DNA of 64,000 bases from Acidobacteriota bacterium (GTDB lineage: Bacteria > Acidobacteriota > Terriglobia > Terriglobales > Acidobacteriaceae): NCBI GenBank assembly GCA_025359885.1, contig JANYDG010000077.1, positions 43,605 to 107,604 on the forward strand. The letters are read 5' to 3'. Below the pieces are notes generated by a model that was not told where the DNA came from, made no database searches, and worked only from the letters and a program-made list of their open reading frames with translations. Each line of letters starts with the position of its first letter. Position 1 is the stretch's first letter. The position numbers were made by a program, and so were the translations under genes. Shown piece by piece: positions 1 through 64,000 of the stretch.

Positions 1-246
1 AAGGGGCCAGCGCAGGCCGTCGACCAGGGCTTTGCGCATGCCTGGATCACGATTGTCGATACGCACGTCACCACCATCGTCTCAGCCGCCATTCTCTTCA
101 TGTTCGGCACCGGCCCTGTCAAGGGCTTTGCCGTCACGCTGGTGTTTGGTTTGTTGGCAAATCTGTTTACCGCAGTGTTTGTGTCGCGCGTGATTTTTGA
201 CTCGCATGTGAACCACAAGCTGGCAGGACAGAAGCTTTCGATTTAA
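1..246 (+). CDS. secD: Protein translocase subunit SecD, C-terminal fragment (5' end outside window)
   Basis: Open frame from base 1 to TAA at 244-246: ...VDTHVTTIVSAAILFMFGTGPVKGFAVTLVFGLLANLFTAVFVSRVIFD; immediately upstream of secF. Confidence 0.93.
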   Translation, partial: KGPAQAVDQGFAHAWITIVDTHVTTIVSAAILFMFGTGPVKGFAVTLVFGLLANLFTAVFVSRVIFDSHVNHKLAGQKLSI

Positions 247-325
247 TGAGGCAGCAGCATCGCACGTTTGTCTGGAGTCAGGTCAATGGACCTGCCTCCG
301 GGCCAATAGGGAAGGTACAGAAATC

Positions 326-1288
326 GTGGAACTATTTCGCAATGTAAATGTGGACTGGCTGGGGAAAAAGTGGTACTTCCTCGGCTTCAGCTTGATCTTC
401 AGCGTGGCCGGAATTATCTCGATGGGCGTGCACTGGGCGCAGATTGGCAGCCCGGTACCGCTCGGCGTCGATTTCCGTGGTGGAACGCAGGTGCAGGTGC
501 AGTTCCAAAATGCACCGGACGTGAATGGCATTCGTCGTGCCACCGAGGCCGCCGGCATCAAGGACGCGCACATCGTGGCCTATGACCAGGCGGAAAAGCG
601 CGAAATGCTGATCAGCCTGCCGGAACAGTCAGACGAAGTGACGGTAGACGCAGGCCGCAAGCAGATCGTCGACGCGCTGCACGCGAGCTACAACAACCCC
701 TTCACTGTGCGCAATGTGCAGGCGGTCGGCCCGACGGTCGGCAAGCAGCTCGAAAAGCAGGCGGGTCTCGCGACCCTTTACTCGCTTCTCGGCATGCTTG
801 TGTACCTCTGGTTCCGATTCGAGCTTATCTATGGCGTGGCAGCTGTTGTAGCCGTCTTCCATGACACTCTGATCACCGTTGGCTTCTTTGCTTTGACCAA
901 TCAGGAGATCAGCCTCACTGTCATCGCGGCCATTCTGACCCTGGTCGGATACTCGATGAACGACACCATCGTCGTCTTTGACCGCATCCGCGAAAACCTG
1001 CGCCTGACGCGCCGCGAGGGCCTCACCGACGTGGTCAATCGCAGCATCAACCAGACGCTGAGCAGGACCGTCCTCACCTCCGGTTTGACATTCCTCACGG
1101 TACTTGCGCTATACCTGTTTGGCGGCCAGGTATTACATGGATTCTCGTTTGCATTGGTGGTGGGCATTTTGATTGGAACGTATTCGTCGATCGCTGTAGC
1201 GGCACCGATGCTGGTGGCGTATCAGGATTGGCGCGCAAGCAAGGGCAAAGCGGCTGTATTGCCGGCAGCCAAGCGTACCAAAGCCTGA
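326..1288 (+). CDS. secF: Protein translocase subunit SecF (GTG start)
   Basis: 320 aa; GVDFRGGTQVQVQF and DTLITVGFFAL...ILTLVGYSMNDTIVVFDRIREN motifs. Confidence 0.95.
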   Translation: MELFRNVNVDWLGKKWYFLGFSLIFSVAGIISMGVHWAQIGSPVPLGVDFRGGTQVQVQFQNAPDVNGIRRATEAAGIKDAHIVAYDQAEKREMLISLPEQSDEVTVDAGRKQIVDALHASYNNPFTVRNVQAVGPTVGKQLEKQAGLATLYSLLGMLVYLWFRFELIYGVAAVVAVFHDTLITVGFFALTNQEISLTVIAAILTLVGYSMNDTIVVFDRIRENLRLTRREGLTDVVNRSINQTLSRTVLTSGLTFLTVLALYLFGGQVLHGFSFALVVGILIGTYSSIAVAAPMLVAYQDWRASKGKAAVLPAAKRTKA

Positions 1289-1504
1289 CGAACAGGGTTT
1301 GAAGCATCGGCGGGGCAATTTCGAGGAACTTCGCCCCGCGCAATGCACTACAAATGCAACATGTTTTGCGGAGTACGGGTGGTTCTGATATAGGTTGTGC
1401 ACACTCTTAGAGGCCCAAAATCGGGGGCCAAAAAAGCCGGGAACATTCTTCACGCTGCCGGTGTCTAAAGTGAGAGAAATCCAAGAAAAGATTCGAGGTC
1501 GGCC

Positions 1505-2224
1505 ATGTTTGAAGATTCAACGTTTGAATCCAGTAATCGAATCAAGAAGACCAACTGGTGGATGATCGTTACTGCGATCATCAACCTTTCCATTCTTGCG
1601 GTCATGATTCTGATTCCGCTGCTGTATCCGGAAGCGCTCCCGAAGGCCGCGATGACCACGTTGCTGGTAGCTCCGCCTCCGCCGCCTCCACCGCCTCCAC
1701 CGCCACCGCCAGAGGTGCATGTGGTGCAGGTCAAGCCCCAGATGATGAACAATCAGCTGACGGCCCCTACCAAGATTCCTAAAGACATCAAGATGGTGGC
1801 TGAGAAGGAAGCACCCCCCTCGTCTGGTTTCGGCGTCTCCGGCATGGACATGGGCGGTGGAGCTTCCGGCGGAGTCATTGGCAGCGTCTTCGGTTCGGGC
1901 GCCCCCAAGCCGATCGTCAAGGCTGAAACGCCCAAGAAGATCGCAATCTCGTCCGGTGTAGCGGCAGGTAACCTGATCCAGAAGGTGCAGCCCATCTACC
2001 CGCCCATCGCCAAAGCGGCTCGCCAGCAGGGCACCGTCGTTCTGCATGCGACAATCTCCAAGTCCGGGACCATTGAGAACGTTCAGGTCATCAGTGGCAA
2101 TGCCATGCTGCAATCGGCTGCTTTGGATGCGGTCCGGAACTGGCGATACAAGCCCTACCTTTTGAACGGCGAACCGGTGGAAGTAGATACGACCATCAAC
2201 GTCGTCTTCAACCTGGGTGGTTGA
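1505..2224 (+). CDS. tonB: TonB family energy transducer with polyproline tract
   Basis: N-terminal TM, PPPPPPPPPPPPP tract, C-terminal QPIYPPIAKAARQQGTVVLHATISKSGTIENVQVISG...ALDAVRNWRYKPYLLNGEPVEVDT. Confidence 0.92.
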   Translation: MFEDSTFESSNRIKKTNWWMIVTAIINLSILAVMILIPLLYPEALPKAAMTTLLVAPPPPPPPPPPPPPEVHVVQVKPQMMNNQLTAPTKIPKDIKMVAEKEAPPSSGFGVSGMDMGGGASGGVIGSVFGSGAPKPIVKAETPKKIAISSGVAAGNLIQKVQPIYPPIAKAARQQGTVVLHATISKSGTIENVQVISGNAMLQSAALDAVRNWRYKPYLLNGEPVEVDTTINVVFNLGG

Positions 2225-2364
2225 TGCCCATCTGGATGGTTTCTCGCATCGAGCGAAGATCGTCTACGTAAAAGTCTGAGTGGGTCTGGAGACAGTCCCA
2301 CTCCCCAGCAGCAGTACAAATACTCACGTACTACAGAAAGCATCCCCTCAGGAGGAACGACTCA

Positions 2365-3105
2365 GTGATTCTCGCTCAGCTTGCACATTTCGCCTCGCAC
2401 CCGGCCAGCCTGGCCATGTTTCAGGACCAGGGTGGTACCGTTGACTTCAGCCTTTTGGGCCTTTTGAACAACATGGGATGGCCGGCACGTATCATCGCCT
2501 TCATCCTGTTTGTGATGTCGATCTGGTCTCTCGCGGTCATGATCGATCGCTACTTGTACTTCACGGCTGCCCGCAAGCAGTCCCGCGAATTTGCCCCCAA
2601 GGTTGCCGGCGCCCTCAAGGACAGCAAGCTGGAAGAGGCGATCAAGATCGCCGACCGCAGCAAGAAGTCTCACCTTGCTGAAGTCGTCACCGCTGGTCTG
2701 CAGGAGTTCCGCTCGACCGGTGGCGTGGTGAACGAAGAGACCATCGAAAGCTCCAAGCGCGCACTCGAACGGTCTGAAGCGATTGTTCATGCCAAGCTGA
2801 AGCGCGGCCTGGGCGTGTTGGCCACCATCGGTTCCACGGCACCCTTCGTCGGCCTGCTCGGCACGGTTATCGGTATTCTGAACGCCTTCCAGCAGATCGC
2901 CACCCAGAAGTCTTCGGGTATCGGTGCAGTTGCCGGTGGTATTTCAGAGGCTCTGGTTACCACGGCATTCGGTCTTCTGGTTGCCATCCCCGCAGTTATG
3001 ACCTTCAACTACTTCAGCGGTCGCGTTGAAGCCTTCGACGTCGAGATGGATAACTCCTCCAGCGAGCTGGTTGACTACTTCATCAAGCAGAGCCACAAGC
3101 GCTAG
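2365..3105 (+). CDS. exbB: MotA/TolQ/ExbB proton channel family protein
   Basis: 246 aa; LATIGSTAPFVGLLGTVIGILNAFQQIA...GGISEALVTTAFGLLVAIPAV. Confidence 0.93.
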   Translation: MILAQLAHFASHPASLAMFQDQGGTVDFSLLGLLNNMGWPARIIAFILFVMSIWSLAVMIDRYLYFTAARKQSREFAPKVAGALKDSKLEEAIKIADRSKKSHLAEVVTAGLQEFRSTGGVVNEETIESSKRALERSEAIVHAKLKRGLGVLATIGSTAPFVGLLGTVIGILNAFQQIATQKSSGIGAVAGGISEALVTTAFGLLVAIPAVMTFNYFSGRVEAFDVEMDNSSSELVDYFIKQSHKR

Positions 3106-3302
3106 TCGCGCGCGTGCACTGCCGCAGGCGCATGGGTAACGGGCGAGTCGGCGAGTCCAGGATGGTTGGCAGGGGAGTAAACCCTGCCAACCATCCATAG
3201 AATCAGACCCGCTTCGACACTCCTGCCAAGGCTGCCCACGGCTTGCTCGGATAAAAGCCACCAGGAAATCGATCAGCGAAGTCATACGCGCGGAGCAGAT
3301 AT

Positions 3303-3734
3303 ATGGGAATTTCAGTACGTAACGAAGGCGCCAAGGTCAACTCCAACATCAACGTCACGCCGATGGTAGACGTGATGCTGGTTCTGTTGATCATTTTCAT
3401 GGTCATCACGCCGATGCTCCAGAACAAGGTTCAGGTGGATCTGGCCAGGACCGACAACCCTACCTCCATGCCGGACGCTGACAAGGAAGATGCCATCGTG
3501 GTCGCGGTAACGCGCAGCGGTGACTTTTATCTTGGACAGGACAAAGTTGCACCATCGCAGCTTGGCGGCAAGGTTCGCGACAAGCTGACCGACAAACCGG
3601 GCAAGCAGATCTTCGTACGCGCCGATGCACGTGCACGCTATCTCGACGTTGAGAATGCCATCGATGATGTGCGCACCGCAGGCGTTGATTCGGTTGGCCT
3701 GTTGACCGAAAAGCGTCAGGGGCCTGGCGAATAA
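3303..3734 (+). CDS. exbD: Biopolymer transporter ExbD/TolR
   Basis: NINVTPMVDVMLVLLIIFMVITPML motif. Confidence 0.93.
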   Translation: MGISVRNEGAKVNSNINVTPMVDVMLVLLIIFMVITPMLQNKVQVDLARTDNPTSMPDADKEDAIVVAVTRSGDFYLGQDKVAPSQLGGKVRDKLTDKPGKQIFVRADARARYLDVENAIDDVRTAGVDSVGLLTEKRQGPGE

Positions 3735-3799
3735 CTTGCAGTTCTCGACCGGCGCAGCATAACCCGCAACTCAGTCGGGACAAATCAGGAGCTGAACAT

Positions 3800-4234
3800 A
3801 TGGCAATGACAAGTAGTGGTCCCGGGGGCATTTCCTCCGACATCAACGTAACTCCGCTCATCGACGTGCTACTGGTATTGCTGATCATCTTCATGGTGAT
3901 CGTGCCCGTAGCTCCCAAGGGCCTGGATGCACTTGTACCCCAGCCGCCCAAGGAAAAAAATCAAACACCCGACGATAGCCGCACCATCGTTGTTTCGGTC
4001 ATTCATACTGCCGGGACGCAGGTGGCTTACAAGATCAACCAGGACGATGTGGCCAAGGGTGATCTGCTGGCTCGTCTGACGCAGATCTATGCAAACCGCG
4101 CCGAGCGCATCATGTTCATCAAGGGTGATGACGACGTGAACTTTGCTCAAGTTGCTGACATCATCGATCTGGGTCACTCAGCAGGCGTGGATCACGTCGG
4201 TCTGATTACACCTAAAATCGCGGCTGGACAGTAG
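3800..4234 (+). CDS. exbD: Biopolymer transporter ExbD/TolR (second copy)
   Basis: DINVTPLIDVLLVLLIIFMVIVPVAPKGLDALVPQP motif. Confidence 0.93.
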   Translation: MAMTSSGPGGISSDINVTPLIDVLLVLLIIFMVIVPVAPKGLDALVPQPPKEKNQTPDDSRTIVVSVIHTAGTQVAYKINQDDVAKGDLLARLTQIYANRAERIMFIKGDDDVNFAQVADIIDLGHSAGVDHVGLITPKIAAGQ

Positions 4235-4438
4235 TAGCCTGACGTTTGGGACAATGCCGACTCTTGTCCCTTGCGCTACCCTGCCCGGCTGGAGTACAAA
4301 TGCGCAGGGAAGCACAATGGAACAAGCCGCATCGGTGGAATGTTTACGGCTGAGTGCGGCGACTCCTACTGCATTCAACCGCGCGGAAACACCAGGCGCG
4401 ATAACCCTGGCGACGACTCGAAGGAGAAGGATAAGAAT

Positions 4439-5278
4439 ATGAATCGACTTGTACGTCTGCCGGTGCTCACGGCTGTTTTGGTCGCCTTGTTGTTTTCGCT
4501 GACCGGCTGCAACCAACTGCGAGCCCGCGACCAGTTGAACAAGGGAGTAGCGGCATACAAGGCTGGAAAATTCGAAGAAGCCATCCGCCATTTTCAGGAC
4601 GCCAGCACGCTTGACCCCAAGCTTCCAGCAGCCAAGGAATATCTGGCTACAGCATTGGCACAGAATGTCGTTCCAGGCCTGACCACGCCCGAGAATCTCA
4701 AGACCGCACAGCAAGCCATCGACACGTTTCAGGAGGTTCTCGTCAAGCACCCTGACGACATCAACAGCCTGAAGGGTATCGCCAGCTTGTACTTCAATAC
4801 CAAGAAGCTGCCTGAAGCAAAGGAATGGCAGAAGAAGGTATTGGCAATGGATCCCAAGGATCCTGAAGCGGCCTATACAGTTGGCGTGATCAACTGGACA
4901 GAGGCCCACGAAAATCTGCTGAAGCTCATCAGCCCTCTCGGCTTGAACGATGACGGCGCGGGCAATGCAAAGATGACCAAGCCGGTATGCGCCCAGATCC
5001 AACAGCAAAATGCGGCGCTCGTCGAAGAAGGCATCAAGTATCTCTCGCAGGCTATCGACAACCGCCCCGGATACGACGATGCCATGTCCTATCTGAACCT
5101 CACGTACCGCCGCAAGGCAGACGTGGATTGCGGCAACGACGCAGCCCGCAAGGACGACGTAGCCAAGGCGAACGAGTGGAGCCAGAAGGCCATGGGTACC
5201 CGCAAGGAGAACGAGGCCAAGAAGGAAAGCAAGAACGCAGGCGGCATCGAAATGGATCAGAACGGCAACATGAAGTAA
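4439..5278 (+). CDS. TPR-repeat lipoprotein
   Basis: ATG at 4439 (MNRLVRLPVLTAVLVALLFSLTGCNQ lipobox) followed by TPR-like KGVAAYKAGKFEEAIRHFQDASTLDP; ORF track start 4271 judged too far upstream. Confidence 0.8.
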   Translation: MNRLVRLPVLTAVLVALLFSLTGCNQLRARDQLNKGVAAYKAGKFEEAIRHFQDASTLDPKLPAAKEYLATALAQNVVPGLTTPENLKTAQQAIDTFQEVLVKHPDDINSLKGIASLYFNTKKLPEAKEWQKKVLAMDPKDPEAAYTVGVINWTEAHENLLKLISPLGLNDDGAGNAKMTKPVCAQIQQQNAALVEEGIKYLSQAIDNRPGYDDAMSYLNLTYRRKADVDCGNDAARKDDVAKANEWSQKAMGTRKENEAKKESKNAGGIEMDQNGNMK

Positions 5279-5303
5279 GCAATATAGATAACATCGCAGT
5301 AAG

Positions 5304-5330
5304 AAAGGCCTTCCGAAGTGGAAGGCCTTT
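5304..5330 (+). terminator. Strong hairpin, probable terminator of tonB-exbBDD-TPR block
   Basis: AAAGGCCTTCC-GAAGT-GGAAGGCCTTT, 11 bp perfect stem; outer GCAGT/ACTGC also pairs. Confidence 0.7.
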
Positions 5331-5600
5331 ACTGCGTTTGCAGCCAAGAGGACGAGGCCTGCCGCATAGCCTCACCTCCTGGCAAAATTGCAGGTCAAAG
5401 GTGCTGATTTGTGAGTGACGACCAGAGAAACGTGCCCCCTCAATTCAGGCAGGCAAACGGCTGAAATACCACCCTGCGCACTGGGTACCACTGTGAATCT
5501 CCGATCGGGCTGCAAGCATATCTGTCATCTGGAAATGCTGATCGCAGCAAACGCCTGGCTCAACACGCCGGAAGGCCGGTGAGCAGGCATCGAAGCGTGG

Positions 5601-6659
5601 CTACGATGCGCCGTCCTTGAGTAGTTGCTCCGCGAGGTAATTGTGGATCTTCGCCTCGTTGTAGAGCATCTCCGAATAGGCATTTTGCAGCAACTGCGCG
5701 TGATTGTTCCGCAGTAACTGCCGAATGCTCTGCTGCACGCGCGGGTCGCTCATCTCGCGCTGTCCGGCAGGCCGCTTCTCAATCAGGAGATAGATTGCAT
5801 AGCCCACAGTCCTGCGGCCGGGTCCCTCACCCTGAAAGATGGGCATTGTTTCGGTAGTCTGACCCGCCTTCAGCTTGCTCACTGCCTCGAAAACGTCCGG
5901 TTCGGTGCGCAGTTGAGATTCAAAGACAAATCCAAAGTCGCCGCCGTTAGCGCTGCTGGAAGAATCCTCAGAGAATCTCTGCGCAACGGAGGAGAAATCC
6001 TCGCCGCTCTCCAGGTGATTCCTGAGCATTTGGATCTTCTTCCTGGCCTCACCGTCGTTGGCAGCTTTACTGCTTTGCAGGTTAGTCACCTGCTTGCCCG
6101 GATCGCTGGTGACGACAATGCGTGCCAGATGGTATTGCGGCTCAATCAGGTTGAACTCGCTCTTATGAGCTGCAAAGTAGGCGCTGATTTCGCCGTCGGT
6201 AATATTGATCTTTGACTCAATCTCTTTGTTGACCAGCTTGCTCTGCGTCAACTGATGGCGAATATCGTGCCGTAAGCCATCGATGGTCTGGTTCCGCTCT
6301 TTGAGTTGGCGGTCAAATTCTTCCTGGGTCGAGAGCGCCTTCATGTCTGTGAGCTTGGCGTCCACTTCTTCATCGGTCGCTACCAGATTCAGCTTGCTCG
6401 CGCGCTGCTGCAGGATTTCATCCTGGATGAGCTGGTGCAGGATGCTCAGCCGTTGAATTGCGGCCTCTTCCTTGGATGGCGGCTGCGCCGTTTCCCCCAG
6501 GCTCTGCTTGAAAAGCCGGTCTACATCCGCCTGAACAATCTGCTTCCCGTTGACTGTAGCCAACACTTCAGGAGAGGGTGCAGGGTGGCACCCGACGAGC
6601 GTACCGGTGAACAGGCCGGCAGCCAGAACGACAGCCGGGAGGGCACGGTGGAAATCCAT
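5601..6659 (-). CDS. SurA/PrsA-like parvulin peptidyl-prolyl isomerase (lipoprotein)
   Basis: MDFHRALPAVVLAAGLFTGTLVGCHPAP lipobox; VNGKQIVQADVDRLF and ...FSEDSSSSANGGDFGFV rotamase motifs. Confidence 0.85.
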   Translation of the reverse strand: MDFHRALPAVVLAAGLFTGTLVGCHPAPSPEVLATVNGKQIVQADVDRLFKQSLGETAQPPSKEEAAIQRLSILHQLIQDEILQQRASKLNLVATDEEVDAKLTDMKALSTQEEFDRQLKERNQTIDGLRHDIRHQLTQSKLVNKEIESKINITDGEISAYFAAHKSEFNLIEPQYHLARIVVTSDPGKQVTNLQSSKAANDGEARKKIQMLRNHLESGEDFSSVAQRFSEDSSSSANGGDFGFVFESQLRTEPDVFEAVSKLKAGQTTETMPIFQGEGPGRRTVGYAIYLLIEKRPAGQREMSDPRVQQSIRQLLRNNHAQLLQNAYSEMLYNEAKIHNYLAEQLLKDGAS

Positions 6660-6774
6660 TGAGCGAATTGGTGACAACCTGGCAACCCCCGGCGATCCAC
6701 CCTGAGGATGGACGCTTCACAGATAAGGATAAACCCCCACCGTGGTGATTCGAAACAGGGTGCGCCGGAAATCC

Positions 6775-7779
6775 CTATTGTCCAAGCGGTGGCGTGGAAA
6801 CCGGTTGGGTGGCCGGGGTGGGCGGCGGTGGTGGCTCCACGCCCGCAGCCCGCAAGGCGCGGTCAATCACCATCCACACCTGCTCAGACGGAACCGCACC
6901 ATAAAGGTGCTCGCCTTCGATGAAAAGGGAGGGCGTGCCATCCACGCCCAGGGACTCAGCTTCCTTCATCGAGGTGCGAACGGTGGCTTCATCCTGCTTT
7001 TGCAGGCAAGCGTCGAGCCTGGTTGCGTCCAGGTTGAATATTTTTCCCTGCTCCCGCGCGATCTTGTCGAGCACGCCAAAACTCTTCTGCAGATTTCGAT
7101 CCTCTCCGGTCACATCCTGGCCGTGGGCGTGCAGGTAGTCAACATAACCCCAATAAGCCTTCTGATTCTGGTCGCCGATGCAGTTTGAATCGACCGCCGC
7201 GTGCATCGCCCAGGGGTGAATCTCGACCAGAGGGTCATCCTTGTAAATGAAGCGGACCTTGTCCTTGTAGCGCTCCAACGTATCGGGAAACAGCGATTGG
7301 TGCATCCGCGCGCAATAAGGGCACTCGAGATCGTCGTAGTTGATGACCGTAACTTTTGCCGCAGGATTGCCACGGATGGGGCGGCTATCAACGGCAATAT
7401 TCTGAGAGGGAATCTGGGCAAGATCAAAGGTCTGCAGGCGTGCCAGCGACTTGTTGTCAGTAGAAATAAGGAAGTCGAACGAGTTCGTGCGTGCTCCGCG
7501 ACTGAGCGTCACCGACAGCGAGTCATACCCCGGCACGGCACCCGGCTTGCGTTCACCCATGGTGAAGTCATACTCAGGGGGCACACTGAACTGACTCCGC
7601 ACCAATACTTCAATGCGGCGTCGCAGGGCGGGATCATTCATCGGGTCTTTTGCGCCTGCATCCTGCGCCTTGCAACCAACGGTTGCTGCCACGATCGCTA
7701 CCACCGAAAACCAAGCCAGACGATTTGAGATGAGACGCAACGGTTCACCCCTTTCTCTAAGCGTAATTATCGCAGGCAT
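6775..7779 (-). CDS. DsbA/DsbG-like thioredoxin-fold lipoprotein
   Basis: VINYDDLECPYCARMHQSLFPD (CPYC) and SLGVDGTPSLFIEGEHLYGAVP (cis-Pro) motifs. Confidence 0.85.
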   Translation of the reverse strand: MPAIITLRERGEPLRLISNRLAWFSVVAIVAATVGCKAQDAGAKDPMNDPALRRRIEVLVRSQFSVPPEYDFTMGERKPGAVPGYDSLSVTLSRGARTNSFDFLISTDNKSLARLQTFDLAQIPSQNIAVDSRPIRGNPAAKVTVINYDDLECPYCARMHQSLFPDTLERYKDKVRFIYKDDPLVEIHPWAMHAAVDSNCIGDQNQKAYWGYVDYLHAHGQDVTGEDRNLQKSFGVLDKIAREQGKIFNLDATRLDACLQKQDEATVRTSMKEAESLGVDGTPSLFIEGEHLYGAVPSEQVWMVIDRALRAAGVEPPPPPTPATQPVSTPPLGQ

Positions 7780-7882
7780 CCTCTGCGTGGCGCGAATCGC
7801 AACCGAGCTTCATTCGACGGTGCACAAGGGTGCTGAAATTTCCTACTCCCCTTGCAGGCGTCGGGGGTGCTAATCTCGGCGC

Positions 7883-9994
7883 ATGCGCCCAAATTGTCTA
7901 ACCTCACCGGCCTCCGCCACCGCAGCGTTGTTCGTCGCGATGCTCTCTTTCTTCACCGTTATGCCGGCCGAAACGCCACCCGCAAAACGCGCCATCACGC
8001 TGGAAGATCTGGCGACAATTTCGCGGGTTGGCGCTCCCGTCATTTCTCCGGACGGCACCTGGATTCTGTACTCCATCTCGCACGCCGATACCAAGGAAGA
8101 CAAGAATCACGCAGACCTGTGGATGCAGCGATGGGATGGCTCCGGGGCAACGCAACTCACCTTTAGCAAAGAAGGTGCCTCGCAGCCGGAGTTCAGCCCC
8201 GATGGAAAGTACATTTCCTTCCTTTCGTCGCGACCGGGCAAGGCAAAGGGCACGCAACTCTGGGTGCTGAACCGATTGGGCGGCGAACCTGAACAGTTCA
8301 GCGAGATTGTCGGTCAGGAGATTGGCAACTACGCCTGGTCGCCCGACAGCAAGCGCATTCTGATCACCGCCCAGCCGCAATCTGAGCCCGAGGCTGAGGA
8401 TGGCAAGCCGCCCGCGCCGCCCCAGCCAGTCGTCATTGACCGATACCATTTCAAGCAGGATATTCAAGGTTATCTGCGGAACGAAGACCGCGACACACTC
8501 TACCTCTACGACATTGCAAGCAAGAAGTTTGAAAAGCTCACCACCGACAAGAATGTAGATGAATCAGACGCTGCCTGGTCACCCGACGGCGCCTCGATTG
8601 CCTATGTGAGCAACCACGATGCCGACCCTGACCGTACTGACAACAGCGATATTTTCGTTGTCCTGGCCAAGGCTGGATCAACGGCAAAGAAGCTGACCAC
8701 GTGGGCCGGGCCCGATGGAGGCAAGCTTGCCTGGTCGCCTGATTCAAAGTCAATTGCCTATGTGCAAGGGCTGATGCCCGAGCTGGGCGCGTACAGCCAG
8801 GCCAAACCGGCGCTGGTTACGATCGAGGGCAAGGTCAGCTATCCGGCCGCAAAGCTCGACCGCAGCGTGAGTCAGCCCTGCTTTCTGCCAGACGGCAAGC
8901 TCCTTTACCTGGTCAATGATGATCGGTCAGAGTACCCCGCCGAGGTGGAGCTCACCGGCGACGGGGCGCACCGCCTGCTGGCGGAGCCTGGCACCGCCTC
9001 AGCGATGAGCTGCAAGGGCGCAGAGATCGCCCTGGTTCACCAGGACGACACCCATCCCGGAGAGATCTCTGCGCTTGAGGGAGCTGCCCCCCACGCCAGC
9101 CTGCGCAAGCTCACCACGGCCAACGATGCCCTGCTGGCCCAGCTTGACCTTGTTCCCAGCGAAGACTTTACCTCCCTCAGCAAAGACGGCACTGAAGTGC
9201 ACGGGCTGCTCACCAAACCTCTGGGATACAAAGCCGGGACCAAAGTGCCGACCATTCTCTTCATTCACGGCGGCCCCAACGGGCAGGATGGCCACAGCTT
9301 TGCTTTTGAACGGCAGTGGTTTGCAGCGCATGGATATGCCGAGATCAACGTGAACTACCGCGGCAGCTCCGGCCGCGGACAGGACTACGCCAAGGCCATC
9401 TTTGCCGACTGGGGCCATCTGGAGGTCATCGACCTGCTCGGCGCCGTCGATGCCGTGGTCAAGATGGGCGTCGCCGACCCGGCAAAACTCGGCATCGGCG
9501 GCTGGAGCTACGGTGGCATCCTTACTGACTACACGACTGCCTCCGACGACCGCTTCAAAGCCGCCATCAGCGGAGCCGGTTCTGCCGCGCCGCTTTCCTT
9601 CTACGGTTCAGACGAGTACATTCTGCAATACGACAACGAGCTTGGTGTTCCGTGGAAGGCGCGGGACCTGTACCTGAAGCTGAGCTATCCGCTGCTTGAG
9701 GCCGACAAGCGAATGCACACGCCAACGCTTTACATGGGCGGCACCAATGACTTCAACGTACCCATCATCGGTGGCGAACAGATGTACCAGGCGCTGAAAT
9801 CGCTCAAGATTCCGACTGAACTGGTCGTCTATCCAGGTCAGTTCCACGGCTTCACACGGCCCAGCTTCATCAAAGACCGCTACGAGCGCTGGCTGGCCTG
9901 GTACGACCACTATGTCGCGGGTAAGGATACGCCGGCGAGCCCCGTAGCGAAAGCCCCCGAAAAGAAACCCGCTGAGCCAACCGTTCCCAAGTAG
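7883..9994 (+). CDS. S9 family peptidase (acylaminoacyl/dipeptidyl peptidase)
   Basis: WD40-like beta-propeller repeats (SPDGTWILYS, WSPDSKRILIT) plus IGGWSYGGILT nucleophile motif and C-terminal FHGF. Confidence 0.92.
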   Translation: MRPNCLTSPASATAALFVAMLSFFTVMPAETPPAKRAITLEDLATISRVGAPVISPDGTWILYSISHADTKEDKNHADLWMQRWDGSGATQLTFSKEGASQPEFSPDGKYISFLSSRPGKAKGTQLWVLNRLGGEPEQFSEIVGQEIGNYAWSPDSKRILITAQPQSEPEAEDGKPPAPPQPVVIDRYHFKQDIQGYLRNEDRDTLYLYDIASKKFEKLTTDKNVDESDAAWSPDGASIAYVSNHDADPDRTDNSDIFVVLAKAGSTAKKLTTWAGPDGGKLAWSPDSKSIAYVQGLMPELGAYSQAKPALVTIEGKVSYPAAKLDRSVSQPCFLPDGKLLYLVNDDRSEYPAEVELTGDGAHRLLAEPGTASAMSCKGAEIALVHQDDTHPGEISALEGAAPHASLRKLTTANDALLAQLDLVPSEDFTSLSKDGTEVHGLLTKPLGYKAGTKVPTILFIHGGPNGQDGHSFAFERQWFAAHGYAEINVNYRGSSGRGQDYAKAIFADWGHLEVIDLLGAVDAVVKMGVADPAKLGIGGWSYGGILTDYTTASDDRFKAAISGAGSAAPLSFYGSDEYILQYDNELGVPWKARDLYLKLSYPLLEADKRMHTPTLYMGGTNDFNVPIIGGEQMYQALKSLKIPTELVVYPGQFHGFTRPSFIKDRYERWLAWYDHYVAGKDTPASPVAKAPEKKPAEPTVPK

Positions 9995-10136
9995 TGGCAG
10001 GCTCAAGCCTCTGGCTCGTGCTCTTTACAAAGGTGTGCAGGTAACTAACAAAGCATCCTGCACACCACCTCAGGGTCACTGGCTAAAGTTAGCCGCATGA
10101 TAGGCTGAGTCATCTTCCCGGGAAAGATGGCTCGGC

Positions 10137-10253
10137 ATGCAACTCTGGCTCCGTAAGTTTCTGCTCGGCTTTGAATTGCTAAGGCGGGCCATGGATGAAT
10201 CGGTCGAGCCAGCCGGGTCACCAGTGCAGGCACAATTGCCGACTCTCGCCTAA
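10137..10253 (+). CDS. Candidate small ORF (38 aa) MQLWLRKFLLGFELLRRAMDESVEPAGSPVQAQLPTLA
   Basis: Read directly; below ORF-track length cut-off; ATG lies directly after a strong stem-loop (10104-10136). Confidence 0.25.
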   Translation: MQLWLRKFLLGFELLRRAMDESVEPAGSPVQAQLPTLA

Positions 10254-10281
10254 GGCAATACCGTCGGCTTCCTCAAAGCCT

Positions 10282-10593
10282 TCATGAAGTTCGACTCGGC
10301 CAGGCGCGAGGGGTCCACTTCTTCTCCGGGACCGGATCTTTGCCCGTGGTCATGGCCAGGCGATCAACGTGCGAAACCTGGTGCTGCGAAGGCAGGTTGA
10401 TGACCACCTCGCGGGTGCGGATGAGGTTGTCTGAGGTCTGGCCCATCTGGCCGAGGCCAAGCATCGCACTCCAGCCCAGCCACCAGACGCTCGACATGGG
10501 CGCGATGTTGGGGCTTCCGTCAGGATTAAGCGTCGTCAGCAGCGCAACCGGCGTGCCGAAGTAGAGAATGGTGGGTTCAATCGTCTTGTGCAT
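10282..10593 (-). pseudogene. Truncated flavin reductase / PPOX-type FMN-binding split-barrel protein
   Basis: N-terminal part YFGTPVALLTTLNPDGSPNIAPMSSVWWLGWSAMLGLG...SDNLIRTREVVINLPS is recognisable; ORF stops after ~103 aa, shorter than expected for the family. Confidence 0.55.
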
Positions 10594-10659
10594 GAACCCA
10601 AACTAATTGAGCCCGCTTTCCAGCCACATCCCGGCCCTTGCTTCCAATTCCCTGTGGTT

Positions 10660-10698
10660 CGGCTCGTTCCTCGGTTCATTCCTCGGCTTGTTCCTCGG
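10660..10698. repeat. 12 bp tandem repeat, ~3.2 copies, upstream of lipA
   Basis: CGGCTCGTTCCT / CGGTTCATTCCT / CGGCTTGTTCCT / CGG. Confidence 0.85.
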
Positions 10699-10744
10699 CC
10701 CAACCAGGAGTCTTCGTCGCTCAAGACAGTAGAATAAAGAAGTG

Positions 10745-11650
10745 ATGGACCTGGTTCAGATACAGACCGTTCGCCGCGCTCCGGCCCCCAAGCCGGAGTG
10801 GCTCAAGGCCCGCGCGCCCGGCGGCGAAAACTACCACGACCTCAAGCGCCTCGCCCGTTCGCTCAATCTTCACACCGTCTGTGAGAGCGCCCATTGCCCC
10901 AATATTGGCGAATGCTGGCAGCAGAAGACCGCCACCTTCATGATGCTCGGCAACCTGTGCACCCGGCGCTGCGGCTTTTGCGCGGTACCCAAGGGCCGGC
11001 CCGAGCCCATTGATTTTGATGAGCCGCGCCGCGTTGCCGAGGCGGTTTCACTGCTTGGCCTGCAACATGCCGTCATCACCAGCGTCAATCGCGACGACGA
11101 TCTGGTCGGCGGAGCGCGCGCCTTTGCCATGGTCATCGAAGAGATTCGCCTGCAGGCTCCCGGCTGCCGCGTCGAAGTGCTGATTCCCGACTTCCAGGGC
11201 GATCCTGAGGCGATTCAGATCGTCGTCGATGCCCGGCCCGAGGTGCTGAATCACAATACCGAGTCGGTTCCGCGCCTTTACCGCGTTGTTCGCTCTGGCG
11301 CGCGGTATGAGCGCACCCTGCGACTGCTCGAATACGCCAAGGAGCTGAACCCCGCAGGCATCACCAAGTCTGGCGTCATGGTCGGTCTCGGCGAAGAAAC
11401 CAGCGAGCTGTTGGAAGTCTTCCGCGATCTCGCGGCAGTGCAATGCGACATCCTCACCATCGGCCAATACCTGCGCCCCTCGCGCGACCATCTGCCGATG
11501 GCCCGGATCTACGCGCCCAGCGAATTTGCCGAACTCAAGACGGCGGCTCTCAAGATGGGCTTTCGCCACGTGGAGAGCGGGCCGCTGGTGCGCTCAAGCT
11601 ACCACGCGCACGAGCAGGCAGCTTCGACGGGGCTAAGGGTGCTGGGGTAA
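10745..11650 (+). CDS. lipA: Lipoyl synthase
   Basis: CESAHCPNIGECW and CTRRCGFCAVPKG radical-SAM cysteine motifs; KSGVMVGLGE. Confidence 0.97.
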   Translation: MDLVQIQTVRRAPAPKPEWLKARAPGGENYHDLKRLARSLNLHTVCESAHCPNIGECWQQKTATFMMLGNLCTRRCGFCAVPKGRPEPIDFDEPRRVAEAVSLLGLQHAVITSVNRDDDLVGGARAFAMVIEEIRLQAPGCRVEVLIPDFQGDPEAIQIVVDARPEVLNHNTESVPRLYRVVRSGARYERTLRLLEYAKELNPAGITKSGVMVGLGEETSELLEVFRDLAAVQCDILTIGQYLRPSRDHLPMARIYAPSEFAELKTAALKMGFRHVESGPLVRSSYHAHEQAASTGLRVLG

Positions 11651-11783
11651 GCCCTCTGCAGAAGGCATTCGACCTCATGTCACCTGCCTGTCACTCTCAC
11701 TCAACCCCTTCGATTCTGTAGAATAACGATGGCATTTGAACTGTTTGGCTCCCGGCAACCGGGGCACTGGGAAGAGGAACGAG

Positions 11784-12371
11784 ATGGCAGCTTCTTTTAT
11801 GGCAGGAAATGTAGTGCTGAAGGACTTGCACGCAGACCTGAAGCGGCGGATGGACAAGGCAGTTGTAGATTTTCAGGCACACCTGGTGTCGCTGCGCACC
11901 GGGCGGGCCAACGTGCAGCTTCTCGACCAGGTCCGCGTGGACTACTACGGGACGCCGACTCCGCTCGCGCAGGTGGCGCAGGTCACCACTCCCGAGGCCA
12001 GCATGATCGTCGTGCAGCCGTGGGACGTAAGCCTGCTCAAGGAGATTGAAAAGGCCCTGCGCGCGCCGGAACACGGCTTCAATCCTTCAAACGACGGCAA
12101 GCAGATTCGCGTACCGATTCCACCGATGACCGAGGAGCGCCGCCGCGATGTGGTGAAGCAGCTGAACAAACAGCTTGAAGACCACAAGACCGCCCTGCGC
12201 AACGTCCGGCGCGATGGCAACGACAATCTCAAAAAGCTGGCCAAAGACAAAAAGCTCAGCGAAGACGAAGAAAAGCGCGCGCAGGATGAAGTTCAGAGCA
12301 TGCTGAATGACGAAATTCGCCGCATCGACGAACTGGCCCGCAAGAAGGAAATCGACATCATGCAGATTTGA
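11784..12371 (+). CDS. frr: Ribosome recycling factor
   Basis: HLVSLRTGRANVQLLDQVRVDYYGTPTPLAQVAQ...IRVPIPPMTEERRRDVVK. Confidence 0.97.
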   Translation: MAASFMAGNVVLKDLHADLKRRMDKAVVDFQAHLVSLRTGRANVQLLDQVRVDYYGTPTPLAQVAQVTTPEASMIVVQPWDVSLLKEIEKALRAPEHGFNPSNDGKQIRVPIPPMTEERRRDVVKQLNKQLEDHKTALRNVRRDGNDNLKKLAKDKKLSEDEEKRAQDEVQSMLNDEIRRIDELARKKEIDIMQI

Positions 12372-12399
12372 TTGTTAGCCAGAAATGATTGAGGCAGAG

Positions 12400-12428
12400 A
12401 GGCCATCCGCGAGGATGGCCTTTTTTTT
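12400..12428 (+). terminator. Rho-independent terminator after frr
   Basis: AGGCCATCC-GCGA-GGATGGCCT followed by TTTTTTTT. Confidence 0.9.
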
Positions 12429-12573
12429 CTGAACGCCATTGCTGCGGCTATCGACGGGATGAAGCTGAAGTGAGCCTCTTGCGCCGGAGTGCTGCGGCAG
12501 GACGGTCCCCTTCTGCTAATCTTCGAGCGAAGCGCTGTTCTGGGCAGGCCAGAGGGAAGACAGGAGGGGACGG

Positions 12574-14403
12574 ATGACGAATTCGCGAAGAGAGTTTTTG
12601 ACAGCCGGTTCGTTGGGATTGCTCGGCGTGGCGATGAGCAAATCTGCAGGGGCGCAGACTCCCGCAGCACAGGCTCCGGTAGCGCAGGCCCAGTCCCCCA
12701 CGCCGGGCGCGCCGCCCGCCTTTGGCACCGCTCCCCCGGTCGGCCCAGAGGCTACCCCAGCCACCTTTGCCGAGGCCGAAAAGCTCGTCCAGGTGGAGAT
12801 GTCTGCCGCCGACCGCGCCGTGGCCGCCAGCAACTGGCGCATGCAAATGGCTCCGCTGTACGAGCGCCGCACCGGCCCGCGCAAGCTTGCGCTCGAAGCC
12901 GGCATCGCCCCGGCCTCGCAGTGGAATCCGGCCATCCCTGGCATCGCCCTGCCAACCCCCGCCACGGCCTATGCCCGCAGCGCAGATGCCCACACGCCGC
13001 TGCCCGCCAGCGACGAGGCCATCGCCTTTGCCCCTGTCTGGCAGCTCTCCCGCTGGATCGAGAAGCGCGCGCTCACCTCGACCCGGCTCACAGAAATCTA
13101 CCTGCGCCGCCTTGAGCGCTTTGACGCGCAACTGCACTGCGTTATCACCCTCACCCGCGAACACGCCCTCGCCCAGGCCAAGGCCGCCGATGCCGAGATT
13201 GCCGCCGGCAAGTACCGCGGGCCGCTGCACGGCATTCCCTGGGGAGCAAAAGACCTCCTCGATACCGCAGGCATCCCCACAACCTGGGGCGCTGAACCCT
13301 ACCGCAACCGCATCCCCGCTGAGGATGCAACCGTGGTCCGCCGTCTCAAGGAGGCAGGTGCCGTGCTGGTCGCCAAGCTCTCGCTCGGGGCGCTGGCGCT
13401 CAACGACATCTGGTTTGGCGGCCAGACCATGAATCCCTGGCTGCTTGAAGAGGGTTCGTCCGGGTCAAGCGCCGGGCCGGGCGCAGCGGTTGCCGCCGGG
13501 CTGGTCGGCTTTGCCATTGGCAGCGAAACCGGCGGCAGCATCGTCAGCCCCACCATGCGCTGCGGCGTTACCGGCCTTCGCCCCACCTACGGCCGTGTCC
13601 CGCGCACCGGAGCGATGACCCTCTGCTGGTCCCTCGACAAGCTCGGCCCCATGACGCGCAGCGTTGAAGACACAATTCTTGTACTCCGTGCTATTCATGG
13701 TGCAGACGCAGTTGACCTGGCCTGCGCTCCCAGCCCTCACATCACTTTTGAGGCCGCCAAAAGCATCAAAGGACTGCGCGTCGGCTACTTTCCCGGCTGG
13801 ATGAAAGAGGCCCCCGCCACCGACGTTGACCGCGCCGCCCTCGAAACCGTGAAGAAACTCGGCATGGTACCCGTCGAGGTCACACTCCCCGACTGGCCCT
13901 ACGACTCGCTCAATCTCATCCTCTTTGCCGAGGCCGCCGCTGCCTTTGAAGAGCTGACCATGAGCGGCCACCTCCCCGACCTCAAAGCCCAGGTGCCCGA
14001 TGCCTGGCCCAACTGCTTCCGCCAGGCCCGCTTCCTCTCGGCGGTCGATTTCGTCCAGACCGACCGCTTCCGCCGCAAAGTTGCGCTTGAAATGGCACGC
14101 GTCATGGCCGATGTTGACCTGCTGCTCGTCCCCTCTTTGCGCGACGAAATACTGGTCATCACCAACAACACCGGCCACCCCTCGCTGACCATGCGCGCCG
14201 GCTTCGTCGAAGTCTCTGAAGCCCGCAGCGATTGGGCTCCCGACCCGGCGCACCCGCTGCCCCGGTTCTCTCCGCCCCGCCACGTCCCCCACGGCATCAC
14301 CCTCATCGGCCGCCTCTTTGACGAGGGCACGCTCGCCGAGGTCGGCCTTGCGCTCGAATCAGCCTTTGGAGTCGTAGCCGAGCGGCCGGCTGGATTTGCC
14401 TGA
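12574..14403 (+). CDS. Amidase signature family protein with Tat-like N-terminus
   Basis: RREFLTAGSLGLLG leader; GIPWGAKDLLDTAGIPTTWG, EGSSGSSAGPGAAVAAGLVGFAIGSETGGSIVSP signature. Confidence 0.92.
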   Translation: MTNSRREFLTAGSLGLLGVAMSKSAGAQTPAAQAPVAQAQSPTPGAPPAFGTAPPVGPEATPATFAEAEKLVQVEMSAADRAVAASNWRMQMAPLYERRTGPRKLALEAGIAPASQWNPAIPGIALPTPATAYARSADAHTPLPASDEAIAFAPVWQLSRWIEKRALTSTRLTEIYLRRLERFDAQLHCVITLTREHALAQAKAADAEIAAGKYRGPLHGIPWGAKDLLDTAGIPTTWGAEPYRNRIPAEDATVVRRLKEAGAVLVAKLSLGALALNDIWFGGQTMNPWLLEEGSSGSSAGPGAAVAAGLVGFAIGSETGGSIVSPTMRCGVTGLRPTYGRVPRTGAMTLCWSLDKLGPMTRSVEDTILVLRAIHGADAVDLACAPSPHITFEAAKSIKGLRVGYFPGWMKEAPATDVDRAALETVKKLGMVPVEVTLPDWPYDSLNLILFAEAAAAFEELTMSGHLPDLKAQVPDAWPNCFRQARFLSAVDFVQTDRFRRKVALEMARVMADVDLLLVPSLRDEILVITNNTGHPSLTMRAGFVEVSEARSDWAPDPAHPLPRFSPPRHVPHGITLIGRLFDEGTLAEVGLALESAFGVVAERPAGFA

Positions 14404-14743
14404 TTCTGCTCGCTGGTGCATCAAAGGCTTCAGCAAAGCACCAAATCTATAAAAGCCCTTGTTGTGGCGACTGCTGTCGTCGCGACGCTGCCGCGCGTTC
14501 ATCGTATATTCAAAATCCCGTAAAGCTTGTTCACATTACTGTAATCCCGCATTCATTTTTCCGTCCTATAGTCCTCCCGAGTGCCTGCATCCGGTTTGTT
14601 TCTCCCCGCAAATGAATCGCGAATCAGGCCGCAACGTTCGTCGATAACGGGTCAGAGAGCGCGTAGCTGACAAAGATTGCACCCTCTCGGTCACCCAGGT
14701 CAAGGAAACGGATTTTTCAACCCGATCTTTAAGGAACAGCCCT

Positions 14744-15904
14744 ATGAATCTGAAGAACACAGCGCTCGCCCTCTGCCTGACCGCCGCCCTCCCAGGCGCG
14801 CTTCTCGCCCAGAAGAATGCACCTCCGGCCCACCCCATCCCGCACATCGACCACGTCTTTGTGATCATGATGGAAAACCACGCCTACAGCCAGATCTTTC
14901 TCAATGCCAACGCGCCCTTCATCAATTCCTACGCAACCACCGTCAACTCCGCCAGCAACTACTACGGCGTAGGTCACCCGAGCCTGACCAACTACCTTGA
15001 GACGGTGGGCGGCTCCAACTTTGGCGTCGTCAACGACAACTCGCCTGACTGGCACAACACCACCTGCGTTTCAAACCTCTCGCTCAACGCCCCGGCCCTC
15101 GAAGGCGCACCAAACATCTGCCCCATCGCCGGCTCTGGTCTTGATGCCGCCACCCCCGCAGTCGATACCACCAACGAAGGTTCGCCCGACTCGCCGGTCT
15201 ATAACGATCCCTATGCTCCCGCACAGACCACCGGCGAAACCATCGTCGATCAGCTCGTCGCCGCCGGCCTCAGCTGGAAGTCTTACCAGGAAAATCTGCC
15301 CCCTTACGGTGCCGATTGGGTCAACAACAGCGATGGACTTGTCTCCAACACCACCGCTCCCGAGCCCGGCATGCCCAAGCTTTATGCCGTGAAGCACAAC
15401 CCCTTTGTCTACTTCAAAAACATTCAGGACGGCACCAACCCCAAGCTGAGCCTCAAGCAGATCGTCGGCTTTGACCGCCTCTGGGCCGATTTGAAGGGCA
15501 ACTCAGTCCCCAACTTCTCCTACATCGTCCCCAACCAGTGCCACGATCAGCATGGCCGCGGCGCCAGCGAAATGGGTACCGGCTGCAACGTTGACCAGAA
15601 TGACATTGCCCAGGGCGATGCCGCGCTCAAGACCATCATCTCGGCCATCAAGTCTGCCCCCGTCTGGAGCCATGGCAACAACGTGATTGTCACCGTCTGG
15701 GACGAAAACGACTACGGCACCGAGCCCAACCAGGTCGTCATGCTGGTTGATAACAACTACGGCGTGCACGGCATCAGCAGCAACATGAAGTTCAACCACT
15801 TCTCGCTGCTCAAGAGCCTCGAGGCCGGCTTCAACCTTCCCTACCTGAACCACGCAGCCGACTCGGCGACGCCAGTGATGGCCGACCTCTTCGCCCGTCA
15901 CTAG
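14744..15904 (+). CDS. Secreted phosphoesterase (acid phosphatase / phospholipase C superfamily)
   Basis: IDHVFVIMMENHAYSQIF, GVGHPSLTNYLE, VTVWDENDYG motifs. Confidence 0.85.
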   Translation: MNLKNTALALCLTAALPGALLAQKNAPPAHPIPHIDHVFVIMMENHAYSQIFLNANAPFINSYATTVNSASNYYGVGHPSLTNYLETVGGSNFGVVNDNSPDWHNTTCVSNLSLNAPALEGAPNICPIAGSGLDAATPAVDTTNEGSPDSPVYNDPYAPAQTTGETIVDQLVAAGLSWKSYQENLPPYGADWVNNSDGLVSNTTAPEPGMPKLYAVKHNPFVYFKNIQDGTNPKLSLKQIVGFDRLWADLKGNSVPNFSYIVPNQCHDQHGRGASEMGTGCNVDQNDIAQGDAALKTIISAIKSAPVWSHGNNVIVTVWDENDYGTEPNQVVMLVDNNYGVHGISSNMKFNHFSLLKSLEAGFNLPYLNHAADSATPVMADLFARH

Positions 15905-15921
15905 ACTCAACTCGCACAAAG

Positions 15922-15962
15922 AAAAAGGCCAGCCGGACCCTCTGGGTTTGGCTGGCCTTTTC
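15922..15962 (+). terminator. Hairpin terminator
   Basis: AAAAGGCCAGCC ... GGCTGGCCTTTT. Confidence 0.75.
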
Positions 15963-16096
15963 ATTGTTGAATTTTCGCCAGCGGATGATTGGCACAGGAT
16001 TCCAGGACCTTGGATCACTTTCTCAAAACGCTCAAAGCTCGCCTTGACGGCTTGAAATGCATGATCCGATATAAACTGTTGCGAAGGAGCAGAAGC

Positions 16097-16297
16097 ATGG
16101 CCGCCGCCGCTACTTTTCCGTATGTCCCCACAAGGGCTCTCAAGACCTTTGGCGCGTTGGGACCCAAATACGAGGTCGGTCGGCCACTACGACAGCTCGC
16201 GGATGGAGACTGGATGATCGAAATCCAGCTCATCGAAACCGGTGAATCCGCTGAGTACCGGCTCTCCCATATCCTCGCTGACCCCGTGGCCCGCTGA
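16097..16297 (+). CDS. Putative VapD-associated antitoxin (DUF5397-like small protein)
   Basis: ATG at 16097: MAAAATFPYVPTRALKTFGALGPKYEVGRPLRQLADGDWMIEIQLIETGESAEYRLSHILADPVAR; TGATG overlap with downstream vapD. Confidence 0.65.
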   Translation: MAAAATFPYVPTRALKTFGALGPKYEVGRPLRQLADGDWMIEIQLIETGESAEYRLSHILADPVAR

Positions 16298-16578
16298 TGT
16301 ACGCTGTGGCCTTTGATCTCGTCGTCGGTGATACGGCTCAGAACCACCCTAAAGGTGTTTCCCAGGCCTACTCCGACATCGGCGTGATTCTCAACCGCTT
16401 TGGCTTCGAACGGGTGCAGGATAGCCTGTATGTCTCAGAGAACGAAGACATGGCGAACCTTTTTCTCGCGATCCAGGCATTGCGAAACGAACCATGGTTT
16501 CCCTCATCCGTCCGTGATCGTCGCGCTTTCCGGGTTGAGCAGTGGTCCGATTTCACATTGCTCGTCAAAGGCAGTTGA
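16297..16578 (+). CDS. vapD: VapD-family (Cas2-like fold) endoribonuclease toxin
   Basis: MYAVAFDLVVGD...YSDIGVILNRFGFERVQDSLYVSENEDMANLFLAIQAL...WFPSSVRDRRAFRVEQWSDFTLLVKGS resembles VapD family. Confidence 0.85.
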   Translation: MYAVAFDLVVGDTAQNHPKGVSQAYSDIGVILNRFGFERVQDSLYVSENEDMANLFLAIQALRNEPWFPSSVRDRRAFRVEQWSDFTLLVKGS

Positions 16579-16638
16579 ACAACGCTCAAACGGCAACCTG
16601 AAATTTCATGGGCTGAAATTCTGCCACCGTCCCGGCAA

Positions 16639-17982
16639 CTACGGGAACATCCGGTTGAGCGTTCGCGCAAAGGGAATCGTCTCCCGCACGTGATCCAGCC
16701 CGCAAATCCACGCCACCGCGCGCTCAATCCCCATGCCAAACCCGGAGTGCGGCACCGAGCCATACCGCCGCAGGTCGAGGTACCACTGGAAGGCATCAAG
16801 CGGCAGCTTGTGCTCTTCAATGCGCGCCTTGAGCAGGTCATAGCTGTCCACACGCTGCGAGCCGCCGATGATTTCGCCGTAACCCTCCGGCGCAAGCACG
16901 TCAACGCACAGGGCAAATTGCGGATCGACCGGGTCCGGCTGCATGTAAAACGCCTTCACGTTCGCCGGATAGCGATGCACCATCACCGGCCGGTCAAACT
17001 GGCTGCTGAGCCACGTCTCATCCGGCGAACCAAAGTCATTGCCATATTCAAATGGATGATCGAGGGCGCCGTCCTGGTGCGCCTGGTTGAGCATCTTGAC
17101 CGCCTCGTCGTAGCGCAGGCGCGGGAAAGGTGCCTGAATCGCTTCCAGCTTCGCGATGTCCCGGCCAATCACACCCAACTCCGGCGCGCGATTCTTCACG
17201 ACCGACTGCACGATATGGCTGAGGAAGTTCTCCGCCAGTTCCAGCAGACCGTCGAGGTCGCAGAAAGCCACCTCCGGCTCGATCATCCAGAATTCCGTCA
17301 GGTGCCGCCGCGTCTTCGATTTCTCAGCCCTGAAGGTCGGCCCAAAGCTGTACACCTTGCCCAGCGCCAGCGCCGTTGACTCAATGTAGAGTTGCCCCGA
17401 CTGCGTAAGAAAAGCCTCTTCGCCAAAGTAGTCCACCGGGAAGAGCGTCGAAGTGCCCTCACACGCCGCGGGAGTCAAAATCGGCGGATCCGTGCGTGTA
17501 AACCCATTCGAATCAAAATACTCCGCCGCCGCCCGCATGATCTCTGCGCGGATGCGCAAAATCGCCGCCTGCCGCGACGACCGCACCCACAGGTGCCGCC
17601 GCTCCATCAGAAAATCAACGCCGTGCTCCTTGGGAGTAATCGGGTACGGGTCTTCCTCCGGCACGCGCTGCACGATCTGTACATGCTCAATATCCAGCTC
17701 AAAGCCGCCCTGAGCGCGCTTGTCTGCCCGCACCTTGCCGGTCACGATGACGCTTGATTCCTGGGTCAGGCTCTTCAGCGCCTCAAACACCTCGGGCGCA
17801 ACGCCAGATTTATGAGCCACTCCCTGGATCGTCCCAGTGCCGTCGCGAAAGATGGGGAAGACCAGCTTGCCGCTCTCGCGCATGTTGTACAGCCAGCCGC
17901 GCAGGGTCACCAGTTGGCCCTCATGCTGGCCAATTTCGGCAATCGTTGTCACAGGAGCAGGCGTATTTACAGATTCAGACAT
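16639..17982 (-). CDS. asnS: Asparaginyl-tRNA synthetase
   Basis: Start set at [80 protein letters not shown]. Confidence 0.93.
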
Positions 17983-18218
17983 CGTCAGACCGCTTTCCTT
18001 CCTTGGCTTCCTTGAATCGTTTGACTCTTCAGCATAACGCGCAGAGCAAGGCGCATGCGCGCCGTTCGCGGTCCAATTACCAGCGTGTCTGGGCAATTTT
18101 TAATCTCATCGACGACTCAGGCCGATGACTAAGAGGAAACCAACAGTCGCCAGCGCCTTGTCTAGAGACAGACCGCGTACGGCCAGTCCAGGTTTGGTTC
18201 CAGTTTGAAGGGAAGCCC

Positions 18219-20804
18219 ATGGCTCCGCCTCGCACCCAGCGCAACTCAACAAGATGCGCATACCTCGTCGCTGCCCTCTTCGCGTTTACCTTGAACGGCA
18301 GCGCCCTGGCGCAGGCCCCGGTTCTCGCGCCAAACCGCATCATCATGCCCATCTCAGAGTCGGATGTTGTGACGCTGGCAGGCAACACACACCCCCTCGC
18401 GCAGGCGGAGTTTGACCGCGGCGAGCTGGCAGTCGATACCCGCCTGGACCGGCTGGTACTGGTCCTCACCGCTGGAACGCAAGCCCAGCAGCAACTCGAT
18501 GCGCTCACTGAGGTGCAGCAGCAGCCATCGTCGCCCGCGTTTCACCACTGGCTTACGCCGGCCCAGTTCGGAGAGCGCTTTGGTGTTTCAGCTGGCGATC
18601 TGGCGCAGGTTTCGGCTTGGCTTCACGCGCATGGGTTTACAGTCGAGCCCGCGTCCGCTGGCCGTCGTGCCCTCGTTTTTTCAGGTACCGCCGTCCAGAT
18701 TCAAGACACCTTCCACACCGCCATGCACCGGTACATGCTGAACGGTGTCGCCCATATCGCCAATGCAAACGACCCGCAAATTCCCAGGGCCCTCGTGCCC
18801 GTCGTCGCGGGCATTCTGTCGCTGCATGATTTCCGCCGAACCTCAGCCACCCGCACGGTGCGGCGCCTGCCCACTCCCGAGTACACGCAGGGGAGCGCGC
18901 ATTACCTGTTTCCCGCCGACTTTGCGACCATCTACAACCTGAAACCGCTCTATGCTGCGGGCAACAATGGCAGTCGCCAATCCATCGCCATCGTCGGCCG
19001 CAGCAACATCAGCCTCAGCGACGTCAGCAGCTTTCGCAGCGCGGCAGGCCTGGCCGCAAATGTGCCCGCAATCCTCCTCGATGGCCCAGATCCCGGCCTC
19101 ATTCCCGGCGATCAGGACGAGGCCACCCTGGATGTAGAGTGGTCAGGCGCAACAGCTCCCGGCGCAGCAATCAAATTTGTGGCCGCCGCCTCCACAACGA
19201 CCTCGGACGGCGTCGATCTCGCAGCGCTCTCCATCGTCAACAACAAGACCGCCCCCGTCATGAGCACCAGCTTTGGTAGCTGCGAAGCCAACATGGGCGC
19301 CGCCGAGCTGGCCTTTTACAACAGCCTCTGGCAGCAGGCAGCCAGCGAAGGCATCACCGCCCTGGTCTCTTCGGGCGACAGCGGCGCGGCCGGCTGCGAT
19401 GGCGGCAGAGCCATCACCGGCTCCCGTACCGGCGTCAATGGACTGTGCAGTTCGCCCTATTCCACCTGCGTCGGGGGCACGGAGTTCAACGAAGAATCAG
19501 GCGGCTCAGGTATCTGGTGGGGCACATCCAATGGTGCCGGCGGAGGTTCAGCGCTTTCGTACATCCCTGAAAAAGTCTGGAATGAGAGCGGTACTGGCGG
19601 CGGGTCGGGCCTGTGGTCCTCTGGCGGCGGCATCAGCATTGCGTATCCTCAGCCAGCCTGGCAGGCAGGTGTGCCTGGAGCCAGCAGCAACGGCATGCGT
19701 GCTGTCCCCGATCTTTCGCTCGCCGCCGCCAGCCACGACGGCTACCTGGTCTGCCTCAATGGCAACTGGTATGTTTTCGCTGGAACCTCGGCATCCTCCC
19801 CCGCCTTGGCTGGAATCATGGCCGTGGTCGAGCAGAAACTCGGCGGTGCAGCCCAGGGCAACGCCAACCCGACCCTTTACGGCCTGTTGAATGGAGCCAC
19901 CAACCCTTTCCATCCCACGCCTACGGGTAACAACACAGTCCCGGGCGTAGACGGTTTTGTCGCCAGCGGTGCAGCCTACAATCTTTCGACAGGCCTCGGC
20001 TCGGTCGACGCCAACCTGCTGGCCGCCAATTGGCCGGCCTCGGGAGGCAGTCCCGCTCCCGGCATGACCCTCACCGCCTCCATCGCGAGCCTCGCTCTGC
20101 ACACGGCCAAGACCGGCTCGTTCACTGTCACTCTCACCGGCACCGGCGGCTTCTCCGGGAAGGCCGCGCTCACCATGTCAACGCCCCCTGGCGTATCCGG
20201 TGTCTTCAACCCGAAAATCCTGCAAGCAGGAGCAAAATCAACCGTAACCCTCACCGTCGGCAGCGCTGCCGCCCCAGGCTCCTACAAGGTCACCCTCACC
20301 GCGACCAGCGGTGACCTGGTGAAAACGGCGATCGTCAGTCTCACCGTTTCCCCAGCACCCACCCTCAGTGTTTCAGTCGCAGGGGTTGTCAAAATCGCCC
20401 AGGGCAAGAGCGCCAGCGTGTCCGTAACCACCAGCACAGGAGGGAGCTTCTCTGGAGCTGTCAGCATGAGGGTGAACGGCCTGCCCAACGGTCTGACCGC
20501 GACCTGGAATCCGGCCACATTTACCGCCAGCGGCTTCACAACAACCAAGGCGACGCTGACGTTGAAAGCAGCAGCAACCGCCATACTGACCTCGACCAGC
20601 CTCAGAATTACCGCTACCGGCGGGGGTGTAACGGGTCAGGCCACGTGCACGCTTCAGGTGACGAAAGCACTCAAAAAGGTGCTCCACGCGACCACTGGCA
20701 ACAACTCGAGTGAATTTACCGTTTCGGGTCAGGTTTCAAGTCAGAATTCGAGTCAGAATTCGAGTTCAGCAGCAGCCGGAACGCGGCCTGTGCCTTCTCG
20801 GTAA
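18219..20804 (+). CDS. S53 family (pro-kumamolisin/sedolisin) peptidase with C-terminal Ig-like domains
   Basis: Pro-domain FHHWLTPAQFGERFG; LVSSGDSGAAGCDG and GTSASSPALAGIMAVVEQKLGG catalytic motifs. Confidence 0.92.
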   Translation: MAPPRTQRNSTRCAYLVAALFAFTLNGSALAQAPVLAPNRIIMPISESDVVTLAGNTHPLAQAEFDRGELAVDTRLDRLVLVLTAGTQAQQQLDALTEVQQQPSSPAFHHWLTPAQFGERFGVSAGDLAQVSAWLHAHGFTVEPASAGRRALVFSGTAVQIQDTFHTAMHRYMLNGVAHIANANDPQIPRALVPVVAGILSLHDFRRTSATRTVRRLPTPEYTQGSAHYLFPADFATIYNLKPLYAAGNNGSRQSIAIVGRSNISLSDVSSFRSAAGLAANVPAILLDGPDPGLIPGDQDEATLDVEWSGATAPGAAIKFVAAASTTTSDGVDLAALSIVNNKTAPVMSTSFGSCEANMGAAELAFYNSLWQQAASEGITALVSSGDSGAAGCDGGRAITGSRTGVNGLCSSPYSTCVGGTEFNEESGGSGIWWGTSNGAGGGSALSYIPEKVWNESGTGGGSGLWSSGGGISIAYPQPAWQAGVPGASSNGMRAVPDLSLAAASHDGYLVCLNGNWYVFAGTSASSPALAGIMAVVEQKLGGAAQGNANPTLYGLLNGATNPFHPTPTGNNTVPGVDGFVASGAAYNLSTGLGSVDANLLAANWPASGGSPAPGMTLTASIASLALHTAKTGSFTVTLTGTGGFSGKAALTMSTPPGVSGVFNPKILQAGAKSTVTLTVGSAAAPGSYKVTLTATSGDLVKTAIVSLTVSPAPTLSVSVAGVVKIAQGKSASVSVTTSTGGSFSGAVSMRVNGLPNGLTATWNPATFTASGFTTTKATLTLKAAATAILTSTSLRITATGGGVTGQATCTLQVTKALKKVLHATTGNNSSEFTVSGQVSSQNSSQNSSSAAAGTRPVPSR

Positions 20805-21585
20805 CCGCCGCAGGCGTTTGCGGCTGCGCATACTGAATCTCGAGCACGCAGGCGCGCGGCCTGGGCAGCTCCAGCAGGGCCGTCATGGTCGCGTCCCAGT
20901 CAATCGTCCCCTCGCCCGGCCACAGATGTTCGTCCTTGACGGCATGGTTGTCATGCACGTGCACTGAGCCGATGCGGCTGCCCAGGGTGTTGATCGCCTC
21001 AGGGATGCCGACCGTCATATGCGCGTGGCCCAGGTCAAGGCAAACGCCGATGCGGGTCAGGTGGCCGAGCGTAAGCGTCTCCATCAGGTGCTCAGGCGTT
21101 GTCGGCTCGCTGACCAGGTTCTCGGCCAGCAGCTTTACCCCAAGAGGCCGCGCAAAGGCATCCAGGTGCTCCAGCGCCGTCAACGCATGCTCCTGCGATC
21201 GCGGCGACCAGGTGTCGGTTGCTTCACCCAGGTGCAGGATGAGGTTTTTGAAGTGGATATGCTCAGCCGACTCGAGTGCGCGCTTGATTTCATCCATCGC
21301 GTCGATGCGGCGCGACTTTTCCGGGTGGATCAGGTTCACTGCTGGCGCTCCGGCGCGGCCCATCTCGCGGTCAGGGAAAAGCGGCGCATGCATCGACCAG
21401 GGTTCCAGCGGATTCGAAGCAAACCACCCCGCCAGCTCCTGCACATGTTCGCGGCTGGTGTAGTCAAAATGCTGGCGGGCGGCAAAGATCTCCACCGCCT
21501 GCGCACCGCTGCGACTGGCCAATTCCAGTAGTCCAGGATGCAGCCGTTCCTTGAGAAACAAGTGCGTCGAAAGACATCGCAGCAT
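20716..21585 (-). CDS. Sugar phosphate isomerase/epimerase (AP endonuclease family 2 TIM barrel)
   Basis: RIGVCLDLGHAHMTVGIPEAINTLGSRIGSVHVHDNHAVKDEHLWPGEGTIDW. Confidence 0.85.
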   Translation of the reverse strand: MLRCLSTHLFLKERLHPGLLELASRSGAQAVEIFAARQHFDYTSREHVQELAGWFASNPLEPWSMHAPLFPDREMGRAGAPAVNLIHPEKSRRIDAMDEIKRALESAEHIHFKNLILHLGEATDTWSPRSQEHALTALEHLDAFARPLGVKLLAENLVSEPTTPEHLMETLTLGHLTRIGVCLDLGHAHMTVGIPEAINTLGSRIGSVHVHDNHAVKDEHLWPGEGTIDWDATMTALLELPRPRACVLEIQYAQPQTPAAVTEKAQAAFRLLLNSNSDSNSDLKPDPKR

Positions 21586-21703
21586 GGTTGAGGATCCCCC
21601 GGCCCGACTTGACCAATCCGGCGCTACTCATATTGTCGCATCCGTAGGGCATTTGCCAGAAGAGCCGCCGGTATATGAGACGGATAGCCCATGGCGAGAG
21701 GTT

Positions 21704-23485
21704 TCAGTATCCGGCAGCCTTGCCGTAGTGGCTGCGGTGGTCCTGTCCCCCGAGTAGCTCGCCCGATTTTGGATCAATCGCAATGCATTCGCCGTTCGAC
21801 CAGTAGCCATCCTTGAGATCGACGACATAGCCCAGCGCCTGTAACTGCTTGATCGTCTTCCCTGAGAATCCCGGCTCCAGGTACAGCGTGTCCGGCAGGT
21901 ACTGGTGGTGAAAGCGCGGCGCATCCACCGCCTGCTGAATATTCAGGCCACCCTCCGCAGCAGAGAGGAAGATGTTTGCCACCGTAGAGATAATCCGCCC
22001 GCCACCGGGGGAACCCAGAACAAAGCGCAGTTTGCCATCCACGAGTCCGCCCTCCAGCACAAGCGTGGGCGTCATCGCCGAAAGCGGCCGCTTCAGGGGT
22101 GCGATTGCGTCTGCCGGGCCCTGGATGAGGCCGTAGAAGTTGGGAGTATTCATCTTTGCGGCAAAATCATCCATCTCGTCATTCAGCAGAAACCCAAGGC
22201 TACCCGCCGTCACGCCCGAGCCGTAGTCATTATTGAGCGTCGTCGTCATCGCCACCGCGTTGCCCTCCGCGTCCACGATGGAAAAATGTGTCGTGTCCGG
22301 AGACTCCCTCCGCTTTCCCGCCGAAGTTGGCGCAGCAGGCAAAAAACCCTCCGGCCGATGCAGCCTTGCGCTCGGCGTGGCCTGGTCTGTGATGCTCGCC
22401 CGCCAGGCGTCGGCGTACCGGGTACTGGTCATCTCGGCTGCCGGGATATGGTTGTAATCCGGATCACCCATATACTCGCTGCGATCCATGTACGCGCGCC
22501 GGTACGCCTCGGTAATCAGGTGAATCGATGCAGGTGATCTGTCGCCCAGTTTGGCCAGGTCATACGGGGCCAGGATATTCAATGTCGACAGCAGCACCAC
22601 CCCTCCAGAGCTCGGCGGCGGCGCGGAGATGACCGTGTAGTTATGAAATTTCCCGGTCAATGGCTCTCGCTCGACCACCCGGTATCGCGCCAGGTCCTCC
22701 AGCGTAATCAGCCCACCGCCCTTCTCGAGCTCTGCCACCAATTCCGCCGCAAGCTTGCCGTGGTAAAAGTCCGAGGGGTCAGCGGCAATCCGCTGCAGCG
22801 TCCGCGCCAGCTCCGGCTGCCTCAACACTTCGCCTGCAGCGTAGAACTTCCCATCCCGCTGAAATATCCGCTTGGAATCTGCAAACCGTGTCAGTCCCGG
22901 GTCGTGCAGCTCCTCAGCCTCTTCCGCCGAAAGCACAAACCCCTTCTCTGCCAGCTTGATCGCCGGAGCCATCGCCGCCGCCAGCCCCAGCTTGCCGTAT
23001 TTCTTCTCCGCGTACGTCAGCCCCGCCACTGAACCCGGCGTAGCAATGGCGCGATAGCCCGTTAGGCTTGACTGTAGATTGTCCTCTGGCAGCACCTTGC
23101 CCTGCGCATCCAGATACATGTCTGCCGTTGCAGCCAGGGGCGCCTGCTCGCGAAAATCCAGAAACGTCGCGTGCCCATCGTGCGTCCGCAGCAGCAGAAA
23201 CCCTCCGCCGCCCAGGTTCCCGGCAATCGGATGTACCACCGCCAGCGCAAATCCCGTCGCCACGGCCGCATCCACGGCATTGCCGCCGGCCTTGAGCATC
23301 TCCAGACCCGCATCCGCGGCCAGATGATGCACGCTCACCACCATCCCATGCCTGGCACGCGTGGGCTGTTCATGGCGGTAGGCAAGCGCCTTATCTTCCC
23401 AAGCATGGACCTCACTTGCGAAAACACACAGGATGCCCAGAAGGGAGCACGGAACAAAAGAGTTGAAAGGTCGAGGAAATCGCAT
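21704..23485 (-). CDS. ggt: Gamma-glutamyltransferase
   Basis: GGNAVDAAVATGFALAVVHPIAGNLGGGGFLLLR and DTTHFSIVDAEGNAVAMTTTLNNDYGSGV. Confidence 0.95.
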   Translation of the reverse strand: MRFPRPFNSFVPCSLLGILCVFASEVHAWEDKALAYRHEQPTRARHGMVVSVHHLAADAGLEMLKAGGNAVDAAVATGFALAVVHPIAGNLGGGGFLLLRTHDGHATFLDFREQAPLAATADMYLDAQGKVLPEDNLQSSLTGYRAIATPGSVAGLTYAEKKYGKLGLAAAMAPAIKLAEKGFVLSAEEAEELHDPGLTRFADSKRIFQRDGKFYAAGEVLRQPELARTLQRIAADPSDFYHGKLAAELVAELEKGGGLITLEDLARYRVVEREPLTGKFHNYTVISAPPPSSGGVVLLSTLNILAPYDLAKLGDRSPASIHLITEAYRRAYMDRSEYMGDPDYNHIPAAEMTSTRYADAWRASITDQATPSARLHRPEGFLPAAPTSAGKRRESPDTTHFSIVDAEGNAVAMTTTLNNDYGSGVTAGSLGFLLNDEMDDFAAKMNTPNFYGLIQGPADAIAPLKRPLSAMTPTLVLEGGLVDGKLRFVLGSPGGGRIISTVANIFLSAAEGGLNIQQAVDAPRFHHQYLPDTLYLEPGFSGKTIKQLQALGYVVDLKDGYWSNGECIAIDPKSGELLGGQDHRSHYGKAAGY

Positions 23486-23516
23486 CGGATTCTTCAGATC
23501 ATACCGCGCAGCGCTC

Positions 23517-23696
23517 TCAGCGCCCTAGCCTTTTCAGGCCCGGCGGAGCGTAGTTCGCGTCCCGCTGCGCGACCACCTTCGGCAATTGCCGTACCGGAAC
23601 TGCCGCAGGATTCCCTGCCCCAACCACCAGCGGCAACAGCAGCGCCGCCACTCCCGGCAGCATCAACTGCCCGACCCAACGAATTCGCCGGTTCAT
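23517..23696 (-). CDS. Candidate small secreted/membrane peptide (59 aa)
   Basis: MNRRIRWVGQLMLPGVAALLLPLVVGAGNPAAVPVRQLPKVVAQRDANYAPPGLKRLGR; signal-like hydrophobic N-terminus; lies between ggt and ispE. Confidence 0.35.
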   Translation of the reverse strand: MNRRIRWVGQLMLPGVAALLLPLVVGAGNPAAVPVRQLPKVVAQRDANYAPPGLKRLGR

Positions 23697-23815
23697 CCCT
23701 TCCGCCTCTTGCATGACGGGCCATTGCAGGTTTCCTGCCGCGAGGGCCGCAAACTCATACCCGACCTTCGCTGAATCGCAGAACGCCCCGTCCGGCGTAA
23801 ACTGAAACCTCTGAC

Positions 23816-24841
23816 ATGCCCACCACCGTCCGCTCGCACGCAAAGATCAATCTCGGCCTCGGCCTCGGCGCGCCCCGCCCAGACGGCTTCCATGGCCTGG
23901 TAACCGTCTATCAGACCCTTGAATCGCACGACCTCGTCACCGTGACCGCCCGCGCTGCCGCCAAAACGGAGCTCAGCCTCACCTCTAACCACCCCCGCGT
24001 TCCCACCGACCAAACCAACACCGCCTGGAGAATGGTCGATCTGGCGCTGAAATCCCTCGGCCAGACTGCCGCTGTCCACATTCACATCGAAAAGACACTG
24101 CCCGTCCAGGGCGGGCTCGGCGCAGGTTCGGCCAACGCCGTCGCCGCGCTGGTTGGCCTTGAATCGGAACTCGCCATAGCCCTCGTATCCGACCCCGCAA
24201 AGCGTCTCGCCTGGCCAGCCGAGCGCCTGCGTCTGGCCGAGCAGGTCGGCTCCGACGTGCCCCTGTTTCTCGTCGGCGGCACCGTCCTCGGCCTCGACCG
24301 CGGCCAGTCCGTCTTCCCCCTGCCCGACCTCGAATCCACCCACTGCCTCGTCGCTCTGCCTGAAAAAGGTGTCTCCACACCGCAGGCTTTTCGTGACTGG
24401 GATGCCCTCTGCGAACAGGGCGGTTTGACCGCAGACGCATCTACGGCTAAACTAAAGGAGTTGAGTCGCGCCTATGCTGCCTCCTTCACAGGAGTTGAAG
24501 CTTCGGTCGGCTCCTCCGGTGTCCTTGCCTTGGGCGAGGACCTGGCCGGACCCATGGTGTCCGCGCTTGTCCGCACCGGGATAGTGAACGACTTCGAACG
24601 TGTTGTCTTTCCGCAATATCCCCTTCTCAGCGAGATCAAGCGCGTCCTTGCGTCCTCCAGTTCCCCGGAGGCAGCCCTCCATGCCTCATTGTCCGGGTCC
24701 GGTTCAGCACTCTTTGGGCTTTACCGAGCCCAGGGGGATGCAGAAGCAGCCCGTGAACGGTTGCGGCAGATGGGCGTTGAGAGCCTCTTGACACGCACCC
24801 TTCCGCGACCAGAGTACTGGCAGAAAATGCTTCTCAAGTAA
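23816..24841 (+). CDS. ispE: 4-diphosphocytidyl-2-C-methyl-D-erythritol kinase
   Basis: AKINLGLGLGAPRPDGFHGLVTVYQTL; KTLPVQGGLGAGSANAVAALVGLE (GHMP); SLSGSGSALFGL. Confidence 0.93.
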   Translation: MPTTVRSHAKINLGLGLGAPRPDGFHGLVTVYQTLESHDLVTVTARAAAKTELSLTSNHPRVPTDQTNTAWRMVDLALKSLGQTAAVHIHIEKTLPVQGGLGAGSANAVAALVGLESELAIALVSDPAKRLAWPAERLRLAEQVGSDVPLFLVGGTVLGLDRGQSVFPLPDLESTHCLVALPEKGVSTPQAFRDWDALCEQGGLTADASTAKLKELSRAYAASFTGVEASVGSSGVLALGEDLAGPMVSALVRTGIVNDFERVVFPQYPLLSEIKRVLASSSSPEAALHASLSGSGSALFGLYRAQGDAEAARERLRQMGVESLLTRTLPRPEYWQKMLLK

Positions 24842-24906
24842 ATGATTTGACAGACGTTGCAGCGGAGAGAGACACTCGCTGCCGGTTATCAGCAGGGTTT
24901 CGTTAC

Positions 24907-24980
24907 TGGGCGATCGACTAATGGTAGGTCAAGTGCCTTTGACGCACTTTGTCTAGGTTCGAATCCTAGTCGCCCAGCCA
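24907..24980 (+). tRNA. tRNA-Gln (anticodon UUG), CCA encoded
   Basis: Acceptor TGGGCGA/TCGCCCA with G discriminator and CCA; anticodon stem-loop AGTGC-CTTTGAC-GCACT; T arm CTAGG-TTCGAAT-CCTAG. Confidence 0.96.
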
Positions 24981-25082
24981 GCATCTCCGGCGCAGAATCC
25001 GGCGTCGGCAGAAGGTATCGAAAAGGGTCCACGGGGCAAGCAGCCCTATCCAATGCCAACCAGCATGGGAGGAACTTGAGCA

Positions 25083-26147
25083 ATGAAGTCAGAAGAGCAG
25101 GCAGTGGAAGAAATCGTCGCGGCAACACCCGCAGCACTCGAAACCGGCCCCAGGATGAAAGAGGTCAAACTGGCCTCTGAACGCAAACGGAGCCGGGGAT
25201 TGGCCGAGGACAAGAGCTTCAAGCTCTTCTCCGGTACGGCCAATCGTCCCCTCGCTGAGGAAATTGCAGGCTTTGTTGGCGTCAAGCTGGGTGAGAGCAA
25301 GCTACAGCGTTTTGCCGATGGCGAGGTTTACTTCCAGTTGCTCGAAAATGTGCGCGGAACCGATGTCTTTCTCGTTCAGCCCACATGCTTTCCGGTGGAT
25401 CAGCATCTGCTTGAGCTGCTGATCATGATTGATGCACTCAAGCGAGCCTCGGCCGCGCGCATTACGGCCGTCGTTCCGTACTACGGGTACGCCCGGCAAG
25501 ACCGCAAGGATCGTCCCAGGGTCGCCATCAGTGCCAAGCTGATTGCCGACCTGCTGACGACAGCGGGCGCCAACCGAGCCTTGTTTGTGGATCTGCATGC
25601 GGCGCAGATTCAAGGGTTTTTCAATATCCCGGTGGATCACCTGTTTGCCAGCCCGGTGCTGGTCAGCCACTTCCGGGAATTGAACCTGCCCAATCTGACG
25701 GTCGTTTCGCCAGACGCAGGTGGTGTCGAAAGGGCAAGATTCTTTGCCACCAAGATGGGTGCGCCCCTGGCCATTGTGGACAAGCGGCGTACGGATATGA
25801 ACGTGGCGGAAGTGATGAATGTGATCGGCGATGTGCGCGGGCGTACCTGCCTCGTTATCGACGACATCGTTGACACCGCCGGCACGCTGGTCAAGACCGT
25901 CGATGCCTTGCTGGCCAACGGAGCGGCTTCAGTACACGCCTGCGCCAGCCACGCCGTGCTTTCGGGCCCGGCCATTGACCGCATCGCCAACTCTCGCATG
26001 GAGCAGTTGGTGGTGACCAACACGATTCAACTGCGTGATGCTGCGCAGAAGTTAGGCAAGATCAAGGTGCTTTCCATCGCCGGGCTGTTAGGCGCGGCTA
26101 TCGAGAGCATTCACATGGAGACCAGCGTCAGTTCGCTGTTCAACTAA
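25083..26147 (+). CDS. prs: Ribose-phosphate pyrophosphokinase
   Basis: FSGTANRPLAEEIAGFVGVKLGESKLQRFADGE; YYGYARQDRKDRPRVAISAKL; CLVIDDIVDTAGTL. Confidence 0.97.
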   Translation: MKSEEQAVEEIVAATPAALETGPRMKEVKLASERKRSRGLAEDKSFKLFSGTANRPLAEEIAGFVGVKLGESKLQRFADGEVYFQLLENVRGTDVFLVQPTCFPVDQHLLELLIMIDALKRASAARITAVVPYYGYARQDRKDRPRVAISAKLIADLLTTAGANRALFVDLHAAQIQGFFNIPVDHLFASPVLVSHFRELNLPNLTVVSPDAGGVERARFFATKMGAPLAIVDKRRTDMNVAEVMNVIGDVRGRTCLVIDDIVDTAGTLVKTVDALLANGAASVHACASHAVLSGPAIDRIANSRMEQLVVTNTIQLRDAAQKLGKIKVLSIAGLLGAAIESIHMETSVSSLFN

Positions 26148-26305
26148 CCAGCCAGGGAACAGGGATCAGGGAACAGGGATCAGCCGAAAACCGAAGCACC
26201 GCAGCTGATCTCTGACCCTTGGCCCCTTACCCCTGGCCCCAACAAAGGGAGCGGCAATCCAGCACAAACTGGCCCGTGCCCGAGAAAGCAAGAAACGAGA
26301 GAGAA

Positions 26306-26971
26306 ATGCCTGAAGTAGTCGTAGCAAAGCCCCGTGTGGTTCCGGCCAATGGCAAGTTCAACAAAAATGCAGCACGGCGCGTCCGCGTAGCCGGCAAGAT
26401 TCCCGCTGTCGTCTATGGCGCTGGCCTGGAATCTGTGGCCGTCGAACTCGACCCCAAGCAGATTCTCCGCATTCTGCACTCCGAGTCGGGCCACAACACG
26501 ATTTTTGATGTCAACATCGAGGGCCACGGCGCCGTCAAAGCGATGATCGTTGACTGGCAGTACGAGCCCATTCGCGATTCGCTGCTGCACATCGACCTCA
26601 AGCGCATCGCCATGGACAAGATGATGAAGGCCAGCGTTCCCGTTCGCCTCATTGGCATTGCGACTGGCGTCAAGAACGACGGCGGCATGCTCGATCAGGT
26701 ACTCCGCGAAGTCGAAATCGAGTGCCTCCCCTCCGACATCCCCAGCCACATCGATGTCGACATCACCTCGCTCGCCATGCATGGCGTCCTTCGTGTCAGC
26801 GATCTGCCCCGGTCGGGCACGATCAAGTTCCTTGACGCGGCCGATGCTACCGTCGCCCACGTGGTTTCGATTCGTGGTGAAGCGGAGCCTGTAGCCGCCG
26901 CTGCCACCGAGCCCGAAGTCGCCAAGAAGGGCAAAGGCGATGCTGCCGCCGCTGCTCCCGCAAAGAAGTAA
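26306..26971 (+). CDS. rplY: 50S ribosomal protein L25/general stress protein Ctc
   Basis: Start MPEVVVAKPRVV; GKIPAVVYGAGLESVAVELDPKQI; C-terminal TL5-like domain. Confidence 0.92.
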   Translation: MPEVVVAKPRVVPANGKFNKNAARRVRVAGKIPAVVYGAGLESVAVELDPKQILRILHSESGHNTIFDVNIEGHGAVKAMIVDWQYEPIRDSLLHIDLKRIAMDKMMKASVPVRLIGIATGVKNDGGMLDQVLREVEIECLPSDIPSHIDVDITSLAMHGVLRVSDLPRSGTIKFLDAADATVAHVVSIRGEAEPVAAAATEPEVAKKGKGDAAAAAPAKK

Positions 26972-27055
26972 ACAAGTCAGTGTGGAGTGTGAAGTGTGAG
27001 TGCCCCGGAAAATGAAAATCTCTCACACTCCACACTTCACACTTCCCACTCAGCA

Positions 27056-27727
27056 ATGGAAGAAGAAGCTCACAAGCCGAAAGCCGAAGCAAAACCCACT
27101 GGACCGGTCGTTGTGGTGGGCCTCGGCAACCCCGGCCTGGAATACGTTTGGACGCCGCATAACGCGGGATTTATGGCCATTGACCGCATCGCTGAACAAG
27201 AGCGCACCGCGGTCCAGAACCGAAGATGCAAGGCGCTGACCGGAACCACTGGTATCGCCAACCGGGAAGTGATTCTGGCCAAGCCGGAAACCTTCATGAA
27301 CCTGAGCGGGCTTTCCTTAGCCGCTTTATTGAAGGAATTCGACATCGGACCAGAAGACCGGCCGCAGAGACTGATTGTGCTGTACGACGATCTCGACCTG
27401 GCGCTGGGCACGGTCAAGATCAAAGAGCGGGGATCACCCGCCGGGCACAACGGCGCGCGCAGCATCAACGGGGCCTTGAATAGCGATGAGTGGTTGCGGA
27501 TCCGGATTGGCGTTGGACCGGATTTCTCACCCGAGCAAATCGCCGCCGGGGCCAGGCAAATGGGCGGGCAAAGGGGCGGGAAAGACTATCTCCTCTCCCC
27601 CATGCGCAAGGCGGATTTAGCAGTATTGGACGAGGTTCTCGATAAGGTTGCAATCGCAGTTCGCATGATTCTGACATTGGGTCCGGCGGCGGCGATGAAC
27701 GAGTTTAACCGTAAGACAAGGGACTAG
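27056..27727 (+). CDS. pth: Peptidyl-tRNA hydrolase
   Basis: VVVGLGNPGLEYVWTPHNAGFMAID; AKPETFMNLSG; VLYDDLDLALGTVKIKERGSPAGHNGARSI. Confidence 0.96.
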   Translation: MEEEAHKPKAEAKPTGPVVVVGLGNPGLEYVWTPHNAGFMAIDRIAEQERTAVQNRRCKALTGTTGIANREVILAKPETFMNLSGLSLAALLKEFDIGPEDRPQRLIVLYDDLDLALGTVKIKERGSPAGHNGARSINGALNSDEWLRIRIGVGPDFSPEQIAAGARQMGGQRGGKDYLLSPMRKADLAVLDEVLDKVAIAVRMILTLGPAAAMNEFNRKTRD

Positions 27728-27824
27728 GGAACAGGGAACAGAAACGCAAAAACCGCTATGGTCAGGTGCAAGCTGGGCCGGCGGGTAGGTCTGAAACCAA
27801 AGTTTCAGCGGAAAGAGTCAAAAG

Positions 27825-28301
27825 ATGGATCGTTTGTATGAAGTAATGTTCATTGTCCGCCCCGACGTGGTCGATGAGGAACTGGACAAGCTCGTGGCAG
27901 GCTTTGAAGGCACCGTCACCAACGGCGGCGGCGTCATCAAGGCAACCGAAAAGCTGGGTCGCCGAAAGCTGGCCTACACCGTCCGCAAATTTAACGACGG
28001 CAACTACATCCTGCTCACCATCGAGGCCAATGGCGTCGTCGTCGCTGAACTCGAGCGCCGCCTGCGCGTGACCGAGCCGGTGATCAAGTTCATCACCGTC
28101 CGCATGGACGAGGAAGAAAAGCGTCTCGCCAAGATCCGCGCCCACCGCGCTACCCACAAAAAGCGCAGCGCTGAACCCGTATTCCACGCGCCCGCTCAGG
28201 CTGCTCCTGTGCCGGTCGCCCCGGTCGCCGCTGCAGCAGTTGCTGAGCCGGTCGAAGTCGCCAGCGTTGAAGTCGCGGAACCAGCCGCCGTCAGCGCCTA
28301 G
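27825..28301 (+). CDS. rpsF: 30S ribosomal protein S6 with V/A/P-rich C-terminal extension
   Basis: YEVMFIVRPDVVDEELDKLV...GRRKLAYTVRKFNDGNYILLTIEA. Confidence 0.95.
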   Translation: MDRLYEVMFIVRPDVVDEELDKLVAGFEGTVTNGGGVIKATEKLGRRKLAYTVRKFNDGNYILLTIEANGVVVAELERRLRVTEPVIKFITVRMDEEEKRLAKIRAHRATHKKRSAEPVFHAPAQAAPVPVAPVAAAAVAEPVEVASVEVAEPAAVSA

Positions 28302-28423
28302 TTTCCCTGGTTTTTCAAGGATCGCCACGCGACAACCCTTTTTTGGGGCGGCCAGTGGCATAGCACGTAGGGCTTCATAGGCGTTCCCGGCAAACCGGCC
28401 AACGCGAGAGGAAAAGGAAACAT

Positions 28424-28777
28424 ATGTCCGACGAAATTCAAGTCAAGGCACCCGAAAGCGGTGCATCCTCCGGTCCCGGGGGGCAATCCGGTGGCCATCA
28501 AGGCGGCGGTCGTCCAGCCGGCGCGCCCCGTCCTGCAGGTGGCCCCGGCGGCCGCGGCAAGTTCTTCCGCCGCAAAAAGGTCTGCAAGTTCTGTACCGAA
28601 AAGATCGATGCGATCCCCTACCGCGACGTCCGTCTGCTGCAAGGCTTTGTAGCGGAGCGCGGCAAGATCGTTCCCCGGCGGCTCACCGGTGTGTGCACAA
28701 CCCACCAGCGTCGCCTCACTCGCGCCATCAAGCAGGCCCGGAACATCGCCCTGTTGCCCTTCGCAGCGCGTCACTAG
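28424..28777 (+). CDS. rpsR: 30S ribosomal protein S18 with Gly/Pro-rich N-terminal extension
   Basis: [66 protein letters not shown]. Confidence 0.96.
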
Positions 28778-28985
28778 GAACCGGAGCGGTACTCTGAAGG
28801 CCCCGATTGGCAAGAAATTGCAGGTTTTTAAGAAATCTGTAACCCTGCATCTTTTGTGGAGTTGTCAGACTATCGTTGTATGGGCCTATAATCCGTCGCG
28901 GCGCAACCCCTGGCCTTAACCCGTGTCTAAAAAGACAACGAGTCAGCAAGACTAAGGGACCGCCCGCAACACTGGAGAGTTTCAA

Positions 28986-29459
28986 ATGGAAGTCATTCTG
29001 AAAGAAGACGTAGCAAATCTTGGCCACCGCGGAGACGTGGTAAAGGTCGCCGAGGGCTACGGTCGCAATTTCCTGCTGCCGCGCAAGCTGGCTCTGCAGG
29101 CCACTACCTCCAACAAGGCCGTCATTGAACAGATGAAGGCCGCTGCTGTGCGCCGCTCCGCTTCGGAAAAAGTCCTCGCCGAGTCCCTCGCCGCCCAGCT
29201 CGAACCCCTCTCGCTCAGCTTCACACGCAAGTCTGGCGAAGAGGGCCACCTGTTTGGCTCGGTCACCTCGGCAGACATCGCCCACGAGCTCGAATCCCGC
29301 GGCTTCGAAGTCGACCGCCGCAAGATTCAGCTGGTTGAGCCCATCAAGTCCGTCGGCGAATTCTCCGTCGCCATCAGGCTGCACCGCGAGGTCACGGCGC
29401 ACGTCAAGGTAGCTGTCGCTGCCGAAAGCGTCGTCGAGCACGAAGCCGTCGCCGTCTAG
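28986..29459 (+). CDS. rplI: 50S ribosomal protein L9
   Basis: MEVILKEDVANLGHRGDVVKVAEGYGRNFLLPRKLA. Confidence 0.97.
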   Translation: MEVILKEDVANLGHRGDVVKVAEGYGRNFLLPRKLALQATTSNKAVIEQMKAAAVRRSASEKVLAESLAAQLEPLSLSFTRKSGEEGHLFGSVTSADIAHELESRGFEVDRRKIQLVEPIKSVGEFSVAIRLHREVTAHVKVAVAAESVVEHEAVAV

Positions 29460-29492
29460 GCACAACTTCCCCTCTCGAATGGATCTGGAAAT

Positions 29493-29528
29493 TCACACCC
29501 ATCCTGCGCTACAGCGCGGGATGGGTGA
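29493..29528 (+). terminator. Stem-loop after rplI, possible terminator (weak U tract)
   Basis: TCACACCCATCC ... GGATGGGTGA inverted repeat 34 nt after rplI stop. Confidence 0.45.
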
Positions 29529-29561
29529 TTTGCGTTCCGATGTCCCTTACCCTCGATTGAG

Positions 29562-29671
29562 AGCATTTTCAGGAATACAGTGAAGTGTCGAGCTTTCGCG
29601 AGGATGGATTTTTCTTGATGAAAAATCCAGTCAGCGGTGCGGCCTCCCTCTATACCATTCCTGAAAATGCT
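29562..29671. repeat. Palindromic intergenic element, copy A (110 bp)
   Basis: 15 bp perfect terminal IR AGCATTTTCAGGAAT/ATTCCTGAAAATGCT; inner hairpin GGATTTTTC-TTGAT-GAAAAATCC; homologous to 46165-46272. Confidence 0.85.
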
Positions 29672-29674
29672 TTG

Positions 29675-29709
29675 GACCACCGCCAGCGGCTTCTCCCGGT
29701 CCGTCCGCA
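29675..29709. repeat. 35 bp direct repeat, left copy (remnant of ABC-ATPase 3' end)
   Basis: GACCACCGCCAGCGGCTTCTCCCGGTCCGTCCGCA identical to 30570-30604. Confidence 0.95.
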
Positions 29710-29810
29710 CTCCAATGGATGGCCACGATGCCCCAAACTCTCGATGCCAACTTTGCTCGGGTAAGATTGGCGTAAGGAATTCAGGCATACAATGTAAGGA
29801 AGGAGGTTCC

Positions 29811-30083
29811 ATGCCCTCAAACTCCACCGACACGACTGCCACCGTCGAAGCCACCGTAACCTCCAAGGGACAAGTGACGCTTCCCAGGGAATTGCGGCTT
29901 CGCCTGGGGCTCCAGAAGGGCAGCAAGATCCGGTTCCATCTCTCCGACCGCAGTCCGGTCACGGTTGAGCCGGTGCTTTTGGAATTGGATGATCTCTGGA
30001 GGCTGGCAGATCAGGACAACACATCCCAGCCCGTCCTCAGTTTTGAGGAAATGAACGCCGCCAAGTCTCGGAGGCAATGGTAA
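29811..30083 (+). CDS. vapB: AbrB/SpoVT-type antitoxin (VapB)
   Basis: ATG at 29811 after AAGGAGG; VEATVTSKGQVTLPRELRLRLGLQKGSKIRFHL; overlaps vapC by a few bp. Confidence 0.88.
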   Translation: MPSNSTDTTATVEATVTSKGQVTLPRELRLRLGLQKGSKIRFHLSDRSPVTVEPVLLELDDLWRLADQDNTSQPVLSFEEMNAAKSRRQW

Positions 30084-30472
30084 TGCTCGCTGCCGATACC
30101 AACGTATGGGCTCGGGCCTACCTCAACGACGATGCCGCGCAGGCATCCCAGGCGCGCGCCGCCCTCGCCAGGGCAAGCTCCGAGGAAGGCGTCTTTGTGC
30201 CCTTGCTCGTCCTCGCAGAACTGTCCTGGGTGCTCCGCAGCCGCTGGGAGAGAGAAAGAGTCCTCAACACCATCGAAGGACTGCTTCAAACCCGGGGAGT
30301 CTCCGTCGAGCACCCGGCCTTGGCCCGTCGAGCCTTGGAAGCCGCTCACCAGGGGCGCGTGGGATTTGCCGATCACCTGATCGCGGAGGTTGCCTTCGAA
30401 CTCGGCGCACGCGAAATCATCACTTTCGACAAAGACTTCGCTCGCAAGCCCCACGTCCGCCGCTTGAAGTAA
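30077..30472 (+). CDS. vapC: PIN-domain ribonuclease toxin (VapC)
   Basis: LAADTNVWARAYLNDD...VPLLVLAELSWVLRSR...VGFADHLIAEVAFELGAREIITFDKDFAR. Confidence 0.92.
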   Translation: MVMLAADTNVWARAYLNDDAAQASQARAALARASSEEGVFVPLLVLAELSWVLRSRWERERVLNTIEGLLQTRGVSVEHPALARRALEAAHQGRVGFADHLIAEVAFELGAREIITFDKDFARKPHVRRLK

Positions 30473-30563
30473 CTGGCGAAACTAAACCTGTTCGATACAA
30501 ATGAAAGGGATCGTCGTTACCCCGGTTCCATTTCCCGTCATTCCTTTTCCCGGTATCCATGAC

Positions 30564-31412
30564 TCAAGAGACCACCGCCAGCGGCTTCTCCCGGTCCGTC
30601 CGCAGCGTCGGCACCGCCGCCAGCAGGCTCTGCGTGTAGGCGTTGCCAGGATCGGTCAGCACCTGCTCCGCCGACCCCGCCTCCACTACCTGCCCCCGCC
30701 GCATCACAGCCACACGGTCAGCCATCTGCCCCACTACTGCCAGATCATGGCTGGTAAAAATCATCGCCAACCCATGCTCCCGCTGCAAGGTCTTCAGCAA
30801 CTCCAGCACCTGCGCCTGCACCGTCACATCCAGCGCCGTCGTCGGCTCATCGGCAATCAGCAGCTGCGGCTTGTGCACCAGCGCCATCGCAATCAAAATC
30901 CGCTGCCGCTGCCCGCCTGAAAACTGGTGCGGATAGTCCCCAAACCGCCGCGCCGCCTCAGGAATCGCCACCGCCTCGAGCGCCGCAATGGCCCGTTGCT
31001 TCGCCTCTCGCCCTGACATCCGCTCATGCGCCTCAATCGCCTCAGTCATCTGCCGCCCCACCGTCATCACCGGGTTCAGCGCCGTCATCGGCTCCTGAAA
31101 CACCATCGCAATCTCCCGCCCGCGCATCGACCGCATCTCCTCATTCGAGAGCCCGATCATCTCGCGCCCCCGCCACCGGATCGAACCCTCCACCCGCGCC
31201 GCCGGCCCCAGCAGCCCCAGCACCGCCAGCGAAGTCACGCTCTTCCCCGAACCCGACTCCCCCACCAGCCCCAGCACCTCACCAGCTCGCAAAGTCAGGC
31301 TCACCCCGCGCACCACCTCCGTTGCACCGAACCAGATTCTCAAGTCACGAATCTCAAGGACGGAGTCGGTCAGGCGGCCAGATGGGTTCGGCGGTTGGGC
31401 ATCCAGTTGCAT
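30564..31412 (-). CDS. Oligopeptide/dipeptide-type ABC transporter ATP-binding protein
   Basis: GLVGESGSGKSVTSLAVLGLL (Walker A), FSGGQRQRILIAMAL (signature), LLIADEPTTALDVTVQAQVL (Walker B). Confidence 0.92.
   Translation of the reverse strand: MQLDAQPPNPSGRLTDSVLEIRDLRIWFGATEVVRGVSLTLRAGEVLGLVGESGSGKSVTSLAVLGLLGPAARVEGSIRWRGREMIGLSNEEMRSMRGREIAMVFQEPMTALNPVMTVGRQMTEAIEAHERMSGREAKQRAIAALEAVAIPEAARRFGDYPHQFSGGQRQRILIAMALVHKPQLLIADEPTTALDVTVQAQVLELLKTLQREHGLAMIFTSHDLAVVGQMADRVAVMRRGQVVEAGSAEQVLTDPGNAYTQSLLAAVPTLRTDREKPLAVVS
30570..30604. repeat. 35 bp direct repeat, right copy (inside 3' end of ABC-ATPase gene)
   Basis: Identical to 29675-29709; encodes RTDREKPLAVV at the ABC-ATPase C-terminus. 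Confidence 0.95.
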
Positions 31413-31555
31413 ACCTTATGCTAAGTCAGCGGCGCGGAGTGCTTTAAGTGAGCATCTGTACACTGACGCTCAGGACGGTGGCAGAGGGCACAATAGTTGA
31501 ATCCGGGTTGAACGGAGTCTCGTGGGAAAGGGGTTCAACTTTAAGGTTGACCCAT

Positions 31556-31703
31556 CGGCAATCGGGTCCGAAAGGACCTTTGGCAGGGATATCGGAGATT
31601 GCCGGGACGAAGGCGGTCAAGGCGAATGGTTGGCTCGGCTGGTGTCACCACCAGGCCCTTATCGCCCCGCGATTGTCCCCGGGGGCACCCATCCGGTCGC
31701 GGG
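31556..31703. other. Nested inverted repeats; possible structured RNA
   Basis: CGGCAATC (31556-31563)/GATTGCCG (31597-31604) enclosing GGTCC-GAAA-GGACC (31565-31578); CTGGTG-TCAC-CACCAG (31639-31654); CCCGCGA/TCGCGGG (31666-31672/31697-31703). Confidence 0.35.
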
Positions 31704-31739
31704 AATACCAACCCGGAGTGTGGAACATCACCCGTGAAA

Positions 31740-31757
31740 CATCACAAATTTGTGATG
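31740..31757. promoter_or_regulatory. 18 bp perfect palindrome, operator-like
   Basis: CATCACAAATTTGTGATG. Confidence 0.4.
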
Positions 31758-31876
31758 GGCAAAAGCCGTCAGTTGCCGATGCACAAAACCCCATATTTCC
31801 CCGCAAACCCAACACCAACGAACTGAACATCTTACAAAAAATCCACTTGACAGTTTTCAGGTCGCAGCCCCACCGC

Positions 31877-31900
31877 AAAATGTCCCACGTGTGACATTTT
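31877..31900. promoter_or_regulatory. 24 bp near-perfect palindrome, operator-like
   Basis: AAAATGTCCCACGTGTGACATTTT (one mismatched pair around a CACGTG core). Confidence 0.4.
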
Positions 31901-31928
31901 CAAGCGCACACCAGTCCCAGCCAGAAAA

Positions 31929-32005
<77 letters not shown>

Positions 32006-32158
32006 TGACGAAGCCGCGCAGGAGCGCCGCCGTCTCGATTCAGTGTAGCGGAAATCCTATGGATGCGGCTCGCATTTGCGCCCCGCACCCAATGGAGTGG
32101 ATACTGACTTGCGATTCGCAATCCCCTTCGCCTGCGCTGTACCAGAAAGGTCTCTCCG

Positions 32159-33262
32159 ATGAAGCTGCGCCATTTTGTCCCCGCCACACTGTTCGCTCTG
32201 GCCCTCGCTTCGGCGCAAGCCGCCCCGCCCATTCGCGTGGTCATCGTCGGCCTGGTGCATGACCACGCGCGCGGCCTCTTTGGCCCGCTCGCGAAAAACG
32301 TCAACATGCAGCTGGTCGGCATCGCCGAGCCCGATACTGCGCTGGCCGCTCGCTACGCCGCCCAGTTCCATCTCGACAGCAAACTCTTCTTTACCGATAC
32401 CGCCGCGATGCTTGACCAGACTCATCCCGACGCGGTGCTGGTTTATACCTCGATCGCGGATCATCGGAAAGTGATTGAGGCAGCCGCCCAGCGTGACATC
32501 GCCTCCATGGTTGAAAAACCTCTTGCCACCAACATCGCCGACGCGCTCGCCATTCGCGCTGCCGCCCGTGCGCATCACATACAGGTGCTCGTGAACTACG
32601 AAACCACCTGGTACGCCAGCAACGCCGAGGCCTACCGTTTGGCATCGGGTGGCAAGCTTGGCACGCTGCGCCGCGTCGTTGTGCACGATGGCCATGAGGG
32701 GCCTAAAGAGATTGGTGTCAGCCCCGACTTTCTTGGCTGGCTTACCGATCCGGAGAAGAACGGGGCGGGGGCCATGTTTGACTTTGGCTGCTACGGCGCG
32801 GACCTGATGACCTGGCTGATGCACGGTGAGACGCCCTTGAGCGTGACGGCCGTCGCACTGACGAACAAGCCTGAGACTTATCCAAAGGTTGATGACGACG
32901 CCACGATCATCCTCCGCTACGCCGGCGCGCAGGCGGTGCTACAGCCCAGCTGGGACTGGCCTTTCTCTCGCAAGGACATGGAAGTTTACGGCGCAACTGG
33001 CTATGCGATTACTGAAGCGGCTGACCATCTGCGGGTTCGGCTAGCCGGCGAAAAGGCAGAAGCTGAAGTCGCCGCTCCCGCACTTGCCGGGCCGCAGCAG
33101 AACTCGCTCGACTATCTCGCCGCAGTTTTGCGCGGCCAGATCACGCCCAACGGCGATCTGTCGTCTCTTGAAACCAACATGGTCGCCATGCAGATACTCG
33201 ACGCTGCGCGGGAATCTGCCAAGACCGGGCGGACGATTGAGCTGAAGCCGCTGCCCCAATAA
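32159..33262 (+). CDS. Gfo/Idh/MocA family oxidoreductase (secreted-type leader)
   Basis: LVGIAEPDTALAARYAAQF..., DQTHPDAVLVYTSIADHRKVIEAAAQRDIASMVEKPLATN. Confidence 0.9.
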   Translation: MKLRHFVPATLFALALASAQAAPPIRVVIVGLVHDHARGLFGPLAKNVNMQLVGIAEPDTALAARYAAQFHLDSKLFFTDTAAMLDQTHPDAVLVYTSIADHRKVIEAAAQRDIASMVEKPLATNIADALAIRAAARAHHIQVLVNYETTWYASNAEAYRLASGGKLGTLRRVVVHDGHEGPKEIGVSPDFLGWLTDPEKNGAGAMFDFGCYGADLMTWLMHGETPLSVTAVALTNKPETYPKVDDDATIILRYAGAQAVLQPSWDWPFSRKDMEVYGATGYAITEAADHLRVRLAGEKAEAEVAAPALAGPQQNSLDYLAAVLRGQITPNGDLSSLETNMVAMQILDAARESAKTGRTIELKPLPQ

Positions 33263-33328
33263 CTACAACGCCAATGATCGCGGTGCCGATAACTCATGCA
33301 CCAATAACTGATGCGCTAACAGCCTGGA

Positions 33329-34696
33329 TTAAACGACCTTCATCGCGACCGGATCCCAGTGAACTACCGCATCCTTTTCGTAGCTCAGATTTGAGAGCAA
33401 GGCTGCGCCAGCCGCGCGGAAGCCGAAGACGGCATCTTCGACGACAGGCCTGCGGCTCCGCACGGAGCTGAAGAAGTTGTTGAAGTGGTCATAGCTATCG
33501 CTGTATCCCGGCTCGGCGACGTACTTGTCATACTGCATTGGCGGCACGCCCAATGGGTGTTCGGGCGGATATTGCTGGCTGTACTTGCTCTCCAACTGTT
33601 GCTGCATCGCTTCGGTGTAGGTACCGACCGTCTGCCCCGGACCTTTGGGATGTGGCGATCGGCTTACGCTTACGGAGTTTCCGGCAATCTCCATGGTGCC
33701 TTCTGAACCGGTGAATACAAGGCCCTCGCTCTCTTCGCCGCCGTCTACGAAGTTCACGCGCAGGGAAAGGTTAAAGCCCTCTGCGTAATCGAAGATGCCC
33801 AGCATCACGTCGGGCGCATCGCGGCCATCTTTCCAGTAGCGCAACGCTCCGGAGGCGACGGCGCGGGTTGGACCCTTGGCGCCGGTGATGAAGTGAGTTC
33901 CGCTGAAGAGATGCACGAACAAGTCGCCGGCCACGCCCGAGCCGTAGGCCTTCCATTTGCGCCACTGGAAGAAGTGTTCGGGGTTGAATGGGATTTTCGG
34001 TGCGGTGCCGAGAAAGCGGGGCCAGTCGCAGGTCTCTTCCGAGGCGTCGAGCGGCACGGTGTAGTTCCAAGCGCCCATGGACGAATTGCGGTCCCAACGC
34101 GCGTTTACCAGATTGAGCTGCCCAATCGCACCTTCTGCCAGCAGTTGCTTTGCCTTGGCGTAGACCGTCGAGCTTACGCGCTGACTGCCTACCTGAATGA
34201 TGCGCCCGGTCGCCCGCGCCGCCTCAATCATCGCTGGGCCATCGGAGTAGAGATGGATCATGGGCTTTTCGCAGTAGACGTCTTTGCCGGCCTTCATGGC
34301 ATCGACAGAGGCCTGCTTGTGCCAGTGGTCTGGTGTGGCCACGATGACGGCGTCGATATCAGGGCGCGCAAGCAATTCTTCGTAGTGCCTGGTGGTGAAG
34401 ATGTCTTTGCCCCACATCTCTTTGCTGTGATCGAGTCGGCCCTGGTAGCAGTCGGCAACCGCGACGAGCTTCACTCCGGGAACCTGCACCGCGGTCCGCG
34501 TGTCGCCCTGGCCCTGAATTCCAGCACCAATGAGCGCGAGCTGGATGTTGTCGTTGGGCCCGATCCTGCGCGGTTCGTCTGCAGCGGGCCGGGCGAGCGC
34601 ATGGATCTTTGCTGCGCCGAGGGTACCGGCTGCGGTGGTGATTGCGGCTTTCTTAAGAAAATTGCGGCGATTGAGTGTTTTCATCGGGATTTCCAT
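33329..34696 (-). CDS. Gfo/Idh/MocA family oxidoreductase with Tat signal
   Basis: MKTLNRRNFLKKAAITTAAGTLG; QLALIGAGIQGQGD; DIDAVIVATPDHWHKQASVDAMKAGKDVYCEKPM. Confidence 0.93.
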   Translation of the reverse strand: MEIPMKTLNRRNFLKKAAITTAAGTLGAAKIHALARPAADEPRRIGPNDNIQLALIGAGIQGQGDTRTAVQVPGVKLVAVADCYQGRLDHSKEMWGKDIFTTRHYEELLARPDIDAVIVATPDHWHKQASVDAMKAGKDVYCEKPMIHLYSDGPAMIEAARATGRIIQVGSQRVSSTVYAKAKQLLAEGAIGQLNLVNARWDRNSSMGAWNYTVPLDASEETCDWPRFLGTAPKIPFNPEHFFQWRKWKAYGSGVAGDLFVHLFSGTHFITGAKGPTRAVASGALRYWKDGRDAPDVMLGIFDYAEGFNLSLRVNFVDGGEESEGLVFTGSEGTMEIAGNSVSVSRSPHPKGPGQTVGTYTEAMQQQLESKYSQQYPPEHPLGVPPMQYDKYVAEPGYSDSYDHFNNFFSSVRSRRPVVEDAVFGFRAAGAALLSNLSYEKDAVVHWDPVAMKVV

Positions 34697-34768
34697 CCTT
34701 TTGCGGGCCGTCTTTCGACATGACTTACAAAGCGTATCTTTACCCTGCCAGTTGCTGCGGGGAACTAG

Positions 34769-36004
34769 TCAGGAGGTAAGTGCTGCCTCGCCCGGAACGG
34801 CAGGCTTGGAGCGGTCAGAAAATGTCACCAGAAAGAGGAGCAGAATGACTACGGACATCACCGCTGGAAATAGCCAGATGGCATGCCAATCGTGGAAATT
34901 GTCACCGTAACCGAAGCGCTTGACGGTGTTGCTCTCAACAACGGCACCGGAGAGCCATGAGCCGACGAACATGCCGGCGCCGTAGGTGAGAAAAGTCATG
35001 AGCCCCTGGGCTGCGGCGCGCAGTTCAGGCCTGGCTTTGCGGTCGATGTAGATTTGCCCGGTGACAAAGAAGAAGTCATAGCAGATGCCGTGCAGGAGGA
35101 TGCCGGCCCAGAGCATCCAGACTCGCGAGTCTGGATTGCCAAAGGCAAAGAGGACGTAGCGCAGCGCCCATGCGCTCATGCCTGCGACGAGCATGTATTT
35201 CACGCCCAGTCTGCGGAAAAACCAGGGAATGAGGAGCATGCACAGCAACTCTGAAACCTGCCCGCCGGCCATCTTGCTGGCGGCATTGTCTACGCCCAGT
35301 TGATTCAAAAAGAGGTTAGTGAAGGCGTAGTAGAACTGCAGCGGAATGCAGATGAGGAAGGACGCAATGGCAAAGATGGCCATGGAGCGGGTGCCGAGGA
35401 GCTTCACGGCTTCGAGGGGGAAGATTGATGCAACGGTGACCTTGGCCGCTTTCCCAAGTGGGGGCGTGTGGGGCAGGGTGAGGCAGTAGATGGCCATGAG
35501 CAGGGAAGCGGCGGCGGCGATCTGCATGGGCATTTTTGTTGACTCAATATGCAGGTTGCCGATCAGCAATCCTGCGACGATCCAGCCCAGGGTGCCGAGT
35601 ACGCGGATAGGTCCAAACTCGGTCTGCGGCTCCTTCATTTGCCGGAAGGCGAGGGAATTGGTGAGCGCCATGGTGGGCATGTAGCAGAGCGAGTAGAGCA
35701 GAATCACGACGTAAAACGGCACAAAGTTGGCTTGCAGCGATGCGAGAAAGAGCAGCAGCGCTCCCATACCGTGCATGACCGCCAGCAGCCCCTGTGTGGC
35801 AAAGAGGCGGTCAGCGATGAGGCCCACGAAGAACGGTGAAACCATGGCTCCAATGGTCGTGACGCCGGCGGCAAGGCCAAGCTGGGTGCCAGAAAAGTGC
35901 AGTGACTGCGAGAGCCAGGTGTTGAGGGTGACGTACCACGCACCCCACATGAAGTACTCCAGAAACATCATCAGGCCGAGACGGCCCCGCATCGCAAGAT
36001 TCAT
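34769..36004 (-). CDS. MFS transporter, nucleoside:H+ symporter (NupG/XapB-like) family
   Basis: MFLEYFMWGAWYVTLNTWLSQSLHFSGTQLGLAAGVTTIGAMVSPFFVGLIADR. Confidence 0.85.
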   Translation of the reverse strand: MNLAMRGRLGLMMFLEYFMWGAWYVTLNTWLSQSLHFSGTQLGLAAGVTTIGAMVSPFFVGLIADRLFATQGLLAVMHGMGALLLFLASLQANFVPFYVVILLYSLCYMPTMALTNSLAFRQMKEPQTEFGPIRVLGTLGWIVAGLLIGNLHIESTKMPMQIAAAASLLMAIYCLTLPHTPPLGKAAKVTVASIFPLEAVKLLGTRSMAIFAIASFLICIPLQFYYAFTNLFLNQLGVDNAASKMAGGQVSELLCMLLIPWFFRRLGVKYMLVAGMSAWALRYVLFAFGNPDSRVWMLWAGILLHGICYDFFFVTGQIYIDRKARPELRAAAQGLMTFLTYGAGMFVGSWLSGAVVESNTVKRFGYGDNFHDWHAIWLFPAVMSVVILLLFLVTFSDRSKPAVPGEAALTS

Positions 36005-36166
36005 TCAGCCTCACCCAGCCCCATTGAATAGCTGCAAGCCAAGATATACCAGCAGACGTGGGTTGGGTAAGTGAAGTGGTGAGGCACAGGGCTCGCGGGA
36101 TTCGCCTTGCCTCCCGGGGGCGCATGCTGCAATGATGCAAGCCAATCAGAAGGCGAGGTTTTTTCC

Positions 36167-37144
36167 ATGGCGAAGCAGTGGATTGGAACAGCAATGGTGG
36201 CCACAGCAATGGTGGCCACGGCGGTGGTCGGGGCGCTGTTTATCCAGGTAAGTTATGGGCAGGCTCCGGCGTGGGCTCCTGCTCAGGGCCATCTCACCCT
36301 GGACCTGTGGCCCTTGACGCCGCCTGATGCGACGGCAATTCCAGGGCCTGAAGTGGACACCACCGGGCCGGGGAATGACAATCTGATTGCAGGCAAGCCG
36401 CTGATTCGGTTGGGTAACGTCTCGAAACCGACGTTGACGGTCTACGAGCCGAAGGGCACTGCCACTGGCGCGGCGGTCGTCGTGTTCCCTGGCGGCGGCT
36501 ATCGTATTCTGGCAATCGATCTCGAAGGCACCGAGGTATGTGACTGGCTCAACGGCGCGGGCATTACCTGCATTCTGGTGAAGTATCGTGTTCCAGGCGC
36601 GGATCAGAAGCTGGCCAGCACCGGCCCGTATCCCAGTTCGAAAGAGGCGCTGGATGATGCGCAGCGCGCGGTCGGTATGGTTCGCGCTCACGCAGCGGAA
36701 TGGAAGATTGACCCTGCGCGCGTGGGCGTGCTTGGGTTCTCTGCGGGAGCGCATCTCGCTGCGGCGCTGAGCACTCATTACGACAAGCGGCTCTATGCGC
36801 CAGTGGACGCTGCGGACCAGCTCAGTTGCCGCCCGGACTTTGCGGTCATCGTCTACCCTGGTTACCTCGCCGACGCTGAACAGGGTTTCCTCGACAAGCT
36901 CGATCTGCACCCCACGGCGCAGACCCCGCCGAGCTTCATTGTTCAGGCCGAGGACGACCCGGTGCACATTGAGAACTCGACTGCATGGTTTCTTGCGTTG
37001 AAGCGGGCCAAGGTGCCTGCGGAGCTGCACATTTATGCCGAGGGTGGGCATGGGTTCGGGCTTCGGCGGCAGGCGAAGTGGCCGGTCACGACCTGGCCGC
37101 AGAGTGTGGAGCTATGGCTGCACACGATTCACATGTTGCCGTGA
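36167..37144 (+). CDS. Alpha/beta hydrolase (acetylxylan esterase / BD-FAE-like)
   Basis: VVVFPGGGYRILAIDLEGTEVCDWLN; VGVLGFSAGAHLAAAL; C-terminal GGHGFGLR. Confidence 0.88.
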   Translation: MAKQWIGTAMVATAMVATAVVGALFIQVSYGQAPAWAPAQGHLTLDLWPLTPPDATAIPGPEVDTTGPGNDNLIAGKPLIRLGNVSKPTLTVYEPKGTATGAAVVVFPGGGYRILAIDLEGTEVCDWLNGAGITCILVKYRVPGADQKLASTGPYPSSKEALDDAQRAVGMVRAHAAEWKIDPARVGVLGFSAGAHLAAALSTHYDKRLYAPVDAADQLSCRPDFAVIVYPGYLADAEQGFLDKLDLHPTAQTPPSFIVQAEDDPVHIENSTAWFLALKRAKVPAELHIYAEGGHGFGLRRQAKWPVTTWPQSVELWLHTIHMLP

Positions 37145-37214
37145 AGGTGCTGAGGGGAATTCGCGATATTTTACGCAGTCTGGATGAGAGCAGTCGCGCA
37201 CGTTCTTATCCCCT

Positions 37215-39563
37215 ATGAATGAAGCCCACGTCAGGCAACTGCTGAAGCAAAACAAGGTCTTCGCCGGCCTCGCCTCTGCGATCTGCGAGGAGCTACTGGT
37301 GCGCATGAGCGTGCGGGCGCTCTCGGCTGGGGATTTTCTGGTGCAGGAAGGTGACCCAGGCGACGCGCTCTTTCTGATTGTTTCGGGGAGCTTTCAGCTT
37401 TCACGCATTCAATCCGACGCTACTACGACGGAAACGGTTCTGCTTGGAACGGCGGGTGCTGGCGAGGTTTTTGGCGCGCTGGGCCTGCTGACCGGTCATC
37501 CCGCAATCCTCAGTATGCAGGCGCTTGAAGCGGGTACCGTGGCGGGGCTGTCGTCGGCCGACTTTGACGAGCTGTGCGCCGCGTTTCCCGAGGGTATGGC
37601 CAGCGCGCTGGCGGAGATGGCTGCGAGCGTGGATGCGTACCAGATTGCGTCGGCTCTGGAAGAAAGCCCCATCATGCGCGAACTGAGCGCGGAGGCGCGC
37701 AGCGCGATTGCCGGCTCGGCGGTTCGGGTGGATCTGCGGGCCGGACAGACGCTTTTTTGTGAGGGGGAGAGTGGCGATGCCATGTACCTGGTGCTCAGCG
37801 GGCGGGTGCGTTTGTTGCGGGCACAGCTGGGCGACGGCGACGCGGCTGAGCCAGGGTCGCGGGTGCTGGCAGAGCTGGGAAAAGGAGATCTGCTCGGAGA
37901 ACTCTCGCTGCTCAGCGGCGAACCGCGTTCCTCGACCGCAATCGCTGCTCGCGACTCGCACCTTGCGCGCCTGAGCCGCGAGGACTTTGATCGCGTCGCT
38001 GCACTGTATCCGAGCGAGATGCTGCGGATTTTTGCGCGCCAGTTTGCTGGAAGGCTGCGCAAGCAGGATAGCCGCCACGGTGGCGCGGGGAAGCAGGCGC
38101 GTCCGCCTGTTGCGATTGCCGTTTTGCCGCTCACTTCGGCAGAGCAGGGCGGCGAGGCACATGAATTTGCGGCGGAGCTGGTGCGGCAGCTCTCAGCGTT
38201 TGGCCCGACGCTGCACCTTACGAGCGCCATCATTGAGCGGGTTTTTCGCCAAAACCGCGCCGGAGAATCGAAGCAATCGGGTTGGCAGAGTCGAGCGATG
38301 CAGCGAAACGAGGTGGCGGAAAGGCGGATGGTTGCGTGGCTTGAAGACCTGGAAACGCTTTATCGCCACATCGTCTACGACGCAGACTATCGGTCAGGTG
38401 CCGAGCTTTCCGCGTGGACCCAGCGCTGTTTGCGTCAGGCCGACGTGCTGCTGGTTGTCGCGGGGGATTCGGCGAAACCGGCTTACAGCGAAAACACGAT
38501 GCTGCGGCTTACGAGCAGGGCCTTGCCTACGGTCAAAACTACGCTTGTCCTGCTGCACGAGGCCGGACCGGGCCGAATCTCGCATACCCGTGCCTGGAAG
38601 CAGACTCTGGGCATCGAGGCACACGAACATATTCGCTGCCTGGCTGACCGTGGGCTGCATGCGGGGGACGTTGCGCGGCTTGCGCGTTCACTGAATCATC
38701 AGTCTGTAGGAATCGTCCTCGGGGGAGGATTTGCTCTTGGCCTTGCCCACATCGGGGTGATCGATGCGATGCGCGAGCTTGAGATTCCTATTGATTTTGT
38801 GGGTGGCACGAGCATGGGAGCCATCATCGCGGCGGCGACGGCGCAGGAGTTCACCCACGCCCAGATGATTGAGGTAATGGACAGGGGCTGCGTCAAGGCT
38901 CTCAAGGGCGATTTCACGCTGCCGCTGCTGAGCTTGCTGACGGGCAGGAAAGTCGGCATCGAGCTGGGAAATTACCTGGAGGGCGTTGACATTGAGGATC
39001 TATGGCTGCCCTACTTTGCGATCTCAGCCAGCCTGGTCAAGGCGCGGATGGTCGTGCACCGTGAAGGCAGCGCGCTGAACAGCGTGCTCGCCAGTTGCCG
39101 GGCGCCGGGGATGTTTCCGCCCCTGGGCTGGGACGGGGATGTTTTCGTGGATGGCGGGCTGGTCAACAACATCCCCGCCGACGTGATGCGCGGCTGCATC
39201 GGAGCGGGAACGGTGATTGCGGCAGACGTTTCGCCGGAGGCTGAGTTTACGGCGGGCGCAGAGTTTGGCGCGGAAGTCTCGGGCTGGCAGATTGCGCGGC
39301 GCAATTTTTCGCCTTTCCGGCGACGCCACAGAATGGGGACCCTGGGCGATGTGCTGATGCGCCTGATTCGACTGGGCGGTGTCGGGCATAACCAGCATAT
39401 TCGGGCGAGTGCCGATCTCTACATGGCAATTCCGCTGCAGCAGTTTTCCATTCGCGACTTTCAAAAGGGCGAAGAACTGGCCGCTATTGGCTACCAATGC
39501 GCCAAGCAGCAATTGCAGGCCTGGATCGTTCGAAACGGCCAGCCCTGGCGCGGCAACGGATAG
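37215..39563 (+). CDS. Patatin-like phospholipase with two cyclic-nucleotide-binding domains (NTE-like)
   Basis: Two CNB-type modules (EGDPGDALFLIVSGSF; EGESGDAMYLVLSGRVRLL) and GIVLGGGFALGLAHIGVIDAMRELEIPIDFVGGTSMGAIIAA (GxSxG) with DGGLVNNIP. Confidence 0.92.
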   Translation: MNEAHVRQLLKQNKVFAGLASAICEELLVRMSVRALSAGDFLVQEGDPGDALFLIVSGSFQLSRIQSDATTTETVLLGTAGAGEVFGALGLLTGHPAILSMQALEAGTVAGLSSADFDELCAAFPEGMASALAEMAASVDAYQIASALEESPIMRELSAEARSAIAGSAVRVDLRAGQTLFCEGESGDAMYLVLSGRVRLLRAQLGDGDAAEPGSRVLAELGKGDLLGELSLLSGEPRSSTAIAARDSHLARLSREDFDRVAALYPSEMLRIFARQFAGRLRKQDSRHGGAGKQARPPVAIAVLPLTSAEQGGEAHEFAAELVRQLSAFGPTLHLTSAIIERVFRQNRAGESKQSGWQSRAMQRNEVAERRMVAWLEDLETLYRHIVYDADYRSGAELSAWTQRCLRQADVLLVVAGDSAKPAYSENTMLRLTSRALPTVKTTLVLLHEAGPGRISHTRAWKQTLGIEAHEHIRCLADRGLHAGDVARLARSLNHQSVGIVLGGGFALGLAHIGVIDAMRELEIPIDFVGGTSMGAIIAAATAQEFTHAQMIEVMDRGCVKALKGDFTLPLLSLLTGRKVGIELGNYLEGVDIEDLWLPYFAISASLVKARMVVHREGSALNSVLASCRAPGMFPPLGWDGDVFVDGGLVNNIPADVMRGCIGAGTVIAADVSPEAEFTAGAEFGAEVSGWQIARRNFSPFRRRHRMGTLGDVLMRLIRLGGVGHNQHIRASADLYMAIPLQQFSIRDFQKGEELAAIGYQCAKQQLQAWIVRNGQPWRGNG

Positions 39564-39594
39564 CGTTACCGCGCCAATTCTGGGTGGCTCCAGT

Positions 39595-40515
39595 TTACGG
39601 CTGAATGACCAGATCGTCGGCGAGCTTGAAGTGCACGATGGATTCGGCTGGAATGACGAGGTCGCCATTGCCGGTGAGCCCGGCAACCGCTGTTCCAGCG
39701 CCTGCGCCTGCAGCGCCGCCAATGGCGACGCCCATGCCGCCCGACGCCACGCCGCCGATGAGCATTCCCAGCCCTGTGGCCCCGCCGATAAAGGCTGCCG
39801 ACCTGCGCCCCTTGCCCTTTTTGCGCTCGCGCATGTCGGCCGTTTCCAGCGGCAGCTCGCGGCCATCAAGGGTGAGGGTGGTGAGTCGCAGCTCGAGATT
39901 TGCCGCGCCCTTGAAGTGGCCGCGCCGATGAGCGAGATCGACCACGCCGCCGACGCGCGCACCCTTGGGAATGATCGTGTTTCCGTTGCCGTCCAGCACC
40001 GGCTCAACAATCTCTCCGGTGAACCGGTCACCGGCTCGATTGCCTTTGGCGCTGATGCGCTGATCGATACGGATCGTCAGCGGCGTTCCCGCCGCTACAT
40101 GCACATCGGGCGCAGGTGGTGGAAGCGTTTGAGCTACCGGCCCACTGGTGACACTGCCTGGCAGAGGAGCTGGCGCAACGGCAGCCTGTCCTGGCTGGGT
40201 CTGCCCGGCTCCGGCAGGCTGTCCGCCAGCGGCGGTCTGCGCATCGGTTCCGGCGGCCACCTTTGGCGTAACCGTGGTGGTCACCACCTGCCCGCTCTGA
40301 CCCGGCACAGGCGGCTGCACGACGGTCGTCGTGGTGTTCCCATTGCTGTCAGTCGCCACGACCTGCTGCGCCTGTCCGGTGGTTGCCGCCGTCTGCTTTG
40401 CCTGCTCAATGGCAGCATCCTGCTTTGACTTGCAGCCGCCCATTGCGGTGGTCAATAGAATCGCCAGCAGAATTGCACTCATCCCACTCAAAAAACGCAT
40501 CGTGACCGATTTCAT
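39595..40515 (-). CDS. Hypothetical lipoprotein with glycine-rich C-terminal region
   Basis: LLAILLTTAMGGCKSKQ lipobox; GGATGLGMLIGGVASGGMGVAIGGAAGAGAGTAVA. Confidence 0.7.
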   Translation of the reverse strand: MKSVTMRFLSGMSAILLAILLTTAMGGCKSKQDAAIEQAKQTAATTGQAQQVVATDSNGNTTTTVVQPPVPGQSGQVVTTTVTPKVAAGTDAQTAAGGQPAGAGQTQPGQAAVAPAPLPGSVTSGPVAQTLPPPAPDVHVAAGTPLTIRIDQRISAKGNRAGDRFTGEIVEPVLDGNGNTIIPKGARVGGVVDLAHRRGHFKGAANLELRLTTLTLDGRELPLETADMRERKKGKGRRSAAFIGGATGLGMLIGGVASGGMGVAIGGAAGAGAGTAVAGLTGNGDLVIPAESIVHFKLADDLVIQP

Positions 40516-40730
40516 CCTTCATCCTCTTTTCGAACACATCAAAATCGCGGCGCGAACCCAAATCCAGACTCGTCCGATAGCATTTTCGCTGACTTGCTGC
40601 AAAAAGTCTGTATCCAATCGCTCTTGCTGAACGACGGGCGATAGCGACTTGTCAGCTTTCCTGTGTCTCAACGCATCCTTCATCCTGTACGATGAGCCGT
40701 TGCAGAAAACCTTTTCGAGGAACACCACGT

Positions 40731-42911
40731 ATGTTGATTTCTTCACTCCGCCTGCCTGCTATCGCTGCGCTTTTTGCCTTTGTTACCCTTGCCGCAAGCG
40801 CGCAGTCCCCCGCCGCTCCCGATGCCATGCCTACGGTGCTCTACGGGGCTGCCTACTACAACGAGTACATGCCTGCCGAGGCTGACGGACAGCCCGCCCT
40901 GCGGGCAGCGCGGCTTGAAAAAGACGTTGCAATGATGAAGGCTGCTGGCATCAGCGTGGTTCGGATGGGCGAATCGACGTGGAGCCTGTGGGAGCCGGAA
41001 GACAACCACTTTGAATACGCGTGGATGGACCATGTGGTCGAAGCGATGGGCAAGGCCGGCATCAAGGTTGTGATGGGCACGCCGACCTACTCGGTACCGA
41101 CGTGGATGGCGCACGCCCACCCGGAAATTCTGGTTGTGCCTCAGGGGGGCAAAGAAAATGTCAGCTACGGTATGCGCCAGAACATGGATACGGACAACCC
41201 TGTTTACCGTTTCTACGCGCAGCGGCTTATCGCCAACATGGTGGGCCACTACAAGGACAATGCTACCGTGATTGGCTGGCAGATTGATAACGAGACGGGG
41301 TCCTACGGGGCATTCAATCCCGATGTCTTTGCCGGGTTTGTGCAGCATCTCAAGAAGAAATTTGTGACCACCGATGCGCTGAATAAAGCCTGGTTCCTCA
41401 ACTACTGGGGGCAGGACGTGAACGGCTGGGAGAATATGCCGACGCCGGACCGGGCTACCAGCACCAGCTACAAGCTGGAATGGTCGCGGTGGCAGCAGAT
41501 GCGGGTGACCGACTTCCTCAGCTGGCAAGCCGGACTGGTGCGCGCCAACCGTGGGCCAAACCAGTTTGTAACGCAGGATTACGGCTCGATGATGAAGATG
41601 GACGTGAACGAACCGGCGGTTGCACAGGCTCTCGACATTGTCGCGAATAACGTTTATCACGGCACCCAGGACCACCTGGACGGCGCATTCCAGTCTGAGC
41701 AGTCTGATTTTGCCCGCTCGCTCAAGCACACCAATTTTCTGATCACTGAGACCAATGCGCAGACGCTTGGCTGGGATTCTGCGGGCCAGTTTCCGCCTTA
41801 TGACGGGCAGATCCGGCTGGATGTTTACACCTATCTGTCGAGCGGCGCGAACATGGTCGAGTACTGGCACTGGCACTCGATCCATGCCGGGCAGGAGACC
41901 TACTGGAAGGGGGTGCTGAGCCACGATTTGGAACCGAACCGAGCCTATGCAGAGGTTTCAAAGACAGCGCATGAACTGCAGAGGATTGGCCCGAAGTTAG
42001 TAGACTTGAAAATCAAAAATCAGGTCGCCATCCTCTACAGTGTGGATGCTGCAAACGGGATTCGCATCATGCCGTACGAGCAGCATGCTCCGGGCTGGAC
42101 GCCGGGCCGCAGCGACAACAGCTATGGGGATCAGGTGTTGCAGCTTCACCGCGCACTGTATGAGGCCAATGTTGGCGTGGACTTTGTCTTTGCCAGCTCG
42201 GCAGATCTGGCGAAGGAACTGGCGCAGTACAAGCTGGTATTGGTGCCCTCGCTGTACATTGCGACAGACGAGCAATTGCGGGCGATTTCGGAATATGTGA
42301 AGGGCGGTGGCCATGTGCTGATGAACTTCAAATCAGGCTTTGCCAACGAAAACTCTGCTGTGCGCTGGCAGCGCGCGCCGGGGCCGCTGCGCGAAGCGGC
42401 TGGATTGAGCTATCAGGAGTTTTCAAACCTTGAGAAGCCTCTGGGGCTCAAGGGTGACCCCTACCACGTTGGTCCTGAAAACAAGGTCAGCGCGTGGGCC
42501 GAGTTCCTGCTGCCGGAGCATGCCGAGACAGTTGCCAGCTATGACCACCCTTTCTTTGGGCAGTGGCCTGCAATCACGCGCAATCATTTTGGCTCGGGCG
42601 AGCTGGAGTATGTGGGCACGCAGCTCTCCCCGGAGCTGGAAGCGCAGGTGGTGAGGGAGGCGCTGAAGGGGGCTGGACTTACGGGTCCGGATCAGCAGCT
42701 ACCTGCGACAGTTCGCGTGAAGCATGGGACGAATCGGGAGGGGAAGAAGCTGCACTACTACCTGAACTATTCGAGCAACCTGGCGACGTTTACCTACACT
42801 TACGGGCCTGGCCAGGATTTGCTGGGGGCCAGTGGGACGAACGGAATTCAGACTAGCCAGTCTATAACCCTGAAGCCGTGGGATCTGGTGATTGTGGAAG
42901 AGGGCAAGTAG
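40731..42911 (+). CDS. Beta-galactosidase, GH42 family
   Basis: LYGAAYYNEYMPAE...DVAMMKAAGISVVRMGESTWSLWEPEDNHFEYAWMD; VIGWQIDNETGSYG; LITETNAQTLGW. Confidence 0.92.
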   Translation: MLISSLRLPAIAALFAFVTLAASAQSPAAPDAMPTVLYGAAYYNEYMPAEADGQPALRAARLEKDVAMMKAAGISVVRMGESTWSLWEPEDNHFEYAWMDHVVEAMGKAGIKVVMGTPTYSVPTWMAHAHPEILVVPQGGKENVSYGMRQNMDTDNPVYRFYAQRLIANMVGHYKDNATVIGWQIDNETGSYGAFNPDVFAGFVQHLKKKFVTTDALNKAWFLNYWGQDVNGWENMPTPDRATSTSYKLEWSRWQQMRVTDFLSWQAGLVRANRGPNQFVTQDYGSMMKMDVNEPAVAQALDIVANNVYHGTQDHLDGAFQSEQSDFARSLKHTNFLITETNAQTLGWDSAGQFPPYDGQIRLDVYTYLSSGANMVEYWHWHSIHAGQETYWKGVLSHDLEPNRAYAEVSKTAHELQRIGPKLVDLKIKNQVAILYSVDAANGIRIMPYEQHAPGWTPGRSDNSYGDQVLQLHRALYEANVGVDFVFASSADLAKELAQYKLVLVPSLYIATDEQLRAISEYVKGGGHVLMNFKSGFANENSAVRWQRAPGPLREAAGLSYQEFSNLEKPLGLKGDPYHVGPENKVSAWAEFLLPEHAETVASYDHPFFGQWPAITRNHFGSGELEYVGTQLSPELEAQVVREALKGAGLTGPDQQLPATVRVKHGTNREGKKLHYYLNYSSNLATFTYTYGPGQDLLGASGTNGIQTSQSITLKPWDLVIVEEGK

Positions 42912-42969
42912 TCGGCTCGAAACCTCAGATCATTTGGGTGGGAGGAAGCAACGCCCACCCAAAACTGAA

Positions 42970-43830
42970 TCAGCCCGCCAATCCCATCCCGGCGAGCACG
43001 CCGCGCATGTAGGCGAAGCTCTTGATCATTCCGGGCAAGGGATCATCCTCGTGAATCTCGTATTCCAGATCCACAAATCCTTTATAGCCGATTGAGTTGA
43101 GGGCGGCGAAGATTGCGGGCACTGGTATCTTGCCATCGCCGACCGCTACCTGGCTTTCCTTGACTCGCGGATCTGCCAGGTCTTTGATGTGTACGTCGAG
43201 CAGGCGCGGCCCGGCGGCGTGAATGGCTGCGACAACGTCTGTGCCAGCCCGCGAAGTATGCCCTACGTCGATGCACAGGCCTATGCGCGGGTCCATTTTT
43301 TCAATGGCTTTGAGCACATCGAGGGGCGAGGGCCATTGCTTGTCTTCTGGCCCGTGGTTGTGGATGGCGAGGCGCAGGTCATACTCCTTGAGCAGACGCT
43401 CGACCATGGGCAAGGCCTCCCTGGTCGGGCTACCGGCGATGAGGCCGATGCCGGCCCGCTTGACGTAGGAGAGCCTGGCGCGAATGTCGGCTTCATCGGC
43501 CTTGGGAAAATAGATCACCCCGGCCGCGGTCAGCGTGACTCCTGCTGCCTTGTACGCATCGACGGCGGCCTGGGTTGCTTCCGGTGTGGTTGAGGGCAGG
43601 TGATCGTTTACGTCTTTGGCGTTGAGGGATGTTAGGTTCAACTGCTTGAGGAACTCGATGACATGGGCGCGATCGAACTTGTGGAAGGAATAACTCGCGA
43701 CGCCGAGCCGGATTTTTGCCGCTGAAGGCTGCGCGAGTGCAGTGGTTTGGCTGCCCAGATTCAATCCAGTGAGCGCACAGGCCGTCGCCCCTGCGACCAC
43801 GCCTGTGTGCAGGAACTTCCGCCGGTTCAT
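42970..43830 (-). CDS. Sugar phosphate isomerase/epimerase (Tat-type leader)
   Basis: MNRRKFLHTGVVAGATACALTG; IGLCIDVGHTSRAGTDVVAAIHAAGPRLLDVHIKDL. Confidence 0.88.
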   Translation of the reverse strand: MNRRKFLHTGVVAGATACALTGLNLGSQTTALAQPSAAKIRLGVASYSFHKFDRAHVIEFLKQLNLTSLNAKDVNDHLPSTTPEATQAAVDAYKAAGVTLTAAGVIYFPKADEADIRARLSYVKRAGIGLIAGSPTREALPMVERLLKEYDLRLAIHNHGPEDKQWPSPLDVLKAIEKMDPRIGLCIDVGHTSRAGTDVVAAIHAAGPRLLDVHIKDLADPRVKESQVAVGDGKIPVPAIFAALNSIGYKGFVDLEYEIHEDDPLPGMIKSFAYMRGVLAGMGLAG

Positions 43831-43901
43831 TGCAGTTTGCATGGCAGCGATACTAAGATGGCTCAGCCTGGAATGTCCAATGATTCCTTGCAGGAGAAGC
43901 C

Positions 43902-44879
43902 ATGACCGCGCTAACCCGCCGCAAATTCGTCGCTGCCGGGGGAGTCGCAGCCTGTGCATTTTCGATGGACCCCAAGCTCCTGCGGGCGGCGGCAAAGATG
44001 CCCTTCAAGGTTGCGGTCATTACCGACGAAATCTCGCCGGACTTTGAGCATGCGTGCGCGGTGGCCGCCCATGACTTTGGTATGCAATGGGTTGAACTTC
44101 GCACGCTGTGGGGCAAAAACGTCACCAAGCTTGATGATGGGGAGATCGTCAAAGCCAACGCCATCCTCGACAAATACAAGTTGCGGGTCACGGACATTGC
44201 CAGCCCGTTGTTCAAAACCGACTTCCCGGGGGCTCCCCGCTCGAAGTCGAGCCCGCTTGTGGACCATGCGCAAGATGCCCACGGGGCAAGCTTTGCCTTC
44301 AAGGAGCAGGAGGAACTGCTCGAGCGGTGCATTGCGCTGGCCAGACAGTTCAAGACGAGCCGTATCCGCTGCTTCGACTTCTGGCGTTTGGACGACCAGG
44401 CTCCGTACCGCACGGCGATCAACGCGCAACTGATGCGGGCTGCTGAGACGGCCGGCAAGCACGACAAGATATTGGTTCTCGAGAATGAGTTTGAGTGCAA
44501 CACGGCTACTGCGCGGGAATCGGTGGCGACGCTGGCTGCCGTGACGAGCCCTCATCTGATGCTTAACTGGGACCCAGGCAACGCCGTTGCTCGCGGCGAA
44601 ACTGATGCTTTTCCCGAAGGATTTGCGCTTTTGCCCAAGCAGCGCATCGGCCACTGCCATGTGAAATGCGCGGTTCGCAAACCTGAAGTAAAAGCGGGCT
44701 TTGATTGGGCCGCAGTGGGGCAGGGGTTGCCGGATTGGGCGGCGCAGTTCCGCGCTCTCAAACATGCGGGCTATCGCGAAGCTGTGAGCCTTGAAACGCA
44801 CTGGACTGGCGGCGGCACTCCGGAAGCCTGTTCACGAATCAGCTGGGCGGGGATGAAGACGGCACTGGACCAAGGCTGA
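43902..44879 (+). CDS. Sugar phosphate isomerase/epimerase (Tat-type leader)
   Basis: MTALTRRKFVAAGGVAACAFS; LVLENEFECNTATARESVATLAAVTSPHLMLNWDPGNAVARGE. Confidence 0.86.
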   Translation: MTALTRRKFVAAGGVAACAFSMDPKLLRAAAKMPFKVAVITDEISPDFEHACAVAAHDFGMQWVELRTLWGKNVTKLDDGEIVKANAILDKYKLRVTDIASPLFKTDFPGAPRSKSSPLVDHAQDAHGASFAFKEQEELLERCIALARQFKTSRIRCFDFWRLDDQAPYRTAINAQLMRAAETAGKHDKILVLENEFECNTATARESVATLAAVTSPHLMLNWDPGNAVARGETDAFPEGFALLPKQRIGHCHVKCAVRKPEVKAGFDWAAVGQGLPDWAAQFRALKHAGYREAVSLETHWTGGGTPEACSRISWAGMKTALDQG

Positions 44880-44933
44880 ATTCACGCCAGTTTTTTCCGC
44901 ATTCGAGACCTATCCACACCTGAGGAATATCCA

Positions 44934-46163
44934 ATGAACCGTCGCAGCTTTCTCGCCGCCGCTACCACGACTGCCGCCGTTTCCCTGGCTCCCGCCCGGG
45001 TACTCGGGGCAAACAACCGCCTTCGCCTGGGCATCATCGGCGCGGGCAGCCGCGGCCAGGAAGACATGCGCGCAGCCCTCGCCCTGCCCGACGTCGAGTT
45101 TGTCGCTGTTGCTGATGTCTACTCCCGCCATCGCGATGAGGCCCACGCCCTCGCCCCCGGAGCCCAGCTTTACGACGATCCCCGCAAGCTGCTTGACCGG
45201 CACGACATTGACGGCGTCATTGTCGCGAGCCCACTCTTTCTGCACTCCCGTCACTTTCTCGACACAATTGCCAGCGGCAAAGATCTCTATTGCGAAAAAA
45301 CGATGACCTGGTCAATTCCCGAGGCCATCACCTGCCGCCAGGCTGCCGCCGCCTCAAAGCAGGTGATCCAGATCGGCCTGCAGCATGAGAGCGAGGGCAC
45401 GCACGCCGACGCCCAGCAGTGGGTGAGGCAGGGTCTGCCTGGCAAGATCACCATGGTCGAGGCGTGGATGAGCCGCAACAGCCCGCACGGCCAGGGGCAG
45501 TGGCTCAGGCCAATTCCGGCCGACTGCGACCCCCAGCATGTCGGCTGGGACCTCTTCCTCAATGATCGCCCTCAAGAAGCTTTCAATGGCCACCGCTTCA
45601 TCAACTGGCGGCTCTTCTGGGAGTTCTCCGGCGGCAACGTCACGGAAAACATGGTTCACCAGATTGCCTGGATCATCACTGTCCTCGGCCTGAAGGAACC
45701 CCTCGCCGCCACGATGGCCGGCGGGGTTTTCTCTGAAAAGGATGGCCGCCAGGTGCCCGACACCATCGCCGTCACGCTGGAGTTTCCCGACCTCACGGTG
45801 CTTTGGCAATCTACCTTCTCCAACAGCCGCTATGGCTTAGGCGAAAGGTTTCTGGGCTCGGATGGCACGATTGAACACATCAGCGGCTCAACGAATATGG
45901 TCACGGGCAAGTCTGAATCCTCGCTCAACTTCTATCCGGAAAAGATCAACAGTCCCAACGGCGCATTGCGGAGCGGGTCGGCGAAGGGAGTTGACCACAT
46001 GCAGAACTGGTTTGACTGCATGCGGAGCCGCAAACAGCAGACCAACGCCCCGGTCGAAACCGGCTACCTCTCTGCTGTTGCGGCGCACATGGCCAACCTT
46101 GCCTACCGCCAGCAACGCCGCATCACCTGGGAAGAAGCCAAGTCGATCCAGCCTGGGTACTGA
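44934..46163 (+). CDS. Gfo/Idh/MocA family oxidoreductase with Tat signal
   Basis: MNRRSFLAAATTTAAVSLAPARVLG; LRLGIIGAGSRGQEDMRAAL; DLYCEKTMTWS. Confidence 0.93.
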   Translation: MNRRSFLAAATTTAAVSLAPARVLGANNRLRLGIIGAGSRGQEDMRAALALPDVEFVAVADVYSRHRDEAHALAPGAQLYDDPRKLLDRHDIDGVIVASPLFLHSRHFLDTIASGKDLYCEKTMTWSIPEAITCRQAAAASKQVIQIGLQHESEGTHADAQQWVRQGLPGKITMVEAWMSRNSPHGQGQWLRPIPADCDPQHVGWDLFLNDRPQEAFNGHRFINWRLFWEFSGGNVTENMVHQIAWIITVLGLKEPLAATMAGGVFSEKDGRQVPDTIAVTLEFPDLTVLWQSTFSNSRYGLGERFLGSDGTIEHISGSTNMVTGKSESSLNFYPEKINSPNGALRSGSAKGVDHMQNWFDCMRSRKQQTNAPVETGYLSAVAAHMANLAYRQQRRITWEEAKSIQPGY

Positions 46164-46164
46164 G

Positions 46165-46272
46165 GCATTTTCAGGAATTCTGGGAAGTCTCTCGCTGGGG
46201 TGAGGTTGTATTTTCCTGATGAAAAATCCAGTGAACAGGCCCTAATTCGGTCTACACCAATTCTGAAAATGC
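46165..46272. repeat. Palindromic intergenic element, copy B (~108 bp)
   Basis: Terminal IR GCATTTTCAGGAATT/AATTCTGAAAATGC; shares TGATGAAAAATCCAGT core with copy A; begins 1 bp after the preceding stop codon. Confidence 0.8.
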
Positions 46273-46307
46273 TCTCGTTGCTGGCACTGTTGTGGCGGGA
46301 GCGATCA

Positions 46308-47471
46308 TTACCGGAAAAGATGGGGCACGAACCGGCTGATGTTGGTGGTGATGAGGCCCTCTGACTCGCGGATACCCATGCCGGCCGGTTCGCCATCCAC
46401 CAGCCAGCTGCCGATCACCGCGGTGCGGCCATCGGCCTGCGCCAGCGGGGCCAGTGCCTGGTAGACACAGGCCTCATCGGGCGTCGCAGCCGGGTTTGCC
46501 CCCTCGGCCTGCGCCCAGTTTCGAAACACCGTGATGCCCCCGCCCTCGCGCCCAAAGAACGGCTTCCGCACATAATTCTGCAGGTTGCGGGGGCCGCCCA
46601 GGTAGGTTGGCAGCAGCAGTTCGTGATTCGGATAGAGCTCCCACAAGATAGCGAGCAGCGCCTTGTTTGACCACATCATCTTCCAGATTGGCTCAATCCA
46701 CTGGGTCATTCCGGGGCGGGCCTTTTGCTGCCGGGCGTTCATCGTCCCAAGGGCATGCTCGGCAAAGGACTCTGCCAGCAGCCACTCCCAGGGGTAGAGC
46801 TTGAACAGGGTCTGAATCGCGGACTCGTGCAGGTCGACAAAGCAATGCTTCTTCTCGTCCCAGCCGATCTCGTGCATCGTCAGTTCAGTGGTCTGCAGCC
46901 CTGCCTGCTGGGCTGTGTCGCGCAGATAGGTTACGGTCATCGCGTCTTCTTCTGCCCCATCATGGGCAAAGCAGACGGGCTGCGCTACGTAGGGTGCAAG
47001 GTCCTTCCACTTGGCTACGAGCTTTTCATGCAGGGAGTTGAACTGGTCTTCGCGGGGGAAGCAGTCTTCGAGCCAGTACCATTGCGCGACGGCTGCCTCA
47101 ACGAGCGCTGTGGGAGTGTCGGCGTTGTACTCCAGCAGCTTGATCTGGCGCCCATCATAAGCGAGGTCAAGCCGGCCGTAGAGTGCTGGTGGCTCGCTTT
47201 GCCAGGTCTGCCGGATGTGCTCTGCGGCTGCGGCAGGAATCTGCATGCGGCTGAGCCAGTCGCGCTCCAGAATCACGTCTCCGGCAGCCAGCGCGAGCCG
47301 CTGAATCTCGGCAGTTGCGGCCTCCAATCGGTCTACTTCGGAAGCTGAGAACTCCCAGTAAGCTGATTCATCCCAGTAGGGGCTGCCGTTCTCGAGGGTG
47401 TGGAAGGTGAGCCCGACTTTTTCTACGTGTGACTGCCAGTTTGGGCGAGGAGCGATGCTGTGACGGCGCAT
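46308..47471 (-). CDS. Glutathionylspermidine synthase family protein (YgiC/YjfC-like)
   Basis: GRLDLAYDGRQIKLLEYNADTPTALVEAA; QWYWLEDCFPREDQFNSLHEKLV; C-terminal GMGIRESEGLITTNISRFVPHLF. Confidence 0.9.
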   Translation of the reverse strand: MRRHSIAPRPNWQSHVEKVGLTFHTLENGSPYWDESAYWEFSASEVDRLEAATAEIQRLALAAGDVILERDWLSRMQIPAAAAEHIRQTWQSEPPALYGRLDLAYDGRQIKLLEYNADTPTALVEAAVAQWYWLEDCFPREDQFNSLHEKLVAKWKDLAPYVAQPVCFAHDGAEEDAMTVTYLRDTAQQAGLQTTELTMHEIGWDEKKHCFVDLHESAIQTLFKLYPWEWLLAESFAEHALGTMNARQQKARPGMTQWIEPIWKMMWSNKALLAILWELYPNHELLLPTYLGGPRNLQNYVRKPFFGREGGGITVFRNWAQAEGANPAATPDEACVYQALAPLAQADGRTAVIGSWLVDGEPAGMGIRESEGLITTNISRFVPHLFR

Positions 47472-47752
47472 TACTCGCCCCCGCTGTGACTGCCGCCATG
47501 GCCAAAGCCGCCCCGGCTCACGCTGCCGCCTACGACGGTGTCGCCAAATCGGCCGCCGTTCGACCCACCATACATGTAGTGGTACCCATACCCACCGCTG
47601 CCATGCCCACCACCTGAATACGCCTCACAGTTGGAGTCGGGCGCGAGGCGGTTCTGGCCGTCCACACAGTGGCGCGGGTCATCGTGGCACCCAATGGAGG
47701 CAAGGGCTACAGCGGCCAGCAAGGTGAGCGGAACTTCACGAGATTTGCGCAT
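47471..47752 (-). CDS. Small Gly-rich lipoprotein, YgiB-like
   Basis: LLAAVALASIGCHDDPRHCVDGQNRLAPDSNCEAY...VSRGGFGHGGSHSGGE; TAATG overlap with YgiC-like gene. Confidence 0.6.
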   Translation of the reverse strand: MRKSREVPLTLLAAVALASIGCHDDPRHCVDGQNRLAPDSNCEAYSGGGHGSGGYGYHYMYGGSNGGRFGDTVVGGSVSRGGFGHGGSHSGGE

Positions 47753-47861
47753 AAAGGGCTAACAGCGATGCTGCCAGAGATTCACGCGTAACACAAGCGA
47801 ACCGCGGTATGTACGAACTGGAAAACAGCTGCAGCGCGGATAGCCTAAAATGGGTCCACTC

Positions 47862-48974
47862 ATGGAACCAATCACCCACCTGCTCACTGGAGCCTGCATC
47901 GGTCGGGCTGGCCTGAATCGCCGTACCGCGTATGCCACCCTTGCTGCTGTTCTCGCTGCCGAGGCCCCGGATATTGACGTGGTTTGGTCACTGCGCGGCC
48001 CGGTGGAGAGCTTTGCCCACCATCGCGGAATCACCCATACGTTGATTGCCTCCCCGGTGATCGCGCTTGCCGTTACGGGCTGCGTCTGGCTGATTCATCG
48101 ATTTGTACCGCTGCGCAAGAGCATGACCGCACCGCAGCCGATCAACTGGCTCTGGATTTTCGTTTCTGCGCTGATTTCATGCCTCAGCCACCTGTTGCTC
48201 GACTGGACGAACAACTACGGGCTGCGCCCCTTCTTCCCCTTCAATGCCCGCTGGTACTCGGGCGATCTTGTTTTTATCGCTGAACCAGTTCTCTGGGTCA
48301 TGCTGGTCGGGGCGGTTGTGCTGCCCGCTTTATTCGGCCTGGCCGACCGCGAAGTCGGTGCGCGCCGGACTCACTTCCGCGGGCGCGGCCTGGCTACCGC
48401 AGCCCTCATTGGCATGGCGCTGCTCTGGTGCTGGCGCTGGGCTGAACATGCCCAGGCCCACACCCTCGTCGAAGCGGCGCTGGTCACTCCCACACCTGCC
48501 CGCCGCATCGCCCTGATGCCCTATCCTGGCAACCCGTGGCGCTGGCACGCGCTGCTTGAAACCGACACCACCTGGCAGACTGCCGAGGTTGACACCCGCT
48601 CTGGCCTGGTCGAGAGCGATGCGCGCATCAACTCCCTCTTCAAGCCAGCCCCCACAGCAGCCTCTGAAGCGGCTCGCCGCACTCGCCTGGGGCAGGTTTA
48701 TCTTGATTGGGCCCAGTGGCCCGTGGTGCATGATCTCGGCCCGCAACCGATCCCCGGCACGGCCCCGCCGCAGCTTCCAGTGGGGCGCGCCTGGTCTGCC
48801 GTCGAATTCAGTGACCTGCGCTTTGCCTACCCGTTTCTCAGCCCTCGCATGGCCAACTCCGCCAACCAAAGCCTCGAAGACTCCCTCGCCCGGTCGGCAC
48901 TCTCGGGCGGCGTTTACATTGTCGATGGTCACGAAGACGCAGGCCAGTTTCTCAACGGCAGGGAGCAGAAGTAG
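47862..48974 (+). CDS. Metal-dependent hydrolase, YdjM-like membrane protein
   Basis: MEPITHLLTGACIGRAGL...APDIDVVWSLRGPVESFAHHRGITHTLIASP; LSHLLLDWTNNYGLRPFFPFNARW. Confidence 0.88.
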   Translation: MEPITHLLTGACIGRAGLNRRTAYATLAAVLAAEAPDIDVVWSLRGPVESFAHHRGITHTLIASPVIALAVTGCVWLIHRFVPLRKSMTAPQPINWLWIFVSALISCLSHLLLDWTNNYGLRPFFPFNARWYSGDLVFIAEPVLWVMLVGAVVLPALFGLADREVGARRTHFRGRGLATAALIGMALLWCWRWAEHAQAHTLVEAALVTPTPARRIALMPYPGNPWRWHALLETDTTWQTAEVDTRSGLVESDARINSLFKPAPTAASEAARRTRLGQVYLDWAQWPVVHDLGPQPIPGTAPPQLPVGRAWSAVEFSDLRFAYPFLSPRMANSANQSLEDSLARSALSGGVYIVDGHEDAGQFLNGREQK

Positions 48975-49131
48975 CCGCCCGCGTTCTTAACGAACTCTTT
49001 TTGAAATCAAGTCACAAGAAAAATTGATGCCATCAACAGGTAAAAGTTGACCCCCGCCGGTTTGCTCCGCAAAATGGAGAGAGCGTTCCGGCCATTTCTG
49101 AACGATCTTTCGAAAGTCCTCTGAGGTTTCA

Positions 49132-49680
49132 ATGCCCGCATACCTGCTTCTGCTCGCCGCTCTACTGAGCCGCGTCGTTCCCCACTCCGGCTGGTTCGGA
49201 TTCACGGCTGTCGGTGGCTCGCTGCTTTACTTTGGCGCGCGCCGCAGCTTCCGCGAGATGCTGCTGCCGATGGCCGCCCTCGCAGGCGTTGACTACTTCC
49301 TCACGACCCGCGTTTATGGCTATGACTTTGCCTGGCAGTCGTACATGGTCACCTGGGCGTGGTACGGCGCCGCTATCGTTCTCGGCCGTATTCTGCTCAC
49401 CGAGCGCGCCTCTACGCTGCGCGTCGCCTCGGCTGCGCTGCTTGGCCCGACCTCTTTCTTTCTTGCCTCGAACTACGCGGTCTGGCTTGAATCCAGCCAC
49501 CCTGGCGGCATGTACGCGCCGAGTATGAGCGGCCTGCTGACCTGCTTTGCCGTTGGACTGCCCTTTTATGGCCGCGACATACTCTCGACTGGTCTGGTAC
49601 TCGCTATTGCCTTCGGTGTTCCGGCCACCGTCCGCCATTTTCAAACGGGTGACGCCGGTGCATCGGTATCCATCCGGTAA
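49132..49680 (+). CDS. Hypothetical multi-span membrane protein (DUF6580-like)
   Basis: YLLLLAALLSRVVPHSGWFGFTAVGGSLLYFGAR...LLPMAALAGVDYFLTTRVYGYDF. Confidence 0.65.
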   Translation: MPAYLLLLAALLSRVVPHSGWFGFTAVGGSLLYFGARRSFREMLLPMAALAGVDYFLTTRVYGYDFAWQSYMVTWAWYGAAIVLGRILLTERASTLRVASAALLGPTSFFLASNYAVWLESSHPGGMYAPSMSGLLTCFAVGLPFYGRDILSTGLVLAIAFGVPATVRHFQTGDAGASVSIR

Positions 49681-49776
49681 GCCGGGTGCCCCCTGTCTTG
49701 AGTTTGAGATGGGTGATCGAGGCGAGGCAAAGACTTATTCCCCCAACCACAGCCCAATTTGCGATACTGGTACGTC

Positions 49777-50442
49777 ATGCCCATCGAAAACCTCCAACAA
49801 GCCGCCCAGCAGATCGCCAGCCTCCTGAATTCTGTCGTCAAGCTCGGCGGCCTCAAGCTCAAGTACCGCATCAGCGCCAGCGCCCCGCCTGAGGGTGCTG
49901 ACCCGGCTCTTGTCGCAAGTGGCGCGCAGATTATCAATGTCGATCTCAGCGGAGCTGACGCCCCTCTGCTTACGCAGCGCGGCGGCGAACTCCTCCGCTC
50001 GCTCGAGCACATCGCTGCGCAGATCCTTCGCCTTGACCTTCGCGAGCAGGACCTGGTCAGCTTTGACGCGCTGAACTTCAAGGCTTTGCGGCAGCAGGAG
50101 ATCCAGCTTACCGCCGATGCCGCTGCGGAGCGCGTGCGCCAATCCGGCACCCCTTACAGCTTTCCTCCGACCAACTCCCGTGAGCGGCGCATGCTGCATC
50201 TCGCGTTCAAATCGATTGAAGACGTGGAGACCGCGTCGATTGGCGAAGGCCAGGAGCGGTACCTGGTGGTCTATCCCAAAGGCCGCACCGACCTGCCGGC
50301 ACCTATCCCGGTGATGCCTCAGCGCACCGGATTTGGTGACCGCGGCGGCAGACGGGACGACCGCGGAGGCCGTGGTGACAGAGGCGACAGGGGACCTCGG
50401 CGTGACGACCGCCCACGACGCGATGGTGGATACAACCGCTAG
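49777..50442 (+). CDS. R3H-domain RNA-binding protein (Jag/KhpB-like) with RGG-rich tail
   Basis: SFPPTNSRERRMLHLAFKSIEDVETASIGEGQERYLVVYP R3H-like motif; C-terminal GGRRDDRGGRGDRGDRGPRRDDRPRRDGGYNR. Confidence 0.75.
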   Translation: MPIENLQQAAQQIASLLNSVVKLGGLKLKYRISASAPPEGADPALVASGAQIINVDLSGADAPLLTQRGGELLRSLEHIAAQILRLDLREQDLVSFDALNFKALRQQEIQLTADAAAERVRQSGTPYSFPPTNSRERRMLHLAFKSIEDVETASIGEGQERYLVVYPKGRTDLPAPIPVMPQRTGFGDRGGRRDDRGGRGDRGDRGPRRDDRPRRDGGYNR

Positions 50443-50528
50443 CAAGAAACAGAGGTTTGTCATCCTGAACGAAGGGAAGGACCTGTTTTTCAGACTCTAC
50501 ACTCGAAACTTCACACTCAAACTCGCCT

Positions 50529-50750
50529 TCACAGCCGCTTCCGCAGTCCTTCAACGACAAAGTAGCCAATGACCGCCGCAATCACGGCTATCCCAAAATT
50601 AATCCATGTGAATATATCCGCGAGCGCCCACAGCAGCCCTCGGCCCTGGGCCGCGCCGGAGTGGTCGAACTCGCCCATCAGCAGATTTGAATAAAACAAA
50701 AAAATGATGAAGCCGACCTCAGTCAGCGCCCGGCCAAGATTCTTGCTCAT
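50529..50750 (-). CDS. Small two-TM membrane protein (73 aa)
   Basis: TEVGFIIFLFYSNLLMGEF...DIFTWINFGIAVIAAVIGYFVVEGLRKRL. Confidence 0.55.
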   Translation of the reverse strand: MSKNLGRALTEVGFIIFLFYSNLLMGEFDHSGAAQGRGLLWALADIFTWINFGIAVIAAVIGYFVVEGLRKRL

Positions 50751-50872
50751 ACACCCACCTTATCCCGCACTGAGCGCCGGGGCCAAACACTTTCCGCAGC
50801 AGCTTCAGTGTGCCCCGCCATGCTAACCTGAGCCAAACCCCGTGCAGGGCTCGCGCCTCAGGAGAAACGTCT

Positions 50873-51598
50873 TTGCAAGCATCCGGCATCCAGCTCGTCG
50901 TCGCGCTTTACCAGTTCGTCATTCTCATTTTTTCCCTCTCCTGTCACGAGTGCGCCCACGCCTGGATGGCCTCTCGCCTGGGCGATCAGACGGCGCGCAT
51001 GCAGGGCCGCGTGACGCTGAACCCGATCAAGCATATTGACCCCATAGGAACCCTGCTTTTTCCGGCGCTGATGATTTTTGGCCCCGTGATGGGCATAGGC
51101 GGAGCCGGCATGATGATTGGCTGGGCCAAGCCGACCCCGGTGCTCACGCGCAATTTCAAGCACATTCGCCGTGACGACAATCTGACGACGCTGGCCGGGC
51201 CGGCCTCGAACCTGCTGCTCGTTTTCGCCTCTTTTGCCCTTCTCGTCCTGCTGATCGTTGCCATCCCCGGCGGCCACGACGCGGTGATTAACGCGACCAA
51301 CATGGAAATCGACCTCAGCTCGCAGACCGCTCCCCAGGCGCTGGCCCTGCTGGGGTGGCTGATGATTGAGGTCAACATCGCGCTGATGGTCTTTAATCTG
51401 CTGCCCATTCCACCGCTGGATGGCAGCCACGTGCTGCGCAACATGCTGCCTTATAACGCACTGGCCACCTACGACCAGTTTGCCCGCTATGGATTCTTTC
51501 TCATCCTCATCCTGGGCCGCTACGTTGTCGGTTTCTTTATGGAGCCAATTCTCCACGTCGTCATCAGCGCCCTTATCCTGTTCCTCCGCATCCGGTAA
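50873..51598 (+). CDS. Site-2 protease family protein (M50), TTG start
   Basis: FSLSCHECAHAWMASRLGD (HExxH), NPIKHIDPIGTLLFPALM, NLLPIPPLDGSHVL. Confidence 0.92.
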   Translation: MQASGIQLVVALYQFVILIFSLSCHECAHAWMASRLGDQTARMQGRVTLNPIKHIDPIGTLLFPALMIFGPVMGIGGAGMMIGWAKPTPVLTRNFKHIRRDDNLTTLAGPASNLLLVFASFALLVLLIVAIPGGHDAVINATNMEIDLSSQTAPQALALLGWLMIEVNIALMVFNLLPIPPLDGSHVLRNMLPYNALATYDQFARYGFFLILILGRYVVGFFMEPILHVVISALILFLRIR

Positions 51599-51743
51599 GG
51601 CTGCGTATCACGGGCGCAGTCTCGACTTGCAAACCACGCCGGCGATGCGCGACTCTTGCAGGGACGCCATGCTGACCTCGCCTCGACAATCCGAGCCATG
51701 CAAATCCGGGTCTGGCGAATCCGGGCGCGGCGAGTCACGGCAC

Positions 51744-52652
51744 ATGCGCGCCAGCCAGGCCACACGCCAACTCCGCATCGCGCTCTTTCGTGCCCTGCAC
51801 CAGGCGCTGCAAAACGAAGTGCTGGACCGTGCCAAGGCGACCGCGTACTCGGGTATGTTGATGCTGTTCCCAGCGTTCCTCGTGCTCACGACTCTGCTTG
51901 CCCTTGTTCCGGCTGGCTACACGCTGCTCGACGCGCTGCGCAATGCCAGCGAACAGTTCCTGCCAGCGGACACGATGTCGCTGTTGCTCTCCTACTTTCA
52001 GACGCAGCGCGCGTATTCTCTCCAGGTGACCCTCTCCGCCGGCACGCTTTCACTTTTCGCTGCACTTGGCGTGATGCTCTCGCTGATGGGCGGATTTCAA
52101 CATGCGTACCAGCTTCCACCTGGCGGCAGCACGGGCGCATGGACTTTCTGGGAAACGCGCATCCGCGCCCTGCTGCTGGTGCCGATTGCGCTGGTGCCGC
52201 TTTCGCTGGCTACGGCCATCCTGATCTTTGGCCAGCCCATTGAACAGTGGATGATTGACAATTCCCAGCACGAGTTGCACGTCATTGTGCTCATTCTCTG
52301 GAGGCTTGCCCGCTGGTCGCTGGCCCTGCTCACCAGCACCGCTGTTCTTGGCGCGCTTTACCACTACGGCACCCATAGCCGCGAGGGCTGGACCCGCGTG
52401 CTGCCCGGCGCCATTACCGCGACGCTGCTCTGGTTTCCGGCAACGCTTACCTTTGGCTGGTATGTTACCCGGGTCGCGGACTACACCATCATTTATGGCT
52501 CTCTCGGTACGGCGATTGCGACCCTGGTCTGGCTCTACCTCACCTCCTTCAGTGTGCTGCTTGGTGCCCACCTCAATGGTGTGCTGTACTGCCAAAGAAA
52601 CCAGGCCAACCCGGAAATTCCCGCAATGGCAGCCTCAGTCAAATCCTCGTGA
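51744..52652 (+). CDS. YihY/BrkB family inner membrane protein
   Basis: RAKATAYSGMLMLFPAFLVLTTLLALVP...PGAITATLLWFPATLTFGWYVTRVADYTIIYGSLGTAIATLVWLYLTSFSVLLGAHLNGVL. Confidence 0.9.
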   Translation: MRASQATRQLRIALFRALHQALQNEVLDRAKATAYSGMLMLFPAFLVLTTLLALVPAGYTLLDALRNASEQFLPADTMSLLLSYFQTQRAYSLQVTLSAGTLSLFAALGVMLSLMGGFQHAYQLPPGGSTGAWTFWETRIRALLLVPIALVPLSLATAILIFGQPIEQWMIDNSQHELHVIVLILWRLARWSLALLTSTAVLGALYHYGTHSREGWTRVLPGAITATLLWFPATLTFGWYVTRVADYTIIYGSLGTAIATLVWLYLTSFSVLLGAHLNGVLYCQRNQANPEIPAMAASVKSS

Positions 52653-52807
52653 ATTCACGCCCGGACGCGACTCCCCTGCGCATTTCCCCGGCATGCTCTC
52701 TCGGCTACATTGCTACTGCTCTTGTACAATTGGACGGAATGGACCTCATCGCATGATTGCAGCGAACCGGCGTCAGGGACTCCGGTATGAACTCATTCGC
52801 GCTTGCC

Positions 52808-52866
52808 CAGGTCTTGATTGCTCAGGTCTTGATTGCTCAGGTCTTAATTGCTCAGTCCTGATTGCT
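52808..52866. repeat. 15 bp tandem repeat, ~3.9 copies, upstream of pyk
   Basis: CAGGTCTTGATTGCT x2, CAGGTCTTAATTGCT, CAGTCCTGATTGCT. Confidence 0.93.
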
Positions 52867-52913
52867 TCTTTCGTTCTGAACGCATTTTTTCAGCACCACC
52901 CGGAGTGTCTCTG

Positions 52914-54419
52914 ATGTCCACCGCTGACCTGACTTTTTCCGATGCAATCCTCAAGCGACGCGCGAAGATTGTCGCTACCCTCGGTCCTGCATCGAATACC
53001 GAGCCCGTTTTTCGTCAACTGGTCCGCGCCGGACTCGACGTTGTCCGCCTTAATTTTTCCCATGGCACCCACGCCGAAAAGCTCGCCCTCATCCAGATGA
53101 TCCGCAAGGTGAGCCGCGAAGAGCACAAGCCGCTCTGCATCCTGGGCGACCTGCAGGGCCCCAAGATCCGCACCTCTAAACTCGTGGACCACAAGGCAGT
53201 GATGCTGGTGGCCGGTGAAAAGATCACCATCACGCCCCGCGAAGTCGAAGGCACGGCCGCGCTGGTTGGCACTACCTTCAAGACTCTCGCTGAAAATGTG
53301 GAGCAGGGCTCACGCATTCTGCTCTCGGACGGCTTGATCGAACTCCGCGTGCATGAGGTGGATGGCGACGATGTGATCTGCGAAATCGTCAATGGCGGCA
53401 AGCTCGGCGAAAACAAGGGCATCAACCTGCCTGGCATCCCGGTGCGCGTGCCATCTCTGACTGAAAAAGACGACATTGATCTGGAATTTGCCCTGAAAAA
53501 TGGTGTGGATGCCGTTGCTGTCTCGTTTGTGCGCACGGCGGAGGACATCAACCTCGTCCGCAACCGCGTCGCTGCCTACGGCGGAGCGACCTGGATTATC
53601 GCCAAGCTCGAAAAGCCCCAGGCGATTGAACACCTGGACGCAATCCTCACGGTCGCGGACGGCATCATGGTGGCCCGGGGAGACCTTGGCGTTGAAGTGC
53701 CGCCGGAAAAAGTTCCTGCCCTGCAGAAGCTGATTATCCGTCGCGCAGCGGACCATCGCAAGCCGGTCATCACCGCGACCCAGATGCTTGAGTCAATGAT
53801 CGACAACCCGCGCCCGACACGGGCTGAGGTTTCTGACGTGGCCAACGCAATCTATGACGGAACTGACGCTGTGATGCTCTCGGGCGAATCTGCCATGGGC
53901 GCCTACCCCGTCGAAGCGGTCAAGATGATGGCGCGCATCGTTGGCGAGGCAGAAGACACCATTGCCGCAGCCAAGACCGAGGGCTCCTACCTGGTCGGTC
54001 CGCGCAAAAAGACCCTCTCCGTCGCCGAAACCATTTGCGAAGCCACGGCGCACGCAGCCGAAGACCTTGACCTGCGCGGCATTGCTATCTTTACCGAGTC
54101 GGGTGCGACTGCCATCAAGCTGTCAAAATACCAGCCCGCAGCTCCCATCTACGCTTTCAGCTCCATTGAAGTGACCATCAACCGCCTCAATCTGCTCTGG
54201 GGTGTGACGCCGGTGCATTGCGCCAAGGTGCAAACCACCGAAGCCATGGTGGAGCTCGCGGAAACGCTCCTGGAGCAGCATCATTACGCGCACAAAGGCG
54301 AGATTATCGCACTTATCGCCGGAACCGGCACCAAGTCCGGCTCGACCAACTTCCTCCGCCTCCACAAACTCGGCGATCGCATCACGCGCACCTTCTTTAA
54401 CCCGGCCCACTCCGCCTGA
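52914..54419 (+). CDS. pyk: Pyruvate kinase
   Basis: RRAKIVATLGPASN; MVARGDLGVEVPPEKVPALQK; VITATQMLESMIDNPRPTRAEVSDVANAIYDGTDAVMLSGESA. Confidence 0.97.
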   Translation: MSTADLTFSDAILKRRAKIVATLGPASNTEPVFRQLVRAGLDVVRLNFSHGTHAEKLALIQMIRKVSREEHKPLCILGDLQGPKIRTSKLVDHKAVMLVAGEKITITPREVEGTAALVGTTFKTLAENVEQGSRILLSDGLIELRVHEVDGDDVICEIVNGGKLGENKGINLPGIPVRVPSLTEKDDIDLEFALKNGVDAVAVSFVRTAEDINLVRNRVAAYGGATWIIAKLEKPQAIEHLDAILTVADGIMVARGDLGVEVPPEKVPALQKLIIRRAADHRKPVITATQMLESMIDNPRPTRAEVSDVANAIYDGTDAVMLSGESAMGAYPVEAVKMMARIVGEAEDTIAAAKTEGSYLVGPRKKTLSVAETICEATAHAAEDLDLRGIAIFTESGATAIKLSKYQPAAPIYAFSSIEVTINRLNLLWGVTPVHCAKVQTTEAMVELAETLLEQHHYAHKGEIIALIAGTGTKSGSTNFLRLHKLGDRITRTFFNPAHSA

Positions 54420-54451
54420 CCGGAAACGCTACCGCACCCGAGAAGCACACG

Positions 54452-54495
54452 AACCCAGGTCTCTCCCCGGCAATCGCGGCCAGAGACCTGGGTTT
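54452..54495 (+). terminator. Terminator after pyk
   Basis: AACCCAGGTCTCT ... AGAGACCTGGGTT-TTTC, 13 bp stem. Confidence 0.88.
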
Positions 54496-54531
54496 TTCAT
54501 TTTTCCCGACACTGGCGTATGCTTGGCCCCA

Positions 54532-55581
54532 ATGCCGTTCTCACTCAAGCCGGTCTCGCCCAAACCGGTCTCGCAAAAGCCGGTCTCGCAAAAGCCAAGG
54601 CGCTGGCCCCGCTCTTTAACCCGCACCCTCCTCATCACTTTTGCGCTTGCCGCGGCCACCGGGTTCGCGACCTACCTCGTGCGCCACGAGCAACCGACGC
54701 GCATCGGCTGCCCAATCGCCGACGAACGCTCCTCAGGCAAAACTTTCACCTTCCTGGCACTCACGTTCAAGGAATTTCACCCTGCTGGCAACCAGTTCTC
54801 GGGCACGCTCAGCGTTGAAGTCGCACCCAACACCGACCGGATGCAGCCCGAGGCAATCCAGAAATGGTCAGCCGACCTGAAAAAGGTCGTGCTCCGCATC
54901 AACCACTACGACGGCCATACCCTCTCCTATCAGGGAGGGACGGACTCGCCCGTGGCCCTCGCATTTCCGCCCGCCTGGGGGTCACTTATGGGCAAAGGGA
55001 CCTTCATCTGGAATGCAGAAGCCGCCTCCGGACCCTTTTTCTATCCTTTTGACCGCTACACCCTCCACCTCAACCCATCCCTGATGGAGGTGACTGACCC
55101 CGCCGTCTACCCCAATGTGCTGATCGATACTTTCGAAACTGACTTTGCCAACTCCAATTTCATTCCCCACCTGAACAATATCCGCACCCAGTACCCCAAC
55201 GACCCCTACGAAATCCTGCTGGACCGCCCGCTCATGCTCCGCTCCCTGGCTATCATCGTCGGCGTGCTGCTCATTTTCTGGCTCTTCTATCTCATCCGGT
55301 TTGCCAAGCCCGGCGAACAGGCTGGCCAGCTTGTCTCGCTCTTTGTCGGCGTCTTCTCGATTCGCAGCTCGCTGCTCTCGGGCGCGCCGCTGTTCCCCAG
55401 CCTGATCGACTTCTGCGCAATTGGCGTTTACCTCGCGGCCGTGCTGATCGTGCTTGTTCGCTGGACCCTGCCCGACCACGGCACCACTGAATGCCCTTAC
55501 TGCAAATCTCAGATCCCCCTTGGTGCCAACGTGTGCTGCCAATGTACGCGTCCCGTCAACACGGTACCGCTGCCCGACTGA
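54532..55581 (+). CDS. Hypothetical membrane protein with C-terminal zinc ribbon
   Basis: TM segments plus TTECPYCKSQIPLGANVCCQCTRPV; N-terminal KPVSPKPVSQKPVSQKP repeat. Confidence 0.75.
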   Translation: MPFSLKPVSPKPVSQKPVSQKPRRWPRSLTRTLLITFALAAATGFATYLVRHEQPTRIGCPIADERSSGKTFTFLALTFKEFHPAGNQFSGTLSVEVAPNTDRMQPEAIQKWSADLKKVVLRINHYDGHTLSYQGGTDSPVALAFPPAWGSLMGKGTFIWNAEAASGPFFYPFDRYTLHLNPSLMEVTDPAVYPNVLIDTFETDFANSNFIPHLNNIRTQYPNDPYEILLDRPLMLRSLAIIVGVLLIFWLFYLIRFAKPGEQAGQLVSLFVGVFSIRSSLLSGAPLFPSLIDFCAIGVYLAAVLIVLVRWTLPDHGTTECPYCKSQIPLGANVCCQCTRPVNTVPLPD

Positions 55582-55755
55582 CGTGTTTGCACTCAGAACA
55601 GGGCACAATTTACCTACCTACGACTTTAGTACCCTCATTTTTACGCCGAAGTACTATCGAGGTTTCCCTCCCGATGGTTTCAAGTTAAGTGCGATAGCCG
55701 AAAGAGCTGCGGCCTGCCCTGAAAAGCCTGCAGCGATTGGCCCCTGGGAGACTCC

Positions 55756-58700
55756 ATGATCGCGCGTACGAATTTGAAGGCCCTGCTGCTTGCTGCACTG
55801 GTTGGGTTCACATTCACCTCTGGTCCCTTTTCAACCTTTGCCCAGACCTCATCCCCTGCCAGCCAGGCCCATGCGGCGGCCAGTTATGGCAAGCTCCCGC
55901 TCAGCTTTGAGGCTTACTCAGGCCAGGCGGGGGCAGGCGTGCAGTTCCTTTCGCGCGGCAATGGATACTCCCTCTTTCTTACCGGTCAGGATGCCGTGCT
56001 GTCACTGAACAGCGATGGATGCGCTCAAGCCAGCGCAACCCGGGCTCAGAAAGCAACCGGGGCTCAGAAAGGGACCGGGGACGCGCTCCGCCACTCTGCT
56101 TGCCCACAGCCTGCGGCCACATTCCGCATGAGCCTTGCCGGGCAGCCAAACACAGCCGCGATCGCCACGGGGCAGGAGCCTCTTCCAGGCAAAGCCAACT
56201 ACTTCATTGGAGACGACCCGGCGCGCTGGCAGACGGGATTGGCCACCTATGCTCAAGTCCGTTACGCCGAGGTTTACCCCGGCATTGACCTGCTCTACCA
56301 CGGCAACCAGCGTCAGCTTGAATACGATTTCGTCGTCGGGCCGCGAGCCAATCCGAGGCAGATTCAGCTGCACTTTGAGGGGATTGAAAAGCTCAGAGTG
56401 GACGCGCACGGTAACCTTGTACTTTTTGGAAAGCGCGGCCAGATAGCCTTCCACAAGCCTTCGATTTACCAGCAGATCGACGGGCGCCGCCACGCGGTCG
56501 CGGGCAGCTTCCTCGTGCAGAACCACCATACCGTCGGTTTTGCCCTTGGCCGCTATCGACTGGCACAGCCGCTCATCATCGATCCAGTTCTGGCCTACTC
56601 GACCTTCCTTGGTGGCACTTCGACTGGCGGAGACTCCGCAACGGCCATCGCAGTCGATGCGTCTGGCAATGCCTACGTAACGGGTCAGGCCAGTTCGGCC
56701 AACTTCCCAGTGACTGCGGGCGCGTTGCAGCAGACCAATGCCGCGGCAGCGAACAGCACCTTTAACGCCTTCATCTCGAAGCTCAATCCGGGCGGCACCG
56801 CACTGGTGTACTCCACTTATATCGGCGGCAGCCTCAACACGCGCGCCAACTCGATTGCGCTCGATAGCGCGGGCAATGCCTACATTACCGGCTCTACCTT
56901 TGCCAGCAACTTTCCTACGACGGCGGGCGCTTTTCAGACGGCGAGCAAGGCTAACGCCAGCGGATTCAACGCGTTCGTTGCCAAGCTCAACGCCCAAGGC
57001 AGTGCGCTGATTTACTCGACCTACCTTGGCGGCAGCGGGAGTGGCAGTGGAACGGGCGACATGGGCAATGCAATCGCTGTGGATGGCTCAGGTGACGCCT
57101 ATGTGGCGGGGACTGCCTACTCGGCAAACTTCCCGACCACGGCTGGCGCCTTTCAGACGACCAACCATGCCGCTGCCAACAACTCCTACGACGCCTTTGT
57201 GACCCGTCTCAACTCGACCGGGACCGCGCTCGCATACTCCACGCTTCTCGGCGGCAGCGGAACCGGCCTCAATGGTGAGGGCGATGCGGCCTATGCGCTG
57301 GCGCTCGACGGCGCTGGCAACGTATACGTAGCAGGTGCAACGGCTTCCGCCAACTTTCCTACGACTGCCGGAGCTTACCAGGTAACCAGCCTCTCAACGC
57401 CACTCACGCAGACTTCGGTCTTTGTGACCAAACTGAACCCTGCTGGCAGCGCGCCTGTCTACTCCACCCTGATTGGAGGCACGAGCAACTCTGGCGGCTA
57501 CGCGCTGGCTCTTGACGTCTCGGGTGACGCGTACGTCGCCGGAGCGGCCAGTTCCAGCGACTTTCCTACTACGCCTGGAGTCTTCCAATCGGTGAATAAC
57601 GCGGCAGCCATCTCCGCCTCAAACGCCTTTGTGGCCAAGCTCGATCCGACCGGGTCCAGGCTCGTGTACTCAACGTGGCTCGGCGGCAGTGGCCTGCAAA
57701 AGACCTTTTTCATCAAATCCGGCGACACCGCCGATGCGCTGGCAGTGGATGCAGCTGGCAATGCCTACGTCGCGGGTACGGCCTTCTCAACAAACTTTCC
57801 CGTCACCGCGGGCACCTTCCAGGCGACCAACTACGCTGCCGCAGATAAGACATCAAACGCGTTTTTCGCTGAATTGAACCCGACAGCAAGCGCCCTGGTC
57901 TACTCCACCTATATCGGTGGGGCGGGAGCCCCGGTGGGTACCTCGGGCAACTTCGCTGGCGACAATGCTGCGGGCATCGCGCTCGACGCCACTGGCGGCG
58001 TCTACATCGCCGGCCTTGCCGAATCGACCAACTACCCGGTCACGGTCGGAGCCTTTCAGATCTCAAACCACGGCGCTGGCACCGCTGCGGCCAACGCCTT
58101 TATTACAAAATTCTCATCTGCGGCGACCACCATCACTTCACTGGCGTCTAGTGCTAACCCGCAGAATGCAGGCTCCCCAGTCACTTTTACTGCTACCGTT
58201 TCGCCGACCTCCGGCACCGCCGTGCCAACCGGAAACGTGGTGTTTCTGGTGGATAGTTCCAATGTGGCCACGGTCAGCCTGAACGCCTCTGCGCAGGCGA
58301 GCTATTCAACCTCTGCGCTGGCTGCAGGCACGCACTCGGTTGTCGCCCTCTACGGCGGCAGTTTGAGCTTTGGCGGCAGCACGAGCACGACCCTGACAGA
58401 GAGCATCAAGTCCGCGATAACCCAGGCTGCTGTTCCGACGTTTACGCCCGCAGCCGGCATCTACACCTCTTCCCGCTCAGTCACTCTGGCGGACACAACG
58501 GCGGGAGCGACCATCTACTACACCACCGGCGGCGCAACCCCAACGACCTCTTCACCGAAATACACAGGGCCAATCGCGGTGAGTAAGACCACTACGGTGA
58601 GAGCGATCGCGGTCGCAATGGGATACACCAACAGTGCGGTCGCGAGCGCCACCTACACGATTGCGGTTGCGCCCACCGTAGCGTCGAAGGCTGCAACCGG

Positions 58701-58962
58701 CCTGACCACCTCAGGAGCAACCCTCAACGGAACTGTGACGGCGAACAACTCTGCCACTCAATACTGGTTTGCCTACGGAACCAGCCAGACATCGCTGACC
58801 AGCACCACAACCAAGACGGGCTCTCTCACCGGCACCACCCCAAGCTCGGTCACGGCAACGCTGACCGGCCTCAAAACCAAGACGAAGTACTACTTCAAGG
58901 CGGTCGCTTCGAACGTCGTCGGCACCAAGACAGGCTCGGTGCTGAGCTTCACAACGAACTAG
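55756..58962 (+). CDS. Secreted SBBP-repeat beta-propeller protein with Ig-like, chitobiase-like and Fn3-like C-terminal modules
   Basis: Repeated AYSTFLGGT...AIAVDASGNAYVTGQASSANFPVTAGALQ modules; GATIYYTTGGATPTTSSPKYTGPIAV; C-terminal TKTKYYFKAVASNVVGTKTGSVLSFTT. Confidence 0.9.
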   Translation: MIARTNLKALLLAALVGFTFTSGPFSTFAQTSSPASQAHAAASYGKLPLSFEAYSGQAGAGVQFLSRGNGYSLFLTGQDAVLSLNSDGCAQASATRAQKATGAQKGTGDALRHSACPQPAATFRMSLAGQPNTAAIATGQEPLPGKANYFIGDDPARWQTGLATYAQVRYAEVYPGIDLLYHGNQRQLEYDFVVGPRANPRQIQLHFEGIEKLRVDAHGNLVLFGKRGQIAFHKPSIYQQIDGRRHAVAGSFLVQNHHTVGFALGRYRLAQPLIIDPVLAYSTFLGGTSTGGDSATAIAVDASGNAYVTGQASSANFPVTAGALQQTNAAAANSTFNAFISKLNPGGTALVYSTYIGGSLNTRANSIALDSAGNAYITGSTFASNFPTTAGAFQTASKANASGFNAFVAKLNAQGSALIYSTYLGGSGSGSGTGDMGNAIAVDGSGDAYVAGTAYSANFPTTAGAFQTTNHAAANNSYDAFVTRLNSTGTALAYSTLLGGSGTGLNGEGDAAYALALDGAGNVYVAGATASANFPTTAGAYQVTSLSTPLTQTSVFVTKLNPAGSAPVYSTLIGGTSNSGGYALALDVSGDAYVAGAASSSDFPTTPGVFQSVNNAAAISASNAFVAKLDPTGSRLVYSTWLGGSGLQKTFFIKSGDTADALAVDAAGNAYVAGTAFSTNFPVTAGTFQATNYAAADKTSNAFFAELNPTASALVYSTYIGGAGAPVGTSGNFAGDNAAGIALDATGGVYIAGLAESTNYPVTVGAFQISNHGAGTAAANAFITKFSSAATTITSLASSANPQNAGSPVTFTATVSPTSGTAVPTGNVVFLVDSSNVATVSLNASAQASYSTSALAAGTHSVVALYGGSLSFGGSTSTTLTESIKSAITQAAVPTFTPAAGIYTSSRSVTLADTTAGATIYYTTGGATPTTSSPKYTGPIAVSKTTTVRAIAVAMGYTNSAVASATYTIAVAPTVASKAATGLTTSGATLNGTVTANNSATQYWFAYGTSQTSLTSTTTKTGSLTGTTPSSVTATLTGLKTKTKYYFKAVASNVVGTKTGSVLSFTTN

Positions 58963-59061
58963 GACGTTTTTGCCTTGGAGCGTTTTTGCCTTGGAAGACA
59001 CGATCGATGTTGCATGCAGTTGCCTGCACGGCCCGCGCCAACCCTGCGATACTGTGAATTC

Positions 59062-61152
59062 ATGGGTCGCATACGCATTCTGCCCGATCACGTAGCCAAC
59101 CAGATCGCCGCTGGCGAGGTCGTCGATCGGCCCGCTTCGGTTGTTAAAGAGTTGCTGGAGAACGCTTTAGACGCCGGCGGCACGCGGATCAAGGTGGAAA
59201 TCGAAGCTGGCGGTCGGAAGCTGATTCGCATCACCGACAATGGCCACGGCATGAACTCCGACGATGCCCTGCTGGCCTTTGAGCGCCATGCTACCTCGAA
59301 GCTCCGCACTGCCGATGACCTGTTGAGCATCGCAACGCTTGGATTTCGCGGCGAAGCGCTGCCCTCCATTGCCTCGGTATCTCGTTTGCTTCTCGAGACT
59401 TGTGAACCAAACGGCGGGGTTGGCACCCGCCTTGAAATCGCGGGCGGAAAGATTCTCAGAGTCGAAGAAGCAGCCCTGCCCCAGGGTACGGCCATCACGA
59501 TTCAGGATCTTTTTTTCAACACTCCGGCCCGCCGCAAGTTCCTGCGTGCCGAATCGACTGAACTCTCCCACGTCGTAGCCCTGGTGACGCACTACGCCCT
59601 TGCTCACCCGGAAAAGCACTTTGAGCTGCTCTCAGCGACCCACACACTGCTGCTCGCGCCGCCTGTAAACCGTTCAGCAGAAAGAATTTACCAGATATTC
59701 GGTGCGGACACCCTGGCCCAGTTGCTGCCCCTGGCTGCCGAGGCACCACTCGACCGCCCTGGTCTGCCCGAGCCTCCACCGTGGAAAAAGGACCCCAACG
59801 AGCCTCTCCGCGCGCCCGGCTACCTGCGCCTTACCGGTTTCTACTCCAAACCAGAGCTACAAAAGCTCAACCGCAACTCCATCTATGTATTTGTCAACAA
59901 GAGGCTTATCCGCGACCGCCAGGTGCTGCACGCGGTCAGTGAAGCCTATCGCAACATCATTCCGCCGACCAGCTTTCCTGTCGTTCTGCTTTTCCTTGAA
60001 ATGCCGCCCGAGGAAGTTGACGTGAACGTGCATCCGGCCAAGACTGAAGTTCGATTTCGCCAGCAGAGCGTCATCCATGACTTTGTCCGCGACAGTTTGC
60101 GGGCGGCTCTGGTCAAAGCTCGGCCCGCAGCCGGCTTCCTCACCGCGCTCGACAGCGCACCTGTCGCCTCGCCCTCCCTGCTGCCACCGGTCGCCCCTCA
60201 CGTTCCCGACCTGCAGGAGGGCATACCCGCTCACGGCACGCCTCCCTTGCAAGTGAATGATTCTGAGGACATTTATCCCGCTGAATCGGCCTTCCAGCTC
60301 ACGCCGAAGATTCCGACACCGATACCGGGGAACCTGCCTTTTCTGCCGCACGAAAGTCCGGGGCGCTTTGATCCGGTGCAGCAGAACTGGCAAGCTGCCG
60401 CGGCGGCTCTTTTCCAGGCGACGGACCAGACCGCCATCCCCTCGTGCGGTGAGGAGGGCGACAAGGCGGCCGCTTTCGTGAGCACGGCACAAGCCACGGC
60501 GAGCGTTGAGAACCAGCGCGAGCAAACCAACCTCAACGGCCTCGCCACGCTGAAACCGCTCGGCCAGCTTCGCGACTCGTTCATTCTTGCCGTGAACGAT
60601 GAGGGCCTCTGGATTATTGATCAGCATGTGGCCCACGAGCGCGTGCTGTTTGAAAAGCTGCTGGCGAGCCGCGATGTGGAGGCGGTACAACGCCAGCGCC
60701 TGCTTATGCCGTTGCTTGTCGAACTCCAGCCCTGGCAGATGGCCGTCTTTGCAGATTTAGCCGACGAACTTGACCGCAACGGGTTTGAAGCCGAACCGTT
60801 TGGCCCTCGCACGCTGGCAGTCAAGGCTGCCCCGATCGGCCTCGAAGGGCGCGAGCTGGAGCGGATGCTGGCCGAAGTGATCGAACAGGCCACGGTTACG
60901 GAGGGCGTCGGCGTGGACACGGGTCAGGCCTCAACCCGGCGAAACGACCTTCGGACTCTCAGAGGACGCATTGCTGCATCGATCGCCTGCCACTCTGCGA
61001 TCAAGGTTAATACGCCTTTAGAATCCCAAAAAATGGAGTGGTTACTAAAAGAATTATCAAAAACTGAATTTCCTACCAGTTGTCCCCATGGACGACCAAT
61101 CGCTTTGAGGTATTCTTGGAGAGAGATCCAGCGGGCCTTCCAACGAATCTGA
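59062..61152 (+). CDS. mutL: DNA mismatch repair endonuclease MutL
   Basis: IRILPDHVANQIAAGEVVDRPASVVKELLENALDAGG; DNGHGM; GFRGEALPSIASVS; C-terminal ACHSAIKVNTPL, CPHGRPIALRYS. Confidence 0.97.
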   Translation: MGRIRILPDHVANQIAAGEVVDRPASVVKELLENALDAGGTRIKVEIEAGGRKLIRITDNGHGMNSDDALLAFERHATSKLRTADDLLSIATLGFRGEALPSIASVSRLLLETCEPNGGVGTRLEIAGGKILRVEEAALPQGTAITIQDLFFNTPARRKFLRAESTELSHVVALVTHYALAHPEKHFELLSATHTLLLAPPVNRSAERIYQIFGADTLAQLLPLAAEAPLDRPGLPEPPPWKKDPNEPLRAPGYLRLTGFYSKPELQKLNRNSIYVFVNKRLIRDRQVLHAVSEAYRNIIPPTSFPVVLLFLEMPPEEVDVNVHPAKTEVRFRQQSVIHDFVRDSLRAALVKARPAAGFLTALDSAPVASPSLLPPVAPHVPDLQEGIPAHGTPPLQVNDSEDIYPAESAFQLTPKIPTPIPGNLPFLPHESPGRFDPVQQNWQAAAAALFQATDQTAIPSCGEEGDKAAAFVSTAQATASVENQREQTNLNGLATLKPLGQLRDSFILAVNDEGLWIIDQHVAHERVLFEKLLASRDVEAVQRQRLLMPLLVELQPWQMAVFADLADELDRNGFEAEPFGPRTLAVKAAPIGLEGRELERMLAEVIEQATVTEGVGVDTGQASTRRNDLRTLRGRIAASIACHSAIKVNTPLESQKMEWLLKELSKTEFPTSCPHGRPIALRYSWREIQRAFQRI

Positions 61153-61345
61153 GATCACAAAGTCTAAGATTTGGTGCGAGGTGGCGCTCCTGCTCCCGAG
61201 GGAGAGGGGTTGCCCGGCAAGTACGCCAGACCGCTCGTGTTGTCTGCCTCACCCATCTCCGGCAGTTCTCCGGCCCCTCTCCAGAGAACTGATTTAACCG
61301 GGCACGGGGTCAGGCTGTTTACAGCGCGCGCGTTTCAGCCTGGAA

Positions 61346-62959
61346 GTGAGGTTTTCTTTGACAGCAGAGCAGTTGGAAGCAGCGCGCGCCGAAAGGATGC
61401 GCCAAAACGGACACGGGGCCATCACGATTGAGGATGTCCGCACCTGGATCGAGGAAACGGGACTTTGCATTTTCCTTCCTCGTTCTGCGCAAGCAGGATT
61501 TACTGCTCCTACCTTTGTTGAAGCCGTAGCTGGCGAGCGGACGACCGAGCCTACCCTGGAGCTGATTGCTTCGGCGGAAGAGCTTTTGGTGCGTCTGGAA
61601 GCCGAGGGAGTGGCGGTCCGCCTCAATCTGTCGGGTCAGCCTGGCGACCAGCCCGATTACGTCGTTGCCGGCTGGGTTCTCCCCTACATCTATGCTCTTC
61701 GCGGTGACCGTGACTGGCGGCGTTCGCCCCAATTGACGGGCTCGCGCCAGGTTTCGCAGCTTGCCGTATTGGCGGCCAAGCAAATTGACTCAGCCAACAT
61801 GACGGCCGCGCAAATCCGCGACGCATTAGGCCGTGAAGTGACCGAGACGGCCGTTCTGCGTGCACTTCACGAGCTGTGGAAGCAGCTGCGGATTATTCCC
61901 GTGGTTCCCGAGGTCGGCGTTCCGGCTCTCTGGCAGCCGCTGCGTCAGCGATTTCAGAAGGCCATTGCCGAGGGTGCCTCCACCTCTCAGGTCACCGCGA
62001 TCTCGGTGCTGGCCTCAATCTACCTGCAGGCCGTCATCGCCGCTTCGATGGAAGATGTGGAGATGTTCCTCTCGCCATTGACCGCACGCAGCAAGATCCG
62101 CGAGGTGGTGCGCGGACTGGCCGCGACCCGCCAGGTGCACAGCACGACGATGGGCACTTCGCCCATGTTTTACGTCGCAGGCACGCTGCCGGAGTTCCCC
62201 GCAGTCCCGACATTCCAAATCAGCGCGGCGTATCCGCCCTATCGCAATTCCAATTACCGCAGCTCTGGCAACCGCAGCACCAACCATCGCGGTTCTGCGT
62301 ACCCGGCCTCTTACCTGGACGAGACTCATGATGAAGAGCTTCCGGTGTCGCTGGCAGCCAATTCTGACGAGGTTCATGTGGAGTTGACAGCCACAGCCAT
62401 GATTTCGGCTGAACCTGACAGCTTTGAACTGGCGGACCCGTCGGCGCCGCGGAAGATTTTTGCACGCCCCGCGGTCGCTGCTGGTGCCGTTGCCAACGGG
62501 CGTCCTGCGGCCAAGTCTGCTGCACCGCCCCGGCCCAGACCGACGCGCAGTGGAAGCAGCGTTCACCCTCGCGATCCGAGAGATCGCAACCGAAATGGTT
62601 CCAGTTCAGCTGAGTCGCGCCCGACTGCAGGCGGCGATCGGCGGCGGGCACCTCAGCCGCGCACTGGCCAGGCTCGGCCGTCGCAGCCACGCAATGGCAG
62701 CAACGGCGCTCGAAGTGAAATCGGCACCACTGCCGGCTCTGGCAATGGGTCAGCCCGCCCCGTACGTCGCCCACGCAGTGCTGCCGACGGCCCCGGCCGT
62801 GAGCCAGCAGCGACCAGCGCCAGCAAACGCTTCAGCTTCTCTGGACAGGGCAAGTCTGCACCGAAAAATGGCTCAAATGGCTCAAATGGCGCGGCTCCTG
62901 GCGCACCCCAGCGCAGCTCAAACGGATCACGTCCCTCTGACGCCAATCGACGCGGATGA
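61346..62959 (+). CDS. AlkZ/YcaQ-related winged-helix-type protein with long low-complexity tail (GTG start)
   Basis: IEDVRTWIEETGLCIFLPR...VAGWVLPYIYALRGDRDW...TAVLRALHELWKQLRIIPVVPEVGVPALWQPL; C-terminal ~200 aa R/G/S/N/P-rich; ATGA overlap with cmk. Confidence 0.5.
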   Translation: MRFSLTAEQLEAARAERMRQNGHGAITIEDVRTWIEETGLCIFLPRSAQAGFTAPTFVEAVAGERTTEPTLELIASAEELLVRLEAEGVAVRLNLSGQPGDQPDYVVAGWVLPYIYALRGDRDWRRSPQLTGSRQVSQLAVLAAKQIDSANMTAAQIRDALGREVTETAVLRALHELWKQLRIIPVVPEVGVPALWQPLRQRFQKAIAEGASTSQVTAISVLASIYLQAVIAASMEDVEMFLSPLTARSKIREVVRGLAATRQVHSTTMGTSPMFYVAGTLPEFPAVPTFQISAAYPPYRNSNYRSSGNRSTNHRGSAYPASYLDETHDEELPVSLAANSDEVHVELTATAMISAEPDSFELADPSAPRKIFARPAVAAGAVANGRPAAKSAAPPRPRPTRSGSSVHPRDPRDRNRNGSSSAESRPTAGGDRRRAPQPRTGQARPSQPRNGSNGARSEIGTTAGSGNGSARPVRRPRSAADGPGREPAATSASKRFSFSGQGKSAPKNGSNGSNGAAPGAPQRSSNGSRPSDANRRG

Positions 62960-63693
62960 TTGCTGAACAAATGAATTCAGCCATGCCCGCAATCGCTCCC
63001 TGCCATGCAATCTCAGCCTGCCGAGCCATCATCGCCATCGATGGTCCGGCGGGTGCGGGAAAAAGCACCATCGCACGCCATCTTGCCCGCTCATTCAACT
63101 TGCTCAATCTCGAATCGGGAGCCATGTACCGCGCCTTTGCCTTGAAGGCTCTTGCATCTGGCATTGGATTTGAAGATGTCGCCGCACTGCAGGCTCTTTC
63201 GCTCGAGACAGGCATCCACCTGGAACCAACCGCAACCGGCAATCGCGTGATCCTCGATGGTGCTGACGTCACCACCCAGCTTCGCGAGCTGGCTGTGACC
63301 GATGGCGCGTCGCGGGTGAGTGTGCATCCGCAGATTCGGGCTTGGATGGTTGACCTGCAGCAGAAGCTTGGCGCGCAGGGCGGTGTGGTGATGGAAGGCC
63401 GCGACATCGGCACGGTCGTCTTCCCCCATGCGGACGTAAAGATCTTTCTGGATGCGGCACCGGAAGTTCGAGGCCTGCGACGGTACGAGCAGTTAGACCC
63501 GGCGGTGGCGGTGGAAATCCAACCTGAAGAGGTAGTGGATGAGTTGCGTGCCCGCGACGAGCGGGACCGCAACCGTGCTGATTCGCCCCTCAAACCAGCT
63601 GCAGACGCAGTCCTCCTTGACTCCACCCACATGACCCTGGACGAAGTGGTGGCTCGCGCGGAAGCCATTGTGGTCGAAAAACTCAACCTCTGA
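62956..63693 (+). CDS. cmk: Cytidylate kinase
   Basis: IIAIDGPAGAGKSTIARHLARSFNLLNLESGAMYRAFAL; GGVVMEGRDIGTVVFPHADVKIFLDA; RDERDRNRADSPLKPA. Confidence 0.97.
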   Translation: MIAEQMNSAMPAIAPCHAISACRAIIAIDGPAGAGKSTIARHLARSFNLLNLESGAMYRAFALKALASGIGFEDVAALQALSLETGIHLEPTATGNRVILDGADVTTQLRELAVTDGASRVSVHPQIRAWMVDLQQKLGAQGGVVMEGRDIGTVVFPHADVKIFLDAAPEVRGLRRYEQLDPAVAVEIQPEEVVDELRARDERDRNRADSPLKPAADAVLLDSTHMTLDEVVARAEAIVVEKLNL

Positions 63694-63724
63694 CCTGAGC
63701 AACCAACGCTATTTCTGAACAACA

Positions 63725-63767
63725 GAAAAGGCCGGCTCCTCGTACAGAGGTTGACCGGCCTTTTTTA
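63725..63767. terminator. Terminator after cmk, possibly bidirectional
   Basis: AAAAGGCCGG ... CCGGCCTTTTTT. Confidence 0.82.
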
Positions 63768-63782
63768 TTCCCTGTTCCCGGT

Positions 63783-63939
63783 TTACTGCGCGACTGGTTT
63801 GGGCGTCTCGGCTTTTGAAGGCTTCAAATGCGGCACGCCTGGAGCAACGGGTGCTCCCTGGAGGGCGGGTGCAGCCGCTCCCAAACAGGGCCATTCCAGC
63901 AAGCGCGGCTGCGGCATGAATGAAGGTCGGCGTCTTCAT
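63783..63939 (-). pseudogene. Small secreted/lipoprotein-like ORF, possible frameshift
   Basis: MKTPTFIHAAAALAGMALFGSGC in one frame, then ...APALQGAPVAPGVPHLKPSKAETPKPVAQ* in the neighbouring frame, ending just before the terminator. Confidence 0.3.
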
Positions 63940-64000
63940 GGTGAGCGAGTGTTTGCCTGAGTTTTTTGTTTTGAGCGGGCGTGAGCGCCAACCCCGAAAA

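Follow-up and report, generated by a model that had tools for sequence, protein, structure and literature searches.

A palindromic 112-bp repeat of Acidobacteriaceae that inserts at TA and is probably moved by IS630-family transposases

The palindrome and its copies

The sequence-only reading of the window (the whole 64,000-nucleotide stretch of DNA analysed) described a 110-bp palindrome at 29562-29671 and proposed a REP/MITE-like or structured-RNA repeat family, which raises the question of whether this segment, here called copy A, is a mobile DNA element or an RNA kept for its fold. The palindrome was found exactly as described. A perfect 15-bp inverted repeat, with its left arm AGCATTTTCAGGAAT at 29562-29576 and its right arm ATTCCTGAAAATGCT at 29657-29671, encloses the hairpin GGATTTTTC-TTGAT-GAAAAATCC, which occupies 29606-29629 together with its flanking base (all on the plus strand) and is the best-conserved part of the element within the genus. 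Folded as RNA, copy A showed a minimum free energy of -45.7 kcal/mol compared with -27.2 +/- 3.4 kcal/mol for shuffled sequences (z -5.4); none of the 200 shuffles folded as well, and the fold of copy A is far beyond chance. Alignment of the copies in its own genome, an Acidobacteriaceae MAG, revealed that the true copy A spans 29561-29672 on the plus strand, one base longer on each side. These limits exclude the TA remnants, and a match of the covariance model R1 covers G000:C39:73163-73278. The two TA dinucleotides of the target duplication that flank intact copies are both mutated here, to GA at 29559-29560 on the left and to TG at 29673-29674 on the right. No intrinsic terminator was found inside the copy A element.

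Upstream of copy A lies rplI, which encodes ribosomal protein bL9 (28986-29459, plus strand; Pfam PF03948 and PF01281). On the 3' side of rplI, a GC-rich 14-bp hairpin at 29496-29527 probably terminates transcription of the rpsF-rpsR-rplI operon. A MazE/AbrB-type antitoxin gene (29811-30083, plus strand; PF04014) follows directly downstream of copy A and, with a PIN-domain toxin gene, forms a pair that spans 29811-30472. We observed that two exact copies of a 30-bp minus-strand repeat, GACGGACCGGGAGAAGCCGCTGGCGGTGGT, bracket this pair: the one at 29676-29705 directly adjoins copy A, and the one at 30571-30600 lies at the 3' end of the gene for an Opp-type ABC ATPase (30564-31412). It seems that either the tail of the ABC gene was duplicated or a vapBC-like pair was inserted between the repeats.

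The diverged homologue that had been placed near 46165-46272 was also present. This copy B, a member of subfamily B, occupies 46163-46274 on the plus strand between convergent genes, with TA remnants at 46161-46162 (TG) and 46275-46276 (TC). A Gfo/Idh/MocA-type oxidoreductase gene (44934-46163, plus strand; PF01408) ends at copy B, and its stop codon TGA (46161-46163) consists of the mutated left TA and the first base (A) of the element. The convergent neighbour is a glutathionylspermidine synthase-like gene (46308-47471, minus strand; PF03738). In agreement with the sequence-only reading, no transposase was found near copy A or copy B. Both are old, decayed members of their family.

A BLAST search of the own genome returned 41 matches including copy A, that is, 40 further copies, nearly all of them spanning the full length with 85-96% identity to copy A. 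When a 14-bp arm was searched with at most one mismatch, we obtained 100 matches in the same genome and 1 for the reversed control, and these counts together rule out chance. At least 53 elements with a recognisable core, diverged copies included, were extracted from this genome, and at least two subfamilies can be told apart among them: A, which includes copy A (29562), and B, whose members resemble 46165. The intact unit measured 116-117 bp with both TAs in 124 of 144 copies and 112 bp without them; rare other lengths, both TAs counted, include 107 and 126 bp. No gene was found inside the element.

The core hairpin pattern was detected at 83 loci in the GTDB species collection, where all loci with a named taxon were from Acidobacteriaceae, Acidicapsa or Granulicella and the others were from Acidobacteria MAGs. 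Searches with the R1 model revealed copies in 59 of 200 Acidobacteriaceae genomes, representing 23 of 79 genera, and a phylum-wide sample of 297 genomes gave a single marginal match outside the family. The plasmid and phage collections contained no match, no Rfam family matched the element, and literature searches on related terms yielded no description of the repeat. The element thus represents a widespread and apparently undescribed MITE family. Another Acidobacteriaceae genus (G104) showed 137 arm matches and several identical copies, a recent burst (L346-L375 and L387-L406), and its contigs break within the element.

Target sites and gene ends

To look for empty sites, we joined the flanks of each of seven own copies and compared them with the genomes of the genus. 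The sister genome G011 contained uninterrupted sites for L008, L010, L007 and L003, each with a single TA, and all four read as stop codons (TAG or TAA). These sites record past insertion of the element. Intact copies are flanked by TA at either end; C or T precedes the left TA, and G or A follows the right one. The target duplication, for which 2-8 bp had been suggested as the range to check, thus measures 2 bp. In particular, CTA..TAG and other YTA..TAR flanks were present in 118 of 144 copies; the preferred target is CTAG/YTAR.

The target flanks were somewhat asymmetric (T..G 45 versus C..A 18, P 0.0009, with copies that are not fully independent), which a symmetric transposase does not predict. 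Such asymmetry would suit an HUH (Y1) transposase of the RAYT or IS200-IS605 type, which would act on a folded single strand and insert 3' of YTAR with no duplication, the right TTAG belonging to the element. The left tetranucleotides differ by subfamily, as this route would allow, Y1 genes were present in 11 of 16 genomes tested, and the L003 empty site fits it slightly better. However, the L010 empty site fits a TA duplication better, and the position that follows the right TA can be G, A or T and therefore looks host-derived. Additionally, the element-bearing genomes G004, G007 and G013 gave no Y1 match, and while many Y1 genes in the 16 genomes were flanked by other repeats, none of those examined was bracketed by the element. 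We regard movement by a Y1 transposase as very improbable.

In line with a published description for Acidobacteria (PMC3733652), RAYT/TIRYT-type Y1 genes of this genus had inverted repeats of their own (GGGGCTTTAGCCCC, GGGTGCCCCA and others); they were observed at L081, L082, L192, L193, L197-L199, L201, L204, L207, L208, L211 and L216. The RAYT/TIRYT repeats of Acidobacteria are likewise dispersed palindromes in the same bacterial group (PMC3733652), but they adjoin Y1 genes, whereas the element does not and has TA ends. Integron attC sites were also considered and rejected, as the element lacks a GTT core and has TA ends.

The boundary of the element was the exact stop codon of the adjacent gene in 26 of 53 own copies. 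Among the 49 own copies that were classified, 29 lay between convergent genes, compared with 26% expected by intergenic length (P = 1.3e-6), and no own copy lay between divergent genes; these gene-position counts rest on a simple gene caller. After the TA, the end begins with A or G in 113 of 144 left ends and 99 of 144 right ends, and insertion into TAG or TAA therefore usually rebuilds a stop codon. The simplest account of the position bias is target preference combined with purifying selection. The repeat unit of pneumococcus (RUP) and the IS elements of that species show the same convergent-gene bias, which was explained as tolerance (PMC3049150).

DNA repeat or RNA fold

The arms change completely between subfamilies (GCATTTTCAGGAAT, GCATTTTCCGGAAT, GCAGAATCCGCAT, GCAAAACCACAGTA, GCGGTTTTCCAGTT and others), yet the left and right arms co-vary and stay Watson-Crick complementary. 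In 24 sequences, both sides of a pair were changed in 101 cells compared with 34 in shuffles. The central hairpin was nearly constant in the genus and co-varied in other genera (GTGGCTTTTTC, CAGCTTTTC and GGCATTTTC, each with its complement), and the TTGA-type loop was kept across genera. Further copies and compensatory changes, whose absence would have refuted the sequence-only reading, thus exist.

Strong co-variation is also what a structured RNA would show, for example a 3'-UTR stabiliser or an RNase III target kept for its fold at gene ends. The location of the copies at gene ends agrees with this explanation, as does a strand difference in RNA energy, with one strand reaching a lower value than the other in 129 of 147 copies. 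The composition of the pairs nevertheless points to DNA. At the 15 arm positions of 48 subfamily representatives, we counted 635 Watson-Crick cells (88%), 24 G-U cells and 17 A-C cells, while the shuffled counterpart contained 410, 65 and 59, respectively. G-U was thus depleted as strongly as A-C, which is predicted by symmetric recognition of DNA ends and not by an RNA helix. Within four subfamilies, 89 stem transitions keep pairing and 91 break it, indicating no selection for structure in single copies; the structure is thus kept in lineages that are still moving and lost in resident copies. The copies also showed no orientation bias relative to tandem genes and, as stated above, no Rfam match. 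The difference in energy between strands is weak evidence, because it is partly reproduced by shuffled versions of copy A and because the z-scores are equal for the two strands of this copy. With the G-U/A-C test negative as well, an RNA strand preference was considered and dropped. We conclude that the element is an inverted repeat of DNA and not an RNA maintained for its fold, and we give the structured-RNA explanation hardly any probability at all, although single transcribed copies may have RNA-level effects.

Candidate transposases and related systems

IS630 inserts at TA, preferably within CTAG (PMC2170065, citing Tenzen and Ohtsubo 1991). We found that the ends of the element have the layout TA-RRGC-N12-RSTRTR and that IS630-family ends in sister genomes share this layout, so the second paired stretch adjoining the arms probably corresponds to RSTRTR, the inner of the conserved blocks of the end. 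In the own genome, a fragmented MAG of 95% completeness, no match to a DDE_3 (IS630-type) gene was found. DDE_3 genes were present in 6 of 9 genomes tested, and the own copies could therefore have been mobilised in the past.

An exact scan of the IS630 loci for 12-bp inverted repeats was negative, and the ends were found by a tolerant scan and an end profile. At L166 (G012, 1031 bp) and L168 (G007, 1058 bp), the two best sites of the end profile flank the transposase in inverted orientation at TA, with scores of 25.2/14.6 and 21.6/19.1, respectively; the highest score among 3,773 control sites was 14.7. A blind scan for TA-flanked inverted repeats returned the same ends, with scan scores that by themselves were not above shuffles. 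The truncated IS630 end at L187 and an element end agreed at 23 of 28 positions, a better match than at any of the 3,777 control sites. Overall, L166, L168 and L187, which belong to relatives in the genus, share 18-23 of 28 positions with element ends and are not identical to them, and no IS630 copy was found whose ends are identical to element arms of the same genome. The proteins are IS630 transposases according to NCBIfam, and Sleeping Beauty was matched distantly.

Several further observations concern these loci. The IS630 at L168:969-2026 has its helix-turn-helix and DDE parts in two overlapping frames, as if frameshifted or broken. At L188:693-807, a copy of the element sits within or abuts a decayed IS630 transposase gene, a situation also reported for RUP in pneumococcus. 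In the parts read of the fragmented G104 assembly with its 137 arm matches, no IS630 copy was found; an autonomous partner in that genome was considered and rejected because unpaired arms proved to be truncated copies and contig-end arms the short element itself. Clustering of open reading frames at 142 loci, aimed at a recurrent gene beside the copies, gave no transposase.

Some other IS groups likewise use TA or TNA as targets. The element could thus be moved by a DDE transposase that targets TA but belongs to a family other than IS630, and such an explanation is favoured by the lack of an IS630 match in the own genome. The IS630 ends of the sister genomes, however, have the two conserved blocks of the element at the same spacing, and we consider a transposase of another family unlikely. 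Weighing the points against IS630 as well, namely the missing DDE_3 gene in the own genome, the lack of identical ends and the asymmetric flanks, we consider it quite probable that the element is a non-autonomous MITE moved in trans by IS630/Tc1-mariner-family transposases. Of the types first proposed, the MITE is retained on the basis of dispersed copies, terminal inverted repeats, TA duplication, empty sites and matching IS630 ends. The REP type is not, as many RAYT-type genes carry unrelated repeats and none is bracketed by the element, and neither is the structured RNA, given the avoidance of G-U.

In the proposed mechanism, the transposase would recognise both ends, cut out the 112-bp unit and join it at a TA, preferably within CTAG/YTAR, with duplication of the TA. 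Insertion into the TA of TAG or TAA would rebuild an in-frame stop, as the ends usually begin with A or G; the neighbouring protein would be unchanged, and such insertions would survive. Copies would then accumulate at gene ends and between convergent genes and decay as neutral DNA. The shared end layout suggests that these IS630 transposases act on the element, and a cut-and-paste route would be expected from known IS630 behaviour. The central hairpin may help transposition. We also raise, tentatively and as a rather unlikely extension, the idea that the family is selected for DNA architecture and not for end sequence, such that a fixed 116-117 bp (about 11 helical turns, both TAs included) and a central hairpin, by folding or bending the DNA, would allow one transposase dimer to join both ends. 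The constant length and the hairpin would then have a role of their own, and the arms would be free to keep pace with shifts in IS630 specificity across at least 23 genera.

To place the element among known systems, we compared their published properties. One of the closest is RUP, a MITE of IS630-Spn1 in a different host phylum, compared by published properties only, which is about 107 bp long and tightly folded, has terminal inverted repeats, a TA target and a proposed IS630-type mobiliser, and is over-represented between convergent genes (PMC2229807, PMC3049150). In contrast to RUP, the element has arms that change completely between lineages, a central hairpin that is kept, and frequent insertion at stop codons. 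ERIC/IRU and Correia/NEMIS, which have other hosts and sequences and were likewise compared by published properties only, are palindromic intergenic repeats of 100-160 bp with 5'-TA-3' termini, target duplication and stable folds (PMC2229807). RNA-level effects have been reported for them, whereas the element gave no sign of selection on RNA. The IS630/Tc1-mariner elements ISY100 and IS630 show TA duplication, CTAG preference and transposase-bound inverted ends (PMC2170065); the element shares its end layout with IS630 copies of sister genomes but has no gene, measures 112 bp and contains a central hairpin. The family is ordinary in kind and unusual in combining fast-changing ends with a constant architecture.

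Across a large family of soil bacteria, the element acts as a marker of gene ends. It can confuse the annotation of gene ends and, because of contig breaks within it, the assembly of MAGs as well. The co-evolved ends of its 48 subfamilies form a natural series on which the choice of ends by IS630/mariner transposases can be tested, and the rebuilding of stop codons represents a simple route to harmlessness for a mobile element.
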